The notes beneath the pieces are model-generated. The model was not told the origin of the DNA and did no database searches. It was given only the letters and a program-made list of their open reading frames with translations. A stretch of 64,000 nt of DNA, taken from contig NZ_ATVN01000010.1 of assembly GCF_000420745.1 (NCBI RefSeq), positions 62,001 to 126,000 on the forward strand. Direction: 5' to 3'. The DNA is from Pseudorhodobacter ferrugineus DSM 5888. Its GTDB lineage: Bacteria; Pseudomonadota; Alphaproteobacteria; Rhodobacterales; Rhodobacteraceae. The position numbers and the translations under genes were made by a program. Shown piece by piece: positions 1-64,000 of the stretch (position 1 is its first letter; each line of letters opens with the position of its first letter).

Positions 1-810
1 GTGGCGGCGGGTGCCGTGCTGGCCGTGCTGGACAATCTGCCGACGCTGGAAAACGGCGTGGCCACGGCGCGGGCCACGATTGCCGTGCGGCAGGCCACCT
101 TGGCGCAAACCACCGCCACCATCCGCGCCAGTCGGGATGAGGCGCAGGCGGCACTGGACCGCGCGCAGGCCACTGCCAAGAATGCGCAGTCGGATATGGA
201 GCGGGTGACATCGCTGTTTGAACGCGGTGTCACCACCCGTGCCGAGCTGGACAAGGCCATTGCTCGCGCAGCCGAGGCGGGGCGCGATGTCGAACGCGCC
301 ATTGCCACCTTGTCGCGCTATCAGGCCGTTGACGCGACCCAAGCCGATATTGCCGTGGCCGAGGCCAACCTTGCCGCCGCCCGTGTCGATCTGACCCGCG
401 CCGAGCAGAACCTGGATGCAGCCTATGTGCGCGCTCCAAGTGCAGGGACCGTGCTGGACATCAACGCGCGGGCGGGCGAACGGTCTGGCACCGCAGGGAT
501 CATTGATCTGGGCGATACCAGCCAGATGACGGTTGAGGCCGAGGTTTATCAAACCCTGATCGGGCGTGTGACCATCGGCGACCCTGTGACCGTTTCGGCC
601 GAGGCTTTGGCGCTGGATTTGACGGGCACCGTCACCGCGATTGGGCTTGAAATTGGCCGCCAGTCCATCACATCCGACGACCCTGCCGCCAACACCGATG
701 CGCGGGTGGTGGATGTGATTGTGACGCTGGATTCAGCGTCATCCGAACTGGCGCGCGGGTTCACCAATCTGGATACCATCGTGCGGATAGATGCGGGCCG
801 TGTCGAATGA
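1..810 (+). CDS. DevB/HlyD-type membrane fusion (periplasmic adaptor) protein, 5' end cut by the window
   Basis: This is the C-terminal 269 residues of a periplasmic adaptor that links an inner-membrane ABC exporter to the outer membrane. Residues about 15-135 are Ala-rich heptad helices, the hairpin typical of HlyD/MFP proteins. They are followed by a lipoyl-like piece (VRAPSAGTVLDINARAGE) and a beta-barrel segment. The reading frame is already open at base 1, so the GTG there is probably internal and the true start lies upstream. It overlaps the next gene by ATGA (807-810). With the following FtsX-like permease and ATPase it forms a DevBCA-type exporter, known in cyanobacteria for glycolipid export. 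The substrate here cannot be told from sequence. Confidence 0.85.
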   Translation: MAAGAVLAVLDNLPTLENGVATARATIAVRQATLAQTTATIRASRDEAQAALDRAQATAKNAQSDMERVTSLFERGVTTRAELDKAIARAAEAGRDVERAIATLSRYQAVDATQADIAVAEANLAAARVDLTRAEQNLDAAYVRAPSAGTVLDINARAGERSGTAGIIDLGDTSQMTVEAEVYQTLIGRVTIGDPVTVSAEALALDLTGTVTAIGLEIGRQSITSDDPAANTDARVVDVIVTLDSASSELARGFTNLDTIVRIDAGRVE

Positions 811-1982
811 ACCGTTTGCTGACATGGCTGTTCGGGCGCTTGCCGATTGGTTGGTTGCAACTGTCGCACAGCCGCACGCGCCTGATTGCGGCGGTGGCGG
901 GCGTGGCCTTTGCCAATCTGTTGGTGTTCATGCAGCTTGGCATCATGGGGGCGCTGAACAATTCCACCGTGGCCCCCTATGCGTTGATTGATGGCGATAT
1001 CATCTTGTCGTCATCCGAAGGCAACACCCTAACGGACAGCGGCAATATCGCGCGGGCCTATATGTTTCAGGCGCTGGGGGTTGCGGGGGTGGCATCGGGC
1101 ATACCTTTGTATATCGGGAACCTGCCCCTAACGCTGGCGGATGGCAGCTCTATCTCATTGCTCAGCTTTGGTGTGGATATTTCCCAAACGCAGTTTGTGG
1201 CCCCCGTGATCGCCCCCGCGCTGGCTGGGTTGGCGCTGGAAAATACCGTGCTGTTGGACAAAGACACCCGCAGCATGCCTGCCGAGGCATTGGCCAGTTT
1301 GGCCACAGGCAGCAGCTTTACCTTTGAGGCGAATGGCAAGACCCTAACGGCGGTCGGGTCAATGGCTGTGGGTGGCGGCTTTCTGGCCGATGGCATGATG
1401 GTGACATCGGACCAAACCTTTTTGCGGTTTTTCGGCTCGCGCAGGTCTGGCGCGCCAGATCATATTTTGTTGCGCGTGGTGGACGGGGTATCCTCCGCTA
1501 CGGTGGTGGACCGCCTGCGCGCGGAATTGCCGGCAGGTATTGTAAAGGTGCAGACGATGCCAGAGGCCCGCGCCGCCGATCTTGCCTTTATGGCAACGGA
1601 ACGACCCACGGGGATCATCTTTGGCTTTGGGGTGTTTATGGGGATTTTGGTGGGGTTGGTGATTGTCTATCAGGTGCTGTCGACCGATGTCGCCGACCAT
1701 TTGCGCGAATATGCGACGTTCAAGGCGATGGGCTATGACCAGCCGTTTTTCCTTGGGATTGTGTTTGAAGAGGCGCTTATTCTGGCGGTGTTCGGGTTTA
1801 TTCCGGGGTTGATTGTGTCGATGGGGCTGTATGCGGGGTTGAACGTTGTGACCGGCTTGCCTGTGGTGATGGACAGCGCGCGCGCGGCATTGGTGTTTGT
1901 TGGCACGCTTGCGGCCTGTTCGGCATCGGGTGCGATTGCGACCCGCCGTCTTGCGGCCGCTGACCCGGCGGATCTGTTTTGA
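807..1982 (+). CDS. DevC-type ABC exporter permease (FtsX-like)
   Basis: A 391-residue inner-membrane permease. It has an N-terminal membrane helix (about residues 28-50), a large periplasmic domain (about 55-265), and three C-terminal helices (about 270-295, 315-345, 358-380), which is the MacB/FtsX/DevC topology. The DevC-like start (residues 10-45, with SRTRLIAAVAGVAFANLLVFM) supports the assignment. It starts at ATG 807 inside the stop of the adaptor gene and ends in TGATG with the ATPase, so the three genes are translationally coupled. It should form the transmembrane part of a DevBCA exporter with the neighbouring adaptor and ATPase. Confidence 0.88.
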   Translation: MNRLLTWLFGRLPIGWLQLSHSRTRLIAAVAGVAFANLLVFMQLGIMGALNNSTVAPYALIDGDIILSSSEGNTLTDSGNIARAYMFQALGVAGVASGIPLYIGNLPLTLADGSSISLLSFGVDISQTQFVAPVIAPALAGLALENTVLLDKDTRSMPAEALASLATGSSFTFEANGKTLTAVGSMAVGGGFLADGMMVTSDQTFLRFFGSRRSGAPDHILLRVVDGVSSATVVDRLRAELPAGIVKVQTMPEARAADLAFMATERPTGIIFGFGVFMGILVGLVIVYQVLSTDVADHLREYATFKAMGYDQPFFLGIVFEEALILAVFGFIPGLIVSMGLYAGLNVVTGLPVVMDSARAALVFVGTLAACSASGAIATRRLAAADPADLF

Positions 1983-2674
1983 TGGGCGGCGCGGCCCCGA
2001 TTGTCGCCCAAGGCCTAAACCATTATTTCGGGCTGGGCGAGGCGCGCAAACAGGCGATCTGGGATCTGAATCTGACCATTAAGCGCGGGACGCTGACGAT
2101 TTTGATGGGGCCGTCGGGGTCGGGCAAAACTACGGTGCTGACCTTGATGGGCTGTTTGCGCGATGTGCAAGAGGGGCGCGTTGACCTGCTGGGCCATCCG
2201 TTGCGCGGGGCGACCGAGGCGGAGTTGGTGCAGTTGCGCCGCCGCTTGGGGTTCATCTTTCAGGCGCATAACCTGCATGAAAGCCTGACCGCCGCACAAA
2301 ATGTGTTGATGGGTTTGCAGGTGCACGGGGCGGGTGATGCGGTCAAACAACGCCACGCTGCGGCGCATATGCTGGGGCTTTTGGGGTTGGCAGACCGAAT
2401 GGACTATTTGCCCGCCAACCTGTCTGGCGGGCAAAAGCAGCGGGTCGCCGTGGCTCGCGCGCTGGTATCGAACCCCGAGGTGATCTTTGCCGATGAACCC
2501 ACGGCGGCGTTGGATAAGGAGTCGGGCCGTGTGGTGGTGGACATGTTGAAAACGCTGGGCCAAACCCGTGGCACGACGACCGTGATGGTAACCCATGACA
2601 ACCGGATCATGGACCTTGCCGACCGGATTATCACGCTGGAAGAGGGCCGCGTGGTGAAGGATACGAACCCCTAG
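1982..2674 (+). CDS. DevA-type ABC exporter ATP-binding protein
   Basis: A 230-residue ATPase subunit. It shows a Walker A (GPSGSGKTT), Q-loop (FIFQAHNLHESLT), ABC signature (LSGGQKQRVAVARAL), Walker B (VIFADEPTAALD) and switch His (VMVTHDNRI). This is the LolD/MacB/DevA subclass that pairs with FtsX-like permeases. I chose ATG 1982, which overlaps the DevC stop by one base. A TTG three bases earlier is possible but less likely. It powers export by the preceding permease and adaptor. The operon appears to end here, because a dispersed 3' element follows at 2702. Confidence 0.92.
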   Translation: MGGAAPIVAQGLNHYFGLGEARKQAIWDLNLTIKRGTLTILMGPSGSGKTTVLTLMGCLRDVQEGRVDLLGHPLRGATEAELVQLRRRLGFIFQAHNLHESLTAAQNVLMGLQVHGAGDAVKQRHAAAHMLGLLGLADRMDYLPANLSGGQKQRVAVARALVSNPEVIFADEPTAALDKESGRVVVDMLKTLGQTRGTTTVMVTHDNRIMDLADRIITLEEGRVVKDTNP

Positions 2675-2701
2675 GGCTGTTTGTGCGGCAGGCGGCGGAG
2701 T

Positions 2702-2728
2702 GAGTATTTTTGCAAAGATGAAATCAGG
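2702..2728 (+). repeat. Dispersed 3'-end element, short form
   Basis: The segment reads GAGTATTTTTGCAAAGATG followed by AAATCAGG. The same string recurs at 7926, 30257 and 43224. It lies 27 bases behind the devA stop in the sense orientation. The rest of the 2675-2886 gap shows no convincing gene. A purine-rich GAGGT stands just before the creatinase ATG. Confidence 0.7.
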
Positions 2729-2886
2729 CGGCTTGCGCCGTGGCCCCAAACGCGGCAAAACACAAGGCAGCAGCGATGGCGTCGTTGCGGGGCGGCGGTT
2801 TGCGCGGGCCCGAAGTTCCGTCCTGTACGCCGGGGCCTTTCGGGGTTCTGGCTGCACGCCACCCCCTTGATATATGAGGTCTGACC

Positions 2887-4125
2887 ATGACGCTTGCCCC
2901 AACTTTGCTGGCCCGTCCTGAAAACTACCGCTTTCACAATGGCACCAAGGGGGCGCTGCCCTTTGCCGATGCCGAATATGAGGCGCGGCTGGAAGGTTTG
3001 CGCGATATTATGGAACTGCACGGGTTGGACGCGATTGTCCTGACCTCGATGCACAATGTCGCCTATTATTCGGGGTTTTTGTACTGTTCCTTTGGGCGGC
3101 CTTATGCCTGTGTGGTGACGGCCAACCAATGCGTGACGGTCAGCGCAGGGATTGATGCGGGCCAGCCGTGGCGGCGCAGCATTGGCGACAACATCACTTA
3201 TACCGACTGGCAGCGCGACAACTTTTGGCGCGTGGTGGCGGGCGTTGTCGGGAATGGCAAGGCCGTTGGCTGTGAAGGCGATCACCTGACGCTGGTGCAA
3301 TCGGAAAAGCTGAACCATTTCCTGAAGCCTACCCGTGGGATGGACATTGCCCCCGCGACAATGGCGCAGCGGATGATGAAATCGGAGGCCGAGATTGCCT
3401 TGATCCGCCACGGGGCGAATGTGGCTGATGTGGGCGGCTATGCCATTCGTGATTGTTTGATCGCGGGTAAGGGCAAGACCCTGCGCGAGATTGACGTGGC
3501 GATGGCGGGCCGTGACGCGATGGAGATGGAGATTGCCAAGCGGTTCCCCGATGCCGAATACCGCGATACTTGGGTTTGGTTCCAATCGGGGCTGAACACC
3601 GATGGCGCGCATAACCCTGTGACGGGCCGCGTTTTGCAGCAGGGTGATATCCTGAGCCTGAACTGTTTCCCGATGATTTCGGGCTATTACACCGCGCTGG
3701 AACGCACGATGTTTTTGGGGTCGGTCGATGATGCATCCCTGAAAATCTGGGAGGCGAACGTGGCCGCCCATGAATACGGCATGACCTTGCTACAACCGGG
3801 GGCGACCTGTTCGGGCGTGACTGCGCAGATCAACGACTTTTTGGCAGAACGTGACTTGCTGCAATACCGTACCTTTGGCTATGGGCATAGCTTTGGCATC
3901 CTGTCGCATTTCTATGGGCGCGAGGCAGGGTTGGAGCTGCGCGAGGATATCGACACCGTATTGGAACCCGGCATGGTGATTTCGATGGAACCGATGCTGA
4001 CGCTGGCCGATGGCAAGCCGGGCGCGGGCGGCTACCGCGAGCATGACATTCTGGTCATTACCGAAGACGGCAATGAAAACATCACCGCCTATCCCTATGG
4101 CCCCGATTTCAACGTGGTGGGCTGA
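2887..4125 (+). CDS. Creatinase (creatine amidinohydrolase), M24 fold
   Basis: A 412-residue cytoplasmic enzyme predicted to hydrolyse creatine to sarcosine and urea (EC 3.5.3.3). It matches my memory of Pseudomonas creatinase along its length: YCSFGRPYACVVT, GQPWRRS, TYTDWQRDN, WFQSGLNTDGAHNP, LNCFPMISGYYTALERT and FGYGHSFGILSHFYGREAG. The catalytic His of creatinase (His232 in Pseudomonas) corresponds to His242, and the substrate-binding Glu pair to Glu272 and Glu368. The N-terminal creatinase domain (about 1-165) and C-terminal pita-bread domain are complete. GAGGT precedes ATG 2887. No creatininase, sarcosine oxidase or urease gene is next to it, so product use is encoded elsewhere. A metal-dependent M24 peptidase is unlikely given the residue pattern. 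Confidence 0.92.
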   Translation: MTLAPTLLARPENYRFHNGTKGALPFADAEYEARLEGLRDIMELHGLDAIVLTSMHNVAYYSGFLYCSFGRPYACVVTANQCVTVSAGIDAGQPWRRSIGDNITYTDWQRDNFWRVVAGVVGNGKAVGCEGDHLTLVQSEKLNHFLKPTRGMDIAPATMAQRMMKSEAEIALIRHGANVADVGGYAIRDCLIAGKGKTLREIDVAMAGRDAMEMEIAKRFPDAEYRDTWVWFQSGLNTDGAHNPVTGRVLQQGDILSLNCFPMISGYYTALERTMFLGSVDDASLKIWEANVAAHEYGMTLLQPGATCSGVTAQINDFLAERDLLQYRTFGYGHSFGILSHFYGREAGLELREDIDTVLEPGMVISMEPMLTLADGKPGAGGYREHDILVITEDGNENITAYPYGPDFNVVG

Positions 4126-4173
4126 CGCGCGCCCTTCCATCGGCAAAGCCTTGCCAAAACCGCTTTAAACTGG

Positions 4174-4206
4174 CCCCCAAGTGCAACGCTTGGGGGCTTT
4201 TCTCTT
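4174..4206 (+). terminator. Rho-independent terminator of the creatinase gene
   Basis: Stem CCCCCAAG/CTTGGGGG (4174-4181 with 4189-4196) is followed by CTTTTCTCTTTT. It lies 49 bases behind the creatinase stop. Confidence 0.88.
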
Positions 4207-4287
4207 TTGTGATCGTTGAAACTCTTGACCTTGGGCCGCATTAATGGCGCTTCTGCGATACGTCATTTTAACCAAGCGAGCGCCCCC

Positions 4288-5091
4288 GTGATCAAAGCAT
4301 CCCTTAACCGCCGTACCTTTATGTCGCTGTCCGGTTCTGCCCTGCTTGCAGGTTGCGCCACACCGCCCAACGCCCCGAACCCGAATGTAGGGTTTATCGA
4401 AGGGTACGGCCCGTTGTTTGACAGTGGCTATACCTTGCCCGGTGTGCCGGTCGAATATCTGCAAGGCGTGAACCGCCGCATCACCGGCACCTATCTGGGC
4501 GAACAGCCTGTGGGCACGGTCGATGTCGATCCCTATGCTAAATTTCTGTATTTCGTGCGCGAAGGGGCCAATTCGGTGCGTTTCCCCATTGGTGCAGGCC
4601 GCGCAGGCCGCAGCTTTTCGGGCGGTGGTACGATTCAGGTCAAAAAGAAATGGCCGGGTTGGACGCCCACAAAAAACATGCTGCGCACCGAGCCCGAGGT
4701 TTACGGCCCCTTTGCGCGCGGTATCCGTGGCGGGTTGCGCAGCCCCTTGGGCGCGCGCGCCTTGTATCTGTACCGTGGCGGGCGCGACACATATTACCGC
4801 ATCCACGGCACCAACGCGCTGGATTCCATCGGTAATTCCGGTTCGGCGGGCTGTATTCGCATGTTCAACCACGACATTATCGCGCTGTATGAAATGGTGC
4901 CGATTGGCACCCGCGTGCATGTCCGGTCCGAGGCAGAATCGCAGCGCGTTGACCCCGAAAACTTTAACCGCGGCATCGAACTTCCGGCGCACCGCACCGA
5001 TCCGGCAACGATTTACAGCGATGAGGCAATTGCCAATGATCCGCTGCCCGATTTCGACGCGGTCGACTCATCGGGCAACGTGCCGCTGTAA
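4288..5091 (+). CDS. L,D-transpeptidase (YkuD domain), putative Tat-exported lipoprotein
   Basis: A 267-residue cell-wall enzyme expected to make 3-3 peptidoglycan cross-links or attach proteins to peptidoglycan. The YkuD active-site block is HGTNALDSIGNSGSAGCIRM, with catalytic Cys189. The N-terminus reads LNRRTFMSLSGSALLAGC: a twin-arginine-like motif followed by a lipobox ending at a Cys, so a periplasmic lipoprotein is likely. I start it at GTG 4288, which keeps the signal intact. A TTG at 4216 would add an unlikely extension and ATG 4321 would remove the arginines. It stands alone between the creatinase terminator and a convergent minus-strand unit. Confidence 0.88.
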   Translation: MIKASLNRRTFMSLSGSALLAGCATPPNAPNPNVGFIEGYGPLFDSGYTLPGVPVEYLQGVNRRITGTYLGEQPVGTVDVDPYAKFLYFVREGANSVRFPIGAGRAGRSFSGGGTIQVKKKWPGWTPTKNMLRTEPEVYGPFARGIRGGLRSPLGARALYLYRGGRDTYYRIHGTNALDSIGNSGSAGCIRMFNHDIIALYEMVPIGTRVHVRSEAESQRVDPENFNRGIELPAHRTDPATIYSDEAIANDPLPDFDAVDSSGNVPL

Positions 5092-5104
5092 GGCTGCGCG
5101 GCTG

Positions 5105-5650
5105 TCAAAGCTCTTGTAGTGGTCCCGGTTTCGGGGCCGTTTCCATTTGCGGGGCATCGGTTTTGTCGGCTGTAACATAGTCTGAAAATTCGGCAACAAG
5201 GCGTTCCCACAGGTCAAGATTGTCCTCAAACGCGGGGGCTGTGATGCCGCCGAAATCAAGGTTAAGGTCCATCTTGAGATAGGGATAGCCATCGGTATCA
5301 AACACCGCTGTGCCAAAGCGTTTGTCGCGGTTCCAATCATTTATCCGTTCAAGGCTGACGGTGTGGTCCAGCTCTATCCCCATATAGAACTGGATCGACG
5401 TGCAATTCGCGCCATCCTCGCAGCCATAGAAATAGATGCCGTATTTCTAACCGCTTGCACCCGAACGGATCATCGGGTCGCCAGTGTTGTCTTTGGTCAA
5501 TTCGGCGCGATAGCCAAGTTTAAGCATGGCAACAGCAATGGCTTGGGGGTCTGCTGCGGTCAGGGTTGCGGGGTCGGACAGGGCCGCGCCCGCGCCGAGG
5601 CAAAGCGCGGCCAAGCCGCCTGTAATTGCGTTTAGATCGGTCAGCCTCAT
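5105..5650 (-). pseudogene. YbjN-domain secreted protein broken by an in-frame TAG
   Basis: Read from ATG 5650, the frame gives a signal peptide (MRLTDLNAITGGLAALCLG...) and LTAADPQAIAVAMLKLGYRAELT, then reaches TAG at 5449-5447. The same frame then continues without a shift: KYGIYFYGCEDGANCTSIQF, LDHTVSLERINDWNRDKRF and FEDNLDLWERLVAEF, ending at 5105. Together these make one normal YbjN-type protein of 181 residues plus one nonsense codon at position 68. The YbjN family is of unclear function. The 92-residue piece starting at Met 5383 is only the tail. The gene sits 20 bases downstream of the cupin gene in the same direction. A sequencing error cannot be excluded. Confidence 0.8.
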
Positions 5651-5669
5651 AAATCCCACTGCCCTCAAC

Positions 5670-6026
5670 TTACAACCGGATCACATAGTCCTTGACCGTG
5701 GTTTCCAGCACTTCCCAAGTGCCTTCAAACCCTGGCCGGATGATCCAGCTATCGCCTTTGCGCAATGTCGTGGCTACGCCTTGTGCATCGGTCAGCACGG
5801 ATACCCCTTCCAGCATGCGGATATATTCCCATTCACTGTAAGATACTTTCCATTTGCCCGGCGTGGATTGCCAGATCCCGCAATAAAGCCCCTCTGCATC
5901 CTCATGGTTCCATGTGGTATGCACTGGATCGCCTGCCAACAGCTTATCCGCATCGGGGCGTTCAATTTCGGGGGGTACGGCATCGCGCGACAGGGGCAAA
6001 AGCAGGGGCAAAAGCAGGGGCATCAT
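5670..6026 (-). CDS. Cupin-domain protein (ureidoglycine aminohydrolase-like cupin family)
   Basis: A small single-domain beta-barrel protein of 118 residues from ATG 6026. The core reads HTTWNHEDAEGLYCGIWQSTPGKWKV, EYIRMLEGVSVLTD and KGDSWIIRPGFEGTWEV, which resembles the Cupin_3 family often found in alphaproteobacteria. No enzymatic role can be assigned. The N-terminus is odd: it reads MMPLLLPLLLPLS because a 12-base unit is repeated just behind the start. A start at 6077 is open but has no better signal. It probably leads the unit that also contained the broken YbjN gene. Confidence 0.75.
   Translation of the reverse strand: MMPLLLPLLLPLSRDAVPPEIERPDADKLLAGDPVHTTWNHEDAEGLYCGIWQSTPGKWKVSYSEWEYIRMLEGVSVLTDAQGVATTLRKGDSWIIRPGFEGTWEVLETTVKDYVIRL
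5991..6022 (-). repeat. 12-bp tandem repeat inside the cupin gene start
   Basis: CAGGGGCAAAAG occurs twice and a third partial copy follows (5991-6002, 6003-6014, 6015-6022). On the minus strand it encodes two LLLP units right after the initiator Met. Confidence 0.85.
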
Positions 6027-6192
6027 CGGGGTCCATCCTTGGTTCACTTTGCCCGATGTCACCGCGCGCGGGGGCATAGGTCAAGCGCAAAGCAGACATG
6101 CCGCACCGCCGCGCAACATTCTTGCTGGTACGGTGGGGGGTGCGGCGATATAAGGGGGCAAACTATTCCTCTTGAAGGAGAGCAAGAGAGAC

Positions 6193-7032
6193 ATGAGCGC
6201 ATCGAGCCCCGTTCGCCCAACCCTTCCGGTTGACATTCTGGCCCGCAAAGGGGGCGCGCCGCTGGTGTGCCTGACCGCCTATACCACGCCTGTGGCGCGG
6301 CTGGCCGACCCGCATTGCGATGTGGTTTTGGTGGGCGACAGTTTGGGCATGGTACTGCACGGGTTGCTTTCGACCATCGGCGTGACGATGGAGATGATGA
6401 TCCTGCATGGCAAAGCCGTGATGCGCGGGATCACCAAGGCGATGCCGGTGATTGACATGCCCTTTGGCAGTTACGAGGAAAGCCCGCAGCAGGCATTCCG
6501 TAATGCCAGCCGCTTGATGATGGAAACCGGAATGCCTGCGGTAAAGCTGGAAGGCGGGCAGCATATGGCGGAAACCATTGCCTTTCTGACTGCGCGGGGC
6601 ATTCCCGTGATGGCGCATATCGGGCTGACGCCGCAATCGGTGAACACGCTGGGCGGCTATAAGGTGGTGGGACGCGCGGATGAGGCCGCGCGCGTGATGG
6701 CGGATGCAGAAGCTGTGCAAGCGGCGGGGGCGTTTTCGGTGGTGCTGGAAAAAACCCCCGAAGGCTTGTCGCGCCGGATTACCCAAGCGCTGACCATCCC
6801 AACCATCGGGATTGGCGCTGGCGTCGGCTGTGATGGGCAGATTTTGGTGATTGATGATATGCTGGGCCTGTTCACCGATTTCCGCCCCAAATTTGTGAAA
6901 CGCTATGCCACGCTGGGGCAGGCGGCATCGGACGCCATTGCAGATTACGCATCTGAGGTGCGCGCCCGCAGCTTTCCGGCCCCCGAACACACGTTCCCCG
7001 ACGAACTGCCGCCCAAAGGTGGCAAAGCGTGA
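6193..7032 (+). CDS. panB: 3-methyl-2-oxobutanoate hydroxymethyltransferase
   Basis: PanB transfers a hydroxymethyl group from 5,10-methylene-tetrahydrofolate to 2-oxoisovalerate, giving ketopantoate, the first step to pantothenate and coenzyme A. The 279-residue protein has the usual length and the TIM-barrel motifs: [12 protein letters not shown] (Mg-binding Asp), [42 protein letters not shown] (catalytic Glu region) and [17 protein letters not shown] use ATG 6193 behind GAAGGAG. The TTG at 6172 in the same frame would consume that site. It overlaps panC by GTGA. Confidence 0.96.
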
Positions 7033-7871
7033 CGCCGCTGGTTTTGCGCGACATCGCAGAGTTGCGCGCGCAGGTGGCAAGCTGGAAAAAGGCTGGCGAT
7101 GTGGTGGGTGTGGTCCCAACCATGGGCGCGCTGCATGACGGGCATCTCAGCCTTGTGCGGGCCGCGCAAGTGGAATGCCAACGGGTGATTGTCACGATTT
7201 TTGTGAACCCCAAGCAGTTTAACAACCTTGAGGATCTGGCGAAATACCCCCGCACCGAAATGGCCGATACTGCATTGCTGGCGCCTTTGGGTGTGGATGT
7301 GGTCTTTGTGCCGCCCCCGACCGAAATGTACCCCGACGGGTTTGCGACCAAAGTTTCGGTCAAAGGTGTGTCCGGCCCGTTAGAGGGCGCGCACCGCCCC
7401 GGCCATTTTGACGGGGTGGCAACCGTCGTGGCAAAATTATTCGGGATTACCCAAGCCGACCGCGGCTATTTCGGGCAAAAGGACTGGCAGCAGTTGCAGG
7501 TTGTGCGCCGCATGGCCGCCGATCTGAATTTGGCCGTCACGGTTGTCGGGTGCGAGACGATCCGCGAGGCGGACGGGTTGGCCATGTCATCGCGCAATGT
7601 GCGGCTGACGGCAGACGGGCGGGCCAAAGCGCCGGCGCTTTATGCCGCGATGCAAGCGGCGGCGGCGGCCATTCGGGGCGGGATGGTTGTTTCCAAGGCG
7701 ATGAAAGCCGCGCGGGCCGAGCTTTTGGTGGCGGGGTTTGAAGAGGTGGAATATATCGAGCTGCGATCAGCCGCGATGCTGGAGCGTGTGTCCACGCTGG
7801 ACGCACCTGCGCGGATGTTGGCGGCGGCGCGGATAGATGGCGTGCGGATGATCGACAATATAGCAGTGTGA
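7029..7871 (+). CDS. panC: Pantothenate synthetase
   Basis: PanC condenses pantoate with beta-alanine, using ATP, to make pantothenate. The 280-residue protein has the nucleotidyl-transferase signatures [15 protein letters not shown] (HxGH), [32 protein letters not shown], and MSSRNVRLT as the KMSKS-like loop. It starts at GTG 7029 inside the panB stop, so the two are translationally coupled. Aspartate decarboxylase (panD) and ketopantoate reductase (panE) are not in the window. Confidence 0.96.
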
Positions 7872-7876
7872 GGGTG

Positions 7877-7954
7877 GCAGGGGGGCGCTGCCCCCCTCTG
7901 GCCCTTTGGGGCCATTCACCCCCCGGAGTATTTTTTGCAAAGATGAAATCAGGC
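7877..7954 (+). repeat. Dispersed 3'-end element, full form, behind panC
   Basis: It has three parts: a hairpin GGGGGGCGCTGCCCCCC (7880-7896), a second hairpin TGGCCCTTTGGGGCCA, and the tail CCCCCCGGAGTATTTTTTGC then AAAGATGAAATCAGG. It begins six bases behind the panC stop. The first hairpin probably acts as the operon terminator. The rest of the gap to 8112 holds a second degenerate tail-like piece near 8031-8055 and presumably the promoter of the next operon. Confidence 0.75.
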
Positions 7955-8112
7955 GTGTTGGGCAGTTAGAAATTGCATTTCTCGCGCCTGTGTCGCAATT
8001 TACCTGCAATCGACGGGGGGGGAGCGCCCTGCGGAGATATTTTTCCGGAGTGAGGGATGGAATGATCCTAAGTGCTCCCCATATGTTATGTGTATTTACA
8101 TCGGAGGCCAGC

Positions 8113-9186
8113 ATGGCAGATTTCGACAGCAAGATCCGCGAAAGTCAGGATCAGGTGGCTAAGGCCCAGACCAAGATTTCCGAAATTACCAGCCGGATCG
8201 AAGTGGCCCGCGCCAAAATTGAGGCAGGCGAGGCCGCGATCGACGTGGAAAATGCCACGCTGGATGATGTGCATCAGCATACCGATCTGATGAACGCCAA
8301 TATCGCAGACCTGATTATGGGCTTGGATGATGTGACCGCCGGATTTTCGCGCGATTTTGATGAGATGCGCAATAAGACGGGCATGGAAAGTTTCATCGGC
8401 ATTTTTTCCAACGCCAAAGCCGAATCCTTGCGCCAGGAACGGATGCGCAGCGCGTCGATTGACGACAAGTTGCAGGATTTGATTGGCAAATCCGACATCA
8501 TCGTCAAACTGCTTCAGGGCCAGCTGGACATGCTGAACACGCAGAAAACCAGTGTGGAAACCAATCTGACCGCAACCTTGGATGAACGCGAAGCGACCGT
8601 GGGCAGCCTTGAGGGTGTGCGCGCTGAAATCTCGGGCATGGACCCCAAGATCATCGAGCTGGAAAACAAAATCAGCGTTGAACAAGATGCTGCCAAGCGT
8701 ACCAAGCTGGAAAGCGAATTGGCGGGGTTGAACACCCGCTACAACGCGCTTGTGCAGCAAGAACAGGTCGATCTGGCCAAGTCGCAAACCCTTGAACGCT
8801 ATATCGAAAAGGGCAAAACCTGGATGGACAGCTTGCAAAACCAAGCCGCCACCCAAATGGTCCTGATCAACAAGCTGCAAACCGATACCAAGCAGCGGGT
8901 GGTTTTGTATGACGCCCTGACGTCATCCTTGAAAACCGCGCAACAGCAGGATGTGGCCCACCGCATCAATGAAATCGGTGTGAAAACCGACCAAGAAGCG
9001 CAGGCCGCGATGGCTGCCATCGGCACCGCCACCAACAACCGCATGGCCGATATGATGGAGGCGCACGAGGATCACATGGTCTTTGCCCGCAAGATATTGG
9101 AGCAAAAGGCCAAGGCCGATGAACGCTTTGCCCGCCGATTTGCCAGCATTGTCGAAAAGCACGACAAAAACCAATACGGCGGCTGA
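8113..9186 (+). CDS. Long coiled-coil protein of unknown function, first gene of the AAA/membrane operon
   Basis: A 357-residue, highly charged, almost entirely helical protein with no signal peptide or membrane segment. Heptad-rich stretches cover about residues 3-60, 125-245 and 270-345. A less helical insert (TGMESFIGIFSNAKAESLRQ) lies near residues 92-111. The overall plan recalls TelA-type toxic-anion resistance proteins and also membrane-remodelling coiled coils such as PspA, but I see no decisive motif, so both are only guesses. ATG 8113 stands behind TCGGAGG, while the open frame upstream to 7906 crosses the panC repeat and is not credible. The next gene begins two bases after its stop. 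Confidence 0.85.
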   Translation: MADFDSKIRESQDQVAKAQTKISEITSRIEVARAKIEAGEAAIDVENATLDDVHQHTDLMNANIADLIMGLDDVTAGFSRDFDEMRNKTGMESFIGIFSNAKAESLRQERMRSASIDDKLQDLIGKSDIIVKLLQGQLDMLNTQKTSVETNLTATLDEREATVGSLEGVRAEISGMDPKIIELENKISVEQDAAKRTKLESELAGLNTRYNALVQQEQVDLAKSQTLERYIEKGKTWMDSLQNQAATQMVLINKLQTDTKQRVVLYDALTSSLKTAQQQDVAHRINEIGVKTDQEAQAAMAAIGTATNNRMADMMEAHEDHMVFARKILEQKAKADERFARRFASIVEKHDKNQYGG

Positions 9187-9187
9187 G

Positions 9188-9430
9188 ATGCGGCTGTGGC
9201 GGGCGACATTGCGCGCGCTGAACGTGTTTTACATCATGTTCTTTGGCGAAGGCGACCGCTGGTCGGTTTGGGCCGTGGTCATGGCCTGCTTGGGCGCTTT
9301 GTACCTTGGGGCGGTCACGGATGGTTTTGCCGTGCCCCCCAATATGGGCCAAGTCGGGTTTCTGGTGGTGTTTGTCGCCATCAGCGCCATCGGTGTCTAT
9401 ATTCGCCGCAACAGGAAAGATGAGCCGTGA
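9188..9430 (+). CDS. Small inner-membrane protein with two predicted helices
   Basis: An 80-residue protein: MRLWRATLRALNVFYIMFFG, a first membrane helix (WSVWAVVMACLGALYLGA), a short loop (VTDGFAVPPNMGQ), a second helix (GFLVVFVAISAIGVYI) and a basic tail RRNRKDEP. I do not recognise the family. ATG 9188 lies one base behind the coiled-coil gene stop, and its own stop overlaps the next start as GTGA, which argues strongly that it is expressed as part of the operon. It could anchor the soluble partners encoded on either side. Confidence 0.8.
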   Translation: MRLWRATLRALNVFYIMFFGEGDRWSVWAVVMACLGALYLGAVTDGFAVPPNMGQVGFLVVFVAISAIGVYIRRNRKDEP

Positions 9431-10551
9431 ACACGCTGACCGACGATCACGCAGAGCTTTACGATACCGCCATCGTCCGGCGCTATTTCGACAAGTTTGA
9501 CAAAATCACCGGCCATCTGGGCCGTGTCGCTGCTGAATTGGAGGGCGAAGGCGCGTTGACCAAGCTCGATGCGCGGGTGATCGGAGCTTATATACAGCGG
9601 CTGAACCTGACGTTCCAATCTTTGGGCTATAAATACCTGATGACAGGCCGGATTGATGGGCCGTTACCGGGCAAGCTGACCTTTGATCGCCACGAATCCG
9701 GTTTCCCCATCGCGCAGGAACTGCTGGTCATGGCAAATGACGCGCAGCAGGCCGAAAAACACCTCGCGCAATTGCCATCTGAATCCGAGATCAAGGATGC
9801 GATGATCCGGCAAATCGTCGGTGAACTGGCCATTCCCACCCGCCTGCAATTCACCATGTCACAGCGCCTGTATTATGAAAGCCTGCGATCGGGCTTGCAA
9901 TTTTGGGCGCGCAATGATGCCGATGTGCAATGGCTGGGCGAAACCAAGGATCGGCGATCCTGGCTGGTGCATTGGGCTGTTTATGACACCCAAACCAACC
10001 TGCCCGTGATCTATCTGATGAACCTTGAGGACAGCGGCAAAACCCCATTGCCCCGCGATGACAGGCGCTGGCCGCAGGTGCAGGCGCATCTGATGGCGCA
10101 AAGTTTTGACGGGCTGAAACTGGTCACAATCGCCAAGGGGTTTGATACAGATTTCGACGATCTTCACCCCAAACGCCTGCGCCGCATCCACCTTGGCCCG
10201 ATGTATTCCAGCAGCTTCACCCTGCAATCGGGACCGATTTCGGATGTTTTGGCCGATGCCAAGCCCGAGCCGGGGCAGGATTGGGCGCTGGTCTGGACAG
10301 TCGAGGATTTGCTGGCCGAGCGCGAAGAAACCGTGAAAACTGGCTGGTTTTCCTCGTCCGAGCGCCAGATTTTCGCCTCTAGCCCTTTTGCGGGCAAGAC
10401 GCTGGCCGATATTGGCGCCACCAGCATGGACCGGATGCTGATTATGCCCGAACGCCCGTTTCAGGCCTTGGCCGAAAAGCGCCCCGCAGGCTTTGCCGAT
10501 GTTCGTAAATTTGTGGTGGGCGCGGGTGGCCGCGTCATTCCGCAGCGTTAA
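9427..10551 (+). CDS. Conserved-looking soluble protein of unknown function in the AAA operon
   Basis: A 374-residue protein with GTG start 9427 overlapping the upstream stop. The N-terminal third is helical (YDTAIVRRYFDKFDKITGHL, LDARVIGAYIQRLNL). The middle has a mixed alpha/beta block with SWLVHWAVYDTQTNLPVIYL and FDGLKLVTIAKGFDTDFDDL, and HPKRLRRIHLGPMYSS. The C-terminus includes SERQIFASSPFAGKTLADIG and FVVGAGGRVIPQR. No catalytic motif, signal or membrane segment is visible and I do not recognise a family. Its place between a membrane anchor and an AAA+ ATPase gene suggests an adaptor or substrate-recognition part of the same assembly. That is inference from gene order only. Confidence 0.85.
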   Translation: MNTLTDDHAELYDTAIVRRYFDKFDKITGHLGRVAAELEGEGALTKLDARVIGAYIQRLNLTFQSLGYKYLMTGRIDGPLPGKLTFDRHESGFPIAQELLVMANDAQQAEKHLAQLPSESEIKDAMIRQIVGELAIPTRLQFTMSQRLYYESLRSGLQFWARNDADVQWLGETKDRRSWLVHWAVYDTQTNLPVIYLMNLEDSGKTPLPRDDRRWPQVQAHLMAQSFDGLKLVTIAKGFDTDFDDLHPKRLRRIHLGPMYSSSFTLQSGPISDVLADAKPEPGQDWALVWTVEDLLAEREETVKTGWFSSSERQIFASSPFAGKTLADIGATSMDRMLIMPERPFQALAEKRPAGFADVRKFVVGAGGRVIPQR

Positions 10552-10566
10552 AATTAAGGATTTGTT

Positions 10567-12504
10567 ATGACCACCCGTGACACGATGGAATTGCGCGAAG
10601 ACGATATCACGTCGCATTACCTTGCGGCGACCGAAATGCTGATGGGGGTTGACCATACCCCCCGCATTGGAACGGCGCGCTTTTCAGTGATAGCACCCGA
10701 AGCCTCGCCAGGGGTGGCCTCGATGACGCGCAGGTTCCGGTCCACCACGCCCGGTTTGGTGACGCGCAGCACCGCGCAAGCGACAGGGGTGCGCCTGCTG
10801 GACCGGATCGCCGAAAAGGATGATGATGATCCCCTCACCTCGCCCATTCAGGCCACGGTGGCCCAAGGGTTGCGCCGCGCGCTGTCTATCGCCTTGGCCG
10901 TGGGGCAGGAATATGCCCGCCAGACGCCACTTGTGGAGTTGAAAAAAGCCAACCTCGAAGGGCGCTTGCCCGTTGACCGAAAGCCCGAATTTACCGAACT
11001 TCTGGCGGCTGAGGCCTTGGCCGTCCTCTATACCTTCGGCAACGCCACTGCCTTTTTGCTGGCATCCCAAGCAAGCGAACGCACAGCCGAGATTGACCCC
11101 GTGGTTGAGGTGCTTACCGACAACGCCCCCCTCGCGCTGCATGGCGCGCTGTGGGAATTGGATCAGGCCATCGCCGCCCATGCCAGTGATGACGCTTCGC
11201 TGGTTGCTACCGTGTTGGCCTATGCCGAACAGCTGATGGCAAAGGTCGCCCTGCGCGGTCAGGATGCCCCGCGTATTGCCGGATTTACCGCAGCCAGTTG
11301 GCGGGTGGAGGCGGACAAGCTGACCATCGCAGGGTTCAAACCCGCGCTGGCCGCCCGTGGCACCGCCCTGACGATGACGTTCAAAAAACCGAACGAGGTG
11401 GTCGGCAACCACATCGCCAAATACCAATCCTTGCGGCTGGCGAAAATGCTGATGGCCTATGATTTTGACCGCAAACTGAACCCCTTTGCCGAAATGGGCG
11501 GGTTTATTTTCACCTTCATGGGTGATGGCGCGCCGGGTACGGGTAAAACCACGCTGATCCAGATGATGGCGGGATTGCTGAATGATTACTGCAAGGCGGC
11601 GGGTTACCCCTTCCGCTATCAGAATTTTTCCATCGACCAAATCGACAGCTATCAAGGCAAATCCGGCCAAAACGCCAAGGCCTTTATCACCAATGTTTTG
11701 GACCCCGCCGTGATCGGTTTTGGCACCATTGATGACATCGACCAAATCGCAGGCAAACGCGGCGACAAGCAATCGAGCGCGGGTCAGCAAGAGGTGACAG
11801 CCGTGTTCATGGAGGCCTTTGCCGGTGCCAATACGGTCGTGCGCGGTAACTGTACCTTTGGGATGTTTTCGAATTATCCTGAAAACGTCGATGATGCCCT
11901 GCGCCAACGGGCTGGTGCCCGCTTCCTCGTCGACGGCCCGCAAACCCGCGATGATTACATCGACATCCTTGCCCTGCTGATGGGCAAAAACCACGACATC
12001 CCCGTGGGCCAGCATGACCTGTTCGCCGCCCAAGAAATGAAACGCGCCGTCGCCGCCAGCTTTGAAGGTCACGCCCGCCCGCATGAAGACGGGTTGCTGC
12101 GCGTCTGGGATCAGGTCGGGCGTGATATCGGTCGCTTGGATACCATCGCCAAGCTGGGCGCCTACCTGAAAGCCATCCAAGAGGCCGACCCCCGCTTTAC
12201 CGGCCGCGCGATCAAAAACATCACCGACGCCGTCAAGGTCCGCGCGATGGATTTTGAATTGCCGGATGCGTGGATGGAACAGCCGGACCTGTTCCTGTTC
12301 AAAGGCTATGATGAGAAACTAGCGATGATCCGTGGCATGACCCAAAAGATTACCGTCGATATGGTGGTGCAGGAAATCAACCGCTACGCCGATTCAGAAT
12401 TCCGCTATGCCGATAAGTCGGATGAGGTGGCGATTTCGAACATGGTCCGCGATTTCGGGCGACAGGAAGAGGCCAAGCGGCGGTACTTGGAGGGGAAGGG
12501 GTAG
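10567..12504 (+). CDS. AAA+ ATPase with long helical N-terminal region
   Basis: A 645-residue protein. Residues 1-310 lack recognisable motifs and are mostly helical. The AAA+ core follows: Walker A GDGAPGTGKTT (about 319-329), Walker B region GFGTIDDIDQIAGKRGD (about 384-400) in the classical AAA form with paired acids, sensor-1-like FSNYPENVDDALRQR (about 437-451) with candidate arginine fingers, and a C-terminal helical lid to about 560. The extra tail includes VVQEINRYADSEFRYADKSD. It fits a classical AAA remodelling ATPase (Vps4/katanin/FtsH-like core) rather than MoxR, but no protease domain or membrane helix is present. AAGGA precedes ATG 10567. The element at about 12520-12583 separates it from the downstream half of the operon. 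Confidence 0.92.
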   Translation: MTTRDTMELREDDITSHYLAATEMLMGVDHTPRIGTARFSVIAPEASPGVASMTRRFRSTTPGLVTRSTAQATGVRLLDRIAEKDDDDPLTSPIQATVAQGLRRALSIALAVGQEYARQTPLVELKKANLEGRLPVDRKPEFTELLAAEALAVLYTFGNATAFLLASQASERTAEIDPVVEVLTDNAPLALHGALWELDQAIAAHASDDASLVATVLAYAEQLMAKVALRGQDAPRIAGFTAASWRVEADKLTIAGFKPALAARGTALTMTFKKPNEVVGNHIAKYQSLRLAKMLMAYDFDRKLNPFAEMGGFIFTFMGDGAPGTGKTTLIQMMAGLLNDYCKAAGYPFRYQNFSIDQIDSYQGKSGQNAKAFITNVLDPAVIGFGTIDDIDQIAGKRGDKQSSAGQQEVTAVFMEAFAGANTVVRGNCTFGMFSNYPENVDDALRQRAGARFLVDGPQTRDDYIDILALLMGKNHDIPVGQHDLFAAQEMKRAVAASFEGHARPHEDGLLRVWDQVGRDIGRLDTIAKLGAYLKAIQEADPRFTGRAIKNITDAVKVRAMDFELPDAWMEQPDLFLFKGYDEKLAMIRGMTQKITVDMVVQEINRYADSEFRYADKSDEVAISNMVRDFGRQEEAKRRYLEGKG

Positions 12505-12519
12505 GATGGTCACTTTGGC

Positions 12520-12583
12520 AAGCGCCGAGGGGCTGTCTGCCCCCCGGACCCCCCGAGGATATTTGGGCCGAAAAGAAAGCGTT
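12520..12583 (+). repeat. Dispersed 3'-end element, variant tail, inside the AAA operon
   Basis: A GGGGCTGTCTGCCCC hairpin is followed by GACCCCCCGAGGATATTTGG and GCCGAAAAGAAAGCG. The same variant tail occurs inverted at 21908, behind mbfA. Here it lies between two genes of one apparent operon, so it may reduce read-through from the ATPase gene. Confidence 0.65.
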
Positions 12584-12603
12584 TGGGGTTTGGGGAGAGA
12601 GTC

Positions 12604-12930
12604 ATGGAGATTCTAATCCTCACCACCCTAACCCTCGCCGCCTTCGCCTTCATCACCTTCCTCGTGGTCCCCTTCGTCACCCGCCCCGCCATGCTGTTTG
12701 ACAAAGGCCCCGCACATGCCCGCATCATGGGCATCCTCATCTGTGCCATCACGGCGATTATTGTGCTTTTCTTGCTAAACCCCGACCATCTCACCGACCT
12801 GAAACCCCGCGCGTGGGAGGCCACGGCCCTTGCCGGATTTTCCGCCATATTCTGGCTTCCGTGGTATCTTTACGCCTTCACCCGCCGCGCCAAAATTGTC
12901 AAAGCCACCACCCCGAGGGATCCATCATGA
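12604..12930 (+). CDS. Small membrane protein with three predicted helices
   Basis: A 108-residue protein. Helices are at about residues 2-25 (LILTTLTLAAFAFITFLVVP), 41-60 (MGILICAITAIIVLFLL) and 73-95 (ATALAGFSAIFWLPWYLYAF), followed by the basic tail TRRAKIVKATTPRDPS. I do not recognise a family. ATG 12604 is preceded by GGGGAGAG. The stop overlaps the next start as ATGA, so it is coupled to the following gene. Confidence 0.8.
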   Translation: MEILILTTLTLAAFAFITFLVVPFVTRPAMLFDKGPAHARIMGILICAITAIIVLFLLNPDHLTDLKPRAWEATALAGFSAIFWLPWYLYAFTRRAKIVKATTPRDPS

Positions 12931-14300
12931 AGCGCCTCATAGAAAAAGGTCTGATGTTCGGGAACTTGGTCGAGGTGTCTTCGCCCGCCCTGATCGAACG
13001 CTATAACCGCGCGTTGGACCATCTGTGCGGTAAGCAAACCAAGCTTACCGATTTTCACATCGATATCTCCGGCTATTCTCCCGAAATCGGGGATGAGTTG
13101 GGTGATGATCGTTACCTCAACCCCAATGGCTGCAACCGTCAGTTTATCCTGCTGACCACGGCGCAGAAAACCGCACCTTTGCTCAACGTCACCTTCTCCA
13201 CCTCGCGTGGCGTTCTGCGGCAGTTTATCGACGCGAATGAGGCGCAATTGTTCGCCCTGACGGCCCGCGATGCCGTGGCGGGGGAACTTGCCAATAGCGT
13301 TTATGAGGTGTCCAACCCCGCCCGCTTGCTGGATATTCGCCGCATCACGATTGAGGCGGATACGATTGGTGGCCATGTTGCCGATGCGGCTAAACTGGGC
13401 CAAATGATTGACCGTTTCCGCACCCAGCCGAATGGCTGGCGCGATGATGTGCTGATTGCCGAAATGATCGGGCTGGCCAAACGCACAGGCGATGTAACCC
13501 GCGTGCCGATTGCTTTGCCGAAAATGGCGTTTGAACAGGCAAATTTCTGGACCGCGCATTTCGGCGGGCTGTATGTGTTTCGCGATAACAAAGTGCCTGC
13601 AGTGATTTCCGTGCTGCCCAAGGAATCGCTGGGTGATGTGCCAATCGGGCAGGTGATGGACATCACCAACCGCAATCAAATCGCCGATTGGCTGGAAAAA
13701 AACGGGCTGGTCGAACCTATCGTCAAGGCGCGCGGCATGGATTGCGCCGCCGTGCTGCGCCAGAAAATGGATTTCATTCTGGTCGATGCCGCCGATGCGC
13801 TGAACCTAGATTTAGGCAACGCCACCCGCAACGACCTGCGCAAAATCGCCCAGCGTCTGGGCGCTGACCTGCCCGAAGAATTCCGTGGCCTTGCCCGTCT
13901 GCTTGCTTGGGTCGAAGGCGGCGGCGACTGGCCGCGTATCACATCCGAACACCCTGCCTATTTCTATACCTTGCGCGCGCGGCCCCATGCCGATCGCGAT
14001 TTGGTGAACATGCTTTTGGCCCAACTTGCCCCCTTGGATGTGCGCCAGATGTTCATCACGCATAAGGAATTGTTCTATACAAACTATGCCCGCTGGTCCG
14101 ACCGCAAACGCGGTTATGTTGCCGATTTTCTGGAACGCGAGTATCAAGTGGATAAGGCAGGTGCCCGCGCCGCCCTGTTTGGCCCCGAGCCGGGCATGGA
14201 CGCGGTGGAACGCCCCGACCCAAGACCTGCGCCGAAACCCGCGCGCTCCATGACCGACCTTGTCGGTCCTTGGGGCTCTGTCCGAAAGGCCCGCCGATGA
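12927..14300 (+). CDS. DUF6638-like protein of unknown function
   Basis: A 457-residue soluble protein. The start MKRLIEKGLMFGNLVEVSSP, the block LTDFHIDISGYSPEIGDELG, the block YLNPNGCNRQFILLTTAQKT and the piece LLDIRRITIEAD match my memory of a family annotated DUF6638 in Rhodobacterales; that label needs checking. There is no known activity and no obvious catalytic motif, signal peptide or membrane segment. The last 40 residues are Pro/Arg-rich. ATG 12927 overlaps the upstream stop (ATGA), and its own stop overlaps the next gene in the same way. Such tight coupling on both sides to membrane proteins suggests a peripheral membrane complex. Confidence 0.85.
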   Translation: MKRLIEKGLMFGNLVEVSSPALIERYNRALDHLCGKQTKLTDFHIDISGYSPEIGDELGDDRYLNPNGCNRQFILLTTAQKTAPLLNVTFSTSRGVLRQFIDANEAQLFALTARDAVAGELANSVYEVSNPARLLDIRRITIEADTIGGHVADAAKLGQMIDRFRTQPNGWRDDVLIAEMIGLAKRTGDVTRVPIALPKMAFEQANFWTAHFGGLYVFRDNKVPAVISVLPKESLGDVPIGQVMDITNRNQIADWLEKNGLVEPIVKARGMDCAAVLRQKMDFILVDAADALNLDLGNATRNDLRKIAQRLGADLPEEFRGLARLLAWVEGGGDWPRITSEHPAYFYTLRARPHADRDLVNMLLAQLAPLDVRQMFITHKELFYTNYARWSDRKRGYVADFLEREYQVDKAGARAALFGPEPGMDAVERPDPRPAPKPARSMTDLVGPWGSVRKARR

Positions 14301-14563
14301 TTGGTATGATCCGCCTTGCTGTCTTTGGGTTCATTGGCCTGACCATTATGTATTTTCTGGTCAGCATCTATTCGCGGTCCACCCAGCGCGAGGAATTGGA
14401 AAAGGAATGGGATGCGGCACAGGGACCCGGCGACCGCGAAGATTTCATCACGGCAGGCATGGCCGTCTATGAAAAAGGTCTGCGCAAGAAACTGATCTGG
14501 CTGGTCTATGTTATCCCGACGCTGGCCGTGATAGCAGCCGTGTATCTGTTGAATTTCGCCTGA
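14297..14563 (+). CDS. Small membrane protein with two predicted helices
   Basis: An 88-residue protein: helix 1 at about 3-25 (IRLAVFGFIGLTIMYFLVS), then an acidic cytoplasmic-looking loop (QREELEKEWDAAQGPGDRED) and helix 2 at about 62-86 (LIWLVYVIPTLAVIAAVYLL). ATG 14297 overlaps the preceding stop as ATGA. I do not recognise a family. It is followed after 12 bases by the DUF1523 gene. Confidence 0.8.
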   Translation: MIGMIRLAVFGFIGLTIMYFLVSIYSRSTQREELEKEWDAAQGPGDREDFITAGMAVYEKGLRKKLIWLVYVIPTLAVIAAVYLLNFA

Positions 14564-14575
14564 GAGGGAACGCCA

Positions 14576-15208
14576 ATGCGCATTGTAAAATGGACCTTTT
14601 TCACGATCATCGCTGTGCTGCTGTTTTCGTTCTTTCACTACACGCTGCCGCAGCATGACATCGTGCGCGTGGTAGGCACCGAAAACCGCCGCATTGATTT
14701 CGGCGAAAACTCGTTCTTTTGGGCCAGCCCTGATGTGGGCACGGCGGTGGATAAGAACCGCGATGTGTTTTTCATCCAGACCATCCGTGTCAACGGCAAG
14801 CCTATGGTTTACCGCAACGAAGACACCGGCTGGGGTTGGCCGCCATATTTCAAGCTGGACGGGTCCAATTTGCAAGCGCAGGCGCAAAGTCTGATTTCCA
14901 GCGCGGAAAACCCCAACTGGGTGGGGGTCACGCATTATGGATGGCGGAATGAATTTTTCACAATTTTCCCGAACGCTATCAGCATGCGTCCCGTCGCTGG
15001 GCCGGACGTGTCATTTTTTCCATGGTTCAATCTGATTTTCTTTGTCGTTCTGGCGGGGGTGCTTGGCCTTTTGTGGCGCATGTGGGCGCAGTTTCGTGAA
15101 CGCACCATCGACCCCGCGCTGGACAGCATCGGCGACACGATTGATGAGATTGACGACCGCGCCGCTAATCGGTTAAGGGTGATTGCCCGACGGGGCCAGC
15201 CGCGTTAG
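14576..15208 (+). CDS. DUF1523 family membrane protein
   Basis: A 210-residue protein with an N-terminal membrane helix (about 5-22), a periplasmic-looking domain, a second helix (about 146-168) and a charged C-terminus. The signature stretches HYTLPQHDIVRVVGTENRR, DFGENSFFWASPDVGT, YRNEDTGWGWPPYFK and VTHYGWRNEFFTIFPNA are those I recall for DUF1523, a family of unknown function largely limited to Rhodobacterales. It starts at ATG 14576 behind GAGAGGGAACGCC. It lies between the small two-helix protein and the large DUF2339 gene. Confidence 0.9.
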   Translation: MRIVKWTFFTIIAVLLFSFFHYTLPQHDIVRVVGTENRRIDFGENSFFWASPDVGTAVDKNRDVFFIQTIRVNGKPMVYRNEDTGWGWPPYFKLDGSNLQAQAQSLISSAENPNWVGVTHYGWRNEFFTIFPNAISMRPVAGPDVSFFPWFNLIFFVVLAGVLGLLWRMWAQFRERTIDPALDSIGDTIDEIDDRAANRLRVIARRGQPR

Positions 15209-15241
15209 CATTGGGCGGCGTGGTATAAGGTGGGGCATGGT

Positions 15242-18091
15242 ATGGACGAATTTTTCTTGATGGCTGGTCTGGCGATCATTGCGTTTTTGTTGATCGTGGT
15301 CCTCGTCCCCTACCTCTTTTTCTCGCATCTTGGCCTGAAATCCAAAGTCCGTGACCTCGACGCGCTTGTACGCCGGTTGCAAAGCGATCTGACCCGATTG
15401 GCAAAACAGGGGGGCGAACCAGAAGCCGCGCCCAGAACGGTGCCAAAAACAACAGCGAAAGCCGCCGCAACTTTACCCGATGCGCAAGTCTCTGAACCCA
15501 ACCCATGGCCCGCAGCCCCTACAAATCCAGTCGAGCCACCCGCCAAAACCGCCTTCAGCCTCGCTGCTGACGACAGTCAAACGCCCACAGCTTTTGTGTT
15601 CAAACCCGACCTGATCGACAACCTCACAGGCTGGTTGCGTGATAACTGGGTGCTGGCCATTGCTGCCGCATCTCTGGCGCTGGCGGGCGTTTTCATGGTC
15701 CAATACGGCATCGAAAACGGGCTTCTGACCCCGTTCTGGCGCGTTATGGGGGCGCTGACATTTGGCGCAGCACTTATTGCCGGAGGCGAGTTTATTCGCC
15801 GCAAAACAAGCGATGACGGGTCCCAAGACGGGGCAGGCGCCACCGAGTTTTTACCCTCAATCCTGTCAGGCGCGGGCATCGTTGTGCTCTATGTCGCGGT
15901 CTTTGGGGCGCGTTCGCTTTATGGGCTGATCGGCCCGATGACCACGTTCTTGGGCCTTGGCCTTGTGTCCACCATCGCGCTGGTCTTGGGCTGGTTTTAC
16001 GGCCCCGTCCTTGCCGCCGTCGGCATTCTTGGCGCGTCCCTTGCCCCGTTCATCACCGGCAGCAATTCCGATAATTCCTGGATGGTGCATTACTACCTCG
16101 CGATGGTCGCCGTGGTCGCCCTTGGCATCGACACGGTTAAACGCTGGGCATGGATTTCGGCGCTTGGCCTGATCGCCACGCTGGCAGGCTCTACCCTGCT
16201 GTGGTTTGTCAAAGGCGCCGATCTGCATTTTCTTGGCGGCGTGCTGATCACCACCTTTGCCGCCTTTGCCATCCCCGAACGCGGCCTGTTCCCCCGCCAA
16301 TCCGGCGCGGCCTTTCTTGACGCAGCCCTCACCCGCGGCAAACGCCTGCCCGAATTCCCCACCCGCCTGACCTTCGCCATGACAATCGTGGCCACCCTTG
16401 CCGCAATGGCCGTGGCGCTGAATGCCAACACCGGTGATACCGTCTGGCTCGGCCTCTACGCTCTTACCATCCTCCTGCTCGCCACCACGCTTTGGACCCG
16501 CGACGCCCCCGCATTATACGACCACGCCCTGATCCCCGGCGCAGCCCTGCTGATCACCATAGCACTCGAGGCCACGCGCTTCGGCCCACTGGCCAACGCC
16601 TTTTGGGATGCCAGCATCCCCGTTCCCGTGGGCGAGGCAACGCCCATCGAAACCCCGATCCCCGCCACGGTCTGGGTGCTGTCAGCCTTGGGCGCGCTGG
16701 GCACCATCTTGATGTTCGCCCGCATGCAATGGGCGCTGCGTGAGGATGGCCCCAAAATCGCCCCGACCTTCTGGGCCTTTTCCGCCACCGTTTTCGCCCC
16801 CGCCACCTTGCTTATCCTCGAATTCCTATGGGCCCCTGGTACGGTGCTTGGCCCCTATCCTTGGGCACTGGTCGCCATCGTCATGGCAGCCCTCATGACA
16901 GCCCTCGCCACCCTGACCGCCAAGGCAACCGACGATGACACCCCCCTGCGCACCGGCCTGTTTGCCGTGGGCGCGCTGACGCTGATCACCCTCGCCGTGT
17001 TCCTGATCCTGACCAAATCGGCGCTGACCGTTGCGCTGGCGGTCATGGTCCTTGGCACCGCAGCCCTGGATCGCCGCCACGCGCTACCGCCGCTCACCTA
17101 TTTCATCCAAATCGCCGTTGCCATCATCACCTTCCGCCTTGTCGTCTGGCCGGGGTTCGACTGGGCGCTGGGCTGGGATTACGCCAACAACACCTATGGC
17201 ATCGGGTATTTCGAACTTGCCTTCGCCTTCCTCGCCACCCTTGGCCTGCTGGCTGCTGCATGGTGGCTGTCCCGCGACCGCCGCACCAAAACCGCGCTGG
17301 TGCTGGAAAGCGCCTGCTGGACCATCCTTGGCGTGTTCCTTGCCGTGACCCTGCTGCGCATGGCCCCGCGTGAGGACGCGGCAAGCCATTGGGTGCTGGG
17401 CCTGATGTCAACCATCTGGATCGCGCTGGCTCTGAACCAAATCTACCGCATGCAAGCGGGCGGCAAGTTCATGACCATCGTCCGCACGCTGGTCGCCGCC
17501 GCCTATGGCCTCACCGCGCTCGGCACCCTTGGCTTGCTGATGACGATGTCCAACCCGCTCCTGACCTACAGCGAGCGTGTGGTCGGCCCACCCGTTTTCG
17601 ACAGCCTCGCCCTCGCCTTCCTGCCGCTGGCCGCCGTGTTTGCCGTGGCCGCATGGAAGATCAGGCATTTCGGCCGCAAGGTGCAAATCGGCTTCATCCT
17701 CGCCTCAACCTTCTTTGCCACCCTCTACATCGGCATGGAAATCCGGCGGCTCTGGCGTGGCACCAACCTTGCCGTGTCCGGTTTTTCCGACCCTGAACTT
17801 TACACCTACACCCTTGCCATGCTTATCGCCTCGGTCGGCTTGCTGATGTTCGCCTTCTCCCGCCGCTCGGATATCTTGCGCAAGGTGGCCATGGCTGGCG
17901 TGGCCCTGACCGTGGCCAAGGTCTTCTTGGTCGATATGTCCGGCCTCTCCGGCCTGATCCGCGTGATGTCCTTCATGGGCCTCGGCCTGTCGCTGGTCGG
18001 CCTTGCTTGGCTCAACCGCAAAATGACCGCGCAGTGGGAACGGGGTGGGGAACGGGGCGGGGAACAGGACCCCCCTCCACCCAAAGCGTAA
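15242..18091 (+). CDS. DUF2339 polytopic membrane protein
   Basis: A very large (949-residue) inner-membrane protein. It has an N-terminal helix (about 5-28), a Pro/Ala-rich linker (about 60-115) and then more than twenty hydrophobic helices to the C-terminus. Helix-rich proteins of this size with an N-terminal helix, linker and repeated membrane segments are annotated DUF2339; the function is unknown. A recognisable part is FLPSILSGAGIVVLYVAVFG and LVSTIALVLGWFYGPVLA. I prefer ATG 15242; the frame is open from GTG 15230. It begins 33 bases after the DUF1523 gene and is followed after nine bases by the last gene. Confidence 0.88.
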   Translation: MDEFFLMAGLAIIAFLLIVVLVPYLFFSHLGLKSKVRDLDALVRRLQSDLTRLAKQGGEPEAAPRTVPKTTAKAAATLPDAQVSEPNPWPAAPTNPVEPPAKTAFSLAADDSQTPTAFVFKPDLIDNLTGWLRDNWVLAIAAASLALAGVFMVQYGIENGLLTPFWRVMGALTFGAALIAGGEFIRRKTSDDGSQDGAGATEFLPSILSGAGIVVLYVAVFGARSLYGLIGPMTTFLGLGLVSTIALVLGWFYGPVLAAVGILGASLAPFITGSNSDNSWMVHYYLAMVAVVALGIDTVKRWAWISALGLIATLAGSTLLWFVKGADLHFLGGVLITTFAAFAIPERGLFPRQSGAAFLDAALTRGKRLPEFPTRLTFAMTIVATLAAMAVALNANTGDTVWLGLYALTILLLATTLWTRDAPALYDHALIPGAALLITIALEATRFGPLANAFWDASIPVPVGEATPIETPIPATVWVLSALGALGTILMFARMQWALREDGPKIAPTFWAFSATVFAPATLLILEFLWAPGTVLGPYPWALVAIVMAALMTALATLTAKATDDDTPLRTGLFAVGALTLITLAVFLILTKSALTVALAVMVLGTAALDRRHALPPLTYFIQIAVAIITFRLVVWPGFDWALGWDYANNTYGIGYFELAFAFLATLGLLAAAWWLSRDRRTKTALVLESACWTILGVFLAVTLLRMAPREDAASHWVLGLMSTIWIALALNQIYRMQAGGKFMTIVRTLVAAAYGLTALGTLGLLMTMSNPLLTYSERVVGPPVFDSLALAFLPLAAVFAVAAWKIRHFGRKVQIGFILASTFFATLYIGMEIRRLWRGTNLAVSGFSDPELYTYTLAMLIASVGLLMFAFSRRSDILRKVAMAGVALTVAKVFLVDMSGLSGLIRVMSFMGLGLSLVGLAWLNRKMTAQWERGGERGGEQDPPPPKA

Positions 18092-18100
18092 AGACCCCCC

Positions 18101-19447
18101 ATGTCACAGCATGAAATCGAAGACCTGATCGAGGAAACCGCCCGCCTCATCTTGACCACAGATCAAAGCCGCGCTGAAAAATGCGCTTGGATCGGTGACT
18201 TATACGCGCTTCAGTCATGGTTCGACACCTCGGAAACCACGGGCCGCCTTCAGGCCGAATTGCAGGAACTGGGCTATTTCACTGCCCCGCCTCGGCCAAG
18301 TCCCGCATTGTTGCCACTGGCAGCACAGGTGATGCAGGTTGCCGAAACGGCCAGCAGGCCCGACCTTGTCTATGACTGGCTGGCCCTGACGGTCGACGCG
18401 CTGGACAGTTTTGGCCTTGGCCCCGACATGCCGCCTACCTTTGACGCAATGCTGGCCGGTGGGTCTGGCCCTCAAATCCGCGCTGTGGCCGACCGTTGCG
18501 ATACCTTGAAAAAACGCCCCCGCGCTGCGCTGATGCAGTTGCAAACCTGGGCCTGGCTGAAAAACGGATACAGCGCCTTGGATGCCGAAACGCTGGACCT
18601 GCGGCTGATCCTGCGGTTTTTCAGCGACCCAAAAACCACGCCCGAAACCCTGCTGGCCGCCCATGCCAAAGAAATGGCCCAAATCGCCGCCTTGGCAGAT
18701 CTGCCCCTGTTCACCCTGCCCGAACGGGTGCAGGCGCGCACCGATCTTGTCTATCTGGGGATGGAACACAAACGCCACTACCGCAGGTTTGTCTTTGCGA
18801 CCACCGCTCTGGCCCCTGCGCCTACCGGCTATCGCCTGTTCTTTGTGATCGAACACAACGCCAATATTAACTTTCTGTCCTGCGAGGTCCGTGTCCAGTC
18901 TGGCGCGCTACTGGCATGGCAAGGCACAACCACCCCCGACCAAATCGCGGCCACGCATTTCCGCTTGAACTATATTCACCTGATCCATGACGATGCGTTG
19001 CAGGCCGATGCGCTTTATGATGCCTTTGGCGGGTGGAATTTCAAACTCACCCAATCGGCCAAGGTGTTGGATGTGCGGCTGGACGCGATTTTGTCACATT
19101 GGGCCTGCACTGAACCCATGCGCAGGTTTCATGCCGTGCCATTGCCGGAACACTTGGCGAAATCCACGCCCGATGCGATGGAAAAACAGCGCAAGACCCT
19201 GCGCGGTTCGGTTGGGTTTTTCATGAATGATATTGAATTGTTGTTCGCCTATGCCTGCATTGACTGGGAAAAGGGCAACCGCCCCGATGCGATGATCGCC
19301 CAAATCCGCGCGGCGCTGGACAATGTGCATAGCGATTATCCAGCAAAACCCGATTGGGTCACAGCGCTTGCCGCGCTTGAACACGGCGCCAGCTACCCCC
19401 AATCACCGCCGATGATAATGCCGTATCGAAACCTTGGTGACGGGTAA
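18101..19447 (+). CDS. Unknown protein, last gene of the operon
   Basis: A 448-residue soluble protein without signal peptide or membrane segments. The N-terminal two thirds look helical (HEIEDLIEETARLILTTDQS, AEKCAWIGDLYALQSWFD). A beta-rich block follows at about 225-330 (HYRRFVFATTALAPAPTGYR, LFFVIEHNANINFLSCEVRV). I do not recognise a family. It follows DUF2339 with nine intervening bases, so it is probably cotranscribed. It ends eight bases from the convergent nuclease gene. DUF2339 genes elsewhere are often paired with a DUF3999 gene, but this protein does not resemble it. Confidence 0.82.
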   Translation: MSQHEIEDLIEETARLILTTDQSRAEKCAWIGDLYALQSWFDTSETTGRLQAELQELGYFTAPPRPSPALLPLAAQVMQVAETASRPDLVYDWLALTVDALDSFGLGPDMPPTFDAMLAGGSGPQIRAVADRCDTLKKRPRAALMQLQTWAWLKNGYSALDAETLDLRLILRFFSDPKTTPETLLAAHAKEMAQIAALADLPLFTLPERVQARTDLVYLGMEHKRHYRRFVFATTALAPAPTGYRLFFVIEHNANINFLSCEVRVQSGALLAWQGTTTPDQIAATHFRLNYIHLIHDDALQADALYDAFGGWNFKLTQSAKVLDVRLDAILSHWACTEPMRRFHAVPLPEHLAKSTPDAMEKQRKTLRGSVGFFMNDIELLFAYACIDWEKGNRPDAMIAQIRAALDNVHSDYPAKPDWVTALAALEHGASYPQSPPMIMPYRNLGDG

Positions 19448-19455
19448 CAGGCTGC

Positions 19456-20034
19456 TTATTCCCCCGTGCGCACCGCATTTTGCTTGGCGTCAAACTCCGC
19501 CCAAACATGCATGTGCCCCTTTTGGCGGGCATCGGCCAGCCACATCTTGCGGCGGGCATCCGGCACTTCCAAATCGCGGTAAATCCCGCCCGAAAACTTG
19601 GCCCAGTCAATCGCCAATCCTGCCTTGACCATTTCCGCCGAAAGGTCGCGCCCGTCAGGCAAATAAACCTTGGCAACCGTTCGGCCATGCGCATCAATCG
19701 CCACAACTTCGGCGCGCAGGCTGTGGTTTTTACACAAGGCCCAAAGTTTCTGTTTCGCCCGAATGCCGTAAGGGTGGTTCATTTCCGGCGCATCGACGCC
19801 AAACAGCCGGATTTGTGTTTTCTTGATAACAAGGCTGTCGCCATCCACCACATAGGGTGCGCCGAAAATGACGGTCTGTTCGGGCAGCGGTTGCGCTGTT
19901 TTTGCGTCAAAGGGCTCAAACCGGTTTGCACGCTTTTGGCGCTGGGCCTTCTCGTCACCTTTGCTGCCGTACAGCAGCAGAAAAATGACAATGCCAATCC
20001 CGACGACAACAAGGAAAACAATCTCCAAGATCAA
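19456..20034 (-). CDS. Membrane-anchored thermonuclease-family (SNase-like) protein
   Basis: A 192-residue protein with an N-terminal membrane helix (about 2-21, LEIVFLVVVGIGIVIFLLLY) and a staphylococcal-nuclease-type OB fold. The core is VVDGDSLVIKKTQIRLFGVD then APE, with YGIRAKQKL, DAHGRTVAKVYLPDGRDLSA and VKAGLAIDW. The usual active-site Arg of IRLFGVDAPE is present, and the R of HGRTVAKV matches the second one. The start is TTG 20034 behind GTGAGGT. It faces outward, so it may degrade nucleic acid in the periplasm or act in nucleic-acid metabolism at the membrane. Confidence 0.88.
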   Translation of the reverse strand: MILEIVFLVVVGIGIVIFLLLYGSKGDEKAQRQKRANRFEPFDAKTAQPLPEQTVIFGAPYVVDGDSLVIKKTQIRLFGVDAPEMNHPYGIRAKQKLWALCKNHSLRAEVVAIDAHGRTVAKVYLPDGRDLSAEMVKAGLAIDWAKFSGGIYRDLEVPDARRKMWLADARQKGHMHVWAEFDAKQNAVRTGE

Positions 20035-20129
20035 ACCTCACCCAAAACCAGCACCCGTCCGTAACACCCTGTGTACGCATTAAAATTCAGTTAACAAAAA
20101 CCCGAAAACCAAGCAAAATCAACGGTTTA

Positions 20130-20167
20130 TAAAAATGTCCGCGCGCGGTCATTCTCGCACGCGGACA
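20130..20167 (-). terminator. dapD terminator, GTCCGCG hairpin family
   Basis: On the minus strand the hairpin TGTCCGCG/CGCGGACA (20167-20160 with 20143-20136) is followed by TTTTTAT. The loop contains GACCGCGC. It stands directly behind the dapD stop. Related hairpins lie at 58629 and 63384. Confidence 0.82.
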
Positions 20168-20175
20168 CCCTAATC

Positions 20176-21000
20176 TTAATCCCGCAGCAGCTCGTTGATC
20201 GAGGTTTTGGACCGCGTTTTCGCGTCTACTTTTTTCACAATCACCGCGCAATACAGGTTGATTCCATTCTTGGATGGCATCGACCCCGCCACCACAACCG
20301 ACCCCGCAGGCACCTCGCCATACATCACGGCTCCGGTTTCACGGTCCACAATTTTGGTGGATTGGCCGATGAAAACACCCATCCCCAAAACCGAACCTTC
20401 GCGGATGATACAGCCCTCAACCACCTCGGACCGCGCGCCGATAAAGCAGTTATCCTCGATAATCGTCGGCCCCGCCTGCATCGGTTCTAAAACGCCGCCA
20501 ATCCCCACGCCGCCCGAAAGATGCACATTCTTGCCAATCTGGGCACAAGACCCCACCGTGGCCCAACCATCGACCATCGACCCTTCATCCACATAGGCGC
20601 CGATATTCACGAAGGACGGCATCAAAACCACGCCCTTGGCGATATAGGCCGACCGCCGTACAATCGACCCCGGCACGGCCCGAAAGCCCGCCTCGCGCCA
20701 ATCGGCCTCACTCCAGCCTTGAAACTTGGACGGTACCTTGTCCCACCAATTCGTGCCGCCATTGGACCCAGAAATCTCATACATATCCGTCAGCCGGAAC
20801 GACAGCAGCACGGCCTTTTTGGCCCACTGATTGACATGCCAATCCGCCCCCCGCTTTTCCGCAACCCGCAAGGACCCGCTGTCCAGCGCGGTCAGGGTCG
20901 CTTCAATCGCATCGCGGGCCTCGCCTTTGGTGGCGGTCGTGATGCTGTCACGGGCCTCCCATGCGGTCTCAATAGCTGTCTCAAGGGCGGCATTGCTCAT
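20176..21000 (-). CDS. dapD: 2,3,4,5-tetrahydropyridine-2,6-dicarboxylate N-succinyltransferase
   Basis: DapD adds succinyl to tetrahydrodipicolinate in the succinylase branch of diaminopimelate/lysine synthesis. The 274-residue protein has the N-terminal helical part ([15 protein letters not shown]) and the left-handed beta-helix of hexapeptide repeats ([69 protein letters not shown]). The full family length is present. I start it at ATG 21000 behind GGAAAGGA; the longer frame from 21024 crosses that site. It is a single-gene unit divergent from the LOG-family gene. Confidence 0.96.
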
Positions 21001-21085
21001 GGTGTATTCCTTTCCGGTGGTCACGCTTGCCCCAAGCCTATAGACGTTGAGGGGAAGTCACGCAATTGCAGACCAAGGAATTCCG

Positions 21086-21907
21086 ATGAAAGACGACGCC
21101 CGCAAACACCCGTTTCGCGACAGCCAGCAAGACGTCCGCGCCGCCCGTGATATTCCCGATACCCCGCAAACCCGCGCGCCCGCCTACCGCCTTGCCTTTA
21201 ATGACAATGATTTCATGTGCCGCGAGGAATTGCGCCCCGTCCGCCTGCAACTGGAACTGCTTAAACCTCAGCTGGTGATGGATGAACGCGGAATCGAAAG
21301 CACGATTGTCCTGTTCGGTGGCGCCCGCATCCCCGAGCCTGCAAAAAAAGACACGGCCCGCACCAAAACCCTCGCCGATCTCAGCGTCTATTACGCCGAG
21401 GCGCAGAAATTCGCTTTCATCATGACCGAACGGTCGATGGCCACCTATGGCCGTGAAAACGTGATCGTCACAGGCGGCGGCCCCGGTGTCATGGAGGCCG
21501 GCAATCGTGGGGCGCATGAGGCGGGCGGCCAAAGCATCGGCCTGAACATCGTGCTCCCACATGAACAGGCCCCGAACGAATATGTCACGCCTGATCTGTG
21601 CTTCAACTTCCACTATTTCGCGATCCGCAAAATGCACTTTCTGATGCGCGCCGCCGCGATCTGTGTTTTTCCGGGCGGGTTCGGCACACTGGATGAGATG
21701 TTTGAAAGCCTGACGTTAATTCAGACAGGCCGCATGAAACGTGTGCCGTTCCTGCTGTTTGGCCGTGCGTTCTGGGAAAAGATCATCAACTGGGAAGCAC
21801 TGGCCGACGCAGGCACCATCGCCGCCGAAGACCTTGATCTGATCCATTTCGTTGAAACCGCAGAAGAGGCGATTGCCGTTATCGACGGCTGGCCAAAAAC
21901 CGACTGA
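21086..21907 (+). CDS. LOG-family (TIGR00730-type) Rossmann-fold protein
   Basis: A 273-residue protein of the LOG/YgdH-like family, whose members hydrolyse AMP or cytokinin nucleotides to release ribose 5-phosphate. The family motifs are VTGGGPGVMEAGNRGAHEAG and FPGGFGTLDEMFE (PGGxGTxxE), with RKMHFLMRAAA between. About 60 N-terminal residues precede the core. ATG 21086 lies behind AAGGA; the frame upstream to 21047 has no better start. The exact substrate cannot be fixed from sequence. Confidence 0.88.
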   Translation: MKDDARKHPFRDSQQDVRAARDIPDTPQTRAPAYRLAFNDNDFMCREELRPVRLQLELLKPQLVMDERGIESTIVLFGGARIPEPAKKDTARTKTLADLSVYYAEAQKFAFIMTERSMATYGRENVIVTGGGPGVMEAGNRGAHEAGGQSIGLNIVLPHEQAPNEYVTPDLCFNFHYFAIRKMHFLMRAAAICVFPGGFGTLDEMFESLTLIQTGRMKRVPFLLFGRAFWEKIINWEALADAGTIAAEDLDLIHFVETAEEAIAVIDGWPKTD

Positions 21908-21965
21908 TCGCTTTCTTTTCGGTCCAAATATCCCGGGGGTGCGGGGGCTGGCCCCCGCTCTGCCG
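21908..21965 (-). repeat. Dispersed 3'-end element, variant tail, behind mbfA
   Basis: Read on the minus strand it is a GCGGGGGCCAGCCCCCGC hairpin followed by ACCCCCGGGATATTTGGACC and GAAAAGAAAGCG. That is the same variant tail as at 12540. It lies behind the minus-strand mbfA gene, in its sense direction, and abuts the LOG gene stop. Confidence 0.65.
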
Positions 21966-22010
21966 GTGGTTCAGGTCAATGGTAGACGGGGTTGGCGCCT
22001 GCCGTGCCCC

Positions 22011-22988
22011 CTAACCAGCGCCGATTAACATGCCCGCGGCCAAAACCAGCCCGCCACCCAGAACCACCTGAAATGTCGCCCGCAAAAACGGCGTTTCCAT
22101 ATAGCGGTTCTGGATCCAGACAATCGCCCACAATTCCACAAACACCACTGCAATCGCAATCGCTGTCGCGGTCCAGAAATCAGGGATCAGATAGGGCAGG
22201 GCGTGGCCAAGGCCGCCCAACGTGGTCATCACCCCCGCCGCAATCCCGCGCTTCCAAGGCGACCCGCGCCCCGACAATTGCCCGTCATCCGATGCCGCCT
22301 CGGTAAAGCCCATAGAGATCCCCGCGCCGATCGCGGCCGCCAAACCCACCAGCAAGGTCGTGTGGGTGTTTTGCGTGGCAAAGGCCACGGCAAAAATCGG
22401 CGCAAGGGTGGACACAGACCCATCCATCAATCCCGCTAACCCCGGCTGCACCCATGTCAGCACAAACTGGCGGTGCGCGGTGCGGTCTTCCTCATTGCGG
22501 GCATCATCGCCCAAATGCTCGGCCTCCAACCCTTCGGCGCGGGTTTCATGCGCGGCCTCGGCAGCAGCCAGATCGCCCAACAATTTGCGGGTAGCCGCGT
22601 CGGTGGTTTTGGCCGCAGCGCGCAGATAAAAATCATGCGCGTCCTTTTCCATCGTCGCCGCTTCACCACGAATTTTCTCGATCCCCAAATTCTCGGTCAA
22701 CCACACAGGTCGGCGGGCGTAAAACCCTGCCACATGTTCACGCCGGATCAAGGGGATAACCTTGCCGAACCGCACCACATGCAAATCAATCAGGCGCTGG
22801 CGGTGGCCGTCTTCTTCCTCGGCCATGCCATCAAACACCGCGGCAGAAGCGGGGAAATCGGCGCGCAACCGTTCCGCATAACTGCGATAGATGCGCGCAT
22901 CATCTTCCTCGGATGAAATGGCGAGCGCCAAAATCTCTTGCTCGGTCAGATCGGAAAAGCGGCGGCGATTGGAAAAACCGGGGATCAT
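22011..22988 (-). CDS. mbfA: Membrane-bound ferritin / iron exporter (MbfA, ferritin-like domain fused to VIT1-like domain)
   Basis: A 325-residue two-domain protein. An N-terminal ferritin-like four-helix domain (about 1-150) has ExxH-type iron ligands (SSEEDDARIYRSYAERL, GMAEEEDGHRQRL, MEKDAHDFYLRAA, EAAHETRAEGLE). A C-terminal membrane domain (about 175-325) resembles VIT1/CCC1 (LMDGSVSTLAPIFAVAFATQ, AIGAGISMGFTEAASDDGQL). This is the MbfA architecture, described in rhizobia as an Irr-controlled iron exporter that protects against iron and peroxide stress. I choose ATG 22988 because GGAG lies eight bases before it; the ATG at 23000 touches the regulatory site and has no ribosome site. Confidence 0.92.
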   Translation of the reverse strand: MIPGFSNRRRFSDLTEQEILALAISSEEDDARIYRSYAERLRADFPASAAVFDGMAEEEDGHRQRLIDLHVVRFGKVIPLIRREHVAGFYARRPVWLTENLGIEKIRGEAATMEKDAHDFYLRAAAKTTDAATRKLLGDLAAAEAAHETRAEGLEAEHLGDDARNEEDRTAHRQFVLTWVQPGLAGLMDGSVSTLAPIFAVAFATQNTHTTLLVGLAAAIGAGISMGFTEAASDDGQLSGRGSPWKRGIAAGVMTTLGGLGHALPYLIPDFWTATAIAIAVVFVELWAIVWIQNRYMETPFLRATFQVVLGGGLVLAAGMLIGAG

Positions 22989-23000
22989 GTGATGCTCCAT

Positions 23001-23017
23001 TTTAGAATAGTTCTAAT
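23001..23017 (-). promoter_or_regulatory. Iron control element (Irr box) upstream of mbfA
   Basis: The sequence TTTAGAATAGTTCTAAT fits the rhizobial/rhodobacterial Irr-binding ICE pattern TTTAGAA-N3-TTCTAAA with one mismatch. It ends one base before the ribosome-site region of mbfA, a position suited to repression by Irr when iron is scarce. Confidence 0.82.
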
Positions 23018-23061
23018 TTAGACCTGCCTTGGGAAGAGTGCAATCCCATCGTGCAAAAAGA

Positions 23062-23086
23062 AATAAACTAAACTGTTTAGTTTATT
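23062..23086. promoter_or_regulatory. Perfect 25-bp palindrome, likely TetR operator 1
   Basis: Arms AATAAACTAAAC and GTTTAGTTTATT flank a central T without mismatch. The core AACTAAAC-N-GTTTAGTT is nearly the same as the second palindrome at 23123. A TTGAAT that could be a -35 box starts at 23088, so binding here would block a promoter for the secreted peptide and TetR gene. Confidence 0.8.
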
Positions 23087-23122
23087 CTTGAATTGCCGTG
23101 CGAATCGACGCAAATATATCTG

Positions 23123-23139
23123 AACTGAACGGTTCAGTT
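23123..23139. promoter_or_regulatory. 17-bp palindrome, likely TetR operator 2
   Basis: Arms AACTGAAC and GTTCAGTT flank a central G. It ends 17 bases before the peptide ATG and is centred 57 bp from operator 1. The shared pattern is AACTRAACNGTTYAGTT. Confidence 0.8.
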
Positions 23140-23156
23140 TATATATGGAGTCCGAA

Positions 23157-23324
23157 ATGAAAATCCACCACATTGCCTTGATCCTTGGTCTTCTTGCCAC
23201 CCCTACCTTTGCGCAAAGCATTGACTTGCCGCGCCTGACGTGGCCAACGGAAACCGCCGCCCCAACAAGCCAAGGCTGCAACGATCCCACTCAAACAGCA
23301 ACAACCACCTGCGCGGGCCAATAA
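23157..23324 (+). CDS. Small secreted peptide gene upstream of tetR
   Basis: A 55-residue ORF. It has a clear signal peptide (MKIHHIALILGLLATPTFAQ, cleavage expected after TFA) and a 36-residue mature part beginning QSIDLPRLTWPTE and ending GCNDPTQTATTTCAGQ with two Cys that could form a disulfide. ATG 23157 is preceded by TATGGAG with good spacing. It lies directly downstream of both palindromes and 63 bases upstream of the TetR ATG, so the two genes probably form one autoregulated unit. Function unknown; I do not recognise a family. Confidence 0.7.
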   Translation: MKIHHIALILGLLATPTFAQSIDLPRLTWPTETAAPTSQGCNDPTQTATTTCAGQ

Positions 23325-23387
23325 CGCAGCGGTTGCTTGCCCCGAACGGTCTGGGCTATGATTGTCTTCGCTTTGGAGGGCAACCAG

Positions 23388-24014
23388 ATGGACACGGCAC
23401 CGCAGGCCGCCCGCAAGGGTCGCAAATATGACGACGTGCTGGCCGGCGCGCGTGAGGTGTTTTTGACCCAAGGCTTTGACGGTGCAAGCGTCGATGACAT
23501 TGCCCGCAAGGCTGGCGTCTCCAAAGCCACGCTTTACAGTTATTTCCCCGATAAACGCCTGATGTTTCTTGAGGTGATACGGGTCGAATGCAACCTACAG
23601 CTGCAAGGCGCCGAAAGCAAAATCTCGCCGCAAGTCAAACTTAAAGATGCCTTGCGGATTGCCGCAGTAACGCTGGTCGACGTCTACACCTCTGATTTCT
23701 ATGTGCGAATGTACCGCCTTGTAGTGGCCGAGAGCGAACGCTTCCCCGAACTTGGCCGCCAGTTTTATGAAACAGGCCCGTTGCAAGGGCGTTACCGAAT
23801 GGTCAGGTACTTGATCGAGGCCGAGGAGAGAGGCGCGATCAAGATTGAAGACAAGCTGCTCGCGGCCGACTTTTTTGCTGAAATGTGTCGTGCAGATATG
23901 TTCACCAAAATGCTGCTCGGGATAGCCGCCAAACCGACACAAGCCGAAAAAGATCGTGTTATCAACGGGGCCGTGGCGATGTTTTTGGCCCGCTATTGCC
24001 CTGAAAATTGTTAG
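23388..24014 (+). CDS. TetR/AcrR-family regulator (AefR-like C-terminal domain)
   Basis: A 208-residue one-component repressor. The N-terminal helix-turn-helix is FLTQGFDGASVDDIARKAGV then SKATLYSYFPDKRLMFLEVI. The C-terminal ligand domain (about 75-205) resembles the AefR-like group (YVRMYRLVVAESERFPELGR, RADMFTKMLLG). I start it at ATG 23388, 7 bases behind GGAGGG; the frame upstream to 23337 is probably not translated. The ligand is unknown. Paired AACTRAACNGTTYAGTT palindromes upstream of the peptide gene are its probable operators. Confidence 0.92.
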   Translation: MDTAPQAARKGRKYDDVLAGAREVFLTQGFDGASVDDIARKAGVSKATLYSYFPDKRLMFLEVIRVECNLQLQGAESKISPQVKLKDALRIAAVTLVDVYTSDFYVRMYRLVVAESERFPELGRQFYETGPLQGRYRMVRYLIEAEERGAIKIEDKLLAADFFAEMCRADMFTKMLLGIAAKPTQAEKDRVINGAVAMFLARYCPENC

Positions 24015-24062
24015 CGCTGCTTGGGTGAAATAGGATACTCTGCCGTCTAACGGAGGATAACC

Positions 24063-24711
24063 ATGACCCCCAAGCTTCTCGTTGCCACCACAAAGGGTGC
24101 GTTTTTGCTGCGCCAAAATGCTGGTCGTACCACGTGGTAGATCGCAGGGCCGTTTTGTGACGGTTGGCCGATTAATCATAGTGTTGGCGATCCGGCGACG
24201 GGCACGCTTTGGGCCGCTGGTGGTGGCGATTTTCCGGGGGGCAGGGGTGTGGCGGTCGGATGACAACGGGGAAAACTGGGCGCTGGCCTTGCTGGCCAAT
24301 GGCAAGTTTGACGAGATGTTGGCGAACGACCCGGAAATGGCGGCCTATGTTGGCGACGGCCCCGTCCCTGATGCGCCGTTCAAGGGGCAGATAGATGCGC
24401 TGTGGTCCTTGTGCCTTGTGGGCGGCACGCTGTTTGCAGGGGCCAAACCGGCGGCCTTGTTTGCCAGGCATGACCGTGGCGACACGTGGGCGCGGGTCCA
24501 AGGGCTAAGCGATCACCCCTCGGGCGACAGTTGGCAACCGGGTGGCGCGGGGCTGACCTTGCACCCGATTGTTGCCGACCGTGCTGATCCCGCCAAAATG
24601 TGGGTGGGTATTTCGGCGGCGGGCGTTTTTGCCACCGAGGATGCAGGCAAAACATGGGATGAAATCGCTTGGCATTTGCCAACAGTTTTGTGTGTCGAGG
24701 TGATGGATTAG
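24063..24711 (+). pseudogene. Decayed BNR/Asp-box repeat (sialidase-like propeller) gene
   Basis: The original start is ATG 24063 behind GGAGGATAACC: MTPKLLVATTKGAFLLRQ. Three lesions are visible. An in-frame TAG stands at 24138-24140, before IAGPFCDGWPINHSVGDPAT. One extra G in the GGGGGG run near 24236 shifts the frame; after it the reading continues in the 24082 frame as GVWRSDDNGENWALALLANG and DHPSGDSWQPGGAGLTLHPI. Third, the text jumps from GVFATEDAGKTW straight to EIAWHLPTVLCVEVMD. In intact relatives, as I recall them, that ending lies about 150 residues later, so an internal deletion between two Asp-box repeats is likely. The intact family is a WD40/BNR-like propeller of about 330-350 residues. 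Confidence 0.82.
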
Positions 24712-24721
24712 CGGGTTGTTG

Positions 24722-24750
24722 CCATTTCATCTTGGCCCAAATACCTAAAA
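24722..24750 (-). repeat. Dispersed 3'-end element, hybrid tail, behind the M23 peptidase gene
   Basis: On the minus strand it reads GTATTTGGGCCAAGATGAAA followed by TGGC. It combines parts of both tail types and lies about 50 bases behind the minus-strand peptidase stop, in sense orientation. Confidence 0.6.
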
Positions 24751-24796
24751 CCTGTCCTTTGCAACGGGTGCAACGCTAATCAATTGGGATTCAGGC

Positions 24797-25681
24797 TCAC
24801 ACCACAAACCGCGCGGGGTCCAGCCGTATAATCAGGTTCGGGTCGGGGCAGATCTGTGACCAAACATTCCACAGCCCTGCATGACCCACGCCAAAGAAAT
24901 TGCCGCCGGTTTGTTCCAGCATCGAAGTCATGATCTGAAAATGAAGATGCGGCGCCCAACCGCCGTTTTCGTGCCAATCCCCCAGATGCGCAATCAGTTG
25001 GCCTGCATCAACGCTGTCACCCACCTGCAAAAGCTGGGGCAAGCTGCCACCCAAATGGCCAAGCAAAGTGTAAAACGGCACCGGCCCCGCATGTTCCAAA
25101 ATCAACGTATTGCCGTAATCCAGCGGGTCAGCGTTATAGGTCACATGCCGCACCTTGGCCGCAAAAGGCGCATAAACGGGCGTGCCTGCGGGGGCGAATA
25201 CATCTATCCCCAGATGCACCGTGCGGCGTTCATGGCTGGCGCGATCGGCGAATTGGTCAGTCGCGTAAACTGTGCGGTTTTCGCCATAAAGTCCCATGCC
25301 ATACGGCACCGCTTGCGACGCAAACCACGCATCAAAGGCGCGGTCCGAAAACGCGGGCATACCCGCGCGCTGGCCTGCGGTTGGCAAGGCGATGCTGGGA
25401 CCTGCGCCGATTTCCGGCAAAAACAGCGGGGCAGGGGTGGCGGCATGCAGATGCGTCAGAATATCGCCCGCCCCCGCAACCGCCTCTTGCCCTGCGCCGA
25501 CCCGCAAGATCGCCCGCAGCAAACCTTGATCAACCGAAGCCAGTCGCGCCGCCACGTCCGCATCACAGGCTGCAAGCAAGGCAGGCAGGTCCAGCGGCCC
25601 CTTGCCTGCGGCAAGATACAGCGCGGCATAGAGGTCTGGTTGGTCCGTCAGGGTTGCAGCGATAGCGGGGTAGTCGGTCAT
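24797..25681 (-). CDS. M23 (LytM-type) family metallopeptidase
   Basis: A 294-residue protein whose C-terminal half carries the LytM fold. HLGIDVFAPAGTPVYAPF gives the HxxxD zinc ligands, YGNTLILEHAG the central strand, HLGGSLPQLLQVGDSVDAGQ the next part, and WAPHLHFQIM the HxH ligand and active site. The N-terminal about 100 residues are helical. No signal peptide is visible, which is unusual for peptidoglycan hydrolases of this class, so location and substrate are open. It starts three bases downstream of the M15-like gene stop, so the two form an operon. Confidence 0.85.
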   Translation of the reverse strand: MTDYPAIAATLTDQPDLYAALYLAAGKGPLDLPALLAACDADVAARLASVDQGLLRAILRVGAGQEAVAGAGDILTHLHAATPAPLFLPEIGAGPSIALPTAGQRAGMPAFSDRAFDAWFASQAVPYGMGLYGENRTVYATDQFADRASHERRTVHLGIDVFAPAGTPVYAPFAAKVRHVTYNADPLDYGNTLILEHAGPVPFYTLLGHLGGSLPQLLQVGDSVDAGQLIAHLGDWHENGGWAPHLHFQIMTSMLEQTGGNFFGVGHAGLWNVWSQICPDPNLIIRLDPARFVV

Positions 25682-25684
25682 GGT

Positions 25685-26353
25685 TCAGTCCTTTGAAGCG
25701 GCCCATTTGGCGGGAATTGCAGGATAGGCGATGCCCCGAAAGGCCGGAAAATCGGCATAGCGGGCACTGCGCTTGGCCAAATCCTCCTCTGGTTCCGCCC
25801 CCGCTGCAAGCAGTTTACCGCGCGGGGCAACATAGGATGAAATCACCCGCGCAGGCGCTTCGCGCCATGTCAGGTTAAACGCAGCATTGGTGGGGAAAAA
25901 CCACATCTCGTGATACGGTAAATGGTCATGCACCCAGTAGGCCAGATCGCGCCAATCACGCCCCGCATTATACTGATCCGCAAACCACGGCACCACGATA
26001 GAAACACACGCCCCCATTCGCCCCGCACCATCACGCATATCCCAAATATGGCCTGCATAATTGGCCGCGTTGCGTGCGCATTTCAGGTCATGGTCATTGC
26101 CGAACTTATTGACCGCAGGGCTGCGATACGCCGACCGCACCGCCACAGGGCCAAAGGTTTCGACCAACGGGTCCAGCAGCGCGGTACAAAACGCCCGCCC
26201 CGACGCCAAAAACAAATCCACGTCAACGGGCAGGTTCGGAATCGCGTGAAAGCTGCCGATTTCGGAATAGAAAAAGTCACGTGCGAAGAAATGCCGCGAC
26301 AACCGCGTCTTTCCCAGCCGTTCCAGCAAATCCAACGATGTCACAGCCCGCAT
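25685..26353 (-). CDS. M15-like (DD-peptidase fold) protein of unknown function
   Basis: A 222-residue protein. [20 protein letters not shown] resembles the SGYRSxxxN element of the Hedgehog/DD-peptidase fold, and the later block [20 protein letters not shown] would hold the HxxxxxxD-like part. [20 protein letters not shown] stands where WEWHF-type residues normally lie. The zinc-ligand spacing is not standard, so catalytic activity is doubtful. I use ATG 26353 behind GAAAGGGG. It is the first gene of a pair with the M23 protein. A role in cell-wall or peptide hydrolysis is only inference from the fold. Confidence 0.62.
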
Positions 26354-26470
26354 AGCGCCCCTTTCTGCCCGCAAACCCTAAGTGCTGGCCCCCGACCTTG
26401 CAATCACGTCTTGCCCCTTGGGCACGGCCGCTTTATCTCTTTGCCCAAGCGTTTTGCCAAAGGATCAGCC

Positions 26471-28204
26471 ATGACCAACAGTCGTTTTGATAAATCCAAA
26501 CTTCCTTCGCGCCATGTCACCGAGGGGCCATCGCGCGCGCCGCATCGGTCGTACTTCTATTCGATGGGCATTTCCGAGGAAGAGATTCACCAGCCATGGG
26601 TTGGCGTGGCGACCTGCTGGAACGAAGCGGCACCTTGCAACATCTCGCTGAACCGTCAGGCGCAGGCTGTTAAAGGCGGCGTGAAAAAGGGCGGCGGCAC
26701 CCCGCGCGAATTTACCACCATCACCGTGACCGATGGTATTGCGATGGGCCACGAAGGCATGCGCTCGTCTCTTGCCAGCCGTGATGCGATTGCCGACACC
26801 GTGGAACTGACCATGCGCGGCCATTGCTATGACGCGATTGTGGGCCTTGCAGGTTGCGACAAATCCCTGCCCGGTATGATGATGGCGATGGTTCGGTTGA
26901 ACACGCCGTCCGTGTTTATCTATGGCGGGTCGATCCTACCGGGCCGGTTGAACGGCAAAGATGTAACCGTGCAAGACGTGTTCGAGGCCGTGGGCCAGCA
27001 CCAAGCCGGCAACATGTCGGACGCAGAGCTGGAAATTCTGGAACGTATCGCTTGCCCATCGGCAGGGGCCTGCGGTGGCCAGTTCACCGCCAACACAATG
27101 GCCTGTGTGTCTGAAGCAATCGGTTTGGCGCTGATGAACTCCTCTGGTGCGCCAGCACCATATGAGAGCCGCGACATGTATGGTGAGGCTTCGGGCGTCG
27201 CCGTGATGAACCTGATTGAAAAGAACATCCGTGCCCGCGATATCGTGACGCTGAAATCCTTGCAAAACGCCGCGCGGATTGTGGCCTGTACAGGTGGTTC
27301 CACCAACGCCGCCCTGCACCTGCCCGCCATCGCGCATGAGGCTGGGATCAAGTTCGACCTGTTCGACGTGGCCGAAATTTTCCGCGACACGCCGTATTTT
27401 GTTGACCTGAAGCCAGGTGGCCAGTTTGTGTCCAAAGATCTGTACGAGGCCGGTGGCGTGCCTGTCGTGATGAAGGAACTGCGCAAAGCGGGCCTGATGC
27501 ACGAAGATTGCATGACCGCCTCGGGCCGTTCCATGGGCGAAGAGTTGGACCGTATTCAGGGCGAGGCTGATGGCCGCGTGATCCACGCTGTTGCGACCCC
27601 GATCACCAAAACTGGCGGCGTTGTGGGCCTAAGTGGCAACCTTGCCCCCGAAGGCGCGATTGTCAAAGTGGCGGGGATGAGCGTGGCCGAGCAGGTCTTT
27701 ACCGGCCCCGCCCGCGTGTTTGAATGCGAAGAAGACGCGTTCGAGGCGGTCAAGGCCCGTGGCTATAAAGAAGGCGAAGTGATCGTCATCCGCAACGAAG
27801 GCCCCGCAGGCGGCCCGGGTATGCGCGAAATGCTGTCGACCACGGCGGCGCTGTCTGGCCAAGGCATGGGCAAGAAAGTCGCACTGATCACCGATGGCCG
27901 TTTTTCGGGTGCGACCCGTGGGTTCTGCGTGGGGCATGTGGGCCCAGAGGCGGCGCATGGCGGCCCGATTGCTTTGCTGCAAAACGGTGACATGATTACA
28001 CTGAACGCGATCACGGGCGAACTCTCGGTTGCACTGACCGACGCAGAGCTTGCGACCCGCAAAGCCAATTGGAAAGGCCCGCGCCAAACCGAATATGACA
28101 GCGGTGCGCTTTGGAAATATGCGCAGCTTGTGGGCGGCGCACGGCTTGGCGCGGTCACCCACCCCGGCGCACAGGCCGAACGCCATGTCTACATGGATCA
28201 GTAA
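26471..28204 (+). CDS. ilvD: Dihydroxy-acid dehydratase
   Basis: IlvD dehydrates 2,3-dihydroxy-isovalerate and 2,3-dihydroxy-3-methylvalerate in valine and isoleucine synthesis and also supplies ketoisovalerate to the pantothenate route of panB/panC. The 577-residue protein shows the Fe-S and Mg ligands in [26 protein letters not shown] and [20 protein letters not shown]. Other family blocks are [37 protein letters not shown] and [11 protein letters not shown]. The true start is ATG 26471; the frame is open upstream to 25922 by chance, antisense to the peptidase gene. A lipoprotein gene overlaps its 3' end. Confidence 0.97.
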
Positions 28205-28796
28205 AGCTCTGATATTTCCTGTCGTCGTCTCTGTGTTGGCATCGGGCTGCGTTTTGCCCGATGCCACCGCAGGGGTGTCACAGTCCAGCAACGGCGCGCA
28301 AAGCGATTTGCGCGAAACCCTGCGGGTAGGAGGGTTAAAGCTGGCGGGGCCGGCAGGGTTTTGCCCGCTACAGGCCACACAGCAACGTCTGGCTGGCGCA
28401 GAATTTGTTGCCTTGGCGCCGTGCAGCGGTGACGCCGGCGCTATTTTGGCGGCAACCGTCGGGGGCGAAAACAGCGCGGCAGGTCTAACGATCAAAAGCG
28501 AAATTCTGGGACCCTATTTCAGAACCGAAGAGGGCCTGATCGCGCTGCGTGGGGCAGGGCGCAAGGATGATATAAGCGTGCATGATGTTGCCGATTACAA
28601 AGGCGCAGTGATCTTGCAGCTGACCCGCATTGCAGAAGGGAAAGCGATCGAGTCGTGGCGGGCGCTGATGCAGATGGATGGGCAGTTGGTGACGCTGACA
28701 GTGCGTCCGCGCCAAGGACAGACTGTCCCCGTGCGGGATGGAAAGCGCCTGATCACGCACTTTGTCGATGCAATTCAGGGGGCGAACAGGGCGTGA
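28185..28796 (+). CDS. Putative lipoprotein overlapping the ilvD 3' end
   Basis: A 203-residue protein. The N-terminus [20 protein letters not shown] ends at a lipobox Cys (VLASGC), so an outer- or inner-membrane lipoprotein is likely. The mature part has a beta-rich domain with [39 protein letters not shown] and [20 protein letters not shown]. The family is not recognised. ATG 28185 lies 20 bases inside ilvD, in another frame, so translation is coupled to it. Why a lipoprotein is tied to branched-chain synthesis is unclear; it may simply use the promoter. Confidence 0.75.
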
Positions 28797-28954
28797 CCCT
28801 TTTCCAGCGTAACAGTTAATTTTTTTTCCGTTGCTGCAGGAGAGGGTGGAGTCTTAACGCTTTTGCGTAAATAAGAGAATCGTTTCCATATGGTCAACAA
28901 TCGACTCGGAACTTAGGCGCCACGGGCGGGTGCGGGGCAAGATACGGGCAGGGC

Positions 28955-29728
28955 ATGGCAAAACAACGCGACCATCTGATTGACAAGTTGATGCACCGCA
29001 GTGTTCTGCGGCGCTGGCGCAGGCTTGCCGATTTTGCAGGCGGGCTCGATCTTGACAGCTTGCGGCGCTACCGCGGGCAGGCGCTGGCCTTGCGGCGCAA
29101 CCTGGACCGTGTGATCCATTTGGCTGAACATCAATTGGCGCTGCCTGTGATCGGATCGAACGCGATCCGCAAACAGCCTGGCACCGATTGGGCATGGCGG
29201 CCGATGATGTGGAAAGGCCCTATTCCGGTGCCGGGGTTTTCGTCGGTTTTGAACAAAGCGATGATCTGTGACGGGACGACCGTGTTTCATGATTGCCGTC
29301 GCAGCGAATTGACCGTTCGTCAGGTTCGCAACACCCGCGAATCCGATTTGGCGCCTTTTGGCGTGCGCATGGACGTGTTTCGCTTTGACGGGTCGTTCCT
29401 GTCCTTGGTGCTGGAATTGCCACCCGAGGCAGTTGAAGATTTGAAACTGAGCCACCTGATCCGTCTGGACGCCATTGTAGAGATGGAAAAACCGCTGGAG
29501 ATTTTTGCGCGGCTGAACATCAAGCACGGCCCCAACGTCGAGCAAGTGGTGCGTGAAATGCCCTTGAACGAGGAAGAGGTGAAGGTGGAATTTGACCTTG
29601 CCTATACCAAGCTGAATGAAAAGCGGGTTGAACGGATTTGGGTTGATCTGATCTTTGAAGGGCCGGAAATGAACCAGATCACCCTGCGAGATGTGACCTT
29701 TTCTCGCAGACCAAGGGCGGAACTGTGA
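28955..29728 (+). CDS. DUF6478-like protein of unknown function
   Basis: A 257-residue soluble protein: KLMHRSVLRRWRRLADFAGG, LRRYRGQALALRRNLDRVIH, WAWRPMMWKGPIPVPGFSSV, TVFHDCRRSELTVRQVRNTR and LDAIVEMEKPLEIFARLNIK. I recall a Rhodobacterales family with this pattern annotated DUF6478, which should be checked. The N-terminal third is basic and helical and the rest looks like a beta sandwich. No catalytic motif is visible. ATG 28955 follows GGGCAGGG. The small protein 24 bases downstream is probably cotranscribed. The 158-base gap before it holds nothing I can name beyond a TTTTTTTT run at 28820. Confidence 0.8.
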   Translation: MAKQRDHLIDKLMHRSVLRRWRRLADFAGGLDLDSLRRYRGQALALRRNLDRVIHLAEHQLALPVIGSNAIRKQPGTDWAWRPMMWKGPIPVPGFSSVLNKAMICDGTTVFHDCRRSELTVRQVRNTRESDLAPFGVRMDVFRFDGSFLSLVLELPPEAVEDLKLSHLIRLDAIVEMEKPLEIFARLNIKHGPNVEQVVREMPLNEEEVKVEFDLAYTKLNEKRVERIWVDLIFEGPEMNQITLRDVTFSRRPRAEL

Positions 29729-29752
29729 TGCAAACAAGGATGGGGCGACACT

Positions 29753-30127
29753 ATGGCTGAAGCCAAGCTGGTCAAAACGCGGCTGCGGTCGGGTGTTTGG
29801 GAAGGTGTGTTGAGCGGAGCGTCGGGCCAACCGCTGCTAGAGGTGATGCACCTTGAAGCGCAGGTGCCGGGCACCAGCGTCACAGAAATCCCCGATCGCC
29901 CCGGAGATTGGGCCGTGCGGGTTCCGATTCCGGTTGAGGCGCTGTCAGAAGGGGTGCAGACCTTTTTGATCCGCGACGCAGTGTCAGGCGACAAGCTGGG
30001 GCATTTCACCATAATTACCGGCGTGGCGATGGAAGACGATATCCGTGGCGAGTTGGACCTGCTGCGCGCCGAGTTGGACATGCTGAAACGCGCCTTCCGG
30101 CGGCACTGTCTGGAAACGATGGGCTAA
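29753..30127 (+). CDS. Small hypothetical protein with C-terminal coiled coil
   Basis: A 124-residue protein. Residues 1-90 look like a beta-rich domain (KTRLRSGVWEGVLSGASGQP, LLEVMHLEAQVPGTSVTEIP, DRPGDWAVRVPIP). Residues about 93-120 form a short leucine-rich helix (DDIRGELDLLRAELDMLKRA). I do not recognise a family. It follows the DUF6478-like gene by 24 bases and probably belongs to the same unit, so a physical interaction is possible. Confidence 0.75.
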   Translation: MAEAKLVKTRLRSGVWEGVLSGASGQPLLEVMHLEAQVPGTSVTEIPDRPGDWAVRVPIPVEALSEGVQTFLIRDAVSGDKLGHFTIITGVAMEDDIRGELDLLRAELDMLKRAFRRHCLETMG

Positions 30128-30139
30128 CGGGAAACGGTG

Positions 30140-30283
30140 GCGGGGGCGCTGCCCCCCTGGCCTTAAGGCCATTCCCCCCGGCGGCGGTCATGCGGGATCT
30201 ACAGCACGGGTTTTCCATTAAGCCTTGACCGGCTTTCTTTGCACCATTTTTTGTTTGAGTATTTTTGCAAAGATGAAATCGTT
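30140..30283 (+). repeat. Dispersed 3'-end element, full form split by about 70 bases
   Basis: The hairpin GGGGGCGCTGCCCCC (30142-30156) and second hairpin TGGCCTTAAGGCCA (30158-30171), then ATTCCCCCCGG, match the copy behind panC. The tail GAGTATTTTTGCAAAGATG then AAATC appears only at 30257, so about 70 bases (30183-30256) intervene. The gap to fadH contains no other recognisable feature. Confidence 0.68.
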
Positions 30284-30315
30284 GGAGCTGCGGGGTGACG
30301 CCGCGTTGGGGGTGA

Positions 30316-32385
<2,070 letters not shown>

Positions 32386-32398
32386 AGCATAAAGAATT

Positions 32399-32438
32399 GC
32401 AGGCCTTGCAGCGGCGGAGACTATGCTGCAAAGCCTGC
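32399..32438 (-). terminator. Hairpin between convergent fadH and EF-hand genes
   Basis: Arms GCAGGCCTTGCAGC and GCTGCAAAGCCTGC pair with one mismatch over 14 bp around a 12-base loop. On the minus strand AATTCTTTATGC follows, which could act as a weak terminator; on the plus strand no T-run follows. Confidence 0.55.
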
Positions 32439-32471
32439 GCCAGGGTGGGGAGTGCCCCGGCCAAGGGTGCC

Positions 32472-32708
32472 TTACTGCATCAGCAGATTGGCCCCCATCG
32501 CGACCTCGTATTCCGCCGCATCAATCTGACCGTCGGCCGAGGTATCCATCGCGGCAAAGGTTTCTTCGCTCAGGTTTGGGTAGGTGGCTTTCAGCTCTTC
32601 CATCGACCATGTGCCGTTGCCATCCGCATCAACGGGGGCGTCTTGGGCCAAGGCGGGAACAGTCGTCAGGCCAGCGATCAGGCCAAGGGCAATCATAAAA
32701 CGGTTCAT
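32472..32708 (-). CDS. Secreted EF-hand protein
   Basis: A 78-residue protein with signal peptide (MNRFMIALGLIAGLTTVPAL, cleavage after ALA) and two EF-hand loops: DADGNGTWSMEE (about 27-38) and DTSADGQIDAAE (about 55-66). The second starts with canonical Asp/Ser/Asp/Gln ligands and ends in Glu. It probably binds calcium in the periplasm. The partner is unknown. It is divergent from the LysR gene 352 bases away, and the hairpin at 32399 lies behind it. Confidence 0.85.
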   Translation of the reverse strand: MNRFMIALGLIAGLTTVPALAQDAPVDADGNGTWSMEELKATYPNLSEETFAAMDTSADGQIDAAEYEVAMGANLLMQ

Positions 32709-33059
32709 ATCGTTTCCTTTTCAGGGTTGTCCGCGGGGGCACCATGCCGCCGCTTGCCAGCAGACCTAGGCCGCCTCGAAATTGTTTTCCATAACCTACA
32801 CGCATAGGCGGAAACCCCCGACATATCGGCGCCTGTTTGGATGAAATAGAGGAACATTTTTCCGCCAACCGCTGACGGATGCTCCTTTTCCCGCCCGCCG
32901 CAATCACCGGATCCGCGCCCTTTTGCCGATGCCCCGTTGTTTCCATGCCATTAACGATCCTTGCAAATACCTCGGACTGGCCGCGCCAGCGCCCCGATCT
33001 TGCCTGATTTGGGGAACAGTAAGGGGGCATAGACCTGCACTTACCGCATGGGGAAAACA
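32709..33059. other. Intergenic region between the EF-hand gene and the LysR gene
   Basis: This 351-base stretch must contain the two divergent promoters. I see no gene with a convincing start, no long palindrome and no repeat shared with other gaps. TTTTCC and AAATAGAGGAA runs near 32785 and 32845 are the only AT-rich parts. Confidence 0.5.
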
Positions 33060-33965
33060 ATGGATCGACTAACCGAAATGGAAGCTTTCGCCACTGTGGT
33101 GGATCAAGGGGGCTTTACCGATGCAGCCAAAAAGATGGGGATTTCCAAATCCGCTGTCTCCAAGCATGTCTCGGCACTTGAGGCCCGTTTGGGCGCACGC
33201 CTTTTGAACCGCACCACACGCCGCGTCAGCCCGACGGAAATAGGCCTTGCCTATTACGACCGTGCCCGCCGCGTTCTGAATGATGCGGGTGAAGCGGATG
33301 CGCTTGTCACCTCCATGCAATCCGCGCCGTCAGGCCTGTTGCGGATTTCGGTGGCGACGGATTTCGGGGTCAACCTGCTCTCGCCAATTCTGGGCGACTT
33401 CCTGTTGGAATATCCCGATATCACCGTCAATATGGTGCTGAACAACCGCTATGTTGAACTGATTTCCGAAGGCTTTGATATGGCTGTCCGTATCGGTGAC
33501 CTAGAGGATAGCAGCCTGCGCGCCCGCAAATTGACCGAAACATCCAAACGGATGATCGCGTCGCCCAGCTATTTCCAAAAGTTCGGACGCCCGATGAAGA
33601 TCGACGATCTGAATGATCATAAACTGCTGCATTATTCCAACCAAGCCAATGGCAACGTGTGGAAAATTCCGGCCCCGTCGGGTGAAAAACGCCAAGTGCG
33701 CACCGCAGGTTGGCTGACCGTGAATGACGGGCAGTCCCTGCTGAACGCCGCGATTTCGGGCCTTGGTATCGCTTATCTACCTTCGTTCCTCTACGCCGAT
33801 GCGTTGAAAAACGGGCAAGTGGAGGAGGCGATCCCAGGCCTTCCCGTTGAGACCCTTGGCGTCTATGCCGTGTATCCACCAGGCCGGTTTACACAGCCCA
33901 AAGTGCGCGCCTTTATCGACTTTCTGGCGCGGCGTTATGCCGAAAAAGGGCCGGATATCTGGTAA
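33060..33965 (+). CDS. LysR-family transcriptional regulator
   Basis: A 301-residue regulator. The N-terminal winged helix is MDRLTEMEAFATVVDQGGFT then DAAKKMGISKSAVSKHVSAL and LGARLLNRTTRRVSPTEIG. The C-terminal effector domain follows (SAPSGLLRISVATDFGVNLL, ISEGFDMAVRIGDLEDSSLR, GLGIAYLPSFLY). It belongs to the large LTTR group with a DUF-like 'substrate-binding' fold also seen in CrgA/DmlR relatives. I use ATG 33060; ATG 33048 in the same frame is possible. The target is unknown; the divergent EF-hand gene is the nearest candidate. Confidence 0.92.
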   Translation: MDRLTEMEAFATVVDQGGFTDAAKKMGISKSAVSKHVSALEARLGARLLNRTTRRVSPTEIGLAYYDRARRVLNDAGEADALVTSMQSAPSGLLRISVATDFGVNLLSPILGDFLLEYPDITVNMVLNNRYVELISEGFDMAVRIGDLEDSSLRARKLTETSKRMIASPSYFQKFGRPMKIDDLNDHKLLHYSNQANGNVWKIPAPSGEKRQVRTAGWLTVNDGQSLLNAAISGLGIAYLPSFLYADALKNGQVEEAIPGLPVETLGVYAVYPPGRFTQPKVRAFIDFLARRYAEKGPDIW

Positions 33966-33988
33966 TCCCTCCGAAAAGTCCCCCAAGA

Positions 33989-34957
33989 CTACTGGGTCGA
34001 GGTCAAAATGGCCTCGACCCTTCGGTTTTTCTGCCGCCCCTCTTCGGTCAAATTCGACGCAATCGGGGACAGATAACCCACGCCTTGCGCCTCAATCTGT
34101 GCCGTTGGCACGCCATAAGCGTCAATCAACCGCGCCCGAACAGATGCGGCCCGCCGTTTGGAAATCACGATATTGCCTTCCAGCCCCCCCGACGCATCGG
34201 TATGGCCCACCAGCGCCACGGTTTTATCGGGGTTTTGCTTCAACCACTCGGCCAAGGCCGCCAGTGACGCATAGCGCCCTTCGGTCAAATCGGCCGCCCC
34301 CGTGCCAAAATCCAACCCCTCCAGCACCACAGCGCCGCCTGTCACCAAACGCCCCATATCGGAATTGATCGCAGCCGCGTTGGGTGCGACAAGCGCCGTG
34401 CCCTCAGCCCCCGCAATCTGTTCAATCCCGCCAGATGCCTTGTTTGTCGCCGCAAACAGCGCAGGCCCCGCATCGGCCACCGCGCGCGTCATCTGCACGA
34501 ACCCTTTGCTGGCCGACCGGCTGACCATCAGCCCCACCACTTCGCGCCCAGCACCCACTTTGCGCTCTACTGACAGAAACCGGAAATCCCCAAGGTCTAC
34601 ATGCATTTGCGGTTCCGGCAGCACATCCACCGCAAAGCGGAAATCAAACCCACCGCACCCCTTTGTCTCGCAGTCAAACACCACCTCGAAACCCATCGCC
34701 AGCAGCTGCGCGCGCAAGGGTTGCATCAAATCCAGACTGCTTAGCCCCGGTGCATCGACCTGCCACGCACTGCGTTCGACCATGCCGTCAATCACCGTCA
34801 CCGAAAGCGCGCCATTGGCCCAAGCGGCATTGGGCAAGGCATAACTGCCCCGCGCCATCGCAGGGCTGGCCGTGGGTGTGGCGGGGCCGGGAAACTCCAG
34901 CGTCAGGGCGTTTACGGTCGTGCCGAAACACCAGCACGCCAGCACCAAACCAACCAA
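33989..34957 (-). CDS. OmpA-domain outer-membrane/periplasmic protein
   Basis: A 322-residue protein with an N-terminal signal-like segment, a middle domain of unknown type with two Cys (DCETKGCGGFDFRF), and a C-terminal OmpA peptidoglycan-binding domain. The latter shows LAEWLKQNPDKTVALVGHTD, ASGGLEGNIVISKRRAASVR, VGYLSPIASNLTEEGRQKNR and RRVEAIL. The start is uncertain: the frame opens with TTG 34957, close behind the GNAT stop. It belongs to a minus-strand operon with the GNAT and CinA-like genes. The last codons form a strong hairpin (33994-34020) that could also end the convergent LysR transcript. Confidence 0.86.
   Translation of the reverse strand: MVGLVLACWCFGTTVNALTLEFPGPATPTASPAMARGSYALPNAAWANGALSVTVIDGMVERSAWQVDAPGLSSLDLMQPLRAQLLAMGFEVVFDCETKGCGGFDFRFAVDVLPEPQMHVDLGDFRFLSVERKVGAGREVVGLMVSRSASKGFVQMTRAVADAGPALFAATNKASGGIEQIAGAEGTALVAPNAAAINSDMGRLVTGGAVVLEGLDFGTGAADLTEGRYASLAALAEWLKQNPDKTVALVGHTDASGGLEGNIVISKRRAASVRARLIDAYGVPTAQIEAQGVGYLSPIASNLTEEGRQKNRRVEAILTSTQ
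33994..34028 (+). terminator. Hairpin behind LysR, inside the OmpA gene tail
   Basis: GGGTCGAGG (33994-34002) and CCTCGACCC (34012-34020) pair perfectly around a nine-base loop, and TTCGGTTTTT follows on the plus strand. It lies 28 bases behind the LysR stop and within the convergent OmpA coding sequence. Confidence 0.7.
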
Positions 34958-34964
34958 AGAGGGG

Positions 34965-35675
34965 CTATTTTTTACGATAATGATACGCTCCTACAACTGT
35001 CATCCCCAACGCCTGATACAAGGCCCGCGCCGCCACATTCGCCTCGGTCACAGCCAGACAAACCGTGTCGGCCCCTTGGGCGCCGGCCCAAACCGCGGCC
35101 ATCCGCATAATGTTTTGCCCCGACCCCTGCCTGCGTTGTGTGGGCGACACCTCTAACCCATGCACCATCGCCGTGCGGCCATGACAGGCCACAAAGGCAA
35201 CACCCGATGCGCGGTCATTCACCCGCCCCAAAATGCTTGTCTTTGGCCCCGTCACACGGTCCATCACCGCCAAGCGCCCCGGCCCAATCCCCGCCTCGTC
35301 CCACAATTGCACCGCGATGCTTAGGGGCGGCCAAGTGGGAAAGGCCGACATAGCCGAAGGTTCGGGCGTGGCCAAATCCGCAACCGCCGCCGCGTAAACC
35401 ACCACGGGGTCGTGCCGCGCATACCCGCGCGCGGCCAGCATATCATCCAAGCGCCCATCACTGTGGCGGATCATGAACAAGGGTGATTGCCCCAACGCCG
35501 CCATCGCCGCCTCGGCTTGTGGAATATCCGCGTCTTCAAACGCGCCCTCAACCGTTGCCGCCGAAACCCGTTGCCCGCCACCTGCCCCCGCGCGGATCAG
35601 CCACGGCACAACATCCGCATAACTGGCGGCGGGCCATGTCTGTTCCAACACCTCGTAAATCAGGTCAGGCGTCAT
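34965..35675 (-). CDS. GNAT-family N-acetyltransferase
   Basis: A 236-residue protein with a C-terminal GNAT fold. GVAFVACHGRTAMVHGLEVS is the central beta sheet, PTQRRQGSGQNIMRMAAVWA holds the acetyl-CoA loop (RRQGSGQ), and TVCLAVTEANVAARALYQAL with GMTVVGAYHYRKK closes the fold. The N-terminal 100 residues form a second, less clear part (MTPDLIYEVLEQTWPAASYA). The substrate is unknown. Its ATG overlaps the upstream CinA-like stop (ATGA), and the OmpA-type gene follows after eight bases. Confidence 0.86.
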   Translation of the reverse strand: MTPDLIYEVLEQTWPAASYADVVPWLIRAGAGGGQRVSAATVEGAFEDADIPQAEAAMAALGQSPLFMIRHSDGRLDDMLAARGYARHDPVVVYAAAVADLATPEPSAMSAFPTWPPLSIAVQLWDEAGIGPGRLAVMDRVTGPKTSILGRVNDRASGVAFVACHGRTAMVHGLEVSPTQRRQGSGQNIMRMAAVWAGAQGADTVCLAVTEANVAARALYQALGMTVVGAYHYRKK

Positions 35676-36394
35676 GCGGGAAACATCGCGGCAAGCCGTG
35701 TCATCGCCGCGTCAATCTGGGCGGCATCGGTGCCACGAATAACCAAATTCGTGCCATGCGCCCCATTGCGCGTAAACGGATACGACCCCATCGACAGGTC
35801 GGGAAATTCCGCCGCCAATGCGCCAAACGGTTCGGCCACCTCACCCTCGCCCCGATCTACGCGCAAGGATTGGCTTAACAAAGGCGCGCCGCCAGTCAGC
35901 GTTGGCAACACACTGGCCACCATCGCCTGAAACACATTCGGCACCCCCGCCATCACATGCACCGACCCAAGCGAAAACCCCGGCGCGGTGGAAATCGGGT
36001 TGTCAATCAACGCCGCCCCATCCGGTATCCGTGCCATCCGTTGCCGCGCCTCGTTGAACGGCATCCCCGACCGTTCGTAATGCGCGGCCAGCAGTGCCAT
36101 CGCATCGGCCCGCTGGCTGATCGGCACACCAAAGGCCGCTGCAATTGCCTCGGCGGTAATATCATCATGGGTTGGCCCAATCCCGCCGGATGTGAACACA
36201 TGGTCATAGGCTGCGTCCAGCGCGACCACGCTCGCGATAATCGCCGTGCGATCATCCGACACAACCCGCACTTCCATCAACGAAATGCCATGCTTGGTCA
36301 GCTCGCCCGCCAGAAAATGCATATTGCTGTCACGGGTGCGCCCCGACAAAATCTCGTCTCCGATAACCAGCATCGCGGCGGTGGGGTTTGGCAT
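35672..36394 (-). CDS. CinA-like molybdopterin-binding (MoCF) domain protein
   Basis: A 240-residue protein with the MoCF/CinA N-terminal fold: AAMLVIGDEILSGRTRDSNM, VRVVSDDRTAIIASVV, DHVFTSGGIGPTHDDITAEA and GSVHVMAGVPNVFQAMV. It lacks the C-terminal deamidase domain of full-length CinA, so it is the short form common in alphaproteobacteria, related to ADP-ribose/CoA pyrophosphatases or molybdopterin-binding proteins. I choose ATG 36394 behind GGAGG; ATG 36406 is an alternative. It is the first gene of the minus-strand operon with the GNAT and OmpA genes. Confidence 0.88.
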   Translation of the reverse strand: MPNPTAAMLVIGDEILSGRTRDSNMHFLAGELTKHGISLMEVRVVSDDRTAIIASVVALDAAYDHVFTSGGIGPTHDDITAEAIAAAFGVPISQRADAMALLAAHYERSGMPFNEARQRMARIPDGAALIDNPISTAPGFSLGSVHVMAGVPNVFQAMVASVLPTLTGGAPLLSQSLRVDRGEGEVAEPFGALAAEFPDLSMGSYPFTRNGAHGTNLVIRGTDAAQIDAAMTRLAAMFPA

Positions 36395-36533
36395 CGCGGC
36401 CTCCATATCCTTAGGGTCTTTATGGGTATAGGGCCGCGCCCGCAGGGTTTCAAACCCAGATTACTGCAAGGTCTGGCCATTTTGCCGCAAGAGGATTATT
36501 TAAGAACAAAGGCAAACAAGCGAGGCCAAGGGT

Positions 36534-37457
36534 TTGGACGATACACGCGGACGGATTACACGCGACGGCATTCGCATTTATGACGCTGCCGATTTCGCAG
36601 GCATGCACGCCGCAGGCCGCGTCGCAGCCGAGATTTTGGATCTGGTCGGCCCTTTGGTTGTGCCGGGCGTGACGACAGGTGCCTTGGATGATTTCATCAC
36701 AGCCGAGGTGAACCGCCGTGGCGTGACCTCCGCCACCATCGGCTATCGCGGCTATAAACATGCGTCCTGTATCTCGGTCAATCATGTGGTCTGCCACGGC
36801 ATCCCTGGGTCCCCGATCCCGATGCAAAAGTCGGAAACCATTTCAAAAGACTTGGAAAAACGGCGCAAGGATGATGTGCTGCTGGACGGCGATATCCTGA
36901 ATATCGACGTAACGGTCGTCGTTGATGGTTGGTTCGGCGACACCAGCCGCATGTATGTTGCAGGCAAGCTGCACGATCGGGCCAAGGGGCTGATCAAGGT
37001 CACGCATGATGCTTTGATGAAGGGGATTGAGGCGGTAAAGCCTGGCAATACCTTTGGCGACATCGGCTATGCGATCCAGACCTACGTTGAAAAACAAGGC
37101 CTGTCCGTTGTGCGTGATTTCTGCGGTCACGGGCTTGGCCGCGTCTTTCATTCCCCGCCCAACGTGCTGCATTATGCCAATTTCCGCAAAGATGCCCAAG
37201 GTAACAAAACTGCAAACATGCGACGCACGGTCGAGGATCGCACAGCCGTGCTGGAAGAAGGCATGTTCTTTACCATTGAGCCGATGGTAAACTTGGGCCG
37301 CCCCGAATCCGAAGTGTTGGCCGATGACTGGACCGCCGTCACCCGTGACCGCAAACTTTCTGCGCAATACGAACATTCTATCGGGGTAACGGCCAAAGGG
37401 GCCGAGATTTTCACACTCTCGCCCGCTGGCCTCTATAAATCGGCGTTTGAGGCTTAG
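36534..37457 (+). CDS. map: Methionine aminopeptidase, type I
   Basis: Removes the initiator Met from nascent proteins. The 307-residue protein carries the five metal ligands in NIDVT, GDTSRM, CGHGLG, IEPM and YEHSIGVT, and the substrate-binding HASCISVNHVVCHG. It is longer than the usual 264 residues: about 20 extra residues stand before LLDGDILNID (PIPMQKSETISKDLEKRRKD) and about 18 before LEEGMFFTIEPM (FRKDAQGNKTANMRRTVEDR). The N-terminus is also slightly extended. The start is TTG 36534 with AAGG close before it. The next gene begins 22 bases downstream. Confidence 0.94.
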   Translation: MDDTRGRITRDGIRIYDAADFAGMHAAGRVAAEILDLVGPLVVPGVTTGALDDFITAEVNRRGVTSATIGYRGYKHASCISVNHVVCHGIPGSPIPMQKSETISKDLEKRRKDDVLLDGDILNIDVTVVVDGWFGDTSRMYVAGKLHDRAKGLIKVTHDALMKGIEAVKPGNTFGDIGYAIQTYVEKQGLSVVRDFCGHGLGRVFHSPPNVLHYANFRKDAQGNKTANMRRTVEDRTAVLEEGMFFTIEPMVNLGRPESEVLADDWTAVTRDRKLSAQYEHSIGVTAKGAEIFTLSPAGLYKSAFEA

Positions 37458-37513
37458 GTAAAACCAAAGGGGGCGGCAGGTGGAAAACAACGGCCTCGAC
37501 CCCGCAGATTGGG

Positions 37514-38899
37514 ATGCCTACCGCGCCGCCGCCCACCGCCCACCGCCTGCTGGACCAATGCATCGACCAGCTTGCCACAGCCCGCAACCATCCGTGGCAA
37601 CCCGTGCCCGATGCGGTGCAGGCAGCTTACACCCTGACAGGCACGGGTAGCGGTGAAAGCGCGCTCGCCACCCGCATAGCCCGCGATATTTTGCCTTACG
37701 GCACCGGCAACACCCATCCCGGCTTTTTCGGCTGGGTGCATGGCACGGGGTTGGCCAGTGGCATCCTGTCGGAAATGGCGGCAGCCACGATCAACGCCAA
37801 CACGGGCGGGCGTGACCATGGTGCGATCTATCTGGAACGCGCGGTGATTGACTGGGCCAAAGGCGTCTTTGACTTCCCGCCAGCCGCCAGCGGCCTGCTG
37901 GTGACGGGCACCTCGCAGGCCACCATCATCGCCCTTGCCGCCGCCCGTGTTCGCGTCTTTGGACCAAAGGTTCGTGCCCAAGGGAATGGCGGCGTTCACC
38001 TGACTGCCTATGCGGGTGCAGGCGTTCATAATGCCGCGCGCAAGGCCTTGGAATTGCTTGGCCTCGGGTCCGATAACCTGCGCCTTATCCCCGATGCCGC
38101 ACATGGCATCGACCTGTCCCTTTTGACCCATGCGATTGCCGCTGACCGCGCCGCAGGGGCCACCCCCTTTGCCATCATCGGCACCGCAGGTTCGGTCGAT
38201 CTGGGCCGGTTTGATGACTTGGGCGCGCTGGCCGATCTGGCCGCCGCCCAATCGCTTTGGCTGCATGTCGACGGCGCATTCGGCGCATGGACCCGTCTGG
38301 CCGATGCCCCGTGGCGCGCGCTAACGGATGGTATCGGTCGCGCAGATTCGCTTGCTTGTGATTTCCACAAATGGATGTATGTGCCCTATGATTGCGGCAT
38401 GGTCCTGATCCGCGATCAGGCCGAACACCGCGCCGCCTTTGCCTCGCGCCCTGCCTATCTTGCCGCGCAAACCGCAGGGCTTGGCGGGGGCGAGCCGTGG
38501 TTTTGCGACTATGGCACCGACCTCTCGCGCGGCAATCGCGCGCTCAAGGTCTGGTCCGCGATAGAAACCTATGGCACCGCGCGGCTGGGCGCCGCGATCA
38601 GCGATAATTGCCGCATGGCCGCGCTGATGGGCGACCTTGCAGGCCAAGCGCCGATGCGCCTGATGGCCCCCGTTGTGTCAAACCTCTGCGTCTTTACCGC
38701 CAACGCGGGTCTGTCGCCACAGGCGCAAAGTGATCTTAACACCCGCATCGCGCAAACGCTGCAACTGCAAGGGGTGGCCGTATTTTCCACCACAAATATC
38801 AATGGCATAACCTGCCTGCGCGCCGCAATCACCAACCACCGCACCCGCGCCCACGACGTAACCGCCGCGATGGCAGCCGTGCGCGCGCTGGCCCTATAA
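37514..38899 (+). CDS. PLP-dependent aromatic-amino-acid decarboxylase-like protein, N-terminus altered by a 7-bp duplication
   Basis: A group II pyridoxal-phosphate decarboxylase. PLP Lys286 lies in ACDFHKWMYVPYDCG. Family blocks include GNTHPGFFGWVHGTGLASGI, LVTGTSQATIIALAAARVRV, GTAGSVDLGRFDDL and LHVDGAFGAW. The natural 5' end appears to be GTG 37480 behind AAAGGGGG, reading ENNGLDPADWDAYRAAAHR. A tandem duplication of CCCACCG (37532-37545) then shifts that frame. Removing one copy would join it directly to LLDQCIDQLATARNHPWQPV. As it stands only ATG 37514, without a ribosome site, can start this frame, adding MPTAPPPTA. Expression may be impaired or depend on frameshifting. The substrate is not fixed by sequence. 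Confidence 0.85.
   Translation: MPTAPPPTAHRLLDQCIDQLATARNHPWQPVPDAVQAAYTLTGTGSGESALATRIARDILPYGTGNTHPGFFGWVHGTGLASGILSEMAAATINANTGGRDHGAIYLERAVIDWAKGVFDFPPAASGLLVTGTSQATIIALAAARVRVFGPKVRAQGNGGVHLTAYAGAGVHNAARKALELLGLGSDNLRLIPDAAHGIDLSLLTHAIAADRAAGATPFAIIGTAGSVDLGRFDDLGALADLAAAQSLWLHVDGAFGAWTRLADAPWRALTDGIGRADSLACDFHKWMYVPYDCGMVLIRDQAEHRAAFASRPAYLAAQTAGLGGGEPWFCDYGTDLSRGNRALKVWSAIETYGTARLGAAISDNCRMAALMGDLAGQAPMRLMAPVVSNLCVFTANAGLSPQAQSDLNTRIAQTLQLQGVAVFSTTNINGITCLRAAITNHRTRAHDVTAAMAAVRALAL
37532..37545 (+). repeat. 7-bp tandem duplication (CCCACCG twice)
   Basis: CCCACCG is repeated exactly and directly. It puts the GTG 37480 reading frame out of register with the decarboxylase body. Confidence 0.9.
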
Positions 38900-39553
38900 C
38901 CCGATCTTGCCCGGAATGTCGCGCAACGATGCAATCACCTCGGCCCCCGTGGCCGCCAGCCGCGCGCCATCGTCATGTTCGGCCAACCCCAAACAGCGCA
39001 TCCCCGCCCGCGCGGCCCCGATGCAACCCGTGGGACTGTCATCAATCACCACACAGTCGGCGGGGTCCACGCCCAAGGCGCGCGCCGCATGCAGCCACAA
39101 CCCCGGTTCGGGTTTCGGGCAGCCCAAGGTTTGCCCCGAATACAAATGCCCGCCCAATCGCGCCATAACGGCAGGGTGCTGGCCCAAGGTAATCTGCATC
39201 TTTTGGTCCGACCCGTTGGACCCCACGCCATAGACAATGCCCGCGCGGTCCAACGCATCCAGAACGTCCATCACCCCGTCAATCAGCCCTGTCCCTTGCG
39301 CCAATCGCGCATACATGCGGGCGTAAAACACATCGACCCAGTCATCGGGCAAATTGGCCCCAAGGCCCCGCGCCGTGGTAAACAGCCCGCCAATCGTGCC
39401 GCCCAAAAACCGCAGCTCCATTTCAGCGCGCGTCAGGTGCAACCCATGCGCCGCCAAATCCTCGGCCAGCAGGTCAAAGGCAATCGCCTCGCTGTCCACC
39501 AGCACGCCGTCACAATCAAACAAAATCGCCCTTGGGGTCATGGTGGGTATCAT
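38894..39553 (-). CDS. HAD-family hydrolase (beta-phosphoglucomutase-like)
   Basis: A 219-residue phosphatase or phosphomutase of the haloacid dehalogenase superfamily. Motif I is FDCDGVLVDSE (nucleophile and acid-base Asp), motif II GVGSNGSD, motif III CPKPEPGLW and motif IV VIDDSPTGCIGAARAGM. A helical cap (about 18-85) marks subclass I (DUF-CbbY/PGMB-like). The substrate is unknown. ATG 39553 overlaps the rsmD stop as ATGA, so translation is coupled. Its 3' end overlaps the convergent decarboxylase gene by six bases. Confidence 0.9.
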   Translation of the reverse strand: MIPTMTPRAILFDCDGVLVDSEAIAFDLLAEDLAAHGLHLTRAEMELRFLGGTIGGLFTTARGLGANLPDDWVDVFYARMYARLAQGTGLIDGVMDVLDALDRAGIVYGVGSNGSDQKMQITLGQHPAVMARLGGHLYSGQTLGCPKPEPGLWLHAARALGVDPADCVVIDDSPTGCIGAARAGMRCLGLAEHDDGARLAATGAEVIASLRDIPGKIGL

Positions 39554-40116
39554 GCAGGTGCCCTTAAAATTGTAATGAATGTGTCGCCGTATTTGCGGGC
39601 GTCCAGCTTGGTGAACCCGACAGGCGGGGACACAGCCACGCTTTCCTCCCAGACCACCACAGCACTTGGCGCAACCCAGCCGCCCTTGATGGCCGATGCC
39701 AGCGCCGCTTCGCCCAAACCCTTGCCATAGGGCGGGTCCATAAAAATCAGATCAAACGGCGCGGCGGTATTCGGCGGCAACTGCGCCGCGTTCTGGCGCA
39801 AAACCACTGCCGCCAGCCGCGTAATCTCAAGGTTGCGCTTAATCAACGCCAGCGCCACCTTGCCATCATCCACCAGCGTGGCCGCCGCCGCCCCACGGCT
39901 CAACGCCTCCAGCGCCAGCGCGCCCGTGCCTGCAAACAAATCCAACACCCGCGCGCCTGCCACAGGGTTCGGGCCACCGTCCAACCGCCCGTTGATAAGC
40001 AGGTTAAACACAGCCTCGCGCACGCGATCAGACGTAGGGCGTAAATGTGCCGCCGCATCGCCTTTGCCAATATCGGCCAAATGCGTGCCACGGTTGGTGC
40101 CACCAATAATCCGCAT
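39550..40116 (-). CDS. rsmD: 16S rRNA (guanine(966)-N2)-methyltransferase
   Basis: RsmD methylates G966 of 16S rRNA during small-subunit assembly. The 188-residue protein begins MRIIGGTNRGTHLADI, has LRPTSDRVREAVFNLL (family signature), the SAM-binding LDLFAGTGALALEALSRGAA and the catalytic FDLIFMDPPYGKG. The length is typical. Its ATG overlaps the TAA of the upstream reductase gene by one base, and its stop overlaps the HAD start. Confidence 0.94.
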   Translation of the reverse strand: MRIIGGTNRGTHLADIGKGDAAAHLRPTSDRVREAVFNLLINGRLDGGPNPVAGARVLDLFAGTGALALEALSRGAAAATLVDDGKVALALIKRNLEITRLAAVVLRQNAAQLPPNTAAPFDLIFMDPPYGKGLGEAALASAIKGGWVAPSAVVVWEESVAVSPPVGFTKLDARKYGDTFITILRAPA

Positions 40117-41318
40117 TATTTCAACAACGCTTTCAGGTCGGTCGCGGGGTCGCTGGCCAGCGCCGCATCAGGCGATTTCCCCGCCGCCAACAACCGCTTG
40201 GCTACCATAAACGCGCGCGGATCGTTCATCGCATCCACGGCCAACAGCTGCGTGCCGCGATAATACCAAAACGACACAGCGTCCTCACCGCGCCGCGTGA
40301 CGATATGGTCATAGCCCGTATTCAGCCCCGCGATTTGCAGCTTTATGTCATATTGATCCGACCAAAACCAAGGCTCGGCCACATAGGGCTTGTCCGCGCC
40401 CAAGATATTGGCGGCCACGCATTCGGCTTGGTCAATCGCATTGGGCACCGATTCCAACCGCATCCGGCCCGCAGCCGTGGGAAAGCTGGCACAATCGCCC
40501 GCCGCCCAAACATGCGGCACGTTCGTCCGCCCCAAAGCATCGGTCGCAATCCCGTTGTCCAGCGCAATCCCCGCCGCTTCGGCCAGCGCCGTTGCAGGCA
40601 TGATCCCCACGCCAACCATCACAAAATCCGCCGCAATCTCGCGCCCGTCGGTAAGCCGTGCGGCCGTCACATGGCCGTCACCGATCAAGCGTTCCAACCC
40701 CGTGGCCTCGATAATTTTAACCCCATGCGCCCCATGCAAATCACGGAAAAAATCAGACGTTTCCGGCGCGGCCACCCGCTGCAAAATCCGTGGCGCCATT
40801 TCCACCACCGTCACATCCAGCCCCAGTTTGGCCGCCACCGCCGCGCCTTCAAGGCCAATATAGCCGCCGCCAACAATCGCCACCCGTTTGCCCGCCGTAA
40901 AATACGGCTGCATCGCATCCACATCGGCCAAATCGCGCAAGGTAAACACCCCGCCCAAATCACCCCCAATGGCGCTGGGCAACCGGCGCGGCACCGACCC
41001 CGTGGTCAGCACCAAATCATCATAGGCCAACACGTCACCGCCCACCGTCACGGTCTGCGCGGCCACATCAATCGCCGTCACAACCTGCCCCAAGCGCAGG
41101 TCAATGTTTTGCTCGGCGTAATAGGCTTCGGGCCGCAAAAACAACCGCTCGGCAGGCAGATCGCCCATCAAATACGCTTTGGACAGGGGCGGGCGCTGAT
41201 AGGGCGGCACGGCCTCGGCCCCGATCAGGGTAATCGCCCCCGTATCGCCCAAAGCCCGCAATTTGGCGACAAGCGATGCCCCGGCCTGCCCAGCCCCGAT
41301 AACAACTGTATGCTTCAT
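40116..41318 (-). CDS. FAD-dependent ferredoxin (rhodocoxin/putidaredoxin-type) reductase
   Basis: A 400-residue flavoprotein: FAD-binding VVIGAGQAGASLVAKLRALG, PYQRPPLSKAYL, NAD-binding VAIVGGGYIGLEGAAVAAKL, VWAAGDCASFP (FAD ribityl), and a C-terminal domain with EPWFWSDQYDIKLQIAGL. This is the pattern of reductases that pass electrons from NAD(P)H to 2Fe-2S ferredoxins serving P450 or dioxygenase systems; no such partner is next to it. ATG 41318 follows CCAAGG. The longer frame to 41471 is antisense to the peroxiredoxin start. It leads an operon with rsmD and the HAD gene. Confidence 0.92.
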   Translation of the reverse strand: MKHTVVIGAGQAGASLVAKLRALGDTGAITLIGAEAVPPYQRPPLSKAYLMGDLPAERLFLRPEAYYAEQNIDLRLGQVVTAIDVAAQTVTVGGDVLAYDDLVLTTGSVPRRLPSAIGGDLGGVFTLRDLADVDAMQPYFTAGKRVAIVGGGYIGLEGAAVAAKLGLDVTVVEMAPRILQRVAAPETSDFFRDLHGAHGVKIIEATGLERLIGDGHVTAARLTDGREIAADFVMVGVGIMPATALAEAAGIALDNGIATDALGRTNVPHVWAAGDCASFPTAAGRMRLESVPNAIDQAECVAANILGADKPYVAEPWFWSDQYDIKLQIAGLNTGYDHIVTRRGEDAVSFWYYRGTQLLAVDAMNDPRAFMVAKRLLAAGKSPDAALASDPATDLKALLK

Positions 41319-41434
41319 CCTTGGCCCCTTTAACCGCCCCCGCGACAGGTTTTTGTCAAATCGTGACTGGCAGGGGACCCGCCCGCAGCCTATATCTGGC
41401 TGCAATGGAAACGCAACGCACTGGGATGAATGAT

Positions 41435-41923
41435 ATGACAATTTCTGTAGGCGACACACTGCCCGAGGCAAATCTGGTCCGTTTGGGCGAAGGCGGCCCC
41501 GAGCAAGTCAGCGTTTCGGACCTGACCAAAGGCCGCAAAGTGGTGATCTTTGCCGTGCCGGGTGCCTTTACCCCCACCTGCCATTCCGCCCATGTGCCCA
41601 GCTTTATGCGCACCAAAGATGCCTTTACCGCCAAGGGCGTGGACGAAATCGTCTGCGTGTCGGTCAACGATCCCTTTGTGATGAAAGCATGGGGTGAGGC
41701 TACGGGTGCTGCCGACGCAGGTATCAGCCTTTTGGCAGATGGCACCAGCGCCTTTACCGCCGCGATGGGCATGACGTTCGATGCGCCCCCGGTTGGCCTG
41801 ATGGCGCGGTCCAAGCGTTACGCGCTGCTGGCCGAAAACGGTGTCGTCACCGTGCTGCACGAAGAGGAAAGCCCAGGCACCTGCGAAATTTCGGGTGGTG
41901 AGGCGTTGCTGGCTGCGATCTGA
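41435..41923 (+). CDS. Peroxiredoxin (Prx5-like)
   Basis: A 162-residue thiol peroxidase. The peroxidatic Cys49 lies in VPGAFTPTCHSAHVPSF (PxxxTxxC). Other blocks are GVDEIVCVSVNDPFVMKAWG and PPVGLMARSKRYALLAENGV. A second Cys in EESPGTCEISGGEALLA could resolve the disulfide, as in atypical 2-Cys members. I prefer ATG 41435 after GGGATGA; ATGs at 41405 and 41426 are in the same frame. It is a single-gene unit with its own terminator. Confidence 0.92.
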   Translation: MTISVGDTLPEANLVRLGEGGPEQVSVSDLTKGRKVVIFAVPGAFTPTCHSAHVPSFMRTKDAFTAKGVDEIVCVSVNDPFVMKAWGEATGAADAGISLLADGTSAFTAAMGMTFDAPPVGLMARSKRYALLAENGVVTVLHEEESPGTCEISGGEALLAAI

Positions 41924-41952
41924 CTGCAAAACAACTGAATGCTGAACAAAAG

Positions 41953-41985
41953 GCCCTGCTACGTCGCGTAGCAGGGCTTTCTTTT
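41953..41985 (+). terminator. Rho-independent terminator of the peroxiredoxin gene
   Basis: Stem GCCCTGCTACG/CGTAGCAGGGC (41953-41963 with 41967-41977), loop TCG, then TTTCTTTT. Confidence 0.93.
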
Positions 41986-42051
41986 GCCGTATTGCATCCC
42001 TATAGGGAACCTGCGGGATGACCCCGTGCGATCAGCTTTTGCAGGAATACG

Positions 42052-43209
42052 ATGCGTACAATTACCACGACCGAAGACCTTGCCGCCTTTTGTGACGCTG
42101 CCAAGCGCGAGGCCTATGTCACCATCGACACCGAATTCCTGCGCGAACGGACCTATTGGTCCAAGCTGTGCCTGATCCAGATGGCCCTGCCGGGGGCCAA
42201 AGGGGATGCCGTTCTGGTTGACCCGATCGACGGCGCCGATATGTCGCTGGAACCCCTGTATGATCTGTTTCGCCATGAGGCGACGGTCAAAGTGTTCCAC
42301 GCCGCCCGTCAGGATCTTGAGATTTTCTTTGTCGAAGGCAATTCCTTTCCAAAGCCGCTGTTCGATACCCAAGTCGCGGCGATGGTCTGCGGGTTTGGCG
42401 AACAGGTGGGCTATGAAACCCTTGTGCGCAAAATCGCCCACGAACCCTTGGATAAAACCAGCCGCTTTACCGATTGGTCGCGCCGCCCGCTCAGTGACGC
42501 GCAAAAAACCTATGCTTTGGCCGATGTGACCCACCTGCGCGTGATTTATGAGGCGCTGGCCAAACAAATCGCCGAAAGTGGCCGCCAAAAATGGGTTGAG
42601 GAGGAGTTGGCCGTGTTGACCGACCCCGAAACCTATACCGTGCGCCCGCATGAGGCGTGGCTGCGGATCAAAACCCGCACCAATTCGGGCCGTTTCCTGG
42701 CAATCGTCAAAGAACTGGCAAAGTTTCGCGAAGAATATGCCCAAGGCAACAATGTGCCGCGCAGCCGCGTGATCAAGGATGACGCGTTGCTGGAACTCGC
42801 CTCGACCAAACCGACCAATGTCGAAGAATTGGGTCGCTCGCGCCTGCTGCTGCGCGAGGCGCGGCGCGGGGATATCGCGGATGGCCTGCTGGCAGCGGTG
42901 AAGGCAGGGAACGAGGCCAAGCCTGAGGACCAGCCCAAAGCCGACACGTCCAAAGATCAGGTGCAAGTCAATCCTGCATTGGCCGACCTGCTGCGTGTGC
43001 TGCTAAAAGCCAAGTCCGAAGAGTTGGGCGTTGCCGCCAAACTGATCGCCTCGGCGTCGGACCTTGACCTGATCGCGGGCGGGCAACGCAAAATTGCGGC
43101 TTTGTCGGGCTGGCGCAATGAGGCGTTTGGCGAAGATGCCTTGCGCCTGTGCCGCGGCGAAATCGCGCTGTCGGCCAAAGGGAGCAGTATCAAGGTTATT
43201 CGCCTGTAA
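42052..43209 (+). CDS. rnd: Ribonuclease D
   Basis: A 3'-5' exoribonuclease that trims tRNA and other small RNA precursors. The 385-residue protein has the DEDD exonuclease domain: TIDTEFLRERTYWSKLCLIQ (motif I), VFHAARQDLEIFF (motif II), DWSRRPLSDAQKTYALADVT (motif III). An HRDC domain (RPHEAWLRIKTR, LAIVKELAKFREEYAQGNNV) and a second HRDC-like C-terminal part follow. It starts at ATG 42052 behind GCAGGAA. The full family length is present. The dispersed element follows its stop. Confidence 0.95.
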   Translation: MRTITTTEDLAAFCDAAKREAYVTIDTEFLRERTYWSKLCLIQMALPGAKGDAVLVDPIDGADMSLEPLYDLFRHEATVKVFHAARQDLEIFFVEGNSFPKPLFDTQVAAMVCGFGEQVGYETLVRKIAHEPLDKTSRFTDWSRRPLSDAQKTYALADVTHLRVIYEALAKQIAESGRQKWVEEELAVLTDPETYTVRPHEAWLRIKTRTNSGRFLAIVKELAKFREEYAQGNNVPRSRVIKDDALLELASTKPTNVEELGRSRLLLREARRGDIADGLLAAVKAGNEAKPEDQPKADTSKDQVQVNPALADLLRVLLKAKSEELGVAAKLIASASDLDLIAGGQRKIAALSGWRNEAFGEDALRLCRGEIALSAKGSSIKVIRL

Positions 43210-43221
43210 CCCACGGGCTGA

Positions 43222-43250
43222 ATGAGTATTTTTGCAAAGATGAAATGGCA
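43222..43250 (+). repeat. Dispersed 3'-end element, short form, behind rnd
   Basis: GAGTATTTTTGCAAAGATG followed by AAATGGCAGG begins 15 bases behind the rnd stop, in sense orientation. It ends a few bases before the convergent dehydratase gene. Confidence 0.68.
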
Positions 43251-43257
43251 GGGCGGT

Positions 43258-43554
43258 TCAGGCCTTGGCAAGGCTGTCCATTTTTGTGGCCAGTTTGATG
43301 TCACGCTCGGTTAGCCCGTTGGTGTCATGGGTGATCAGGGTAACGGTCACGGTTTTATAGACATTTGACCATTCGGGGTGATGATCCCATTTTTCGGCCC
43401 AAAGGGCTGTGCGGGTCATAAAGCCGAAGGCCTCGATGAAATTGCGAAAGACAAAGGTTTTGGTCATCGCATCGCGGGCGGGGTCCATCGCCCAGCCGTT
43501 GGCCAGCAAGGGGGCAAGGGCTGTGCGGTCTGTCAAAGGTTCGGCTTTCATCAT
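43258..43554 (-). CDS. Pterin-4a-carbinolamine dehydratase
   Basis: A 98-residue enzyme that dehydrates 4a-hydroxy-tetrahydropterin formed by aromatic amino-acid hydroxylases. The active-site motif [20 protein letters not shown] and [12 protein letters not shown] match the PCD/DCoH family, and [20 protein letters not shown] is the central helix. The length is normal. Two adjacent Met codons (43554 and 43551) are possible starts. The FemAB-like gene ends only 15 bases upstream, so the two share a transcript. No phenylalanine hydroxylase gene is in the window. Confidence 0.92.
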
Positions 43555-43569
43555 GGGATCCTTGTGCGG

Positions 43570-44754
43570 TCAGGTTTGGTCGGGGTCATCCGAGGCGATG
43601 CGGCGAAATGGGCCAAAGGCGGTGGTGACCTCAATATCCTCGGTCACGGCATTGCGTTCGGCATCAAGATAATCGGCAACGGCGCTGGCAAAACCGTCAT
43701 TCGCGATCCAGTGCAAGGAATACACCGGCACGGGCAGATAGCCGCGTGCAAGTTTGTGGTCCCCTTGCGCGCCCGCCTCGACCCGCTGCAAGCCATGCGC
43801 GATCGCCCAATCAATCGCGCGGTAATAGCACAGTTCAAAATGCAGGCAGGGGTAGTCTTCGGTGCAGCCCCAATAGCGGCCATACAATGTATCACGCCCG
43901 ATAAAGTTAAGCGCACCTGCAACCGCGCGGTCGCCGTCAAAGGCCAGAACCAACAAAATGTCATCGCGCATCGTGGCATGAAATTCATCGAACGCCGCGC
44001 GGGTCAGATAAGGCGTGCCCCATTTGCGCGCGCCGGTATCTTGGTAAAACTGCCAAAACGCATCCCAATGGGTGGGTTCGATGGCATCGCCCGTCAGCGA
44101 CCGAATGTCCAAGCCCGCGCTATTGGCGGTTTGGCGTTCTTTGCGGATGGCCTTGCGTTTGCGAGACGAGAGCTGCGCAAGGAACGCGTCAAAATCGGTA
44201 TAACCATCATTATGCCAATGATACTGCTGGGTGATACGCTGCATCAACCCAAGCGCCGCCCCGCGCGCCGCCTCATCTTCGGTGCAAAAGGTGATGTGTA
44301 GGGATGACAGACCATGTTGGTTTGCGACCTGCGTGGCGCCCGCTATCAAGGCGGCGGTGCCCTCGGCCTCCTCATCTGGCAGGGTCAGAAAGCGGCGGCC
44401 CGTGGCAGGTGTAAAGGGCACAGCGACTTGCAGCTTGGGGTAATAGCGCCCACCCGCGTTTTCAAACGCCTGCGCCCAGTTGTGGTCAAAGATATACTCC
44501 CCCTGACTGTGGCTTTTGGCAAACATCGGCATGGCGGCAATCGCCACGCCCGCCCTGTGCGCGACCATCGGGCGGGTTTGCCAACCGCTGCGCCCGCCGA
44601 TCGACCCCGACCGCTCTAGCGCCAGCAAAAACCGATGCGTCGTGAATGGATCAACGGGGCGGCCATCTGCCGCCTCGGGGCAGGCCAAACTGTCCCAATC
44701 TTGCGCCGAAATATCGGCAAAGCTGCTGTGCAGCGTGATTTCAATTTCGGCCAT
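43570..44754 (-). CDS. DUF482/FemAB-like GNAT superfamily protein
   Basis: A 394-residue protein of the DUF482 family, which has a double GNAT-like fold related to FemAB peptidyltransferases. Recognisable blocks are HSQGEYIFDHNWAQAFENAG, GGRYYPKLQVAVPFTPATG, SSLHITFC, SRKRKAIRKERQ, GCTEDYPCLHFELCYYRAID and EAGAQGDHKLARGYLPVPVY. A role in transfer of amino acids or acyl groups is likely but unproven. ATG 44754 is the family start; the open frame to 44802 is not needed. It lies between the GDPD-type gene (58 bases upstream) and the pterin dehydratase gene. Confidence 0.9.
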   Translation of the reverse strand: MAEIEITLHSSFADISAQDWDSLACPEAADGRPVDPFTTHRFLLALERSGSIGGRSGWQTRPMVAHRAGVAIAAMPMFAKSHSQGEYIFDHNWAQAFENAGGRYYPKLQVAVPFTPATGRRFLTLPDEEAEGTAALIAGATQVANQHGLSSLHITFCTEDEAARGAALGLMQRITQQYHWHNDGYTDFDAFLAQLSSRKRKAIRKERQTANSAGLDIRSLTGDAIEPTHWDAFWQFYQDTGARKWGTPYLTRAAFDEFHATMRDDILLVLAFDGDRAVAGALNFIGRDTLYGRYWGCTEDYPCLHFELCYYRAIDWAIAHGLQRVEAGAQGDHKLARGYLPVPVYSLHWIANDGFASAVADYLDAERNAVTEDIEVTTAFGPFRRIASDDPDQT

Positions 44755-44811
44755 CGGACATTCTTTGTAAGGCAACACTGTCCTGCCAAGCTGGGGCCGC
44801 ATGGTGCAAGG

Positions 44812-45582
44812 TCAAGCCGGAATAGGCGCAAGATAGCGTTCAAAGGTAACATTATGCGCCACCTTGCGCGCCGTTGCTTCGCCCTCGGGCGACGTGATGG
44901 TCCAACAGAAAACCACCGCCCCAGCATGGCGCAACTCGGTCACGCGGGCGCGGTCAAGATCACTTGCCTCATGCGAGATAAAGCAAGCCTTGGCATGGTC
45001 ATAATCAGGAATTTCGCGCAACCGGTCACAGATTGCAGGCGCAATCGGTTGCCAATCGGCAGGGTCAAAGGATGAGGTGGTGATGCCGCGCGGCACATTC
45101 GGCAACAGCCGCGCCATCACAATCACCGAATAGGGATTAAACGACATCACAGCCACGGGCCCTTCATAATCTGCCAGCGCTTGTGCGGTTGCCGCCTCCA
45201 ACTTGCCATCGGTAGGGCCCAGCCCGCCTTGTTGGTCTTTCAATTCGATCAACAAAGGCACGCGGCCCGCCACCAGTTTCAGCACCTGTTTCAGGCTGGG
45301 GATGTTTTCGCGCCCGCCGCGCAAAGGGATATGCGACAGTTCGGTGGCCGAGCGTTGGTTGACGGGGCCGGTTTCCATTGTCAGCCGGTCCAGCGTTTCG
45401 TCATGGAACACCATCGCCTTGCCATCGCGCGACAATTGCAGATCAATTTCAATCGCATAGCCTGCTTTGATCGCCGCACGGATCGCCGCGCGCGAATTTT
45501 CGGGGCGGCCATCTGTGACATCATGCAAGGCGCGATGTGCGATGGGCTTGGTCAGAAAATCGGGGTGCAGGTCTGTGGCCAC
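44812..45582 (-). CDS. Glycerophosphodiester phosphodiesterase
   Basis: A 256-residue TIM-barrel enzyme that cleaves glycerophosphodiesters to glycerol 3-phosphate and an alcohol. The catalytic residues are in IAHRALHDVTDGRPENSRAA (His-Arg), AIEIDLQLSRDGKAMVFHDE (Glu, Asp, His) and VPLLIELKDQ. No signal peptide is visible, so it is probably cytoplasmic. I start it at GTG 45582; the frame runs upstream through a repeat to 45651, but that extension is Pro-rich and unlikely. It leads the unit with the FemAB-like and pterin dehydratase genes. Confidence 0.88.
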   Translation of the reverse strand: MATDLHPDFLTKPIAHRALHDVTDGRPENSRAAIRAAIKAGYAIEIDLQLSRDGKAMVFHDETLDRLTMETGPVNQRSATELSHIPLRGGRENIPSLKQVLKLVAGRVPLLIELKDQQGGLGPTDGKLEAATAQALADYEGPVAVMSFNPYSVIVMARLLPNVPRGITTSSFDPADWQPIAPAICDRLREIPDYDHAKACFISHEASDLDRARVTELRHAGAVVFCWTITSPEGEATARKVAHNVTFERYLAPIPA

Positions 45583-45602
45583 GTTGTTTCGCTTTTCTGC
45601 TG

Positions 45603-45692
45603 GTAGGGGAGGGGGGCTTTTTGCCCCCCGATCCGGCTTTGGCGCTGCCAAAACCGATTTTCCCCGAGGGATATGAATAGATGAAAGCAGGT
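45603..45692 (+). repeat. Dispersed 3'-end element, degenerate full form
   Basis: Plus-strand order is hairpin GGGGGGCTTTTTGCCCCCC (45611-45629), hairpin CGGCTTTGGCGCTGCCAAAA then CCG, then CCCCGAGGGATATGAATAG and ATGAAAGCAGG. This is the layout of the panC copy. Unlike the others it is antisense to both neighbouring genes. Confidence 0.6.
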
Positions 45693-45707
45693 TATGGGGC
45701 GGGCGCG

Positions 45708-46169
45708 TTACGGGGCGATTTCAAAGATACCTTCGATTTCCACCGCAACGCCCAATGGCAAGGACGCAGCCGAAACCGCTGAACGCGCATGACGGCCTGC
45801 GTCACCCAAGATGTCCACCAAGAAATCCGATGCGCCATTGATGACCTTTGGCTGGTCAACAAAATCGGCGGTGGAATTCACAAATCCGGTCAGCTTGATC
45901 ACCCGTTTCAGCCGCGACAGATCTCCGCCACAGGCCGCGTTGACTTGCGCCAGAAGCGAGATTGCACAGCGCAGCGCCGCCGCGGCGCCGTCTTCCACGC
46001 TCATCGTGTCGCCAAGGCGGCCCTTGATCAGGCCATCAGGGCCTTGGCTGATTTGCCCCGAAACGTAAAGTGTGCTGCCGTCCTGCACAAATGGCACATA
46101 ATTGGCGGCCGGGGCAGGGGCATTGGGCAGCGTGATGCCGCGTTCGGCAAGGCGGGATGCAATGGTCAT
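45708..46169 (-). CDS. RidA-family protein (reactive imine deaminase-like)
   Basis: A 153-residue protein of the YjgF/YER057c/UK114 superfamily, whose founding member hydrolyses reactive enamines and imines from PLP enzymes. Core blocks: YVPFVQDGSTLYVSGQISQG, AAAALRCAISLLAQVNAACG, VIKLTGFVNSTADFVDQPKV and HARSAVSAASLPLGVAVEIE. The Arg of HARSAV matches the catalytic Arg region; the substitution pattern is closer to the TIGR/RidA-like YoaB/Rid groups than to archetypal RidA, so activity is uncertain. ATG 46169 follows GGACCAGTC. It is 60 bases or more from the next gene. Confidence 0.88.
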   Translation of the reverse strand: MTIASRLAERGITLPNAPAPAANYVPFVQDGSTLYVSGQISQGPDGLIKGRLGDTMSVEDGAAAALRCAISLLAQVNAACGGDLSRLKRVIKLTGFVNSTADFVDQPKVINGASDFLVDILGDAGRHARSAVSAASLPLGVAVEIEGIFEIAP

Positions 46170-46352
46170 GACTGGTCCTTTCGGGTGTTTTCGCGAACCT
46201 ATCCGGTTTTAGGCACAGTTTGAAATGCAAAATGCAAACGCCCCTGTTTTGAACGCCTGCGACCAAAGCGGTTGGGGCGATAGGGTGCAGTATGGACCAA
46301 AGCCGGCGGGGAACGGTTATGGCCTATCTTGTCGCTGCCCAACGAAATTGGC

Positions 46353-47669
46353 TTAGGTTTCCCGAAACGCGCGTGCAAAATAATCAGTGAACGGTTTGAT
46401 AAGAAAGGCTAGGGGGCTGCGTTCGCCGGTGCCGATAAATGCCTCAACCGGCATGCCGGGGATCAACGTCAAACCCTCCAGCTTTTCAACCTCTCCTGCA
46501 TCGGGCATAATTTCGGCGCGATAATAGGGCATTTGGCTCTGTGGATCCATCAGCGCATCGGCGGAAATAACGGTTATATGCCCGCTAAGGTCTGGTGTGG
46601 TTCGCGCGGGAAAGGCCGAAAACACCAACTTTACCGTCTGCCCCACCTTGATTTGATCCACATGGAATGGTTGCACTTGTACGGAAATAACCAACGGGCG
46701 ATCTTGTGGAATAAGGTACATAAGCGGCTCTGCGGGCTGTGCAACCGCGCGGGGTGTGGTGACTTGCAACCCCAGAATAATGCCCGACACAGGGGCTAAA
46801 ATGTCCAGCCTTGCGACCCGTTCGGACAAAGCACGGCGGCGTTCGGCCAGTTCCAGAATGCGGTAACCGATGTCGCGCAAGTGCAGATTCGCCTCCTCGT
46901 GCTGGGCGGCGGCAAGCTTCAGCACTTCAATCTCGATTTCGGTGATACGCCCTTCCGACTGCGCACGGCTTGCGGACAATTCGCCAACTTGCCCCTCAAG
47001 TCGCGCCATTTCGCGCTGAAGGGCAAGCACGCGGCTGGATTGCGCCAAGCCTTTGGCCAGCAAACCCTGTTGGACTGTCAGTTCCAGTTCGATCAGCCCA
47101 AGCTGCGCCGTGAGCGCCTGCAATTGTGCGGCAATACCGATAACTTGGCTGTCAATTTGCCCACGGCGTTTTGCCAGCTGTGCTACTTGCTGGGCCATGC
47201 TGTCCTTGCGGGCCAGAAACAATCTGCGCTGCCCCTCAATCAAACCCGCGATATCGGCCTTATGCCGTGCCGCGTCGGTCACTTCGGGCAGAATCCGGAT
47301 TTCGGCCAAATCATCGCGCTCTGCCTCCAGCCGCCCTTGACGGGTCAGCAGCTCGTAAAACTGTCCCTCCACAATCGCCAATTCAGATTTCACCGCCGCC
47401 CCGTCAAGCCGCAAAAGCAGGGCTCCCGCCGCAACCGCTTGCCCCTCAATCACATGGATCGATGCGACAAGCCCGCCGTCCGGATGCTGCACAACTTGCC
47501 GGCTCTGGGCCACTTCAATCCGGCCAGAGGCCACAACCGCGCCGGCAATTCGTGACATCACGGCCCAAGACCCGAAGCACCCGACCAGTAGGAACAGCGT
47601 GACACACCCAACCAGAACGGGCCTGCCAACCGACCAATCAACCTGCAAACGGTGGTTCAAATCGATCAC
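46353..47669 (-). CDS. Type I secretion membrane fusion protein (HlyD/PrtE family)
   Basis: A 438-residue periplasmic adaptor with one N-terminal membrane helix (about 16-37, VLVGCVTLFLLVGCFGSWAV). A lipoyl half-motif (GRIEVAQSRQVVQHPDGGLV, VIEGQAVAAGALLLRLD) comes next, then a long coiled-coil hairpin (about 85-280) and a beta-barrel part with ILAPVSGIILGLQV and GMPVEAFIGTGERSPLAFLI. This is the family that joins PrtD-type ABC transporters to TolC. The start is GTG 47669, overlapping the ABC stop (GTGA), so the two are coupled. No protease, RTX protein or tolC gene is in the window. Confidence 0.9.
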   Translation of the reverse strand: MIDLNHRLQVDWSVGRPVLVGCVTLFLLVGCFGSWAVMSRIAGAVVASGRIEVAQSRQVVQHPDGGLVASIHVIEGQAVAAGALLLRLDGAAVKSELAIVEGQFYELLTRQGRLEAERDDLAEIRILPEVTDAARHKADIAGLIEGQRRLFLARKDSMAQQVAQLAKRRGQIDSQVIGIAAQLQALTAQLGLIELELTVQQGLLAKGLAQSSRVLALQREMARLEGQVGELSASRAQSEGRITEIEIEVLKLAAAQHEEANLHLRDIGYRILELAERRRALSERVARLDILAPVSGIILGLQVTTPRAVAQPAEPLMYLIPQDRPLVISVQVQPFHVDQIKVGQTVKLVFSAFPARTTPDLSGHITVISADALMDPQSQMPYYRAEIMPDAGEVEKLEGLTLIPGMPVEAFIGTGERSPLAFLIKPFTDYFARAFRET

Positions 47670-49399
47670 GCGGCACCGTCCCACGCAGCGCTATGCGCAA
47701 TGTCGGTATGGTTTCGCACCATCTCGCGCAGCACCTGATCACGCGGACCAAAGGCGCGGCGCACCCCGTCTTCCAACACCAAAAGCAGATCGCATTCCTG
47801 AATCGCCGCAGGCCTGTGGGCCATGATCAGCACCGCATTCCCTGCCGCTTTCATGGCCTTGATTGCGTGGTTCAGCGCGTTCGACCCGTCACTATCAAGG
47901 TTGGAATTCGGCTCGTCCAACACCAGCAAAACAGGATCACCAAACAGCGCTCGCGCCAAACCGATCCGCTGGATTTGCCCACCCGACAACCGCGCGCCGA
48001 TAGCAGATACTTGCGTGTCATAACCATTGGGTAGGCTTAAAATCATCTCATGTGCCGCCGCGCGTCGGGCCGCATCGACAACCTGTGCCGCATCGGGCAC
48101 CAGCGCTAACCGTGCGATATTCTCCGCAATCGTGCCATCAAACAGCGCCACCCGCTGCGGCAAATAGCCGATCAATGCCCCCAAAACATCGGGGTCATAT
48201 TGGCCCAAGGATGCCCCTCCCAGCCGGATCTTGCCACTGGCAGGCTGCCAAACTCCCGCCAACGCGCGGGCAAGGCTGGATTTGCCGGATCCCGATGCAC
48301 CAATAACGCCAAGCGCCTGCCCCGGTTGCAGGGCGAAGGATACCATCCGCAGCACAGCTTGCCCCGCACTTGGGGGGACCACCGTTAAACCCGCCACATC
48401 CAGCACCGCACGCGGGCGTGGCAATGCCGTCTGCGCGCGCTCGGGCGGTTGCAGCGTCAACACCACTGCTAACCGCACCCGCGTCTCTTGCGCCCGCTGT
48501 ACCAGCGCCCATTGCGCCACAAGCACCTCTATCGGGGCAAGGGCGCGTCCCAAAAGGATGGACCCCGCGATCATCGCCCCTCCGCTCAGCTGTCCTTGCA
48601 ACACCAGATAGGCCCCAACCCCCAGCATCGCCGATTGTAAAAACAGCCGAAAAGTTTTCGATGCCACGGTGAACGCGCCGCCCACATCCGTCGCCCCAAT
48701 AGCGGCCGTCAGTGCCGCGTCACGTGCAGCCTGCCAGCGTGCAAACCCCGCCCCCGCCATCCCCAGCGCCTGCACGGTTTCGCTTTCCGCTTTCAGGTTC
48801 TCGCCCAACCGATCCGCAAAACCCGCGGTGCGATTGGCCTGCATCAAGGGTGCGTGCGTCAGCCGGCGGTTCAAAACGGTCAGGCCAATCAGGCACACAG
48901 CGCCGCCAATTGCCAACCAACCCAAGGCGGAATGAAAAACAAAAATTGCCGCGAAAAACAGCGGTGTCCACGGCAAATCGAACACTGCCAGATGCACGGG
49001 CGATGACAGATACCGCTGCACCGAGTCCAGATCACGCTGGGCCACCATCGCACTTGCATCCTGCGGGGCCACCGTCAACCGCCGCACCGCCGCCTGAAAA
49101 ACCCGTTTGTCCAGCGCATCCTGAAACCGTGCGCCAACCCGCGCGACGATCTGGTTACGCGCATGGTCCAAAACACCCATTGCCACAAACATCGCAAGCA
49201 TCAGCAAAGACAGCGCCATCAACGTCGCCTCTGACCGGCTGCCAAGCACGCGGTCATAAACCTGCAACATATACAAAGGCCCTGTCAGCATCAGCAAATT
49301 CACGAAAAAGCTGAACACAAACAGCACACTATACAGCGCCCGCCCGCTGCGGCGCGCATCGGATAACTCTCTCGCTCCGGCAGATGTTTCGTGTGTCAT
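47666..49399 (-). CDS. Type I secretion ABC transporter (PrtD family), fused permease-ATPase
   Basis: A 577-residue half-transporter. Six membrane helices lie at about 20-310 (LYSVLFVFSFFVNLLMLTGP, GPLYMLQVYDRVLGSRSEAT). The C-terminal ATPase has Walker A GASGSGKSSL, Q-loop IGYLPQRVALFDGTIAENIA, signature LSGGQIQRIGLARALFG and Walker B LLVLDEPNSNLD. This is the PrtD/AprD branch that exports RTX proteases and lipases without an N-terminal peptidase domain. I use ATG 49399. Its GTGA overlap with the adaptor gene makes a two-gene secretion unit; the substrate is encoded elsewhere. Confidence 0.93.
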   Translation of the reverse strand: MTHETSAGARELSDARRSGRALYSVLFVFSFFVNLLMLTGPLYMLQVYDRVLGSRSEATLMALSLLMLAMFVAMGVLDHARNQIVARVGARFQDALDKRVFQAAVRRLTVAPQDASAMVAQRDLDSVQRYLSSPVHLAVFDLPWTPLFFAAIFVFHSALGWLAIGGAVCLIGLTVLNRRLTHAPLMQANRTAGFADRLGENLKAESETVQALGMAGAGFARWQAARDAALTAAIGATDVGGAFTVASKTFRLFLQSAMLGVGAYLVLQGQLSGGAMIAGSILLGRALAPIEVLVAQWALVQRAQETRVRLAVVLTLQPPERAQTALPRPRAVLDVAGLTVVPPSAGQAVLRMVSFALQPGQALGVIGASGSGKSSLARALAGVWQPASGKIRLGGASLGQYDPDVLGALIGYLPQRVALFDGTIAENIARLALVPDAAQVVDAARRAAAHEMILSLPNGYDTQVSAIGARLSGGQIQRIGLARALFGDPVLLVLDEPNSNLDSDGSNALNHAIKAMKAAGNAVLIMAHRPAAIQECDLLLVLEDGVRRAFGPRDQVLREMVRNHTDIAHSAAWDGAA

Positions 49400-49480
49400 G
49401 GGTTTGGCAGTCCAATGCAGGGTTGGCCCCAGCATCGCGTCAAAACCTTAAGACCCCGTAATCAAACGCCGCAAATCAGC

Positions 49481-51667
49481 CTAGTTTCCGCCCAAAATCC
49501 CCAGCACCTCTTTCAAAATCTGGTCTGCAAGGGTGTCTTGCGGTGCTGGCGCTTGCTGGGTCTGTGGCTGATACTGCGGCTGTGGCGCCTGTTCATACTG
49601 CTGGTTCTTGGCGGTTGGCGGCAGGCGCTGCTCTGGTATCAGCATAGGCAAGGGCCGCTCGGGCATGCCTTCATGCACGCGAACCATCACCTCATTCCAA
49701 ATCTCGGCAGGTAATCCGCCTCCTGTCACACCCGACAGCGGCGTGTTGTCATCATAGCCCATCCAGACACCGGCCACATAATCAGCCGTAAACCCAATGA
49801 ACCACGCATCCCGCGCCGCCGATGTCGTGCCGGTTTTCCCTGCCGCCTGCCGCTGGCCCAGCTTGGCACGCGCGCCAGTCCCTTCCTGCACCACCATATA
49901 CATCATATAGGTCAGGTATTCGGCCGCTTGCTGTGAGATCACCCGCTCACCGATCCCGCCATCTTGGCCCAGCAACGGCGTATTGTCGCCCTTCAGCCGC
50001 AGGTCGATCAGCCCATAAGGCCGCACCGATGACCCGCCGTTCAAAATCCCTGCATAGGCGCCGGTCATTTCCAACAGGCTCGATTCCGATGCCCCCAGCG
50101 CCAGCGCAGGCCCCGCTGCCAAATCGCTGCGGATGCCGAAATCTTCGGCCACTTTGCGCACGACATCACGGCCCACTGCCTCGGATATGCGCACAGCGGC
50201 GGTGTTTACCGATTCCTCCAGCGCCTTGGTCAGGGTAATCAAGCCCAGATATTTGTTGGTATAATTACGCGGCGAATACGGCCCCGATCCGCGCACATTG
50301 ATCGTCAGCGGCGTGTCTTCAACATAATCCGCAGGGGTATAGCCCAAATCCATCGCTGCCGCATAGACGAACGGCTTGAACGCTGACCCAGTTTGCCGTT
50401 TCGCCATTGTAGCGCGGTTAAAACTGCCGGGGGGGGCTGCATGCCGCCCGCCAACCATCGCCCGCACCGCCCCATCCGCTGACATGACAATCACTGCGGC
50501 CTCGGTTTTCGACCCCGCGCGCAGCTTGGCATCCAGCACCGCCGCTAACGCCGATTCCGCTGCCTTTTGCAGACGCTGGTCCAGCGTGGTTCGCATTATC
50601 ACGTCTTCGGTCGTGTCTTTGGTCAGGAAGCTTGGGCCTTCGCCCATCACCCAATCGGCGAAATAGCCACCCGCGCGCGCCTCGGCCGCCTTGGACAGCG
50701 TGGCAGGGTTGCGCAGCGCGGCCTCATGCTCGGCCAACGTAATGTAGCCTTGTTCCTGCATCAGGCCCAACACCACTGCCGCGCGGTCCTGCGCGCGTTT
50801 CAGGTTGTTGGTCGGCGCAAAGGTCGACGGTGCCTTCAGCAACCCCGCCAACATCGCCGCCTCTGCTGCGTCCACATTGCGTGCAGACTTGCCGAAATAG
50901 CGTTGTGACGCCGCTTCAAACCCTCGCGCGCCCGCACCCAAATAGGCACGGTTAAAGTAAATCGTCAGGATTTCTTCCTTGGTGTATTTCGTCTCCAGCG
51001 CCAGCGCGAACGGCACTTCGCGAATTTTGCGCACCAAACCGCCTTGGCGGCAGTCGGCCTCATAATCCGCTTCGGATTTCCATGTGGCCGCGTCATAGGG
51101 CACGCCCAGACACAGCAATTTCGCCACCTGCTGCGTAATCGTCGACCCGCCGTTCCCCGACAATGGCCCGCGCCCTTCGCGCATGTTGATCCGCACGGCG
51201 CTCGCGATGCCACGCGGTGAAATCCCGTAGTGCCAATAGAAACGCTTGTCCTCGGTCGCAACCACAGCGTCATGCAGGTATTTCGACACGGTTTCCGCCG
51301 TGCTTTGCCCGCCAAACGTCTCGCCGCGCCACGCAAACACCTTTTCCTCGCGGTCCAGCAACGTCACCGACCCCCGCGCCCGCGCATCCAGCATATCGTC
51401 CACGGGTGGCAGCTGCGCGTAAAAGTAAAACGTCACCGCCGCCAAAATCAGGCCAAACACCGCCCCGATCCGCCAGGTAAATCCCCAGACAACCCGCCAG
51501 ATCAGCCCCACGAACGCCGCAATCCACCCCGAAATCCCACGCCTGCGCGGCGCCCGCTTTTTCTGCGGCTTGCGCTTTGGGGGGGGCGCGGCCTTCTTCG
51601 CCGTCGCAGGCGTTTTATAGCGGCGATCCGCCACCAAAGGTGGGGGTCTGTTGCCTGATCTGCTCAT
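49481..51667 (-). CDS. Class A penicillin-binding protein (PBP1-type transglycosylase/transpeptidase)
   Basis: A 728-residue bifunctional enzyme that polymerises and cross-links peptidoglycan. A basic N-terminal tail (KKAAPPPKRKPQKKRAPRRR) precedes one membrane helix (about 64-83). The GT51 domain shows VVATEDKRFYWHYGISPRG, GGSTITQQVAKLL, RKIREVPFALALETKYTKEE and YFNRAYLGAGARGFEAASQR. The transpeptidase shows SxxK (Ser428 in GSAFKPF), SxN (ESVNTAAVR) and KTG (AAGKTGTTSAARDAWF). A Gln/Pro-rich C-terminal tail follows. The length suits PBP1A without the OB insert, or the related PbpC-like class. ATG 51667 starts the gene, divergent from glnK. Confidence 0.94.
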   Translation of the reverse strand: MSRSGNRPPPLVADRRYKTPATAKKAAPPPKRKPQKKRAPRRRGISGWIAAFVGLIWRVVWGFTWRIGAVFGLILAAVTFYFYAQLPPVDDMLDARARGSVTLLDREEKVFAWRGETFGGQSTAETVSKYLHDAVVATEDKRFYWHYGISPRGIASAVRINMREGRGPLSGNGGSTITQQVAKLLCLGVPYDAATWKSEADYEADCRQGGLVRKIREVPFALALETKYTKEEILTIYFNRAYLGAGARGFEAASQRYFGKSARNVDAAEAAMLAGLLKAPSTFAPTNNLKRAQDRAAVVLGLMQEQGYITLAEHEAALRNPATLSKAAEARAGGYFADWVMGEGPSFLTKDTTEDVIMRTTLDQRLQKAAESALAAVLDAKLRAGSKTEAAVIVMSADGAVRAMVGGRHAAPPGSFNRATMAKRQTGSAFKPFVYAAAMDLGYTPADYVEDTPLTINVRGSGPYSPRNYTNKYLGLITLTKALEESVNTAAVRISEAVGRDVVRKVAEDFGIRSDLAAGPALALGASESSLLEMTGAYAGILNGGSSVRPYGLIDLRLKGDNTPLLGQDGGIGERVISQQAAEYLTYMMYMVVQEGTGARAKLGQRQAAGKTGTTSAARDAWFIGFTADYVAGVWMGYDDNTPLSGVTGGGLPAEIWNEVMVRVHEGMPERPLPMLIPEQRLPPTAKNQQYEQAPQPQYQPQTQQAPAPQDTLADQILKEVLGILGGN

Positions 51668-51932
51668 TCGTTACTGGTCCCGTGTTTTCACGTTTTATTG
51701 CGCGCAGAATAGCGCGGCTTGTTCCGATTGTAGAGCCTTAACGCAGCGTCGCTCCGGGGGATATATGATTAATTTTTAATCGAATAGCCTAATAAGTGCA
51801 AAAATTGTGCAATTTTCCGGTTTTCACCCACATCTGCCCCCATCCGAACTTGTGCTGCACCTGCAAACAAACCCCTTCTATCCCCATACGGTCGGGCCTC
51901 GTCCCGGATGAGGCAATCAAAAGGGGAAAGTC

Positions 51933-52271
51933 GTGAAACTGATTATCGCAGCAATAAAACCATTCAAACTTGAGGAGGTCCGCGAGGCGCTGACCACCTT
52001 GGGCGTTCGCGGAATGATGGTCACTGAAATCAAAGGCTTCGGGTCACAGTCCGGCCATACCGAAATCTATCGCGGCGCAGAATATGCCGTGAATTTCGTG
52101 CCGAAAATGCGGCTTGAAATTGTGGTGCCCGACAGTCTTGCCGATGCCGCCGTGGAAACCATCGCCACGACCGCTAAAACCGGAAAAATCGGCGACGGCA
52201 AAATCTTTGTGCTGGACGTATCCCAAGCCCTGCGCGTGCGCACCGGCGAAACCAATGATGACGCGCTCTAA
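51933..52271 (+). CDS. glnK: Nitrogen regulatory protein P-II (GlnK type)
   Basis: A trimeric sensor of 2-oxoglutarate, ATP/ADP and glutamine status that controls AmtB and nitrogen regulators. The 112-residue protein has Tyr51 in the T-loop (HTEIYRGAEYAVNFVPK), the uridylylation site, the B-loop region TAKTGKIGDGKIFVLD and the C-terminal signature RVRTGETNDDAL. The start is GTG 51933 behind AAGGGG. It is followed after 16 bases by amtB, the usual glnK-amtB order, in which GlnK blocks the transporter when nitrogen is plentiful. The 265-base gap to the PBP gene is AT-rich near 51770-51830 and should hold both promoters. Confidence 0.96.
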   Translation: MKLIIAAIKPFKLEEVREALTTLGVRGMMVTEIKGFGSQSGHTEIYRGAEYAVNFVPKMRLEIVVPDSLADAAVETIATTAKTGKIGDGKIFVLDVSQALRVRTGETNDDAL

Positions 52272-52287
52272 GCAGCGGGGGAAGGAA

Positions 52288-53607
52288 ATGAAAATGAAAA
52301 ACCTTAAACTTACATTGGGCGGGGCAGCCCTTGCCACCCTGACTGCCATGCCACTTTGGGCACAGGATGCCGCAGCCGAGGCGGCACCCGTCGTCAACAA
52401 CGCCTTTATCTTCAACACCTTGCTGTTCCTTATCGGTGGCTTTCTGGTGTTTTGGATGGCCGCAGGCTTTGCCATGCTCGAAGCAGGTCTTGTGCGCTCC
52501 AAAAACGTCTCGATGCAGCTGACCAAAAACATCGCCCTCTTTGCCATCGCCTCCATCATGTACTGGCTGGTCGGCTATAACCTGATGTACCCTGGCGATG
52601 CCTGGACCATCGCAGGCTGGATCGGCGGCTTTACCCCTGCCGTGATTAAAGGCGACATCGCCCCCGATGCGGCCTATGCGGTCGGCTCTGACTTCTTCTT
52701 TCAGTTGATGTTCTGCGCCACCACCGCCTCCATCGTGTCGGGCACCTTGGCCGAACGCATCAAACTTTGGCCCTTCCTTGCCTTCACCGTTGTCCTGACC
52801 GGCTTTATGTACCCGATCGAGGCATCTTGGCAGTGGGGCGGCGGCTGGCTCTCGGCTGCGGGCTTTAACGACTTTGCAGGCTCTACCCTTGTCCATGCAG
52901 CAGGCGGTGCCGCGGCCTTGGCAGGTGCGCTGATCCTCGGCCCACGTATCGGTAAATTCGGCAAAGACGGCCGCGTTCACCCGATGCCGGGGTCCAACCT
53001 GCCGCTGGCAACCTTGGGCACATTCGTTCTGTGGCTGGGTTGGTTCGGCTTTAACGGCGCATCCCAACTTGCTTTGGGCACCGAAGCCGATGCAAACGCT
53101 GTCGCCGTGATCTTTGCCAACACCAACATGGCTGCCGCAGCGGGTGCAGTTGCAGCAATGATCCTGACCCAGCTTATGTACAAAAAGGTCGACCTGACCA
53201 TGCTGCTGAACGGTGCCTTGGCTGGTCTTGTGGCCATCACCGCAGGCCCGTTGGACCCAACCTTGTTCGGGGCAATCTGGATCGGTGCCATCGGCGGTAT
53301 CATCGCTGTGGTCGTGGTGCCCTTGCTTGACAAAGCGAAAATCGACGATGTGGTCGGCGCAATTCCCGTCCACTTGGTTGCAGGGTTCTGGGGCACAATG
53401 GCGGTGCCATTCTATACCGAAGGTGCCAGCTTTGGCGCGCAGATCCTTGGGTTCTCGGCTGTCGCGGGCTTCATGTTCGTCGTCTCGGCTGTGGTCTGGG
53501 CCATCCTGAAGGCGACAATGGGCCTGCGCCCAACCGAGGAAGACGAGATCATGGGCCTCGACAAAGCCGAGCTTGGCCTCGAAGCCTACCCCGAGTTCCG
53601 CGCCTAA
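52288..53607 (+). CDS. amtB: Ammonium transporter
   Basis: An ammonium channel of 439 residues with a cleavable signal peptide (MKMKNLKLTLGGAALATLTA...WAQ) and 11 membrane helices. The twin His pair that lines the pore is in STLVHAAGGAAAL and AIPVHLVAGFWGT. The Phe gate and the ammonium site are in FFFQLMFCATTASIVSGTLA and GFAMLEAGLVRSKN. It starts at ATG 52288 after GGGGAAGGA; the frame upstream to 52114 lies antisense within glnK's region and is not used. A terminator follows. Confidence 0.96.
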   Translation: MKMKNLKLTLGGAALATLTAMPLWAQDAAAEAAPVVNNAFIFNTLLFLIGGFLVFWMAAGFAMLEAGLVRSKNVSMQLTKNIALFAIASIMYWLVGYNLMYPGDAWTIAGWIGGFTPAVIKGDIAPDAAYAVGSDFFFQLMFCATTASIVSGTLAERIKLWPFLAFTVVLTGFMYPIEASWQWGGGWLSAAGFNDFAGSTLVHAAGGAAALAGALILGPRIGKFGKDGRVHPMPGSNLPLATLGTFVLWLGWFGFNGASQLALGTEADANAVAVIFANTNMAAAAGAVAAMILTQLMYKKVDLTMLLNGALAGLVAITAGPLDPTLFGAIWIGAIGGIIAVVVVPLLDKAKIDDVVGAIPVHLVAGFWGTMAVPFYTEGASFGAQILGFSAVAGFMFVVSAVVWAILKATMGLRPTEEDEIMGLDKAELGLEAYPEFRA

Positions 53608-53625
53608 CCCACGCCCAAAAACGGC

Positions 53626-53655
53626 AAAAGCCCGGACCAAGCGTCCGGGCTTTTT
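53626..53655 (+). terminator. Rho-independent terminator between amtB and the convergent CpdB-like gene
   Basis: Stem GCCCGGAC/GTCCGGGC (53630-53637 with 53643-53650), loop CAAGC, with AAAA before and TTTTT after, so it can act in both directions. Confidence 0.94.
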
Positions 53656-53673
53656 GCGTCTCCCAATGCACCG

Positions 53674-55554
53674 TCACCCCCGCACACGGTAGCGCACAAA
53701 CCCTGCCTCTGTTTCCCCCAACCGCTCCAGCACAGGCGCGTCCAGCGCCGCCACAAACGGCGCCGCCTTGGGCGATGTTTCAAACACAAGGCTGGTGTCG
53801 GGCATCGGCGCGAACCGCCAATTCGCTTCGGGTTGAATAGTCAACGGCGATGCCGCAGCGATTTCATTCAGCAACACATTGCGCACCGTGACCGATGTTT
53901 CAAATACCACTCTGGCCGAACCAGCCCCGCACAGCGCCCCATAGGTGCTGGCGCGGTAATTGTTTGTCGCCACCACAAACTCGGCCGTCAAATCAATCGG
54001 CTTTTCCTGAAAGCGCAGGTCGGTAATCCGGTGGGCCTGATCATCCACCAACGCCCCCAGCGTCGAATAGCGGGCAGGTTGGGTCGGGTCGATCTGATAG
54101 GTCAGCCCCAAGATCACATCAAAATTATAAGACGGAAACGCATCGTTCAGCAGGGGCTGGTCCTGTTTGCCCCGCTCGATCCGGTGAAACGCCGCCGCAG
54201 ATCGTTCCAGCCATTCCAGAATATCCGCGCCGCGCAGCCGCATCGCGCAAATCGTGTTGGGAAAACAATACAAATCCGCCACGCTGCGCTGATACATCGG
54301 GCCTGCGGGAATGTCGGTGTAATGGTCCGGCCCCGCCCATCCGCCAACCTTGAACGGTGCCGCCGCTGACAAAAGCGGCAAGCCCTCATGCGCGGTCCCT
54401 GCCAATTGCGCCGCCACATACCGGCGCTGGGCGCGGCAAACAATCTGCACCGTCATGCAATCCTTGATCAGCGCGAAATAGCTGTGCAAAGGCCGCGCCG
54501 TCGCCCCCACCGGAAAGCGCATATAGTCCAGCGTGGCATCATGTTCCTTTTGCGCGGCTTTCAACACGCGTTGCACGGGCTTGGCCGGCACATGCTTTAC
54601 CCCCTTGGCAACGGGCAGGGCCTGCCCGCCCCCGCCCAGCACCAACCACCGCCCCCCATTGGGCCCCGCCTCGCGCCCCAACTTCAGGTCAACGACCCCC
54701 AGATGCGACCCCCAAAACCCTGCCATCGCGGTGGGTGTACCGTCCACCGTACCGCGCGCGACATCTATCCCCGCAACGCCTGCGAACTGCGCCGATGGAA
54801 ACAGCATATGCGTATGCCCCGCCAACAGCGCATCCACCCCCGGCAATTGCGCCAAGGGTCGGGCCGCATTTTCCATCCCGTCATAATGCCGCGCCTCCCC
54901 TATCCCGCTATGCGCCAACACAATCACAACATCCGCCCCCGCCGCCCGCATTTCGGGGATCAGCGCGGCCGCCGTCTCAACCATATCCCGCGATTGGATT
55001 GCCCCGCGCAGCACCGTTTCATCCCACGTCACGATCTGCGGTGGCAACAGCCCCAACACGCCAATCTTGATCGGATGCACCGCCCCGCCCGCGCAGGTCA
55101 TCATCCGGTCCAACAGAACATAAGGCGGCAACAGGCGCACATCACCCGCCACATCGTCTCCGCGCTTCACCAACGCATTGGCACACACAACCGGAAACCT
55201 GGCCCCCGCCACCGCCGCCTGCAAGAACGGCAAACCATAGTTGAATTCATGGTTGCCCAACGTCGCCGCATCATAGCCCAGCACGTTCATCGCCGCGATC
55301 ACAGGGTGCAAATCCCCCAAACGCATCCCGCGGTCATAGGCCATATAATCGCCCAACGCGCTGCCTTGCAGCATATCGCCGTTGTCCAGCAGAACCGTGT
55401 TCGGTGTCGCTTTGCGCGCCGCTGCAATCACCTGCGCCGTATGCGCAAGCCCCAAGCCCTCAACGGGGCGGTCATTGTAATAGTCATAGGGGAAAACCTG
55501 CGCATGCAGATCCGTGGTCTGCAAAATCCGCAAATGGGCCTGATCCTCGGTCAT
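53674..55554 (-). CDS. 2',3'-cyclic-nucleotide 2'-phosphodiesterase/3'-nucleotidase (CpdB-like)
   Basis: A 626-residue metallophosphoesterase of the 5'-nucleotidase family. The N-terminal catalytic part has RILQTTDLHAQVFPYDYYND, LLDNGDMLQGSALGDYMA, AATLGNHEFNYGLPFL (GNHE metal motif), IVLAHSGIGEARHYDGMENA and ALLAGHTHMLFPS (GHTH). The C-terminal substrate domain (about 330-560) includes GGWAGPDHYTDIPAGPMYQR and YNFDVILGLTYQIDPTQPAR. No signal peptide is visible from ATG 55554; the open frame upstream to 55647 reads poorly and no ribosome site is evident, so the start is uncertain. The known members are periplasmic, which is odd here. Confidence 0.9.
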   Translation of the reverse strand: MTEDQAHLRILQTTDLHAQVFPYDYYNDRPVEGLGLAHTAQVIAAARKATPNTVLLDNGDMLQGSALGDYMAYDRGMRLGDLHPVIAAMNVLGYDAATLGNHEFNYGLPFLQAAVAGARFPVVCANALVKRGDDVAGDVRLLPPYVLLDRMMTCAGGAVHPIKIGVLGLLPPQIVTWDETVLRGAIQSRDMVETAAALIPEMRAAGADVVIVLAHSGIGEARHYDGMENAARPLAQLPGVDALLAGHTHMLFPSAQFAGVAGIDVARGTVDGTPTAMAGFWGSHLGVVDLKLGREAGPNGGRWLVLGGGGQALPVAKGVKHVPAKPVQRVLKAAQKEHDATLDYMRFPVGATARPLHSYFALIKDCMTVQIVCRAQRRYVAAQLAGTAHEGLPLLSAAAPFKVGGWAGPDHYTDIPAGPMYQRSVADLYCFPNTICAMRLRGADILEWLERSAAAFHRIERGKQDQPLLNDAFPSYNFDVILGLTYQIDPTQPARYSTLGALVDDQAHRITDLRFQEKPIDLTAEFVVATNNYRASTYGALCGAGSARVVFETSVTVRNVLLNEIAAASPLTIQPEANWRFAPMPDTSLVFETSPKAAPFVAALDAPVLERLGETEAGFVRYRVRG

Positions 55555-55822
55555 TTCGACTGAAAAATGATGCGGGCTACGTTTCACTTGGTGACAGCTC
55601 TCCAATGGACCGAACGCTATGGGTAAGCCCACAACCAACGCCCCCAACCTACCGAATCATCTCGGGCGGTTCCACCTCTGGAAGCAATTACAATATATTT
55701 TTTCAGCTCTGGGTTGTTTTTGTCGATTCCCGCCGATTGGCACCTCCAGCCGTCCCCGCGACACGATTGCCTTGGCACAGCCTGCGTGGCATCACCGTGC
55801 CAAACAATCAAACGGGGCAGCT

Positions 55823-56779
55823 ATGATTTTGACAGACACATTGGTCTTTGCAGGCTCGGCGCTCGACCGCGCGGCCCATCTGCGCCACGATCCGGTAAAA
55901 ATGGCCGATCTTTTGGCCAATGGCGGGCAGGTTTTGCCTCTCTGGCGCGGCAAACCCCTGATCGTGGGCGGCACCAACCTCGCTTGGGTCCCCGCAGGCC
56001 ACCCCGTTCTGGCCCACGGCACCGACCCTGTGTTTCTGGGCCTTGATGATGGCATCGCCCGCTTTGCCACCGACATTTCCGATTGGTCGCCCGAAGCAGG
56101 GGCCGAGGCAGTCGAGGTAGGCTTCTTCGACTCCTCGGCCCAGTTTCACCCCGGCCTGCCCGACACCCACGCCTTCCTTGAACTGCGCGGCGTGATGACC
56201 CAACTCACCCCCCGCGCTGCCGAATTGGTCGCCACCGCCAAGGCCGTTCTGCATTGGCACCGCAGCCACCGCTTTTGTGCCGTCTGTGGCGCGCCGTCCA
56301 ACCCCATCAACGCAGGCTGGCAACGGGCCTGCGGCACCTGCGCCGCCCAACATTTCCCCCGCACCGACCCCGTGGTCATCATGCTGGTTCAGCGCGGCAA
56401 TAAACTGCTGCTGGGCCGGTCCCCCGGTTGGCCCGAGGGCATGTTTTCCTGCCTTGCAGGCTTTGTCGAACCCGGCGAAACGGTCGAGGCCGCAGTGCGC
56501 CGCGAAGTGCTGGAGGAAACCAATATCACCGTGGGCGATGTGCGCTATGTCGCAAGCCAGCCGTGGCCATTCCCCGCATCCTTGATGATGGGCTTTATTG
56601 GCGACGCCACCAGCGATGACATCACCATCGACCCGGCCGAACTCGAAGCCGCGATTTGGGTCACGCGCGAAGATATGATGGACATCATGGCAGGTCAGCA
56701 TCCCACAATCCGCCCCGCCCGCAAAGGGGCCATCGCCTATCACCTCATCGCGCATTGGCTTGCAGATACGGCACGTTAA
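55823..56779 (+). CDS. nudC: NADH pyrophosphatase / RNA deNADding enzyme
   Basis: NudC hydrolyses NADH and removes NAD caps from RNA. The 318-residue protein has a zinc ribbon with CAVCG and CGTCA (about 151-170), then the Nudix fold with the Nudix box GFVEPGETVEAAVRREVLEE TN in one run, and the NudC-specific SQPWPFPASLMM just behind it. The N-terminal 130 residues form the usual NTF2-like domain. I start it at ATG 55823 behind GGGGCAGC; an open frame to 55619 is probably untranslated. Confidence 0.94.
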   Translation: MILTDTLVFAGSALDRAAHLRHDPVKMADLLANGGQVLPLWRGKPLIVGGTNLAWVPAGHPVLAHGTDPVFLGLDDGIARFATDISDWSPEAGAEAVEVGFFDSSAQFHPGLPDTHAFLELRGVMTQLTPRAAELVATAKAVLHWHRSHRFCAVCGAPSNPINAGWQRACGTCAAQHFPRTDPVVIMLVQRGNKLLLGRSPGWPEGMFSCLAGFVEPGETVEAAVRREVLEETNITVGDVRYVASQPWPFPASLMMGFIGDATSDDITIDPAELEAAIWVTREDMMDIMAGQHPTIRPARKGAIAYHLIAHWLADTAR

Positions 56780-56905
56780 CTACATTGCGGCAACAAAATC
56801 CGATGGAACGCCCGTATCGCTGCGAAAATACCTATACGAGTCCGCGAAAAACCTGCACATAAACTGGGCAGAAGCCGAAAACCGGCCAAACTTCAAGGAA
56901 CAGGC

Positions 56906-57382
56906 ATGAAACTTAGCGCAAAAGAAGATATCGAGGCCCCGATCGGTTTCGTCACCTCTGTCCTGACCGATTTTGATATGTGGGAACGCGCCGCCATGCG
57001 CCGTGGTGCCGATGTGGATCGTCTCGACAGCCTGCGCAAGCCGGGTGCCGGCATGGAATGGCGGGTCGGTTTTGACTATCGCGGCAAGAAACGCAAAGTC
57101 GAATTGAAACTGCTTACCCTGACGCCAGATCAACGCCTTGTGTTCGATTGTATGGCTGCCCCCGCCGAGGCTATTTTGTCCATCGACATGGCCGAAATGG
57201 GCCCCCGCCGCACCCGCGTGGTGGTCACTCTCGACATCAAGCCCCGCACCTTGGCCGCACGCTTGTTCCTGCAATCCTTGCGACTTGCCAAGGCCAAGGT
57301 CGCCCGCCGCTTCTCGCGGCGCCTGTCTCAAACCGCCGCAGACATCGAAGATCGCTACAAGGCATCGCAAGTCGGGGTGTAA
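56906..57382 (+). CDS. SRPBCC-family (START/Bet v1-like) protein
   Basis: A 158-residue single-domain protein of the polyketide-cyclase/START type. KLSAKEDIEAPIGFVTSVLT is the first strand and helix, AGMEWRVGFDYRGKKRKVEL the central sheet, and RTLAARLFLQSLRLAKAKVA the long C-terminal helix. These proteins bind hydrophobic ligands, but the ligand here is unknown. ATG 56906 follows CAAGGAACAGGC. It appears to stand alone. The 164-base gap behind it to 57547 shows nothing I recognise. Confidence 0.85.
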   Translation: MKLSAKEDIEAPIGFVTSVLTDFDMWERAAMRRGADVDRLDSLRKPGAGMEWRVGFDYRGKKRKVELKLLTLTPDQRLVFDCMAAPAEAILSIDMAEMGPRRTRVVVTLDIKPRTLAARLFLQSLRLAKAKVARRFSRRLSQTAADIEDRYKASQVGV

Positions 57383-57546
57383 AGGGCAGGGGCCTGCGCC
57401 CTTGCCGCAAGGGGCAAGTGTTCGCTGTCGCGTTCAATTTTGCCGCGAATTCCAACGCAGCTAATCCCAACCGCAAGCGGCGTATTGGCGGGGGGGCAGC
57501 CACGGTTCACCCAATGGCTGCGGCTCTTTTGAACAGCCGGCATATT

Positions 57547-58389
57547 TTATGTCGAACCGCGCAGCAGGGCCGCTTTCAAGCGGTCGGCCCAAGACGTGCC
57601 TTTGGCCTCAACTTTCTTAAGCGGCTGCAAAATTGGGCCATCAGATACGGGGTTCCCAAAAATGTCTGTAACAGCCAAACGATACCCCTGTGCATCGGTT
57701 CCGTCGATAACACTCTGATATGCAGCGACGATGTCATTGACCGCACTGCTGGCATCGCCAACTGAATCAGGGTGGCGATAATGCAGCTTTATGGCTTCAA
57801 TTGCTCTCGTGCCATGGCCCTCTGAAATCAGACTTGCCCATTTTAACGCAGCATAGCGGTCCGCATGTTCATGGTCGCTGACAAGCTGCGAAAATGGTTT
57901 GGTCGCAACGGCACGCCGCGCATCGTCCGCCATAGAAAGGATCGAGTCAAATACCATCCGACTGGATTTTGTGACGTCAGTCAGTCCCTCAGACCATTGG
58001 CGCTCTGCAATGGGTAAGGCAGGCACTTTAAACGCTGCGTTGGATCGAAACGAAGGCGGCCTCCCTAGATTGTAATGAAGCCCTTTCGCTCGCCAATTGA
58101 TCGGGTCAACCGCCATTGGTTTGATGCCCATTTCGACCCGTAGATGGTTAGAAAGGCCGTCAGGTGTTGTGCCACCTGTGACAAACGCAGTCAGATACCA
58201 ATCGCCTTCAACCTTGAAAACCCAAGCAGAATTGCGCTTCCAGCCAGTACCTTTCATCAAGGCATTCAGGGCTTTGATTGTGTGGTCTTTAAATCGCTGC
58301 CCGCATTGTTGACGTTGATAAAGTGTCATTTCGGGGGATGGGATGATCGGTTTTGGCGCTGGGGTCATAGACGGACTCGCAAATTTCAT
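57547..58389 (-). CDS. Hypothetical protein, accessory-like
   Basis: A 280-residue soluble protein: RFKDHTIKALNALMKGTGWK, RNSAWVFKVEGDWYLTAFVT, INWRAKGLHYNLG and DHEHADRYAALKWASLISEG. The W-KRNSAWVFKVEGDWYL stretch has a loose resemblance to DUF4304-type proteins, but I would not assign that family. The base composition looks lower in GC than its neighbours, and no relative is obvious in the window. It stands alone and may be an acquired gene. Confidence 0.7.
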   Translation of the reverse strand: MKFASPSMTPAPKPIIPSPEMTLYQRQQCGQRFKDHTIKALNALMKGTGWKRNSAWVFKVEGDWYLTAFVTGGTTPDGLSNHLRVEMGIKPMAVDPINWRAKGLHYNLGRPPSFRSNAAFKVPALPIAERQWSEGLTDVTKSSRMVFDSILSMADDARRAVATKPFSQLVSDHEHADRYAALKWASLISEGHGTRAIEAIKLHYRHPDSVGDASSAVNDIVAAYQSVIDGTDAQGYRLAVTDIFGNPVSDGPILQPLKKVEAKGTSWADRLKAALLRGST

Positions 58390-58665
58390 CCCTTGGCATG
58401 CTAGCGGTGCGTCTCACCCTTATCAACTCTTGCTGCGCCGATCTCTCGTTATGATGCAACGGCGCCAAGTAACGCCCCCTTCACGACAACACAACGATGT
58501 CCCGTAGGTCGGGGTTCACCCCGACTCCCGCCCCCCCCCACCGCGCAAACCCGTCTGCGGTCGCAGGTTAATATTTGGTTACTGGTTTTTATAATATATC
58601 ATAAAATCAAATTGTTACCAAAATGACCGCGCGCGGACATATCCCTGTCCGCGCGCCGCCTCCCA
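58390..58665. repeat. Intergenic region with copy 1 of a repeat pair
   Basis: From 58502 the sequence reads CGTAGGTCGGGGTTCACCCC, then ACCGCGCAAACCCGTCTGC and GGTTAATATTTGGTTACT, then AT-rich DNA, then AATGACCGCGCGCGGACA. A matching series in the same order lies at 63270-63405. No gene is visible in this 280-base gap. The last part is the terminator hairpin described separately. Confidence 0.7.
58618..58656 (-). terminator. Hairpin terminator of the alpha/beta-hydrolase gene, GTCCGCG family
   Basis: Arms GCGCGCGGACA (58629-58639) and TGTCCGCGCGC (58646-58656) pair perfectly around TATCCC. On the minus strand it follows the hydrolase stop and leads into GGTCATTTTGG. Confidence 0.82.
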
Positions 58666-58668
58666 TCT

Positions 58669-59694
58669 TTACAGCCCGCCAAAAAACGTCGTCACGGCAT
58701 CAATAACCGCCGCATGATCGGCCCTCCGCTCGTCGCGGCCCTTTTCACAAACAAAGGCATCTTCCGGCTCTTCTTCCTTCAAAATCTCAAACCCAGCCTC
58801 GGTGCACAGCCCCAAAAAATCGAAATGCGCCAGCGTTTCGGGTTCCAGATACGTCACCCCCTTCGGCAGCATTGCCACCAAAGCCCGCGATTCAATATCC
58901 AGATCCAACCCCTGAATATCCTCTGGCGCGCCAATCACCAGAATCGGGTGCGCAACGGCCGCAAGACTGGCCTTGGAAAAGCTCTGCGTGCCCCCCAAAT
59001 CAAACACCGCAAACCCCGCTATCCGCGCATCCCCCAAATCGCCCTGCATCGCCGCAAGGTCCTCCGGCGACTTTCCCACGCCCCACCCGTCAAACAGCCC
59101 GCACACCAATTCCCCCGGATGCCCCGCACAAAACGCATCAAACTGCGCCCCGTCATACCGACCACCGGCAAGCGCGACCGCCGTAAACCCGCCCAGCGAA
59201 TGCCCCGCTATGAAAATGCGCGCAGGTTCCACCACAGCCCCAATCCCCGCCCCGCCCAGCACATAATCAATCACCCGAGAGATATCGCGCGGACGCTCCC
59301 ACAGCATTCGCCGCTGGTCGGGGTCCTTGTCAAACGTCGTCGTACCGGGATGGTTCACCGCCGCCACAATATATCCATCCTCTACCAAAGCCTGCGCCAG
59401 CCATGCCTGATTGTTCGCATTGCCAAACATCCCATGCGACAACACCACCAATGGGTGCGCCCCGCCCACCAATCCGGCATCCCGCACCACCATCACTTGG
59501 TCCCAAACCTTATTGCCATGCGCGGGCACCTCGGCCCCTTCCTGCATCGTCGGATACCAGACATACCCGTCCAACGGCCGCCCCGCCGCATCCTCAATCT
59601 TGAAATCCACCACCCCCGTGCGATAGGTCTCCGCCCAAACCCCGCTGGCAAAACTCATCAGAACAAAGGCGGTGGCTGCAATATGACGTTTCAT
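58669..59694 (-). CDS. Secreted alpha/beta hydrolase (dienelactone/PAF-acetylhydrolase-like)
   Basis: A 341-residue hydrolase with a signal peptide (MKRHIAATAFVLMSFASGVW, cleavage after WAE). The fold shows the oxyanion part PLVVLSHGMFGNANNQAWLA, the nucleophile elbow GHSLGGF (Ser), VAHPILVIGAPEDIQGL as the Asp strand, and LEPETLAHFDFLGL with the His. This layout fits the PAF-acetylhydrolase II or dienelactone-hydrolase relatives; the substrate is unknown. It is divergent from the membrane AraC regulator, which may control it. Confidence 0.9.
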   Translation of the reverse strand: MKRHIAATAFVLMSFASGVWAETYRTGVVDFKIEDAAGRPLDGYVWYPTMQEGAEVPAHGNKVWDQVMVVRDAGLVGGAHPLVVLSHGMFGNANNQAWLAQALVEDGYIVAAVNHPGTTTFDKDPDQRRMLWERPRDISRVIDYVLGGAGIGAVVEPARIFIAGHSLGGFTAVALAGGRYDGAQFDAFCAGHPGELVCGLFDGWGVGKSPEDLAAMQGDLGDARIAGFAVFDLGGTQSFSKASLAAVAHPILVIGAPEDIQGLDLDIESRALVAMLPKGVTYLEPETLAHFDFLGLCTEAGFEILKEEEPEDAFVCEKGRDERRADHAAVIDAVTTFFGGL

Positions 59695-59790
59695 GATACG
59701 ACTCCGAATGTTGTGGGTTGATGCCTATCACTTCGGCCAAGACCCCAACCGAAACAATGGGTTGATCCCCTGATCGCTGTCCTGAAACCT

Positions 59791-59822
59791 GATCAAGGAC
59801 ACTGACAGCAGGATCAAGGACA
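59791..59822 (+). promoter_or_regulatory. Direct repeats with 21-bp period, likely AraC binding site
   Basis: GATCAAGGACA occurs at 59791-59801 and again at 59812-59822, exactly 21 bp apart, the usual spacing of AraC-type half sites. The pair lies 17 bases before the regulator start and in the shared promoter region with the hydrolase gene. Confidence 0.72.
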
Positions 59823-59839
59823 GGTAACGTGCCGATATG

Positions 59840-60850
59840 ATGGTGTTCCCGCTGCCGCTTTTGACCTTTGTGATGGCCGCCGTTGCAGGCGCGCTGGTCT
59901 GGCGGATAGATTTCGGCCTTACGGTCGCGCGCAATCTCTTTGCCGCCTTCTTTGCCATCGTCGCTTGCGGTGCGCTGCTCGTGGGCCTGCGCTTTGGTTA
60001 CGGCGTCGAACAGCTTATCCCCTTGCAACGCGCGCTGCCGCTTTTTGGCGGGCCACTCCTCTACCTCGGCTTTGCCGTCCTCGCCACACCCAGCCTGCAA
60101 ACCCAGCGCCTGATTGCCCTGCATCTTGGCATCGCTGTGGCCGCCGCAGCTTTGCCCAACACGCTGCTTGGCTGGGCGGGTTTGGACAGCGTCATCGCCC
60201 TCAGCTACAGCGTTTACGCCGCTGCAATCTTCTGGCTTTGGCGCAAAGGGCAAAACAACCTCGTTCGCGCCCGCCTTGAAATGGTGGGGGCCTTGCACCG
60301 CGCCATGCTTTGGGCCGCAGGGTTCTTGGTCGCGATGGTGCTTATCGACACCGCCATCGCCATCAGCTTTGCCCTGCAACGCAGCGATAAGGCGGTGCAA
60401 CTCATTTCCTTCGGCTCCATTGGGTTGATCGGCCTCATGCTTTTGGCCATCATCACCGCCGCCAGTTTCGGCGCGGCCCGCAAACCGCAGCCCGCCGCTT
60501 TGGACCTTGAGGATGACATGGCAACGCTGGAACAGGCCGCCGCCGTCTTCCTCACCTCGACCCAGCTTTACCTAGATCCCGCGCTGTCCATCGACCGCCT
60601 TGCCAAACGCATGCACGTCCCCATGCGCAACCTATCCGCCGCGATCAACCAGACCAAGGCGATGAACGTCTCGCAATATGTCAACGGCTTTCGCCTTGCC
60701 CACGCCGCCCGCCTTCTGCGTGATACCGACCAAAGCGTGACCGACATCGCCGCGCAGTCCGGCTTTCTGTCACGTTCGAATTTCTATCGAGAGTTCCAGC
60801 GCAGCTATACCCAATCCCCCGCCGCGTATCGGCTGGGGGGCGAGGGGTGA
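59840..60850 (+). CDS. AraC-family regulator with N-terminal membrane domain
   Basis: A 336-residue protein (or 337 from the adjacent ATG 59837). Residues 1-215 form seven hydrophobic helices, beginning VFPLPLLTFVMAAVAGALVW, with LLGWAGLDSVIALSYSVYAA and SIGLIGLMLLAIITAASFGA further on. Residues 225-336 hold the AraC DNA-binding domain: LYLDPALSIDRLAKRMHVPM then RNLSAAINQTKAMNVSQYVN, and LLRDTDQSVTDIAAQSGFLS then RSNFYREFQRSYTQSPAAYR. The layout of a seven-helix sensor fused to an AraC output is a known but little-studied class. It sits divergent from the secreted hydrolase gene, and 21-bp direct repeats precede it. Confidence 0.9.
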   Translation: MVFPLPLLTFVMAAVAGALVWRIDFGLTVARNLFAAFFAIVACGALLVGLRFGYGVEQLIPLQRALPLFGGPLLYLGFAVLATPSLQTQRLIALHLGIAVAAAALPNTLLGWAGLDSVIALSYSVYAAAIFWLWRKGQNNLVRARLEMVGALHRAMLWAAGFLVAMVLIDTAIAISFALQRSDKAVQLISFGSIGLIGLMLLAIITAASFGAARKPQPAALDLEDDMATLEQAAAVFLTSTQLYLDPALSIDRLAKRMHVPMRNLSAAINQTKAMNVSQYVNGFRLAHAARLLRDTDQSVTDIAAQSGFLSRSNFYREFQRSYTQSPAAYRLGGEG

Positions 60851-61084
60851 ACGCCAAGCTTTGATGGCGCTCACAAGCCGAGAGCGAGATGTTCGGTTTC
60901 AAGCGGGCCTGAATGACCGCACTGCGGTGGGTGAGCTCGCTGAATATGCCTCTATGGCGGCTCTTGCCGAACCGTTCAACAAACGGTCGTTTTTGGGAGG
61001 CCGTGCAGATGCGGCGAATGGCGGCTTGGAGCCCAGAATCACCGATGCTGCTACAATCACCAATGCCTGCTCTGGGGACATGCC
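60851..61084. other. Gap with no confident gene
   Basis: This 234-base stretch holds a 75-codon open frame on the plus strand (60861-61088) and one on the minus strand. Neither has a ribosome site, a domain or a plausible protein composition. It is probably non-coding or a gene remnant. Confidence 0.5.
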
Positions 61085-61210
61085 TTAGCATAGCCCCCAG
61101 CTGGATAGATAAATCTCTAACAGTGGATTCTGATATAGCACGAACAGTGCTATCAGCAGCACAAGGAAAAATACTCCTGCGATCACTTGGAGGATCGAAG
61201 GCCCGCTCAT
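61085..61210 (-). CDS. 41-residue single-helix membrane protein coupled to the MFS gene
   Basis: The sequence is MSGPSILQVIAGVFFLVLLI then ALFVLYQNPLLEIYLSSWGL and Cys. One membrane helix covers about residues 8-27. Its ATG overlaps the MFS stop as ATGA (61210-61207), which argues that it is translated by coupling. Function unknown. Such small partners can modulate transporters, but here that is inference only. Confidence 0.62.
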   Translation of the reverse strand: MSGPSILQVIAGVFFLVLLIALFVLYQNPLLEIYLSSWGLC

Positions 61211-62424
61211 GACACCGCCCTTCGCTGTGCCAGCGTGCGTTCCGTGATCGGCCAGTTCAGAACAGCCGCCAGAATGCTCAACCCAATCGCTATGCCCCAC
61301 GCAATATCGTAGCTACCGGTCCGGTCATATAGCCAGCCGCCCAGCCAGCCGCCAGCAAATGATCCAAGCTGATGGGCGAAAAAGACGATACCCGCCAGCA
61401 TCGACATGTGCTTGACCCCGAAAACAGCGGCAACGGTTCCATTTGTCAGGGGGACGGTGGAGAGCCAGAACAGCCCCATTGCCGCGCCGAAGATGTAGGC
61501 GGAAGTCGCTGTCACCGGAAGGAGGACGAATGCTGCGATGGCGGCTGCGCGGCCAAGGTAAATCCATGATAACAGCATCGGCTTGCGCATGCGCCCGCCC
61601 CAGAGCCCTGCGTAGTAGGTGCCAGCGACGTTCACCAATCCGATCAGGGCCAGAACGATCGTCGCGACGCCGCTGCCCACGCCTTCGTCAGCAAGAAAAG
61701 CAGGAAGGTGAACGGCGATGAACACAACTTGAAAACCACAGGCAAAGAAACCGAGGGACAACAGCCAAAAGTCGCGCTGTCCAAAGGCATCGCGTAGAGC
61801 TTGGGCGAACGACACGTCTTCATCCGCGCTGGCGATAGGCGCGGGAACGCGGCGGATGCCGAAGGCGAGCGGGAAGATCGCGAGGGCCAGTATGGACAGG
61901 ACGACCAAGGCGGTTTGCCATTCGAAGGCAACGATCAGTCCAAGCGAGATAGGCAACATCGCAAACTGTCCAAAAGAGCCCACGGACATGGTGATCCCCA
62001 TTGCAAGCGATCGCCGTTCCGGTGCCACAAGGCGACTGATGGCGGCAAAGATCACCGGGAATGTGGTGCCGGACAAGCCAAGCCCGATCAGAACGCCCGC
62101 GCCAAGGATGAACACGGCTTCACCGCCGACAACACTCATCGTCCAAAGACCCGCCGCATAGAGCACAGCACCGATGGCTACGATGGGCTTGGCCCCGAAG
62201 CGATCCGACAACATGCCGGTGAAGGGCTGACTGGCCCCCCACACGAGGTTTTGCAGCGCGATGGCGAAGGCGAAGGTCTCGCGCCCCCACCCCTGATCCA
62301 TGCTCACAGGTTGCAGGAAAAGCCCGAAAGCGTGTCGCACGCCAAGGGAGATCAAGAGGATCAACGAGCCACAGACAAGCGCGACGCCTGCCCCGTGCCA
62401 CTTTTCAACTGTTTGCGTCGTCAT
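61207..62424 (-). CDS. MFS transporter
   Basis: A 405-residue major facilitator superfamily protein with about 12 membrane helices. The loop motif between helices 2 and 3 is GMLSDRFGAKPIVAIGAVLY, and SGTTFPVIFAAISRLVAPER is another MFS stretch. It resembles monocarboxylate/oxalate-type or drug-type permeases, but the substrate is not clear. ATG 62424 overlaps the MarR stop as ATGA, so both belong to one unit together with the small membrane protein. The open frame upstream to 62538 belongs to MarR in another frame. Confidence 0.9.
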   Translation of the reverse strand: MTTQTVEKWHGAGVALVCGSLILLISLGVRHAFGLFLQPVSMDQGWGRETFAFAIALQNLVWGASQPFTGMLSDRFGAKPIVAIGAVLYAAGLWTMSVVGGEAVFILGAGVLIGLGLSGTTFPVIFAAISRLVAPERRSLAMGITMSVGSFGQFAMLPISLGLIVAFEWQTALVVLSILALAIFPLAFGIRRVPAPIASADEDVSFAQALRDAFGQRDFWLLSLGFFACGFQVVFIAVHLPAFLADEGVGSGVATIVLALIGLVNVAGTYYAGLWGGRMRKPMLLSWIYLGRAAAIAAFVLLPVTATSAYIFGAAMGLFWLSTVPLTNGTVAAVFGVKHMSMLAGIVFFAHQLGSFAGGWLGGWLYDRTGSYDIAWGIAIGLSILAAVLNWPITERTLAQRRAVS

Positions 62425-62852
62425 GTCTTGTCTCCCATCGCCTGTTCTTCTTTGCCGGTTTGATCGACCACACGGTCCAAGACAGCCAATGTGTCCGCCC
62501 CGATGATCTGTGAAAATTCTTGCTGAGCTTGTTGCCAAAGAGGGACCGCCTCCCGCAGCTTTTCCTGACCGGTGCGGGTCAACGACACCTGACGCGCCCG
62601 AGCGTCCTCGCCGGTTCCAATCTCGACAAGGGTCTGCTTTTCCAGAACGCGCAGGTTGCGGCCCAATGTGCTGCGGTCGAGCCCAACTATCTCGGCCAGT
62701 TCGGTGATCGAGATGGCCTTGGCTGCCTCAATCCGCCGCAGCAGTCGGAACATCGTGACCTTGATGCCGGAGGGGGCAAGCACCGCGTCGTAGTGAGCGG
62801 TGCTTTGCGCTGCGGCCTGCCGAAGGGCTGTGCAAATGCATCTATCATCCAT
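62421..62852 (-). CDS. MarR-family transcriptional regulator
   Basis: A 143-residue winged-helix repressor. DNA-binding part: AKAISITELAEIVGLDRSTL then GRNLRVLEKQTLVEIGTGED and ARARQVSLTRTGQEKL. The flanking helices form the dimer (CICTALRQAAAQSTAHYDAV and LWQQAQQEFSQIIGADTLAV). It has two Cys near the N-terminus (residues 5 and 7). The palindrome directly upstream is its likely operator, so it probably represses itself and the MFS gene. The inducer is unknown. Confidence 0.92.
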   Translation of the reverse strand: MDDRCICTALRQAAAQSTAHYDAVLAPSGIKVTMFRLLRRIEAAKAISITELAEIVGLDRSTLGRNLRVLEKQTLVEIGTGEDARARQVSLTRTGQEKLREAVPLWQQAQQEFSQIIGADTLAVLDRVVDQTGKEEQAMGDKT

Positions 62853-62855
62853 ATT

Positions 62856-62871
62856 GCGGGTATATACCCGC
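62856..62871. promoter_or_regulatory. Perfect 16-bp palindrome, likely MarR operator
   Basis: GCGGGTATATACCCGC is fully self-complementary. It lies four bases upstream of the MarR ATG (62852), so bound protein would block transcription or the leader of the MarR-MFS operon. Confidence 0.85.
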
Positions 62872-63407
62872 GTTATTCTTCAAGCAAGGCGTATTTCGCT
62901 TCGGAGAAGCAATCGGCCTTGAAGTGCTGACATCGGTCTGAGCAAACTCAACGACAGCAATGTCCCGATAGCGGTCATCAGTATATGTTCCAAAAACCCT
63001 CCTTTTTGGAACGTCCCCAAAAGGGCCTGTTTTCCGGTGCCAAAATGCCCGTTCAAAACTCAAGCTGTTGTTGAACGATTTTTGCCTCTCATGGGTTAGA
63101 GGGCATTCGTGCGCCGCGCAGCATAGGTTACATTGGGCTCTTTCCAGACTGTCGGTGTACTTGCCTGAATACGTCATAACCATCGCTCACGGTGTGAGTG
63201 TCCAAAGCGATGACTGGTGCCGCCGCTAAAAATCCACGCGTAGGCTGCGCATAAATCGTGAACCTTCACCGTAGGGTGGGGTTCCAGCCCACCGCACAAC
63301 GCCGTCCGCGTTCGCGGGTTAATATTTGGTTACTAAAAAATGCATTATTTCACTAAATCAAAGACTTGCAGAAATGACCGCGCGCGGACATTTGCCTTTG
63401 TCCGCAT
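62872..63407. repeat. Gap with copy 2 of the repeat pair
   Basis: 62872-63269 shows no gene I can defend; a 112-codon frame on the minus strand (62845-63183) looks accidental or relict. From 63270 the sequence reads CGTAGGGTGGGGTTCCAGCC, CACCGCACAACGCCGTCCGC, GGTTAATATTTGGTTACT and then AAATGACCGCGCGCGGACA, in the same order and orientation as at 58502-58639. Confidence 0.65.
63375..63405 (-). terminator. Hairpin terminator of pheA, GTCCGCG family
   Basis: GCGGACA (63384-63390) and TGTCCGC (63399-63405) pair around TTTGCCTT. On the minus strand it follows the pheA stop by three bases and leads into GCGCGGTCATTTC. Confidence 0.78.
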
Positions 63408-64000
63408 TCAATCCCGCCGCGGATCCGCCGGATAGACCCCCACAATATCATGTTCTGATGTGAAAAATTTCAGCTCTTCCATCGCCAATTTTACATTCGC
63501 ATCCTCGGGGTGGCCTTCAATATCGGCATAAAATTCCGTGGCCGTAAAAGACCCGCCCACCATATAGCTTTCCAATTTTGTCATGTTGATACCATTGGTC
63601 GCGAATCCCCCCATCGCCTTGTAAAGCGCGGCCGGAATATTCCGGACCCGAAAGGTAAAGGTTGTCATCATTTTCTGGGCGCGGCGCGAATGATCCGCCT
63701 CGCGCGACATCACCAAAAATCGGGTCGTGTTGTTGGATTGGTCCTCGATTTGCCGCGCCAGAACATCCAGCCCGTAAATCTCGCCCGCCAATTCCGATGC
63801 CAGCGCCGCCAGCGCGGGCTCGCCTTTTTCGGCAACAGCCTTGGCCGACCCCGCCGTATCCGCACCCGTCACCGCCGTGATCGCGTGGGTTTTTAAAAAG
63901 TCGCGGCACTGGCCTAAAAGGACCGTATGGCTCATCGCCTGCTTGACCTGCGAAAGCTGGGTTCCCGGCACGGCCAACAGGTTGATATGAACCCGAACAA
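63408..64000 (-). CDS. pheA: Prephenate dehydratase, 5' end cut by the window
   Basis: PheA converts prephenate to phenylpyruvate in phenylalanine synthesis. The visible C-terminal part starts in frame at the window edge with VRVHINLLAVPGTQLSQVKQ. It has DTAGSAKAVAEKGEPALAAL, the catalytic TRF motif (NNTTRFLVM) and the ACT regulatory domain (TTFTFRVRNIPAALYKAMGG, GINMTKLESYMVGGSFTATE, FYADIEGHPED), which binds phenylalanine. The start lies beyond base 64000. Confidence 0.94.
   Translation of the reverse strand, partial: VRVHINLLAVPGTQLSQVKQAMSHTVLLGQCRDFLKTHAITAVTGADTAGSAKAVAEKGEPALAALASELAGEIYGLDVLARQIEDQSNNTTRFLVMSREADHSRRAQKMMTTFTFRVRNIPAALYKAMGGFATNGINMTKLESYMVGGSFTATEFYADIEGHPEDANVKLAMEELKFFTSEHDIVGVYPADPRRD

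What the first reader, a model, noticed from the sequence alone, without database searches (positions are those of the whole stretch)
8113..19447. Ten-gene AAA/coiled-coil/membrane operon of uncharacterised proteins
Seen: ten genes on one strand with ATGA/GTGA overlaps or short gaps (the longest, 99 bases, contains a repeat element). They encode a 357-residue coiled-coil protein, two-helix and three-helix membrane proteins, a classical AAA+ ATPase, two soluble unknowns, a DUF6638-like protein, a DUF1523 protein, a 949-residue DUF2339 membrane protein and a final unknown. Known: DUF1523 and DUF2339 have no assigned function. Inference: a membrane-associated ATP-driven machine, in which the ATPase acts on the coiled-coil protein at sites set by the small membrane proteins, would explain the parts. 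It is the strongest candidate here for an undescribed system.
Basis: partly seen in the sequence, partly recalled or inferred. Interest (0 to 1): 0.82.

Follow-up and report, generated by a model that had tools for sequence, protein, structure and literature searches.

The report
Conserved four-gene AAA/coiled-coil module
Four unstudied bacterial genes, a molecular motor, a very conserved rod-shaped protein and two proteins of unknown fold or function, have stayed together in the same order across distant bacteria and probably form an energy-driven machine linked to the cell envelope, but the ten-gene system first proposed is really this four-gene core plus changeable extras.

Summary
The ten same-strand genes exist as described, but the conserved unit is smaller. 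Its core is four soluble proteins in fixed order: coiled-coil (8113-9186), unknown (9427-10551), classical AAA ATPase (10567-12504), DUF6638 (12927-14300). The order held in every fetched locus not cut by a contig end or sequence gap, with one exception: Rhodobacteraceae, Stappia, Aestuariispira, Rhizobiaceae, Halomonas and Vibrio. In Vibrio and Rhizobiaceae the core stands without the membrane proteins; a two-helix protein and DUF1523 follow it in most Alphaproteobacteria. The other two small membrane proteins vary, and DUF2339 plus gene 10 are local additions. DUF2339 is not functionless: it is the Arc3A family, which protects Pseudomonas from phospholipase toxins. The coiled-coil protein and gene 3 match no Pfam family; gene 3 folds confidently (pLDDT 94) with no significant PDB match. 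I found no literature on DUF6638. Most likely the ATPase remodels the coiled-coil assembly in envelope maintenance or damage repair. The AAA motor is shown by sequence; its action on the coiled coil is inferred; the envelope link rests on neighbours (PspA in two loci, DUF2339, membrane proteins). PspA/ESCRT-III membership was tested and not met; TelA is a weak lead.

The parts
8113..9186 (+). core gene 1: 357-aa coiled-coil protein, no known family, conserved C-terminal tail (KHxxxxY)
   Evidence: Most conserved member: median pairwise identity 78% between Rhodobacteraceae genera. No Pfam family in 21 diverse members. Homologue in Vibrio, E 1.8e-93. Model: central helical hairpin 102-189/193-288.
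9188..9430 (+). accessory gene 2: 80-aa two-helix membrane protein
   Evidence: Position variable: 52 of 127 loci have a same-strand TM ORF between genes 1 and 3.
9427..10551 (+). core gene 3: 374-aa soluble protein, no known family
   Evidence: Present in order in all complete loci. No Pfam hit in 82 members. AF2 model pLDDT 93.8; best PDB Z 5.1.
10567..12504 (+). core gene 4: 645-aa classical AAA ATPase with about 280-aa unique N-terminal region
   Evidence: PF00004 E 2.2e-12. Nearest solved relatives fidgetin-like 1, i-AAA protease, katanin, Vps4. Walker A, pore-loop Y362, sensor N436 and R446/R448/R452 invariant; Walker B Glu replaced by Asp.
12505..12603 (.). 99-base gap with a dispersed repeat (41 genome matches)
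12604..12930 (+). accessory gene 5: 108-aa membrane protein
   Evidence: Absent between AAA and DUF6638 in many loci; 70 of 127 have some TM ORF there.
12927..14300 (+). core gene 6: DUF6638 protein, 457 aa
   Evidence: PF20343 E 5e-215; in order in all complete loci.
14297..14563 (+). frequent partner gene 7: 88-aa two-helix membrane protein
   Evidence: Found in 44 of 52 loci; median identity 43%.
14576..15208 (+). frequent partner gene 8: DUF1523 membrane protein
   Evidence: PF07509 E 1.2e-72; 48 of 52 loci; absent in Rhizobiaceae-type and Vibrio loci.
15242..18091 (+). local addition gene 9: DUF2339 (Arc3A-family) polytopic membrane protein
   Evidence: PF10101 E 4e-98; elsewhere near the module only in L068; 26 of 100 family genomes have it, mostly not linked.
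18101..19447 (+). local addition gene 10: 448-aa protein, no family
   Evidence: Only the window genome among 100 family genomes has it.

Best explanation
The unit is a four-protein, ATP-driven remodelling machine: gene 1 (coiled coil), gene 3, AAA ATPase and DUF6638. The coiled-coil protein is proposed to self-assemble. The ATPase, as a classical AAA ring, would grip its conserved C-terminal tail and use pore-loop threading to disassemble or rearrange the assembly. Gene 3 and DUF6638 would be adaptors. In most Alphaproteobacteria the two-helix protein and DUF1523 would tie the machine to the inner membrane. It would act in envelope maintenance or damage repair, alongside PspA and lysophospholipid-handling proteins. 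Shown: the conserved unit, the AAA motor motifs and the solubility of the core proteins (by hydropathy). Inferred: self-assembly, the ATPase acting on the coiled coil, and the envelope role.
For: Fixed order cc-gene3-AAA-DUF6638 in 40/40 Rhodobacteraceae loci, 11/11 further loci from several families, and 76 of 83 other loci; six of the other seven are cut by contig ends or hold a sequence gap. Vibrio and Sinorhizobium homologues at E 1e-79 to 1e-284. Flanks vary: the commonest shared flanking family occurs in 20 of 52 loci. AAA domain closest to FIGL1, i-AAA, katanin and Vps4, with invariant Walker A, pore-loop Y362, sensor N and arginines. The coiled-coil protein is the most conserved (78% median, against 73% AAA and 43-63% the others) and has a conserved tail KHxxxxY from Vibrio to Rhodobacter relatives. 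Envelope link: TetR-PspA lies next to the module in Stappia (with YiaAB and an LplT/Aas-type protein) and in Tateyamaria. DUF2339/Arc3A lies downstream in the window and nearby in L068; Arc3A prevents lysophospholipid accumulation (PMC8926400). DUF1523 follows in 48 of 52 loci.
Against: No membrane protein is universal, so a membrane role is not built into the core. PspA linkage is seen in only two lineages and was noticed after the fact. The coiled-coil protein shows no significant relation to PspA (hmmsearch E 0.05; hhalign below the reversed control). The Walker B glutamate is an aspartate, which may slow hydrolysis. No interaction was tested, and the coiled-coil model is low confidence (pLDDT 62).
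Confidence: 0.4

Rival explanations
1. A distant TelA-type (toxic anion resistance) stress system: the coiled-coil protein is a diverged TelA homologue and the ATPase is its dedicated chaperone.
For: Profile comparison gives a colinear 234-column alignment to TelA (score 32.9, probability 15%), against 23 for reversed TelA and 17 for PspA. The first weak match was a shared motif, FSxDxxxxRxxxxWExxxG. Similar order of long helices.
Against: HMMER with all filters off gives no significant match either way (E 0.03 and 0.41). No Pfam TelA hit. TelA is a separate gene in this genome and in most of the family and lies near the module in only one lineage (L057 and L187 are the same locus).
Confidence: 0.15
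2. A genuine but highly diverged ESCRT-III/PspA-Vps4 system in bacteria: the coiled coil is an ESCRT-III-fold protein and the ATPase a Vps4 counterpart.
For: Vps4 and katanin are among the AAA's nearest solved relatives. Helical hairpin. PspA linkage in two loci. Bacterial PspA with AAA partners is described (PMC11237479).
Against: No sequence relation to PspA. Only PF00004 is found in the ATPase; no MIT or Vps4 C-terminal domain. In the model the long hairpin is helices 3 and 4, after two other helices.
Confidence: 0.1
3. A cytoplasmic AAA chaperone complex for another task (assembly, DNA, or enzyme reactivation), with only incidental membrane-gene neighbours.
For: All four core proteins are soluble. 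In Vibrio and the Rhizobiaceae-type loci no DUF1523 is linked. The coiled coil resembles SMC arms and chemoreceptor rods as much as anything.
Against: DUF1523, DUF2333, PspA and DUF2339 neighbours recur and are membrane or envelope proteins.
Confidence: 0.25
4. An anti-phage or other conflict system.
For: Patchy presence (104 of 248 family genera); variable flanks; insertion of a ParE-type gene or mobile element in some loci.
Against: PADLOC gives only weak coiled-coil or generic AAA matches. Core proteins look too conserved for an arms race. No phage homologue of the coiled-coil protein.
Confidence: 0.07

Closest known systems
PspA / ESCRT-III with AAA partners (bacterial PSP neighbourhoods, PMC11237479)
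   Same: A long-helical protein encoded next to a AAA ATPase, with membrane-protein neighbours; PspA itself is adjacent in two loci.
   Different: The coiled-coil protein is not detectably PspA or Snf7; two further core proteins (gene 3, DUF6638) have no counterpart there; the AAA lacks MIT and Vps4 C-terminal domains.
Arc3 (DUF2339/Arc3A, PA5114-PA5113; PMC8926400)
   Same: Gene 9 in the window is a DUF2339 protein, the Arc3A family.
   Different: Arc3A is not part of the conserved core; no recognisable Arc3B partner in the ten genes; Arc3 is not known to involve a AAA ATPase.
TelA / KlaA toxic anion resistance proteins (PF05816)
   Same: Helical architecture and a weak colinear profile alignment with a shared loop motif.
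   Different: Not significant; TelA is present as a separate gene and has no linked AAA module.
Classical AAA ATPases of the FIGL1/katanin/Vps4 and FtsH groups
   Same: AAA core, Walker A, aromatic pore loop, sensor 1 Asn, arginine-finger region.
   Different: Unique roughly 280-residue N-terminal region; invariant Asp in place of the Walker B Glu; own gene context.

Membership tests
PspA/IM30 - ESCRT-III superfamily | Profile match of the coiled-coil protein to PF04012 or a PspA profile | tested here: not met
   No PF04012 hit; hmmsearch with filters off best E 0.05; hhalign 17.2, below the reversed TelA control.
PspA/IM30 - ESCRT-III superfamily | ESCRT-III helix order and fold | tested here: inconclusive
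   Model pLDDT 62 only; hairpin is helices 3/4; no significant PDB match.
Vps4 | Classical AAA domain with aromatic pore loop and arginine fingers | tested here: met
Vps4 | N-terminal MIT and Vps4 C-terminal domains | tested here: not met
   Pfam scan finds only PF00004 above threshold.
TelA (PF05816) | Significant profile match | tested here: inconclusive
   No Pfam hit; profile-profile probability 15%, colinear over 234 columns.
Arc3 system | DUF2339 protein (Arc3A) | tested here: met
   Gene 9, PF10101 E 4e-98.
Arc3 system | Adjacent Arc3B (PF13163) | tested here: not met
   No PF13163 hit in any of the ten proteins; homologues without Arc3B exist (PMC8926400).
Arc3 system | Protection against phospholipase toxins | not testable with these tools
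   Needs a bench test.
Known anti-phage systems (PADLOC) | Match of core components to a defence system | tested here: not met
   Only weak generic matches, TRIP13-type AAA 3e-4 and coiled coils.

The most novel reading that the evidence does not exclude
A previously undescribed energy-driven polymer machine of bacteria, unrelated to ESCRT-III/PspA: a new coiled-coil filament family, its own AAA disassembly motor and two adaptors with new folds, devoted to envelope repair.
Probability: 0.25. Interest if true: 0.85.

Novelty: new variant of a known kind. Interest (0 to 1): 0.58.

Why it matters
If the inference holds, common marine and soil bacteria (about 42% of sampled Rhodobacteraceae genera, plus Rhizobiaceae, Halomonas and Vibrio) carry a AAA-driven remodelling machine that nobody has studied. 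It would be a second bacterial solution to the problem solved by ESCRT-III/Vps4. It would also link phospholipid-damage defence (Arc3A, LplT/Aas) and PspA to an ATP-driven motor. The core is small enough to reconstitute.

Tried and rejected
ESCRT-III/PspA by sequence: rejected. TelA: kept only as a weak lead. Fold search with the coiled-coil model gave generic long-helix matches (SMC, chemoreceptors, alpha-pore-forming toxins; Z up to 12.6, below the helical-bundle caution level); not used. Gene 3 fold search found no significant PDB or viral match; its 173-337 part resembles T-fold sheets (uricase, GTP cyclohydrolase, dihydroneopterin aldolase) at Z 4-5 only; not used. Gene 3 and DUF6638 show no relation to each other. 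The profile of the AAA alignment found no PDB chain at E 0.001, whereas the single sequence did. Literature: no paper with DUF6638; DUF1523 and DUF2333 papers give no function. A terminator and promoter scan found no more than chance.

Full report
OBSERVATION. The ten ORFs are present exactly as described at 8113-19447 on the + strand. They overlap by 4 bases or lie 1-33 bases apart, apart from one 99-base gap between the ATPase and gene 5. That gap holds a dispersed repeat with 41 matches in the genome. Pfam places AAA, DUF6638, DUF1523 and DUF2339; the other six proteins have no family, and NCBIfam and PADLOC add nothing specific.

THE CONSERVED UNIT. I took 20-kb neighbourhoods around the ATPase in 40 genera of the family. 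All 40 keep coiled coil - gene 3 - ATPase - DUF6638 in this order, with DUF1523 following in all 40 and gene 7 in nearly all; the DUF2339 gene is near in one (L068) and gene 10 in none. The ATPase occurs in 104 of 248 family genera. Searches outside the family, plus three more family members, found the same order in 11 of 11 further loci. They include Aestuariispira, Stappia, Roseibium/Labrenzia and Halomonas. Plasmid-collection records added Sinorhizobium, Shinella, Rhizobium and Vibrio. Of 83 loci scanned, 76 have all four genes in order. Six others are cut by contig ends or hold a sequence gap. One (L175) has only the ATPase on its contig, while that genome carries the coiled-coil gene on another contig. 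In all, 127 loci hold the four genes in order; a few are the same locus fetched twice.

Vibrio and Rhizobiaceae loci have the four core genes without gene 7 or DUF1523. Flanking genes differ: the commonest shared flanking family occurs in 20 of 52 loci. Core proteins are 30-54% identical between the window and the most divergent Alphaproteobacterial lineages, and 28% (gene 3) to about 41% (ATPase) to Vibrio. Order kept over that distance while flanks change is strong evidence of a functional unit.

WHAT IS NOT CORE. Genes 2 and 5 are variable: a same-strand ORF with a transmembrane segment lies between genes 1 and 3 in 52 of 127 loci and between the ATPase and DUF6638 in 70 of 127. These two gaps are also insertion spots: a ParE-type gene in L071, a sulfotransferase and an RTX/beta-helix protein in L067, an IS4 element in Sinorhizobium. 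DUF2339 occurs in 26 of 100 family genomes, mostly elsewhere in the genome. Gene 10 was found in no other of 100 family genomes. DUF2339 is the Arc3A family: in Pseudomonas aeruginosa it prevents accumulation of lysophospholipids made by the phospholipase toxin Tle3 (PMC8926400).

THE PROTEINS. The ATPase domain is nearest by sequence to fidgetin-like 1, i-AAA protease, katanin and Vps4. Walker A (GDGxPGTGKTT), pore-loop S-Y362-Q-G-K-S, sensor N436 and R446/R448/R452 are invariant. The Walker B glutamate is aspartate in all members, including Vibrio and Sinorhizobium. About 280 N-terminal residues match nothing. The coiled-coil protein is the most conserved member (78% median identity between genera, against 73% ATPase, 63% gene 3, 61% DUF6638, 48% DUF1523). 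It ends in a conserved tail (KHxxxxY). Its model (pLDDT 62) has a confident helical hairpin at 102-189/193-288. Gene 3 has no Pfam family in 82 members and gives a very confident model (pLDDT 93.8, pTM 0.92), but no significant PDB or viral match (best Z 5.1, T-fold-like sheets).

MECHANISM. Shown: a conserved four-gene unit with a AAA motor and three partners that look soluble. Inferred: the extreme conservation and coiled-coil nature suggest a self-assembling protein; the conserved tail would be a natural handle for the ATPase ring; gene 3 and DUF6638 would be adaptors. The envelope role rests on neighbours. DUF1523 and gene 7 follow in most Alphaproteobacteria. DUF2333 follows DUF6638 in all six Rhizobiaceae-type loci examined. 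A TetR-PspA pair adjoins the module in two unrelated lineages in different arrangements: Stappia, with YiaAB and an LplT/Aas-type protein, and Tateyamaria. The window has DUF2339. A back-of-envelope estimate (about 100 genomes, 4 adjacent slots of about 3,500 genes) expects about 0.1 chance PspA adjacencies against two seen. I noticed this after the fact, so it is suggestive only.

COMPARISON. It works like a AAA/coiled-coil remodeller such as Vps4/ESCRT-III, but membership was tested and not met: no PspA profile match and no MIT or Vps4 C-terminal domain. Ravi et al. (PMC11237479) describe PspA with AAA partners; in the passages I read (an excerpt search, not the whole text), none has these four proteins. 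TelA is the best sequence lead for the coiled coil but not significant (15%).

VERDICT. The conserved system is four genes, membrane accessories vary, and one 'unknown' has a published role. A specialist would find an unstudied AAA module spread from Rhodobacteraceae to Vibrio interesting; the mechanism is not yet established.

Noticed in passing
window 10567-12504, residues D389-D390: The Walker B glutamate of the AAA ATPase is an aspartate in every family member examined, including Vibrio and Sinorhizobium.
   Followed up: partly
window 12505-12603: Dispersed repeat (about 60 bases) with 41 matches in the genome, within the operon.
   Followed up: partly
L071 3808-4358; L067 6624-11864; L168 11661-12824: Genes inserted inside the operon at the variable gaps: a ParE-type gene with an upstream ORF, a sulfotransferase plus RTX/beta-helix protein, an IS4 element.
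   Followed up: partly
L102 1646-6790; L234 5778-7141; L259 6445-8222: TetR-PspA pairs; in Stappia with YiaAB and an LplT/Aas-type lysophospholipid transporter-acyltransferase beside the module. The window genome has TetR-PspA with a small YiaA-like protein on another contig.
   Followed up: partly
L104-L107, L168, L169: DUF2333 protein directly downstream of DUF6638 in all six Rhizobiaceae-type loci.
   Followed up: partly
L175 9980-11908: ATPase copy without its partners on the contig; the coiled-coil gene lies on another contig of the same genome bin.
   Followed up: partly
L167 5014-6214: Two unknown genes directly upstream of the Vibrio core module on the same strand.
   Followed up: no
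window 9427-10551, residues 173-337 of gene 3: Sheet-helix-helix-sheet layout resembling T-fold enzymes at low Z (4-5).
   Followed up: partly
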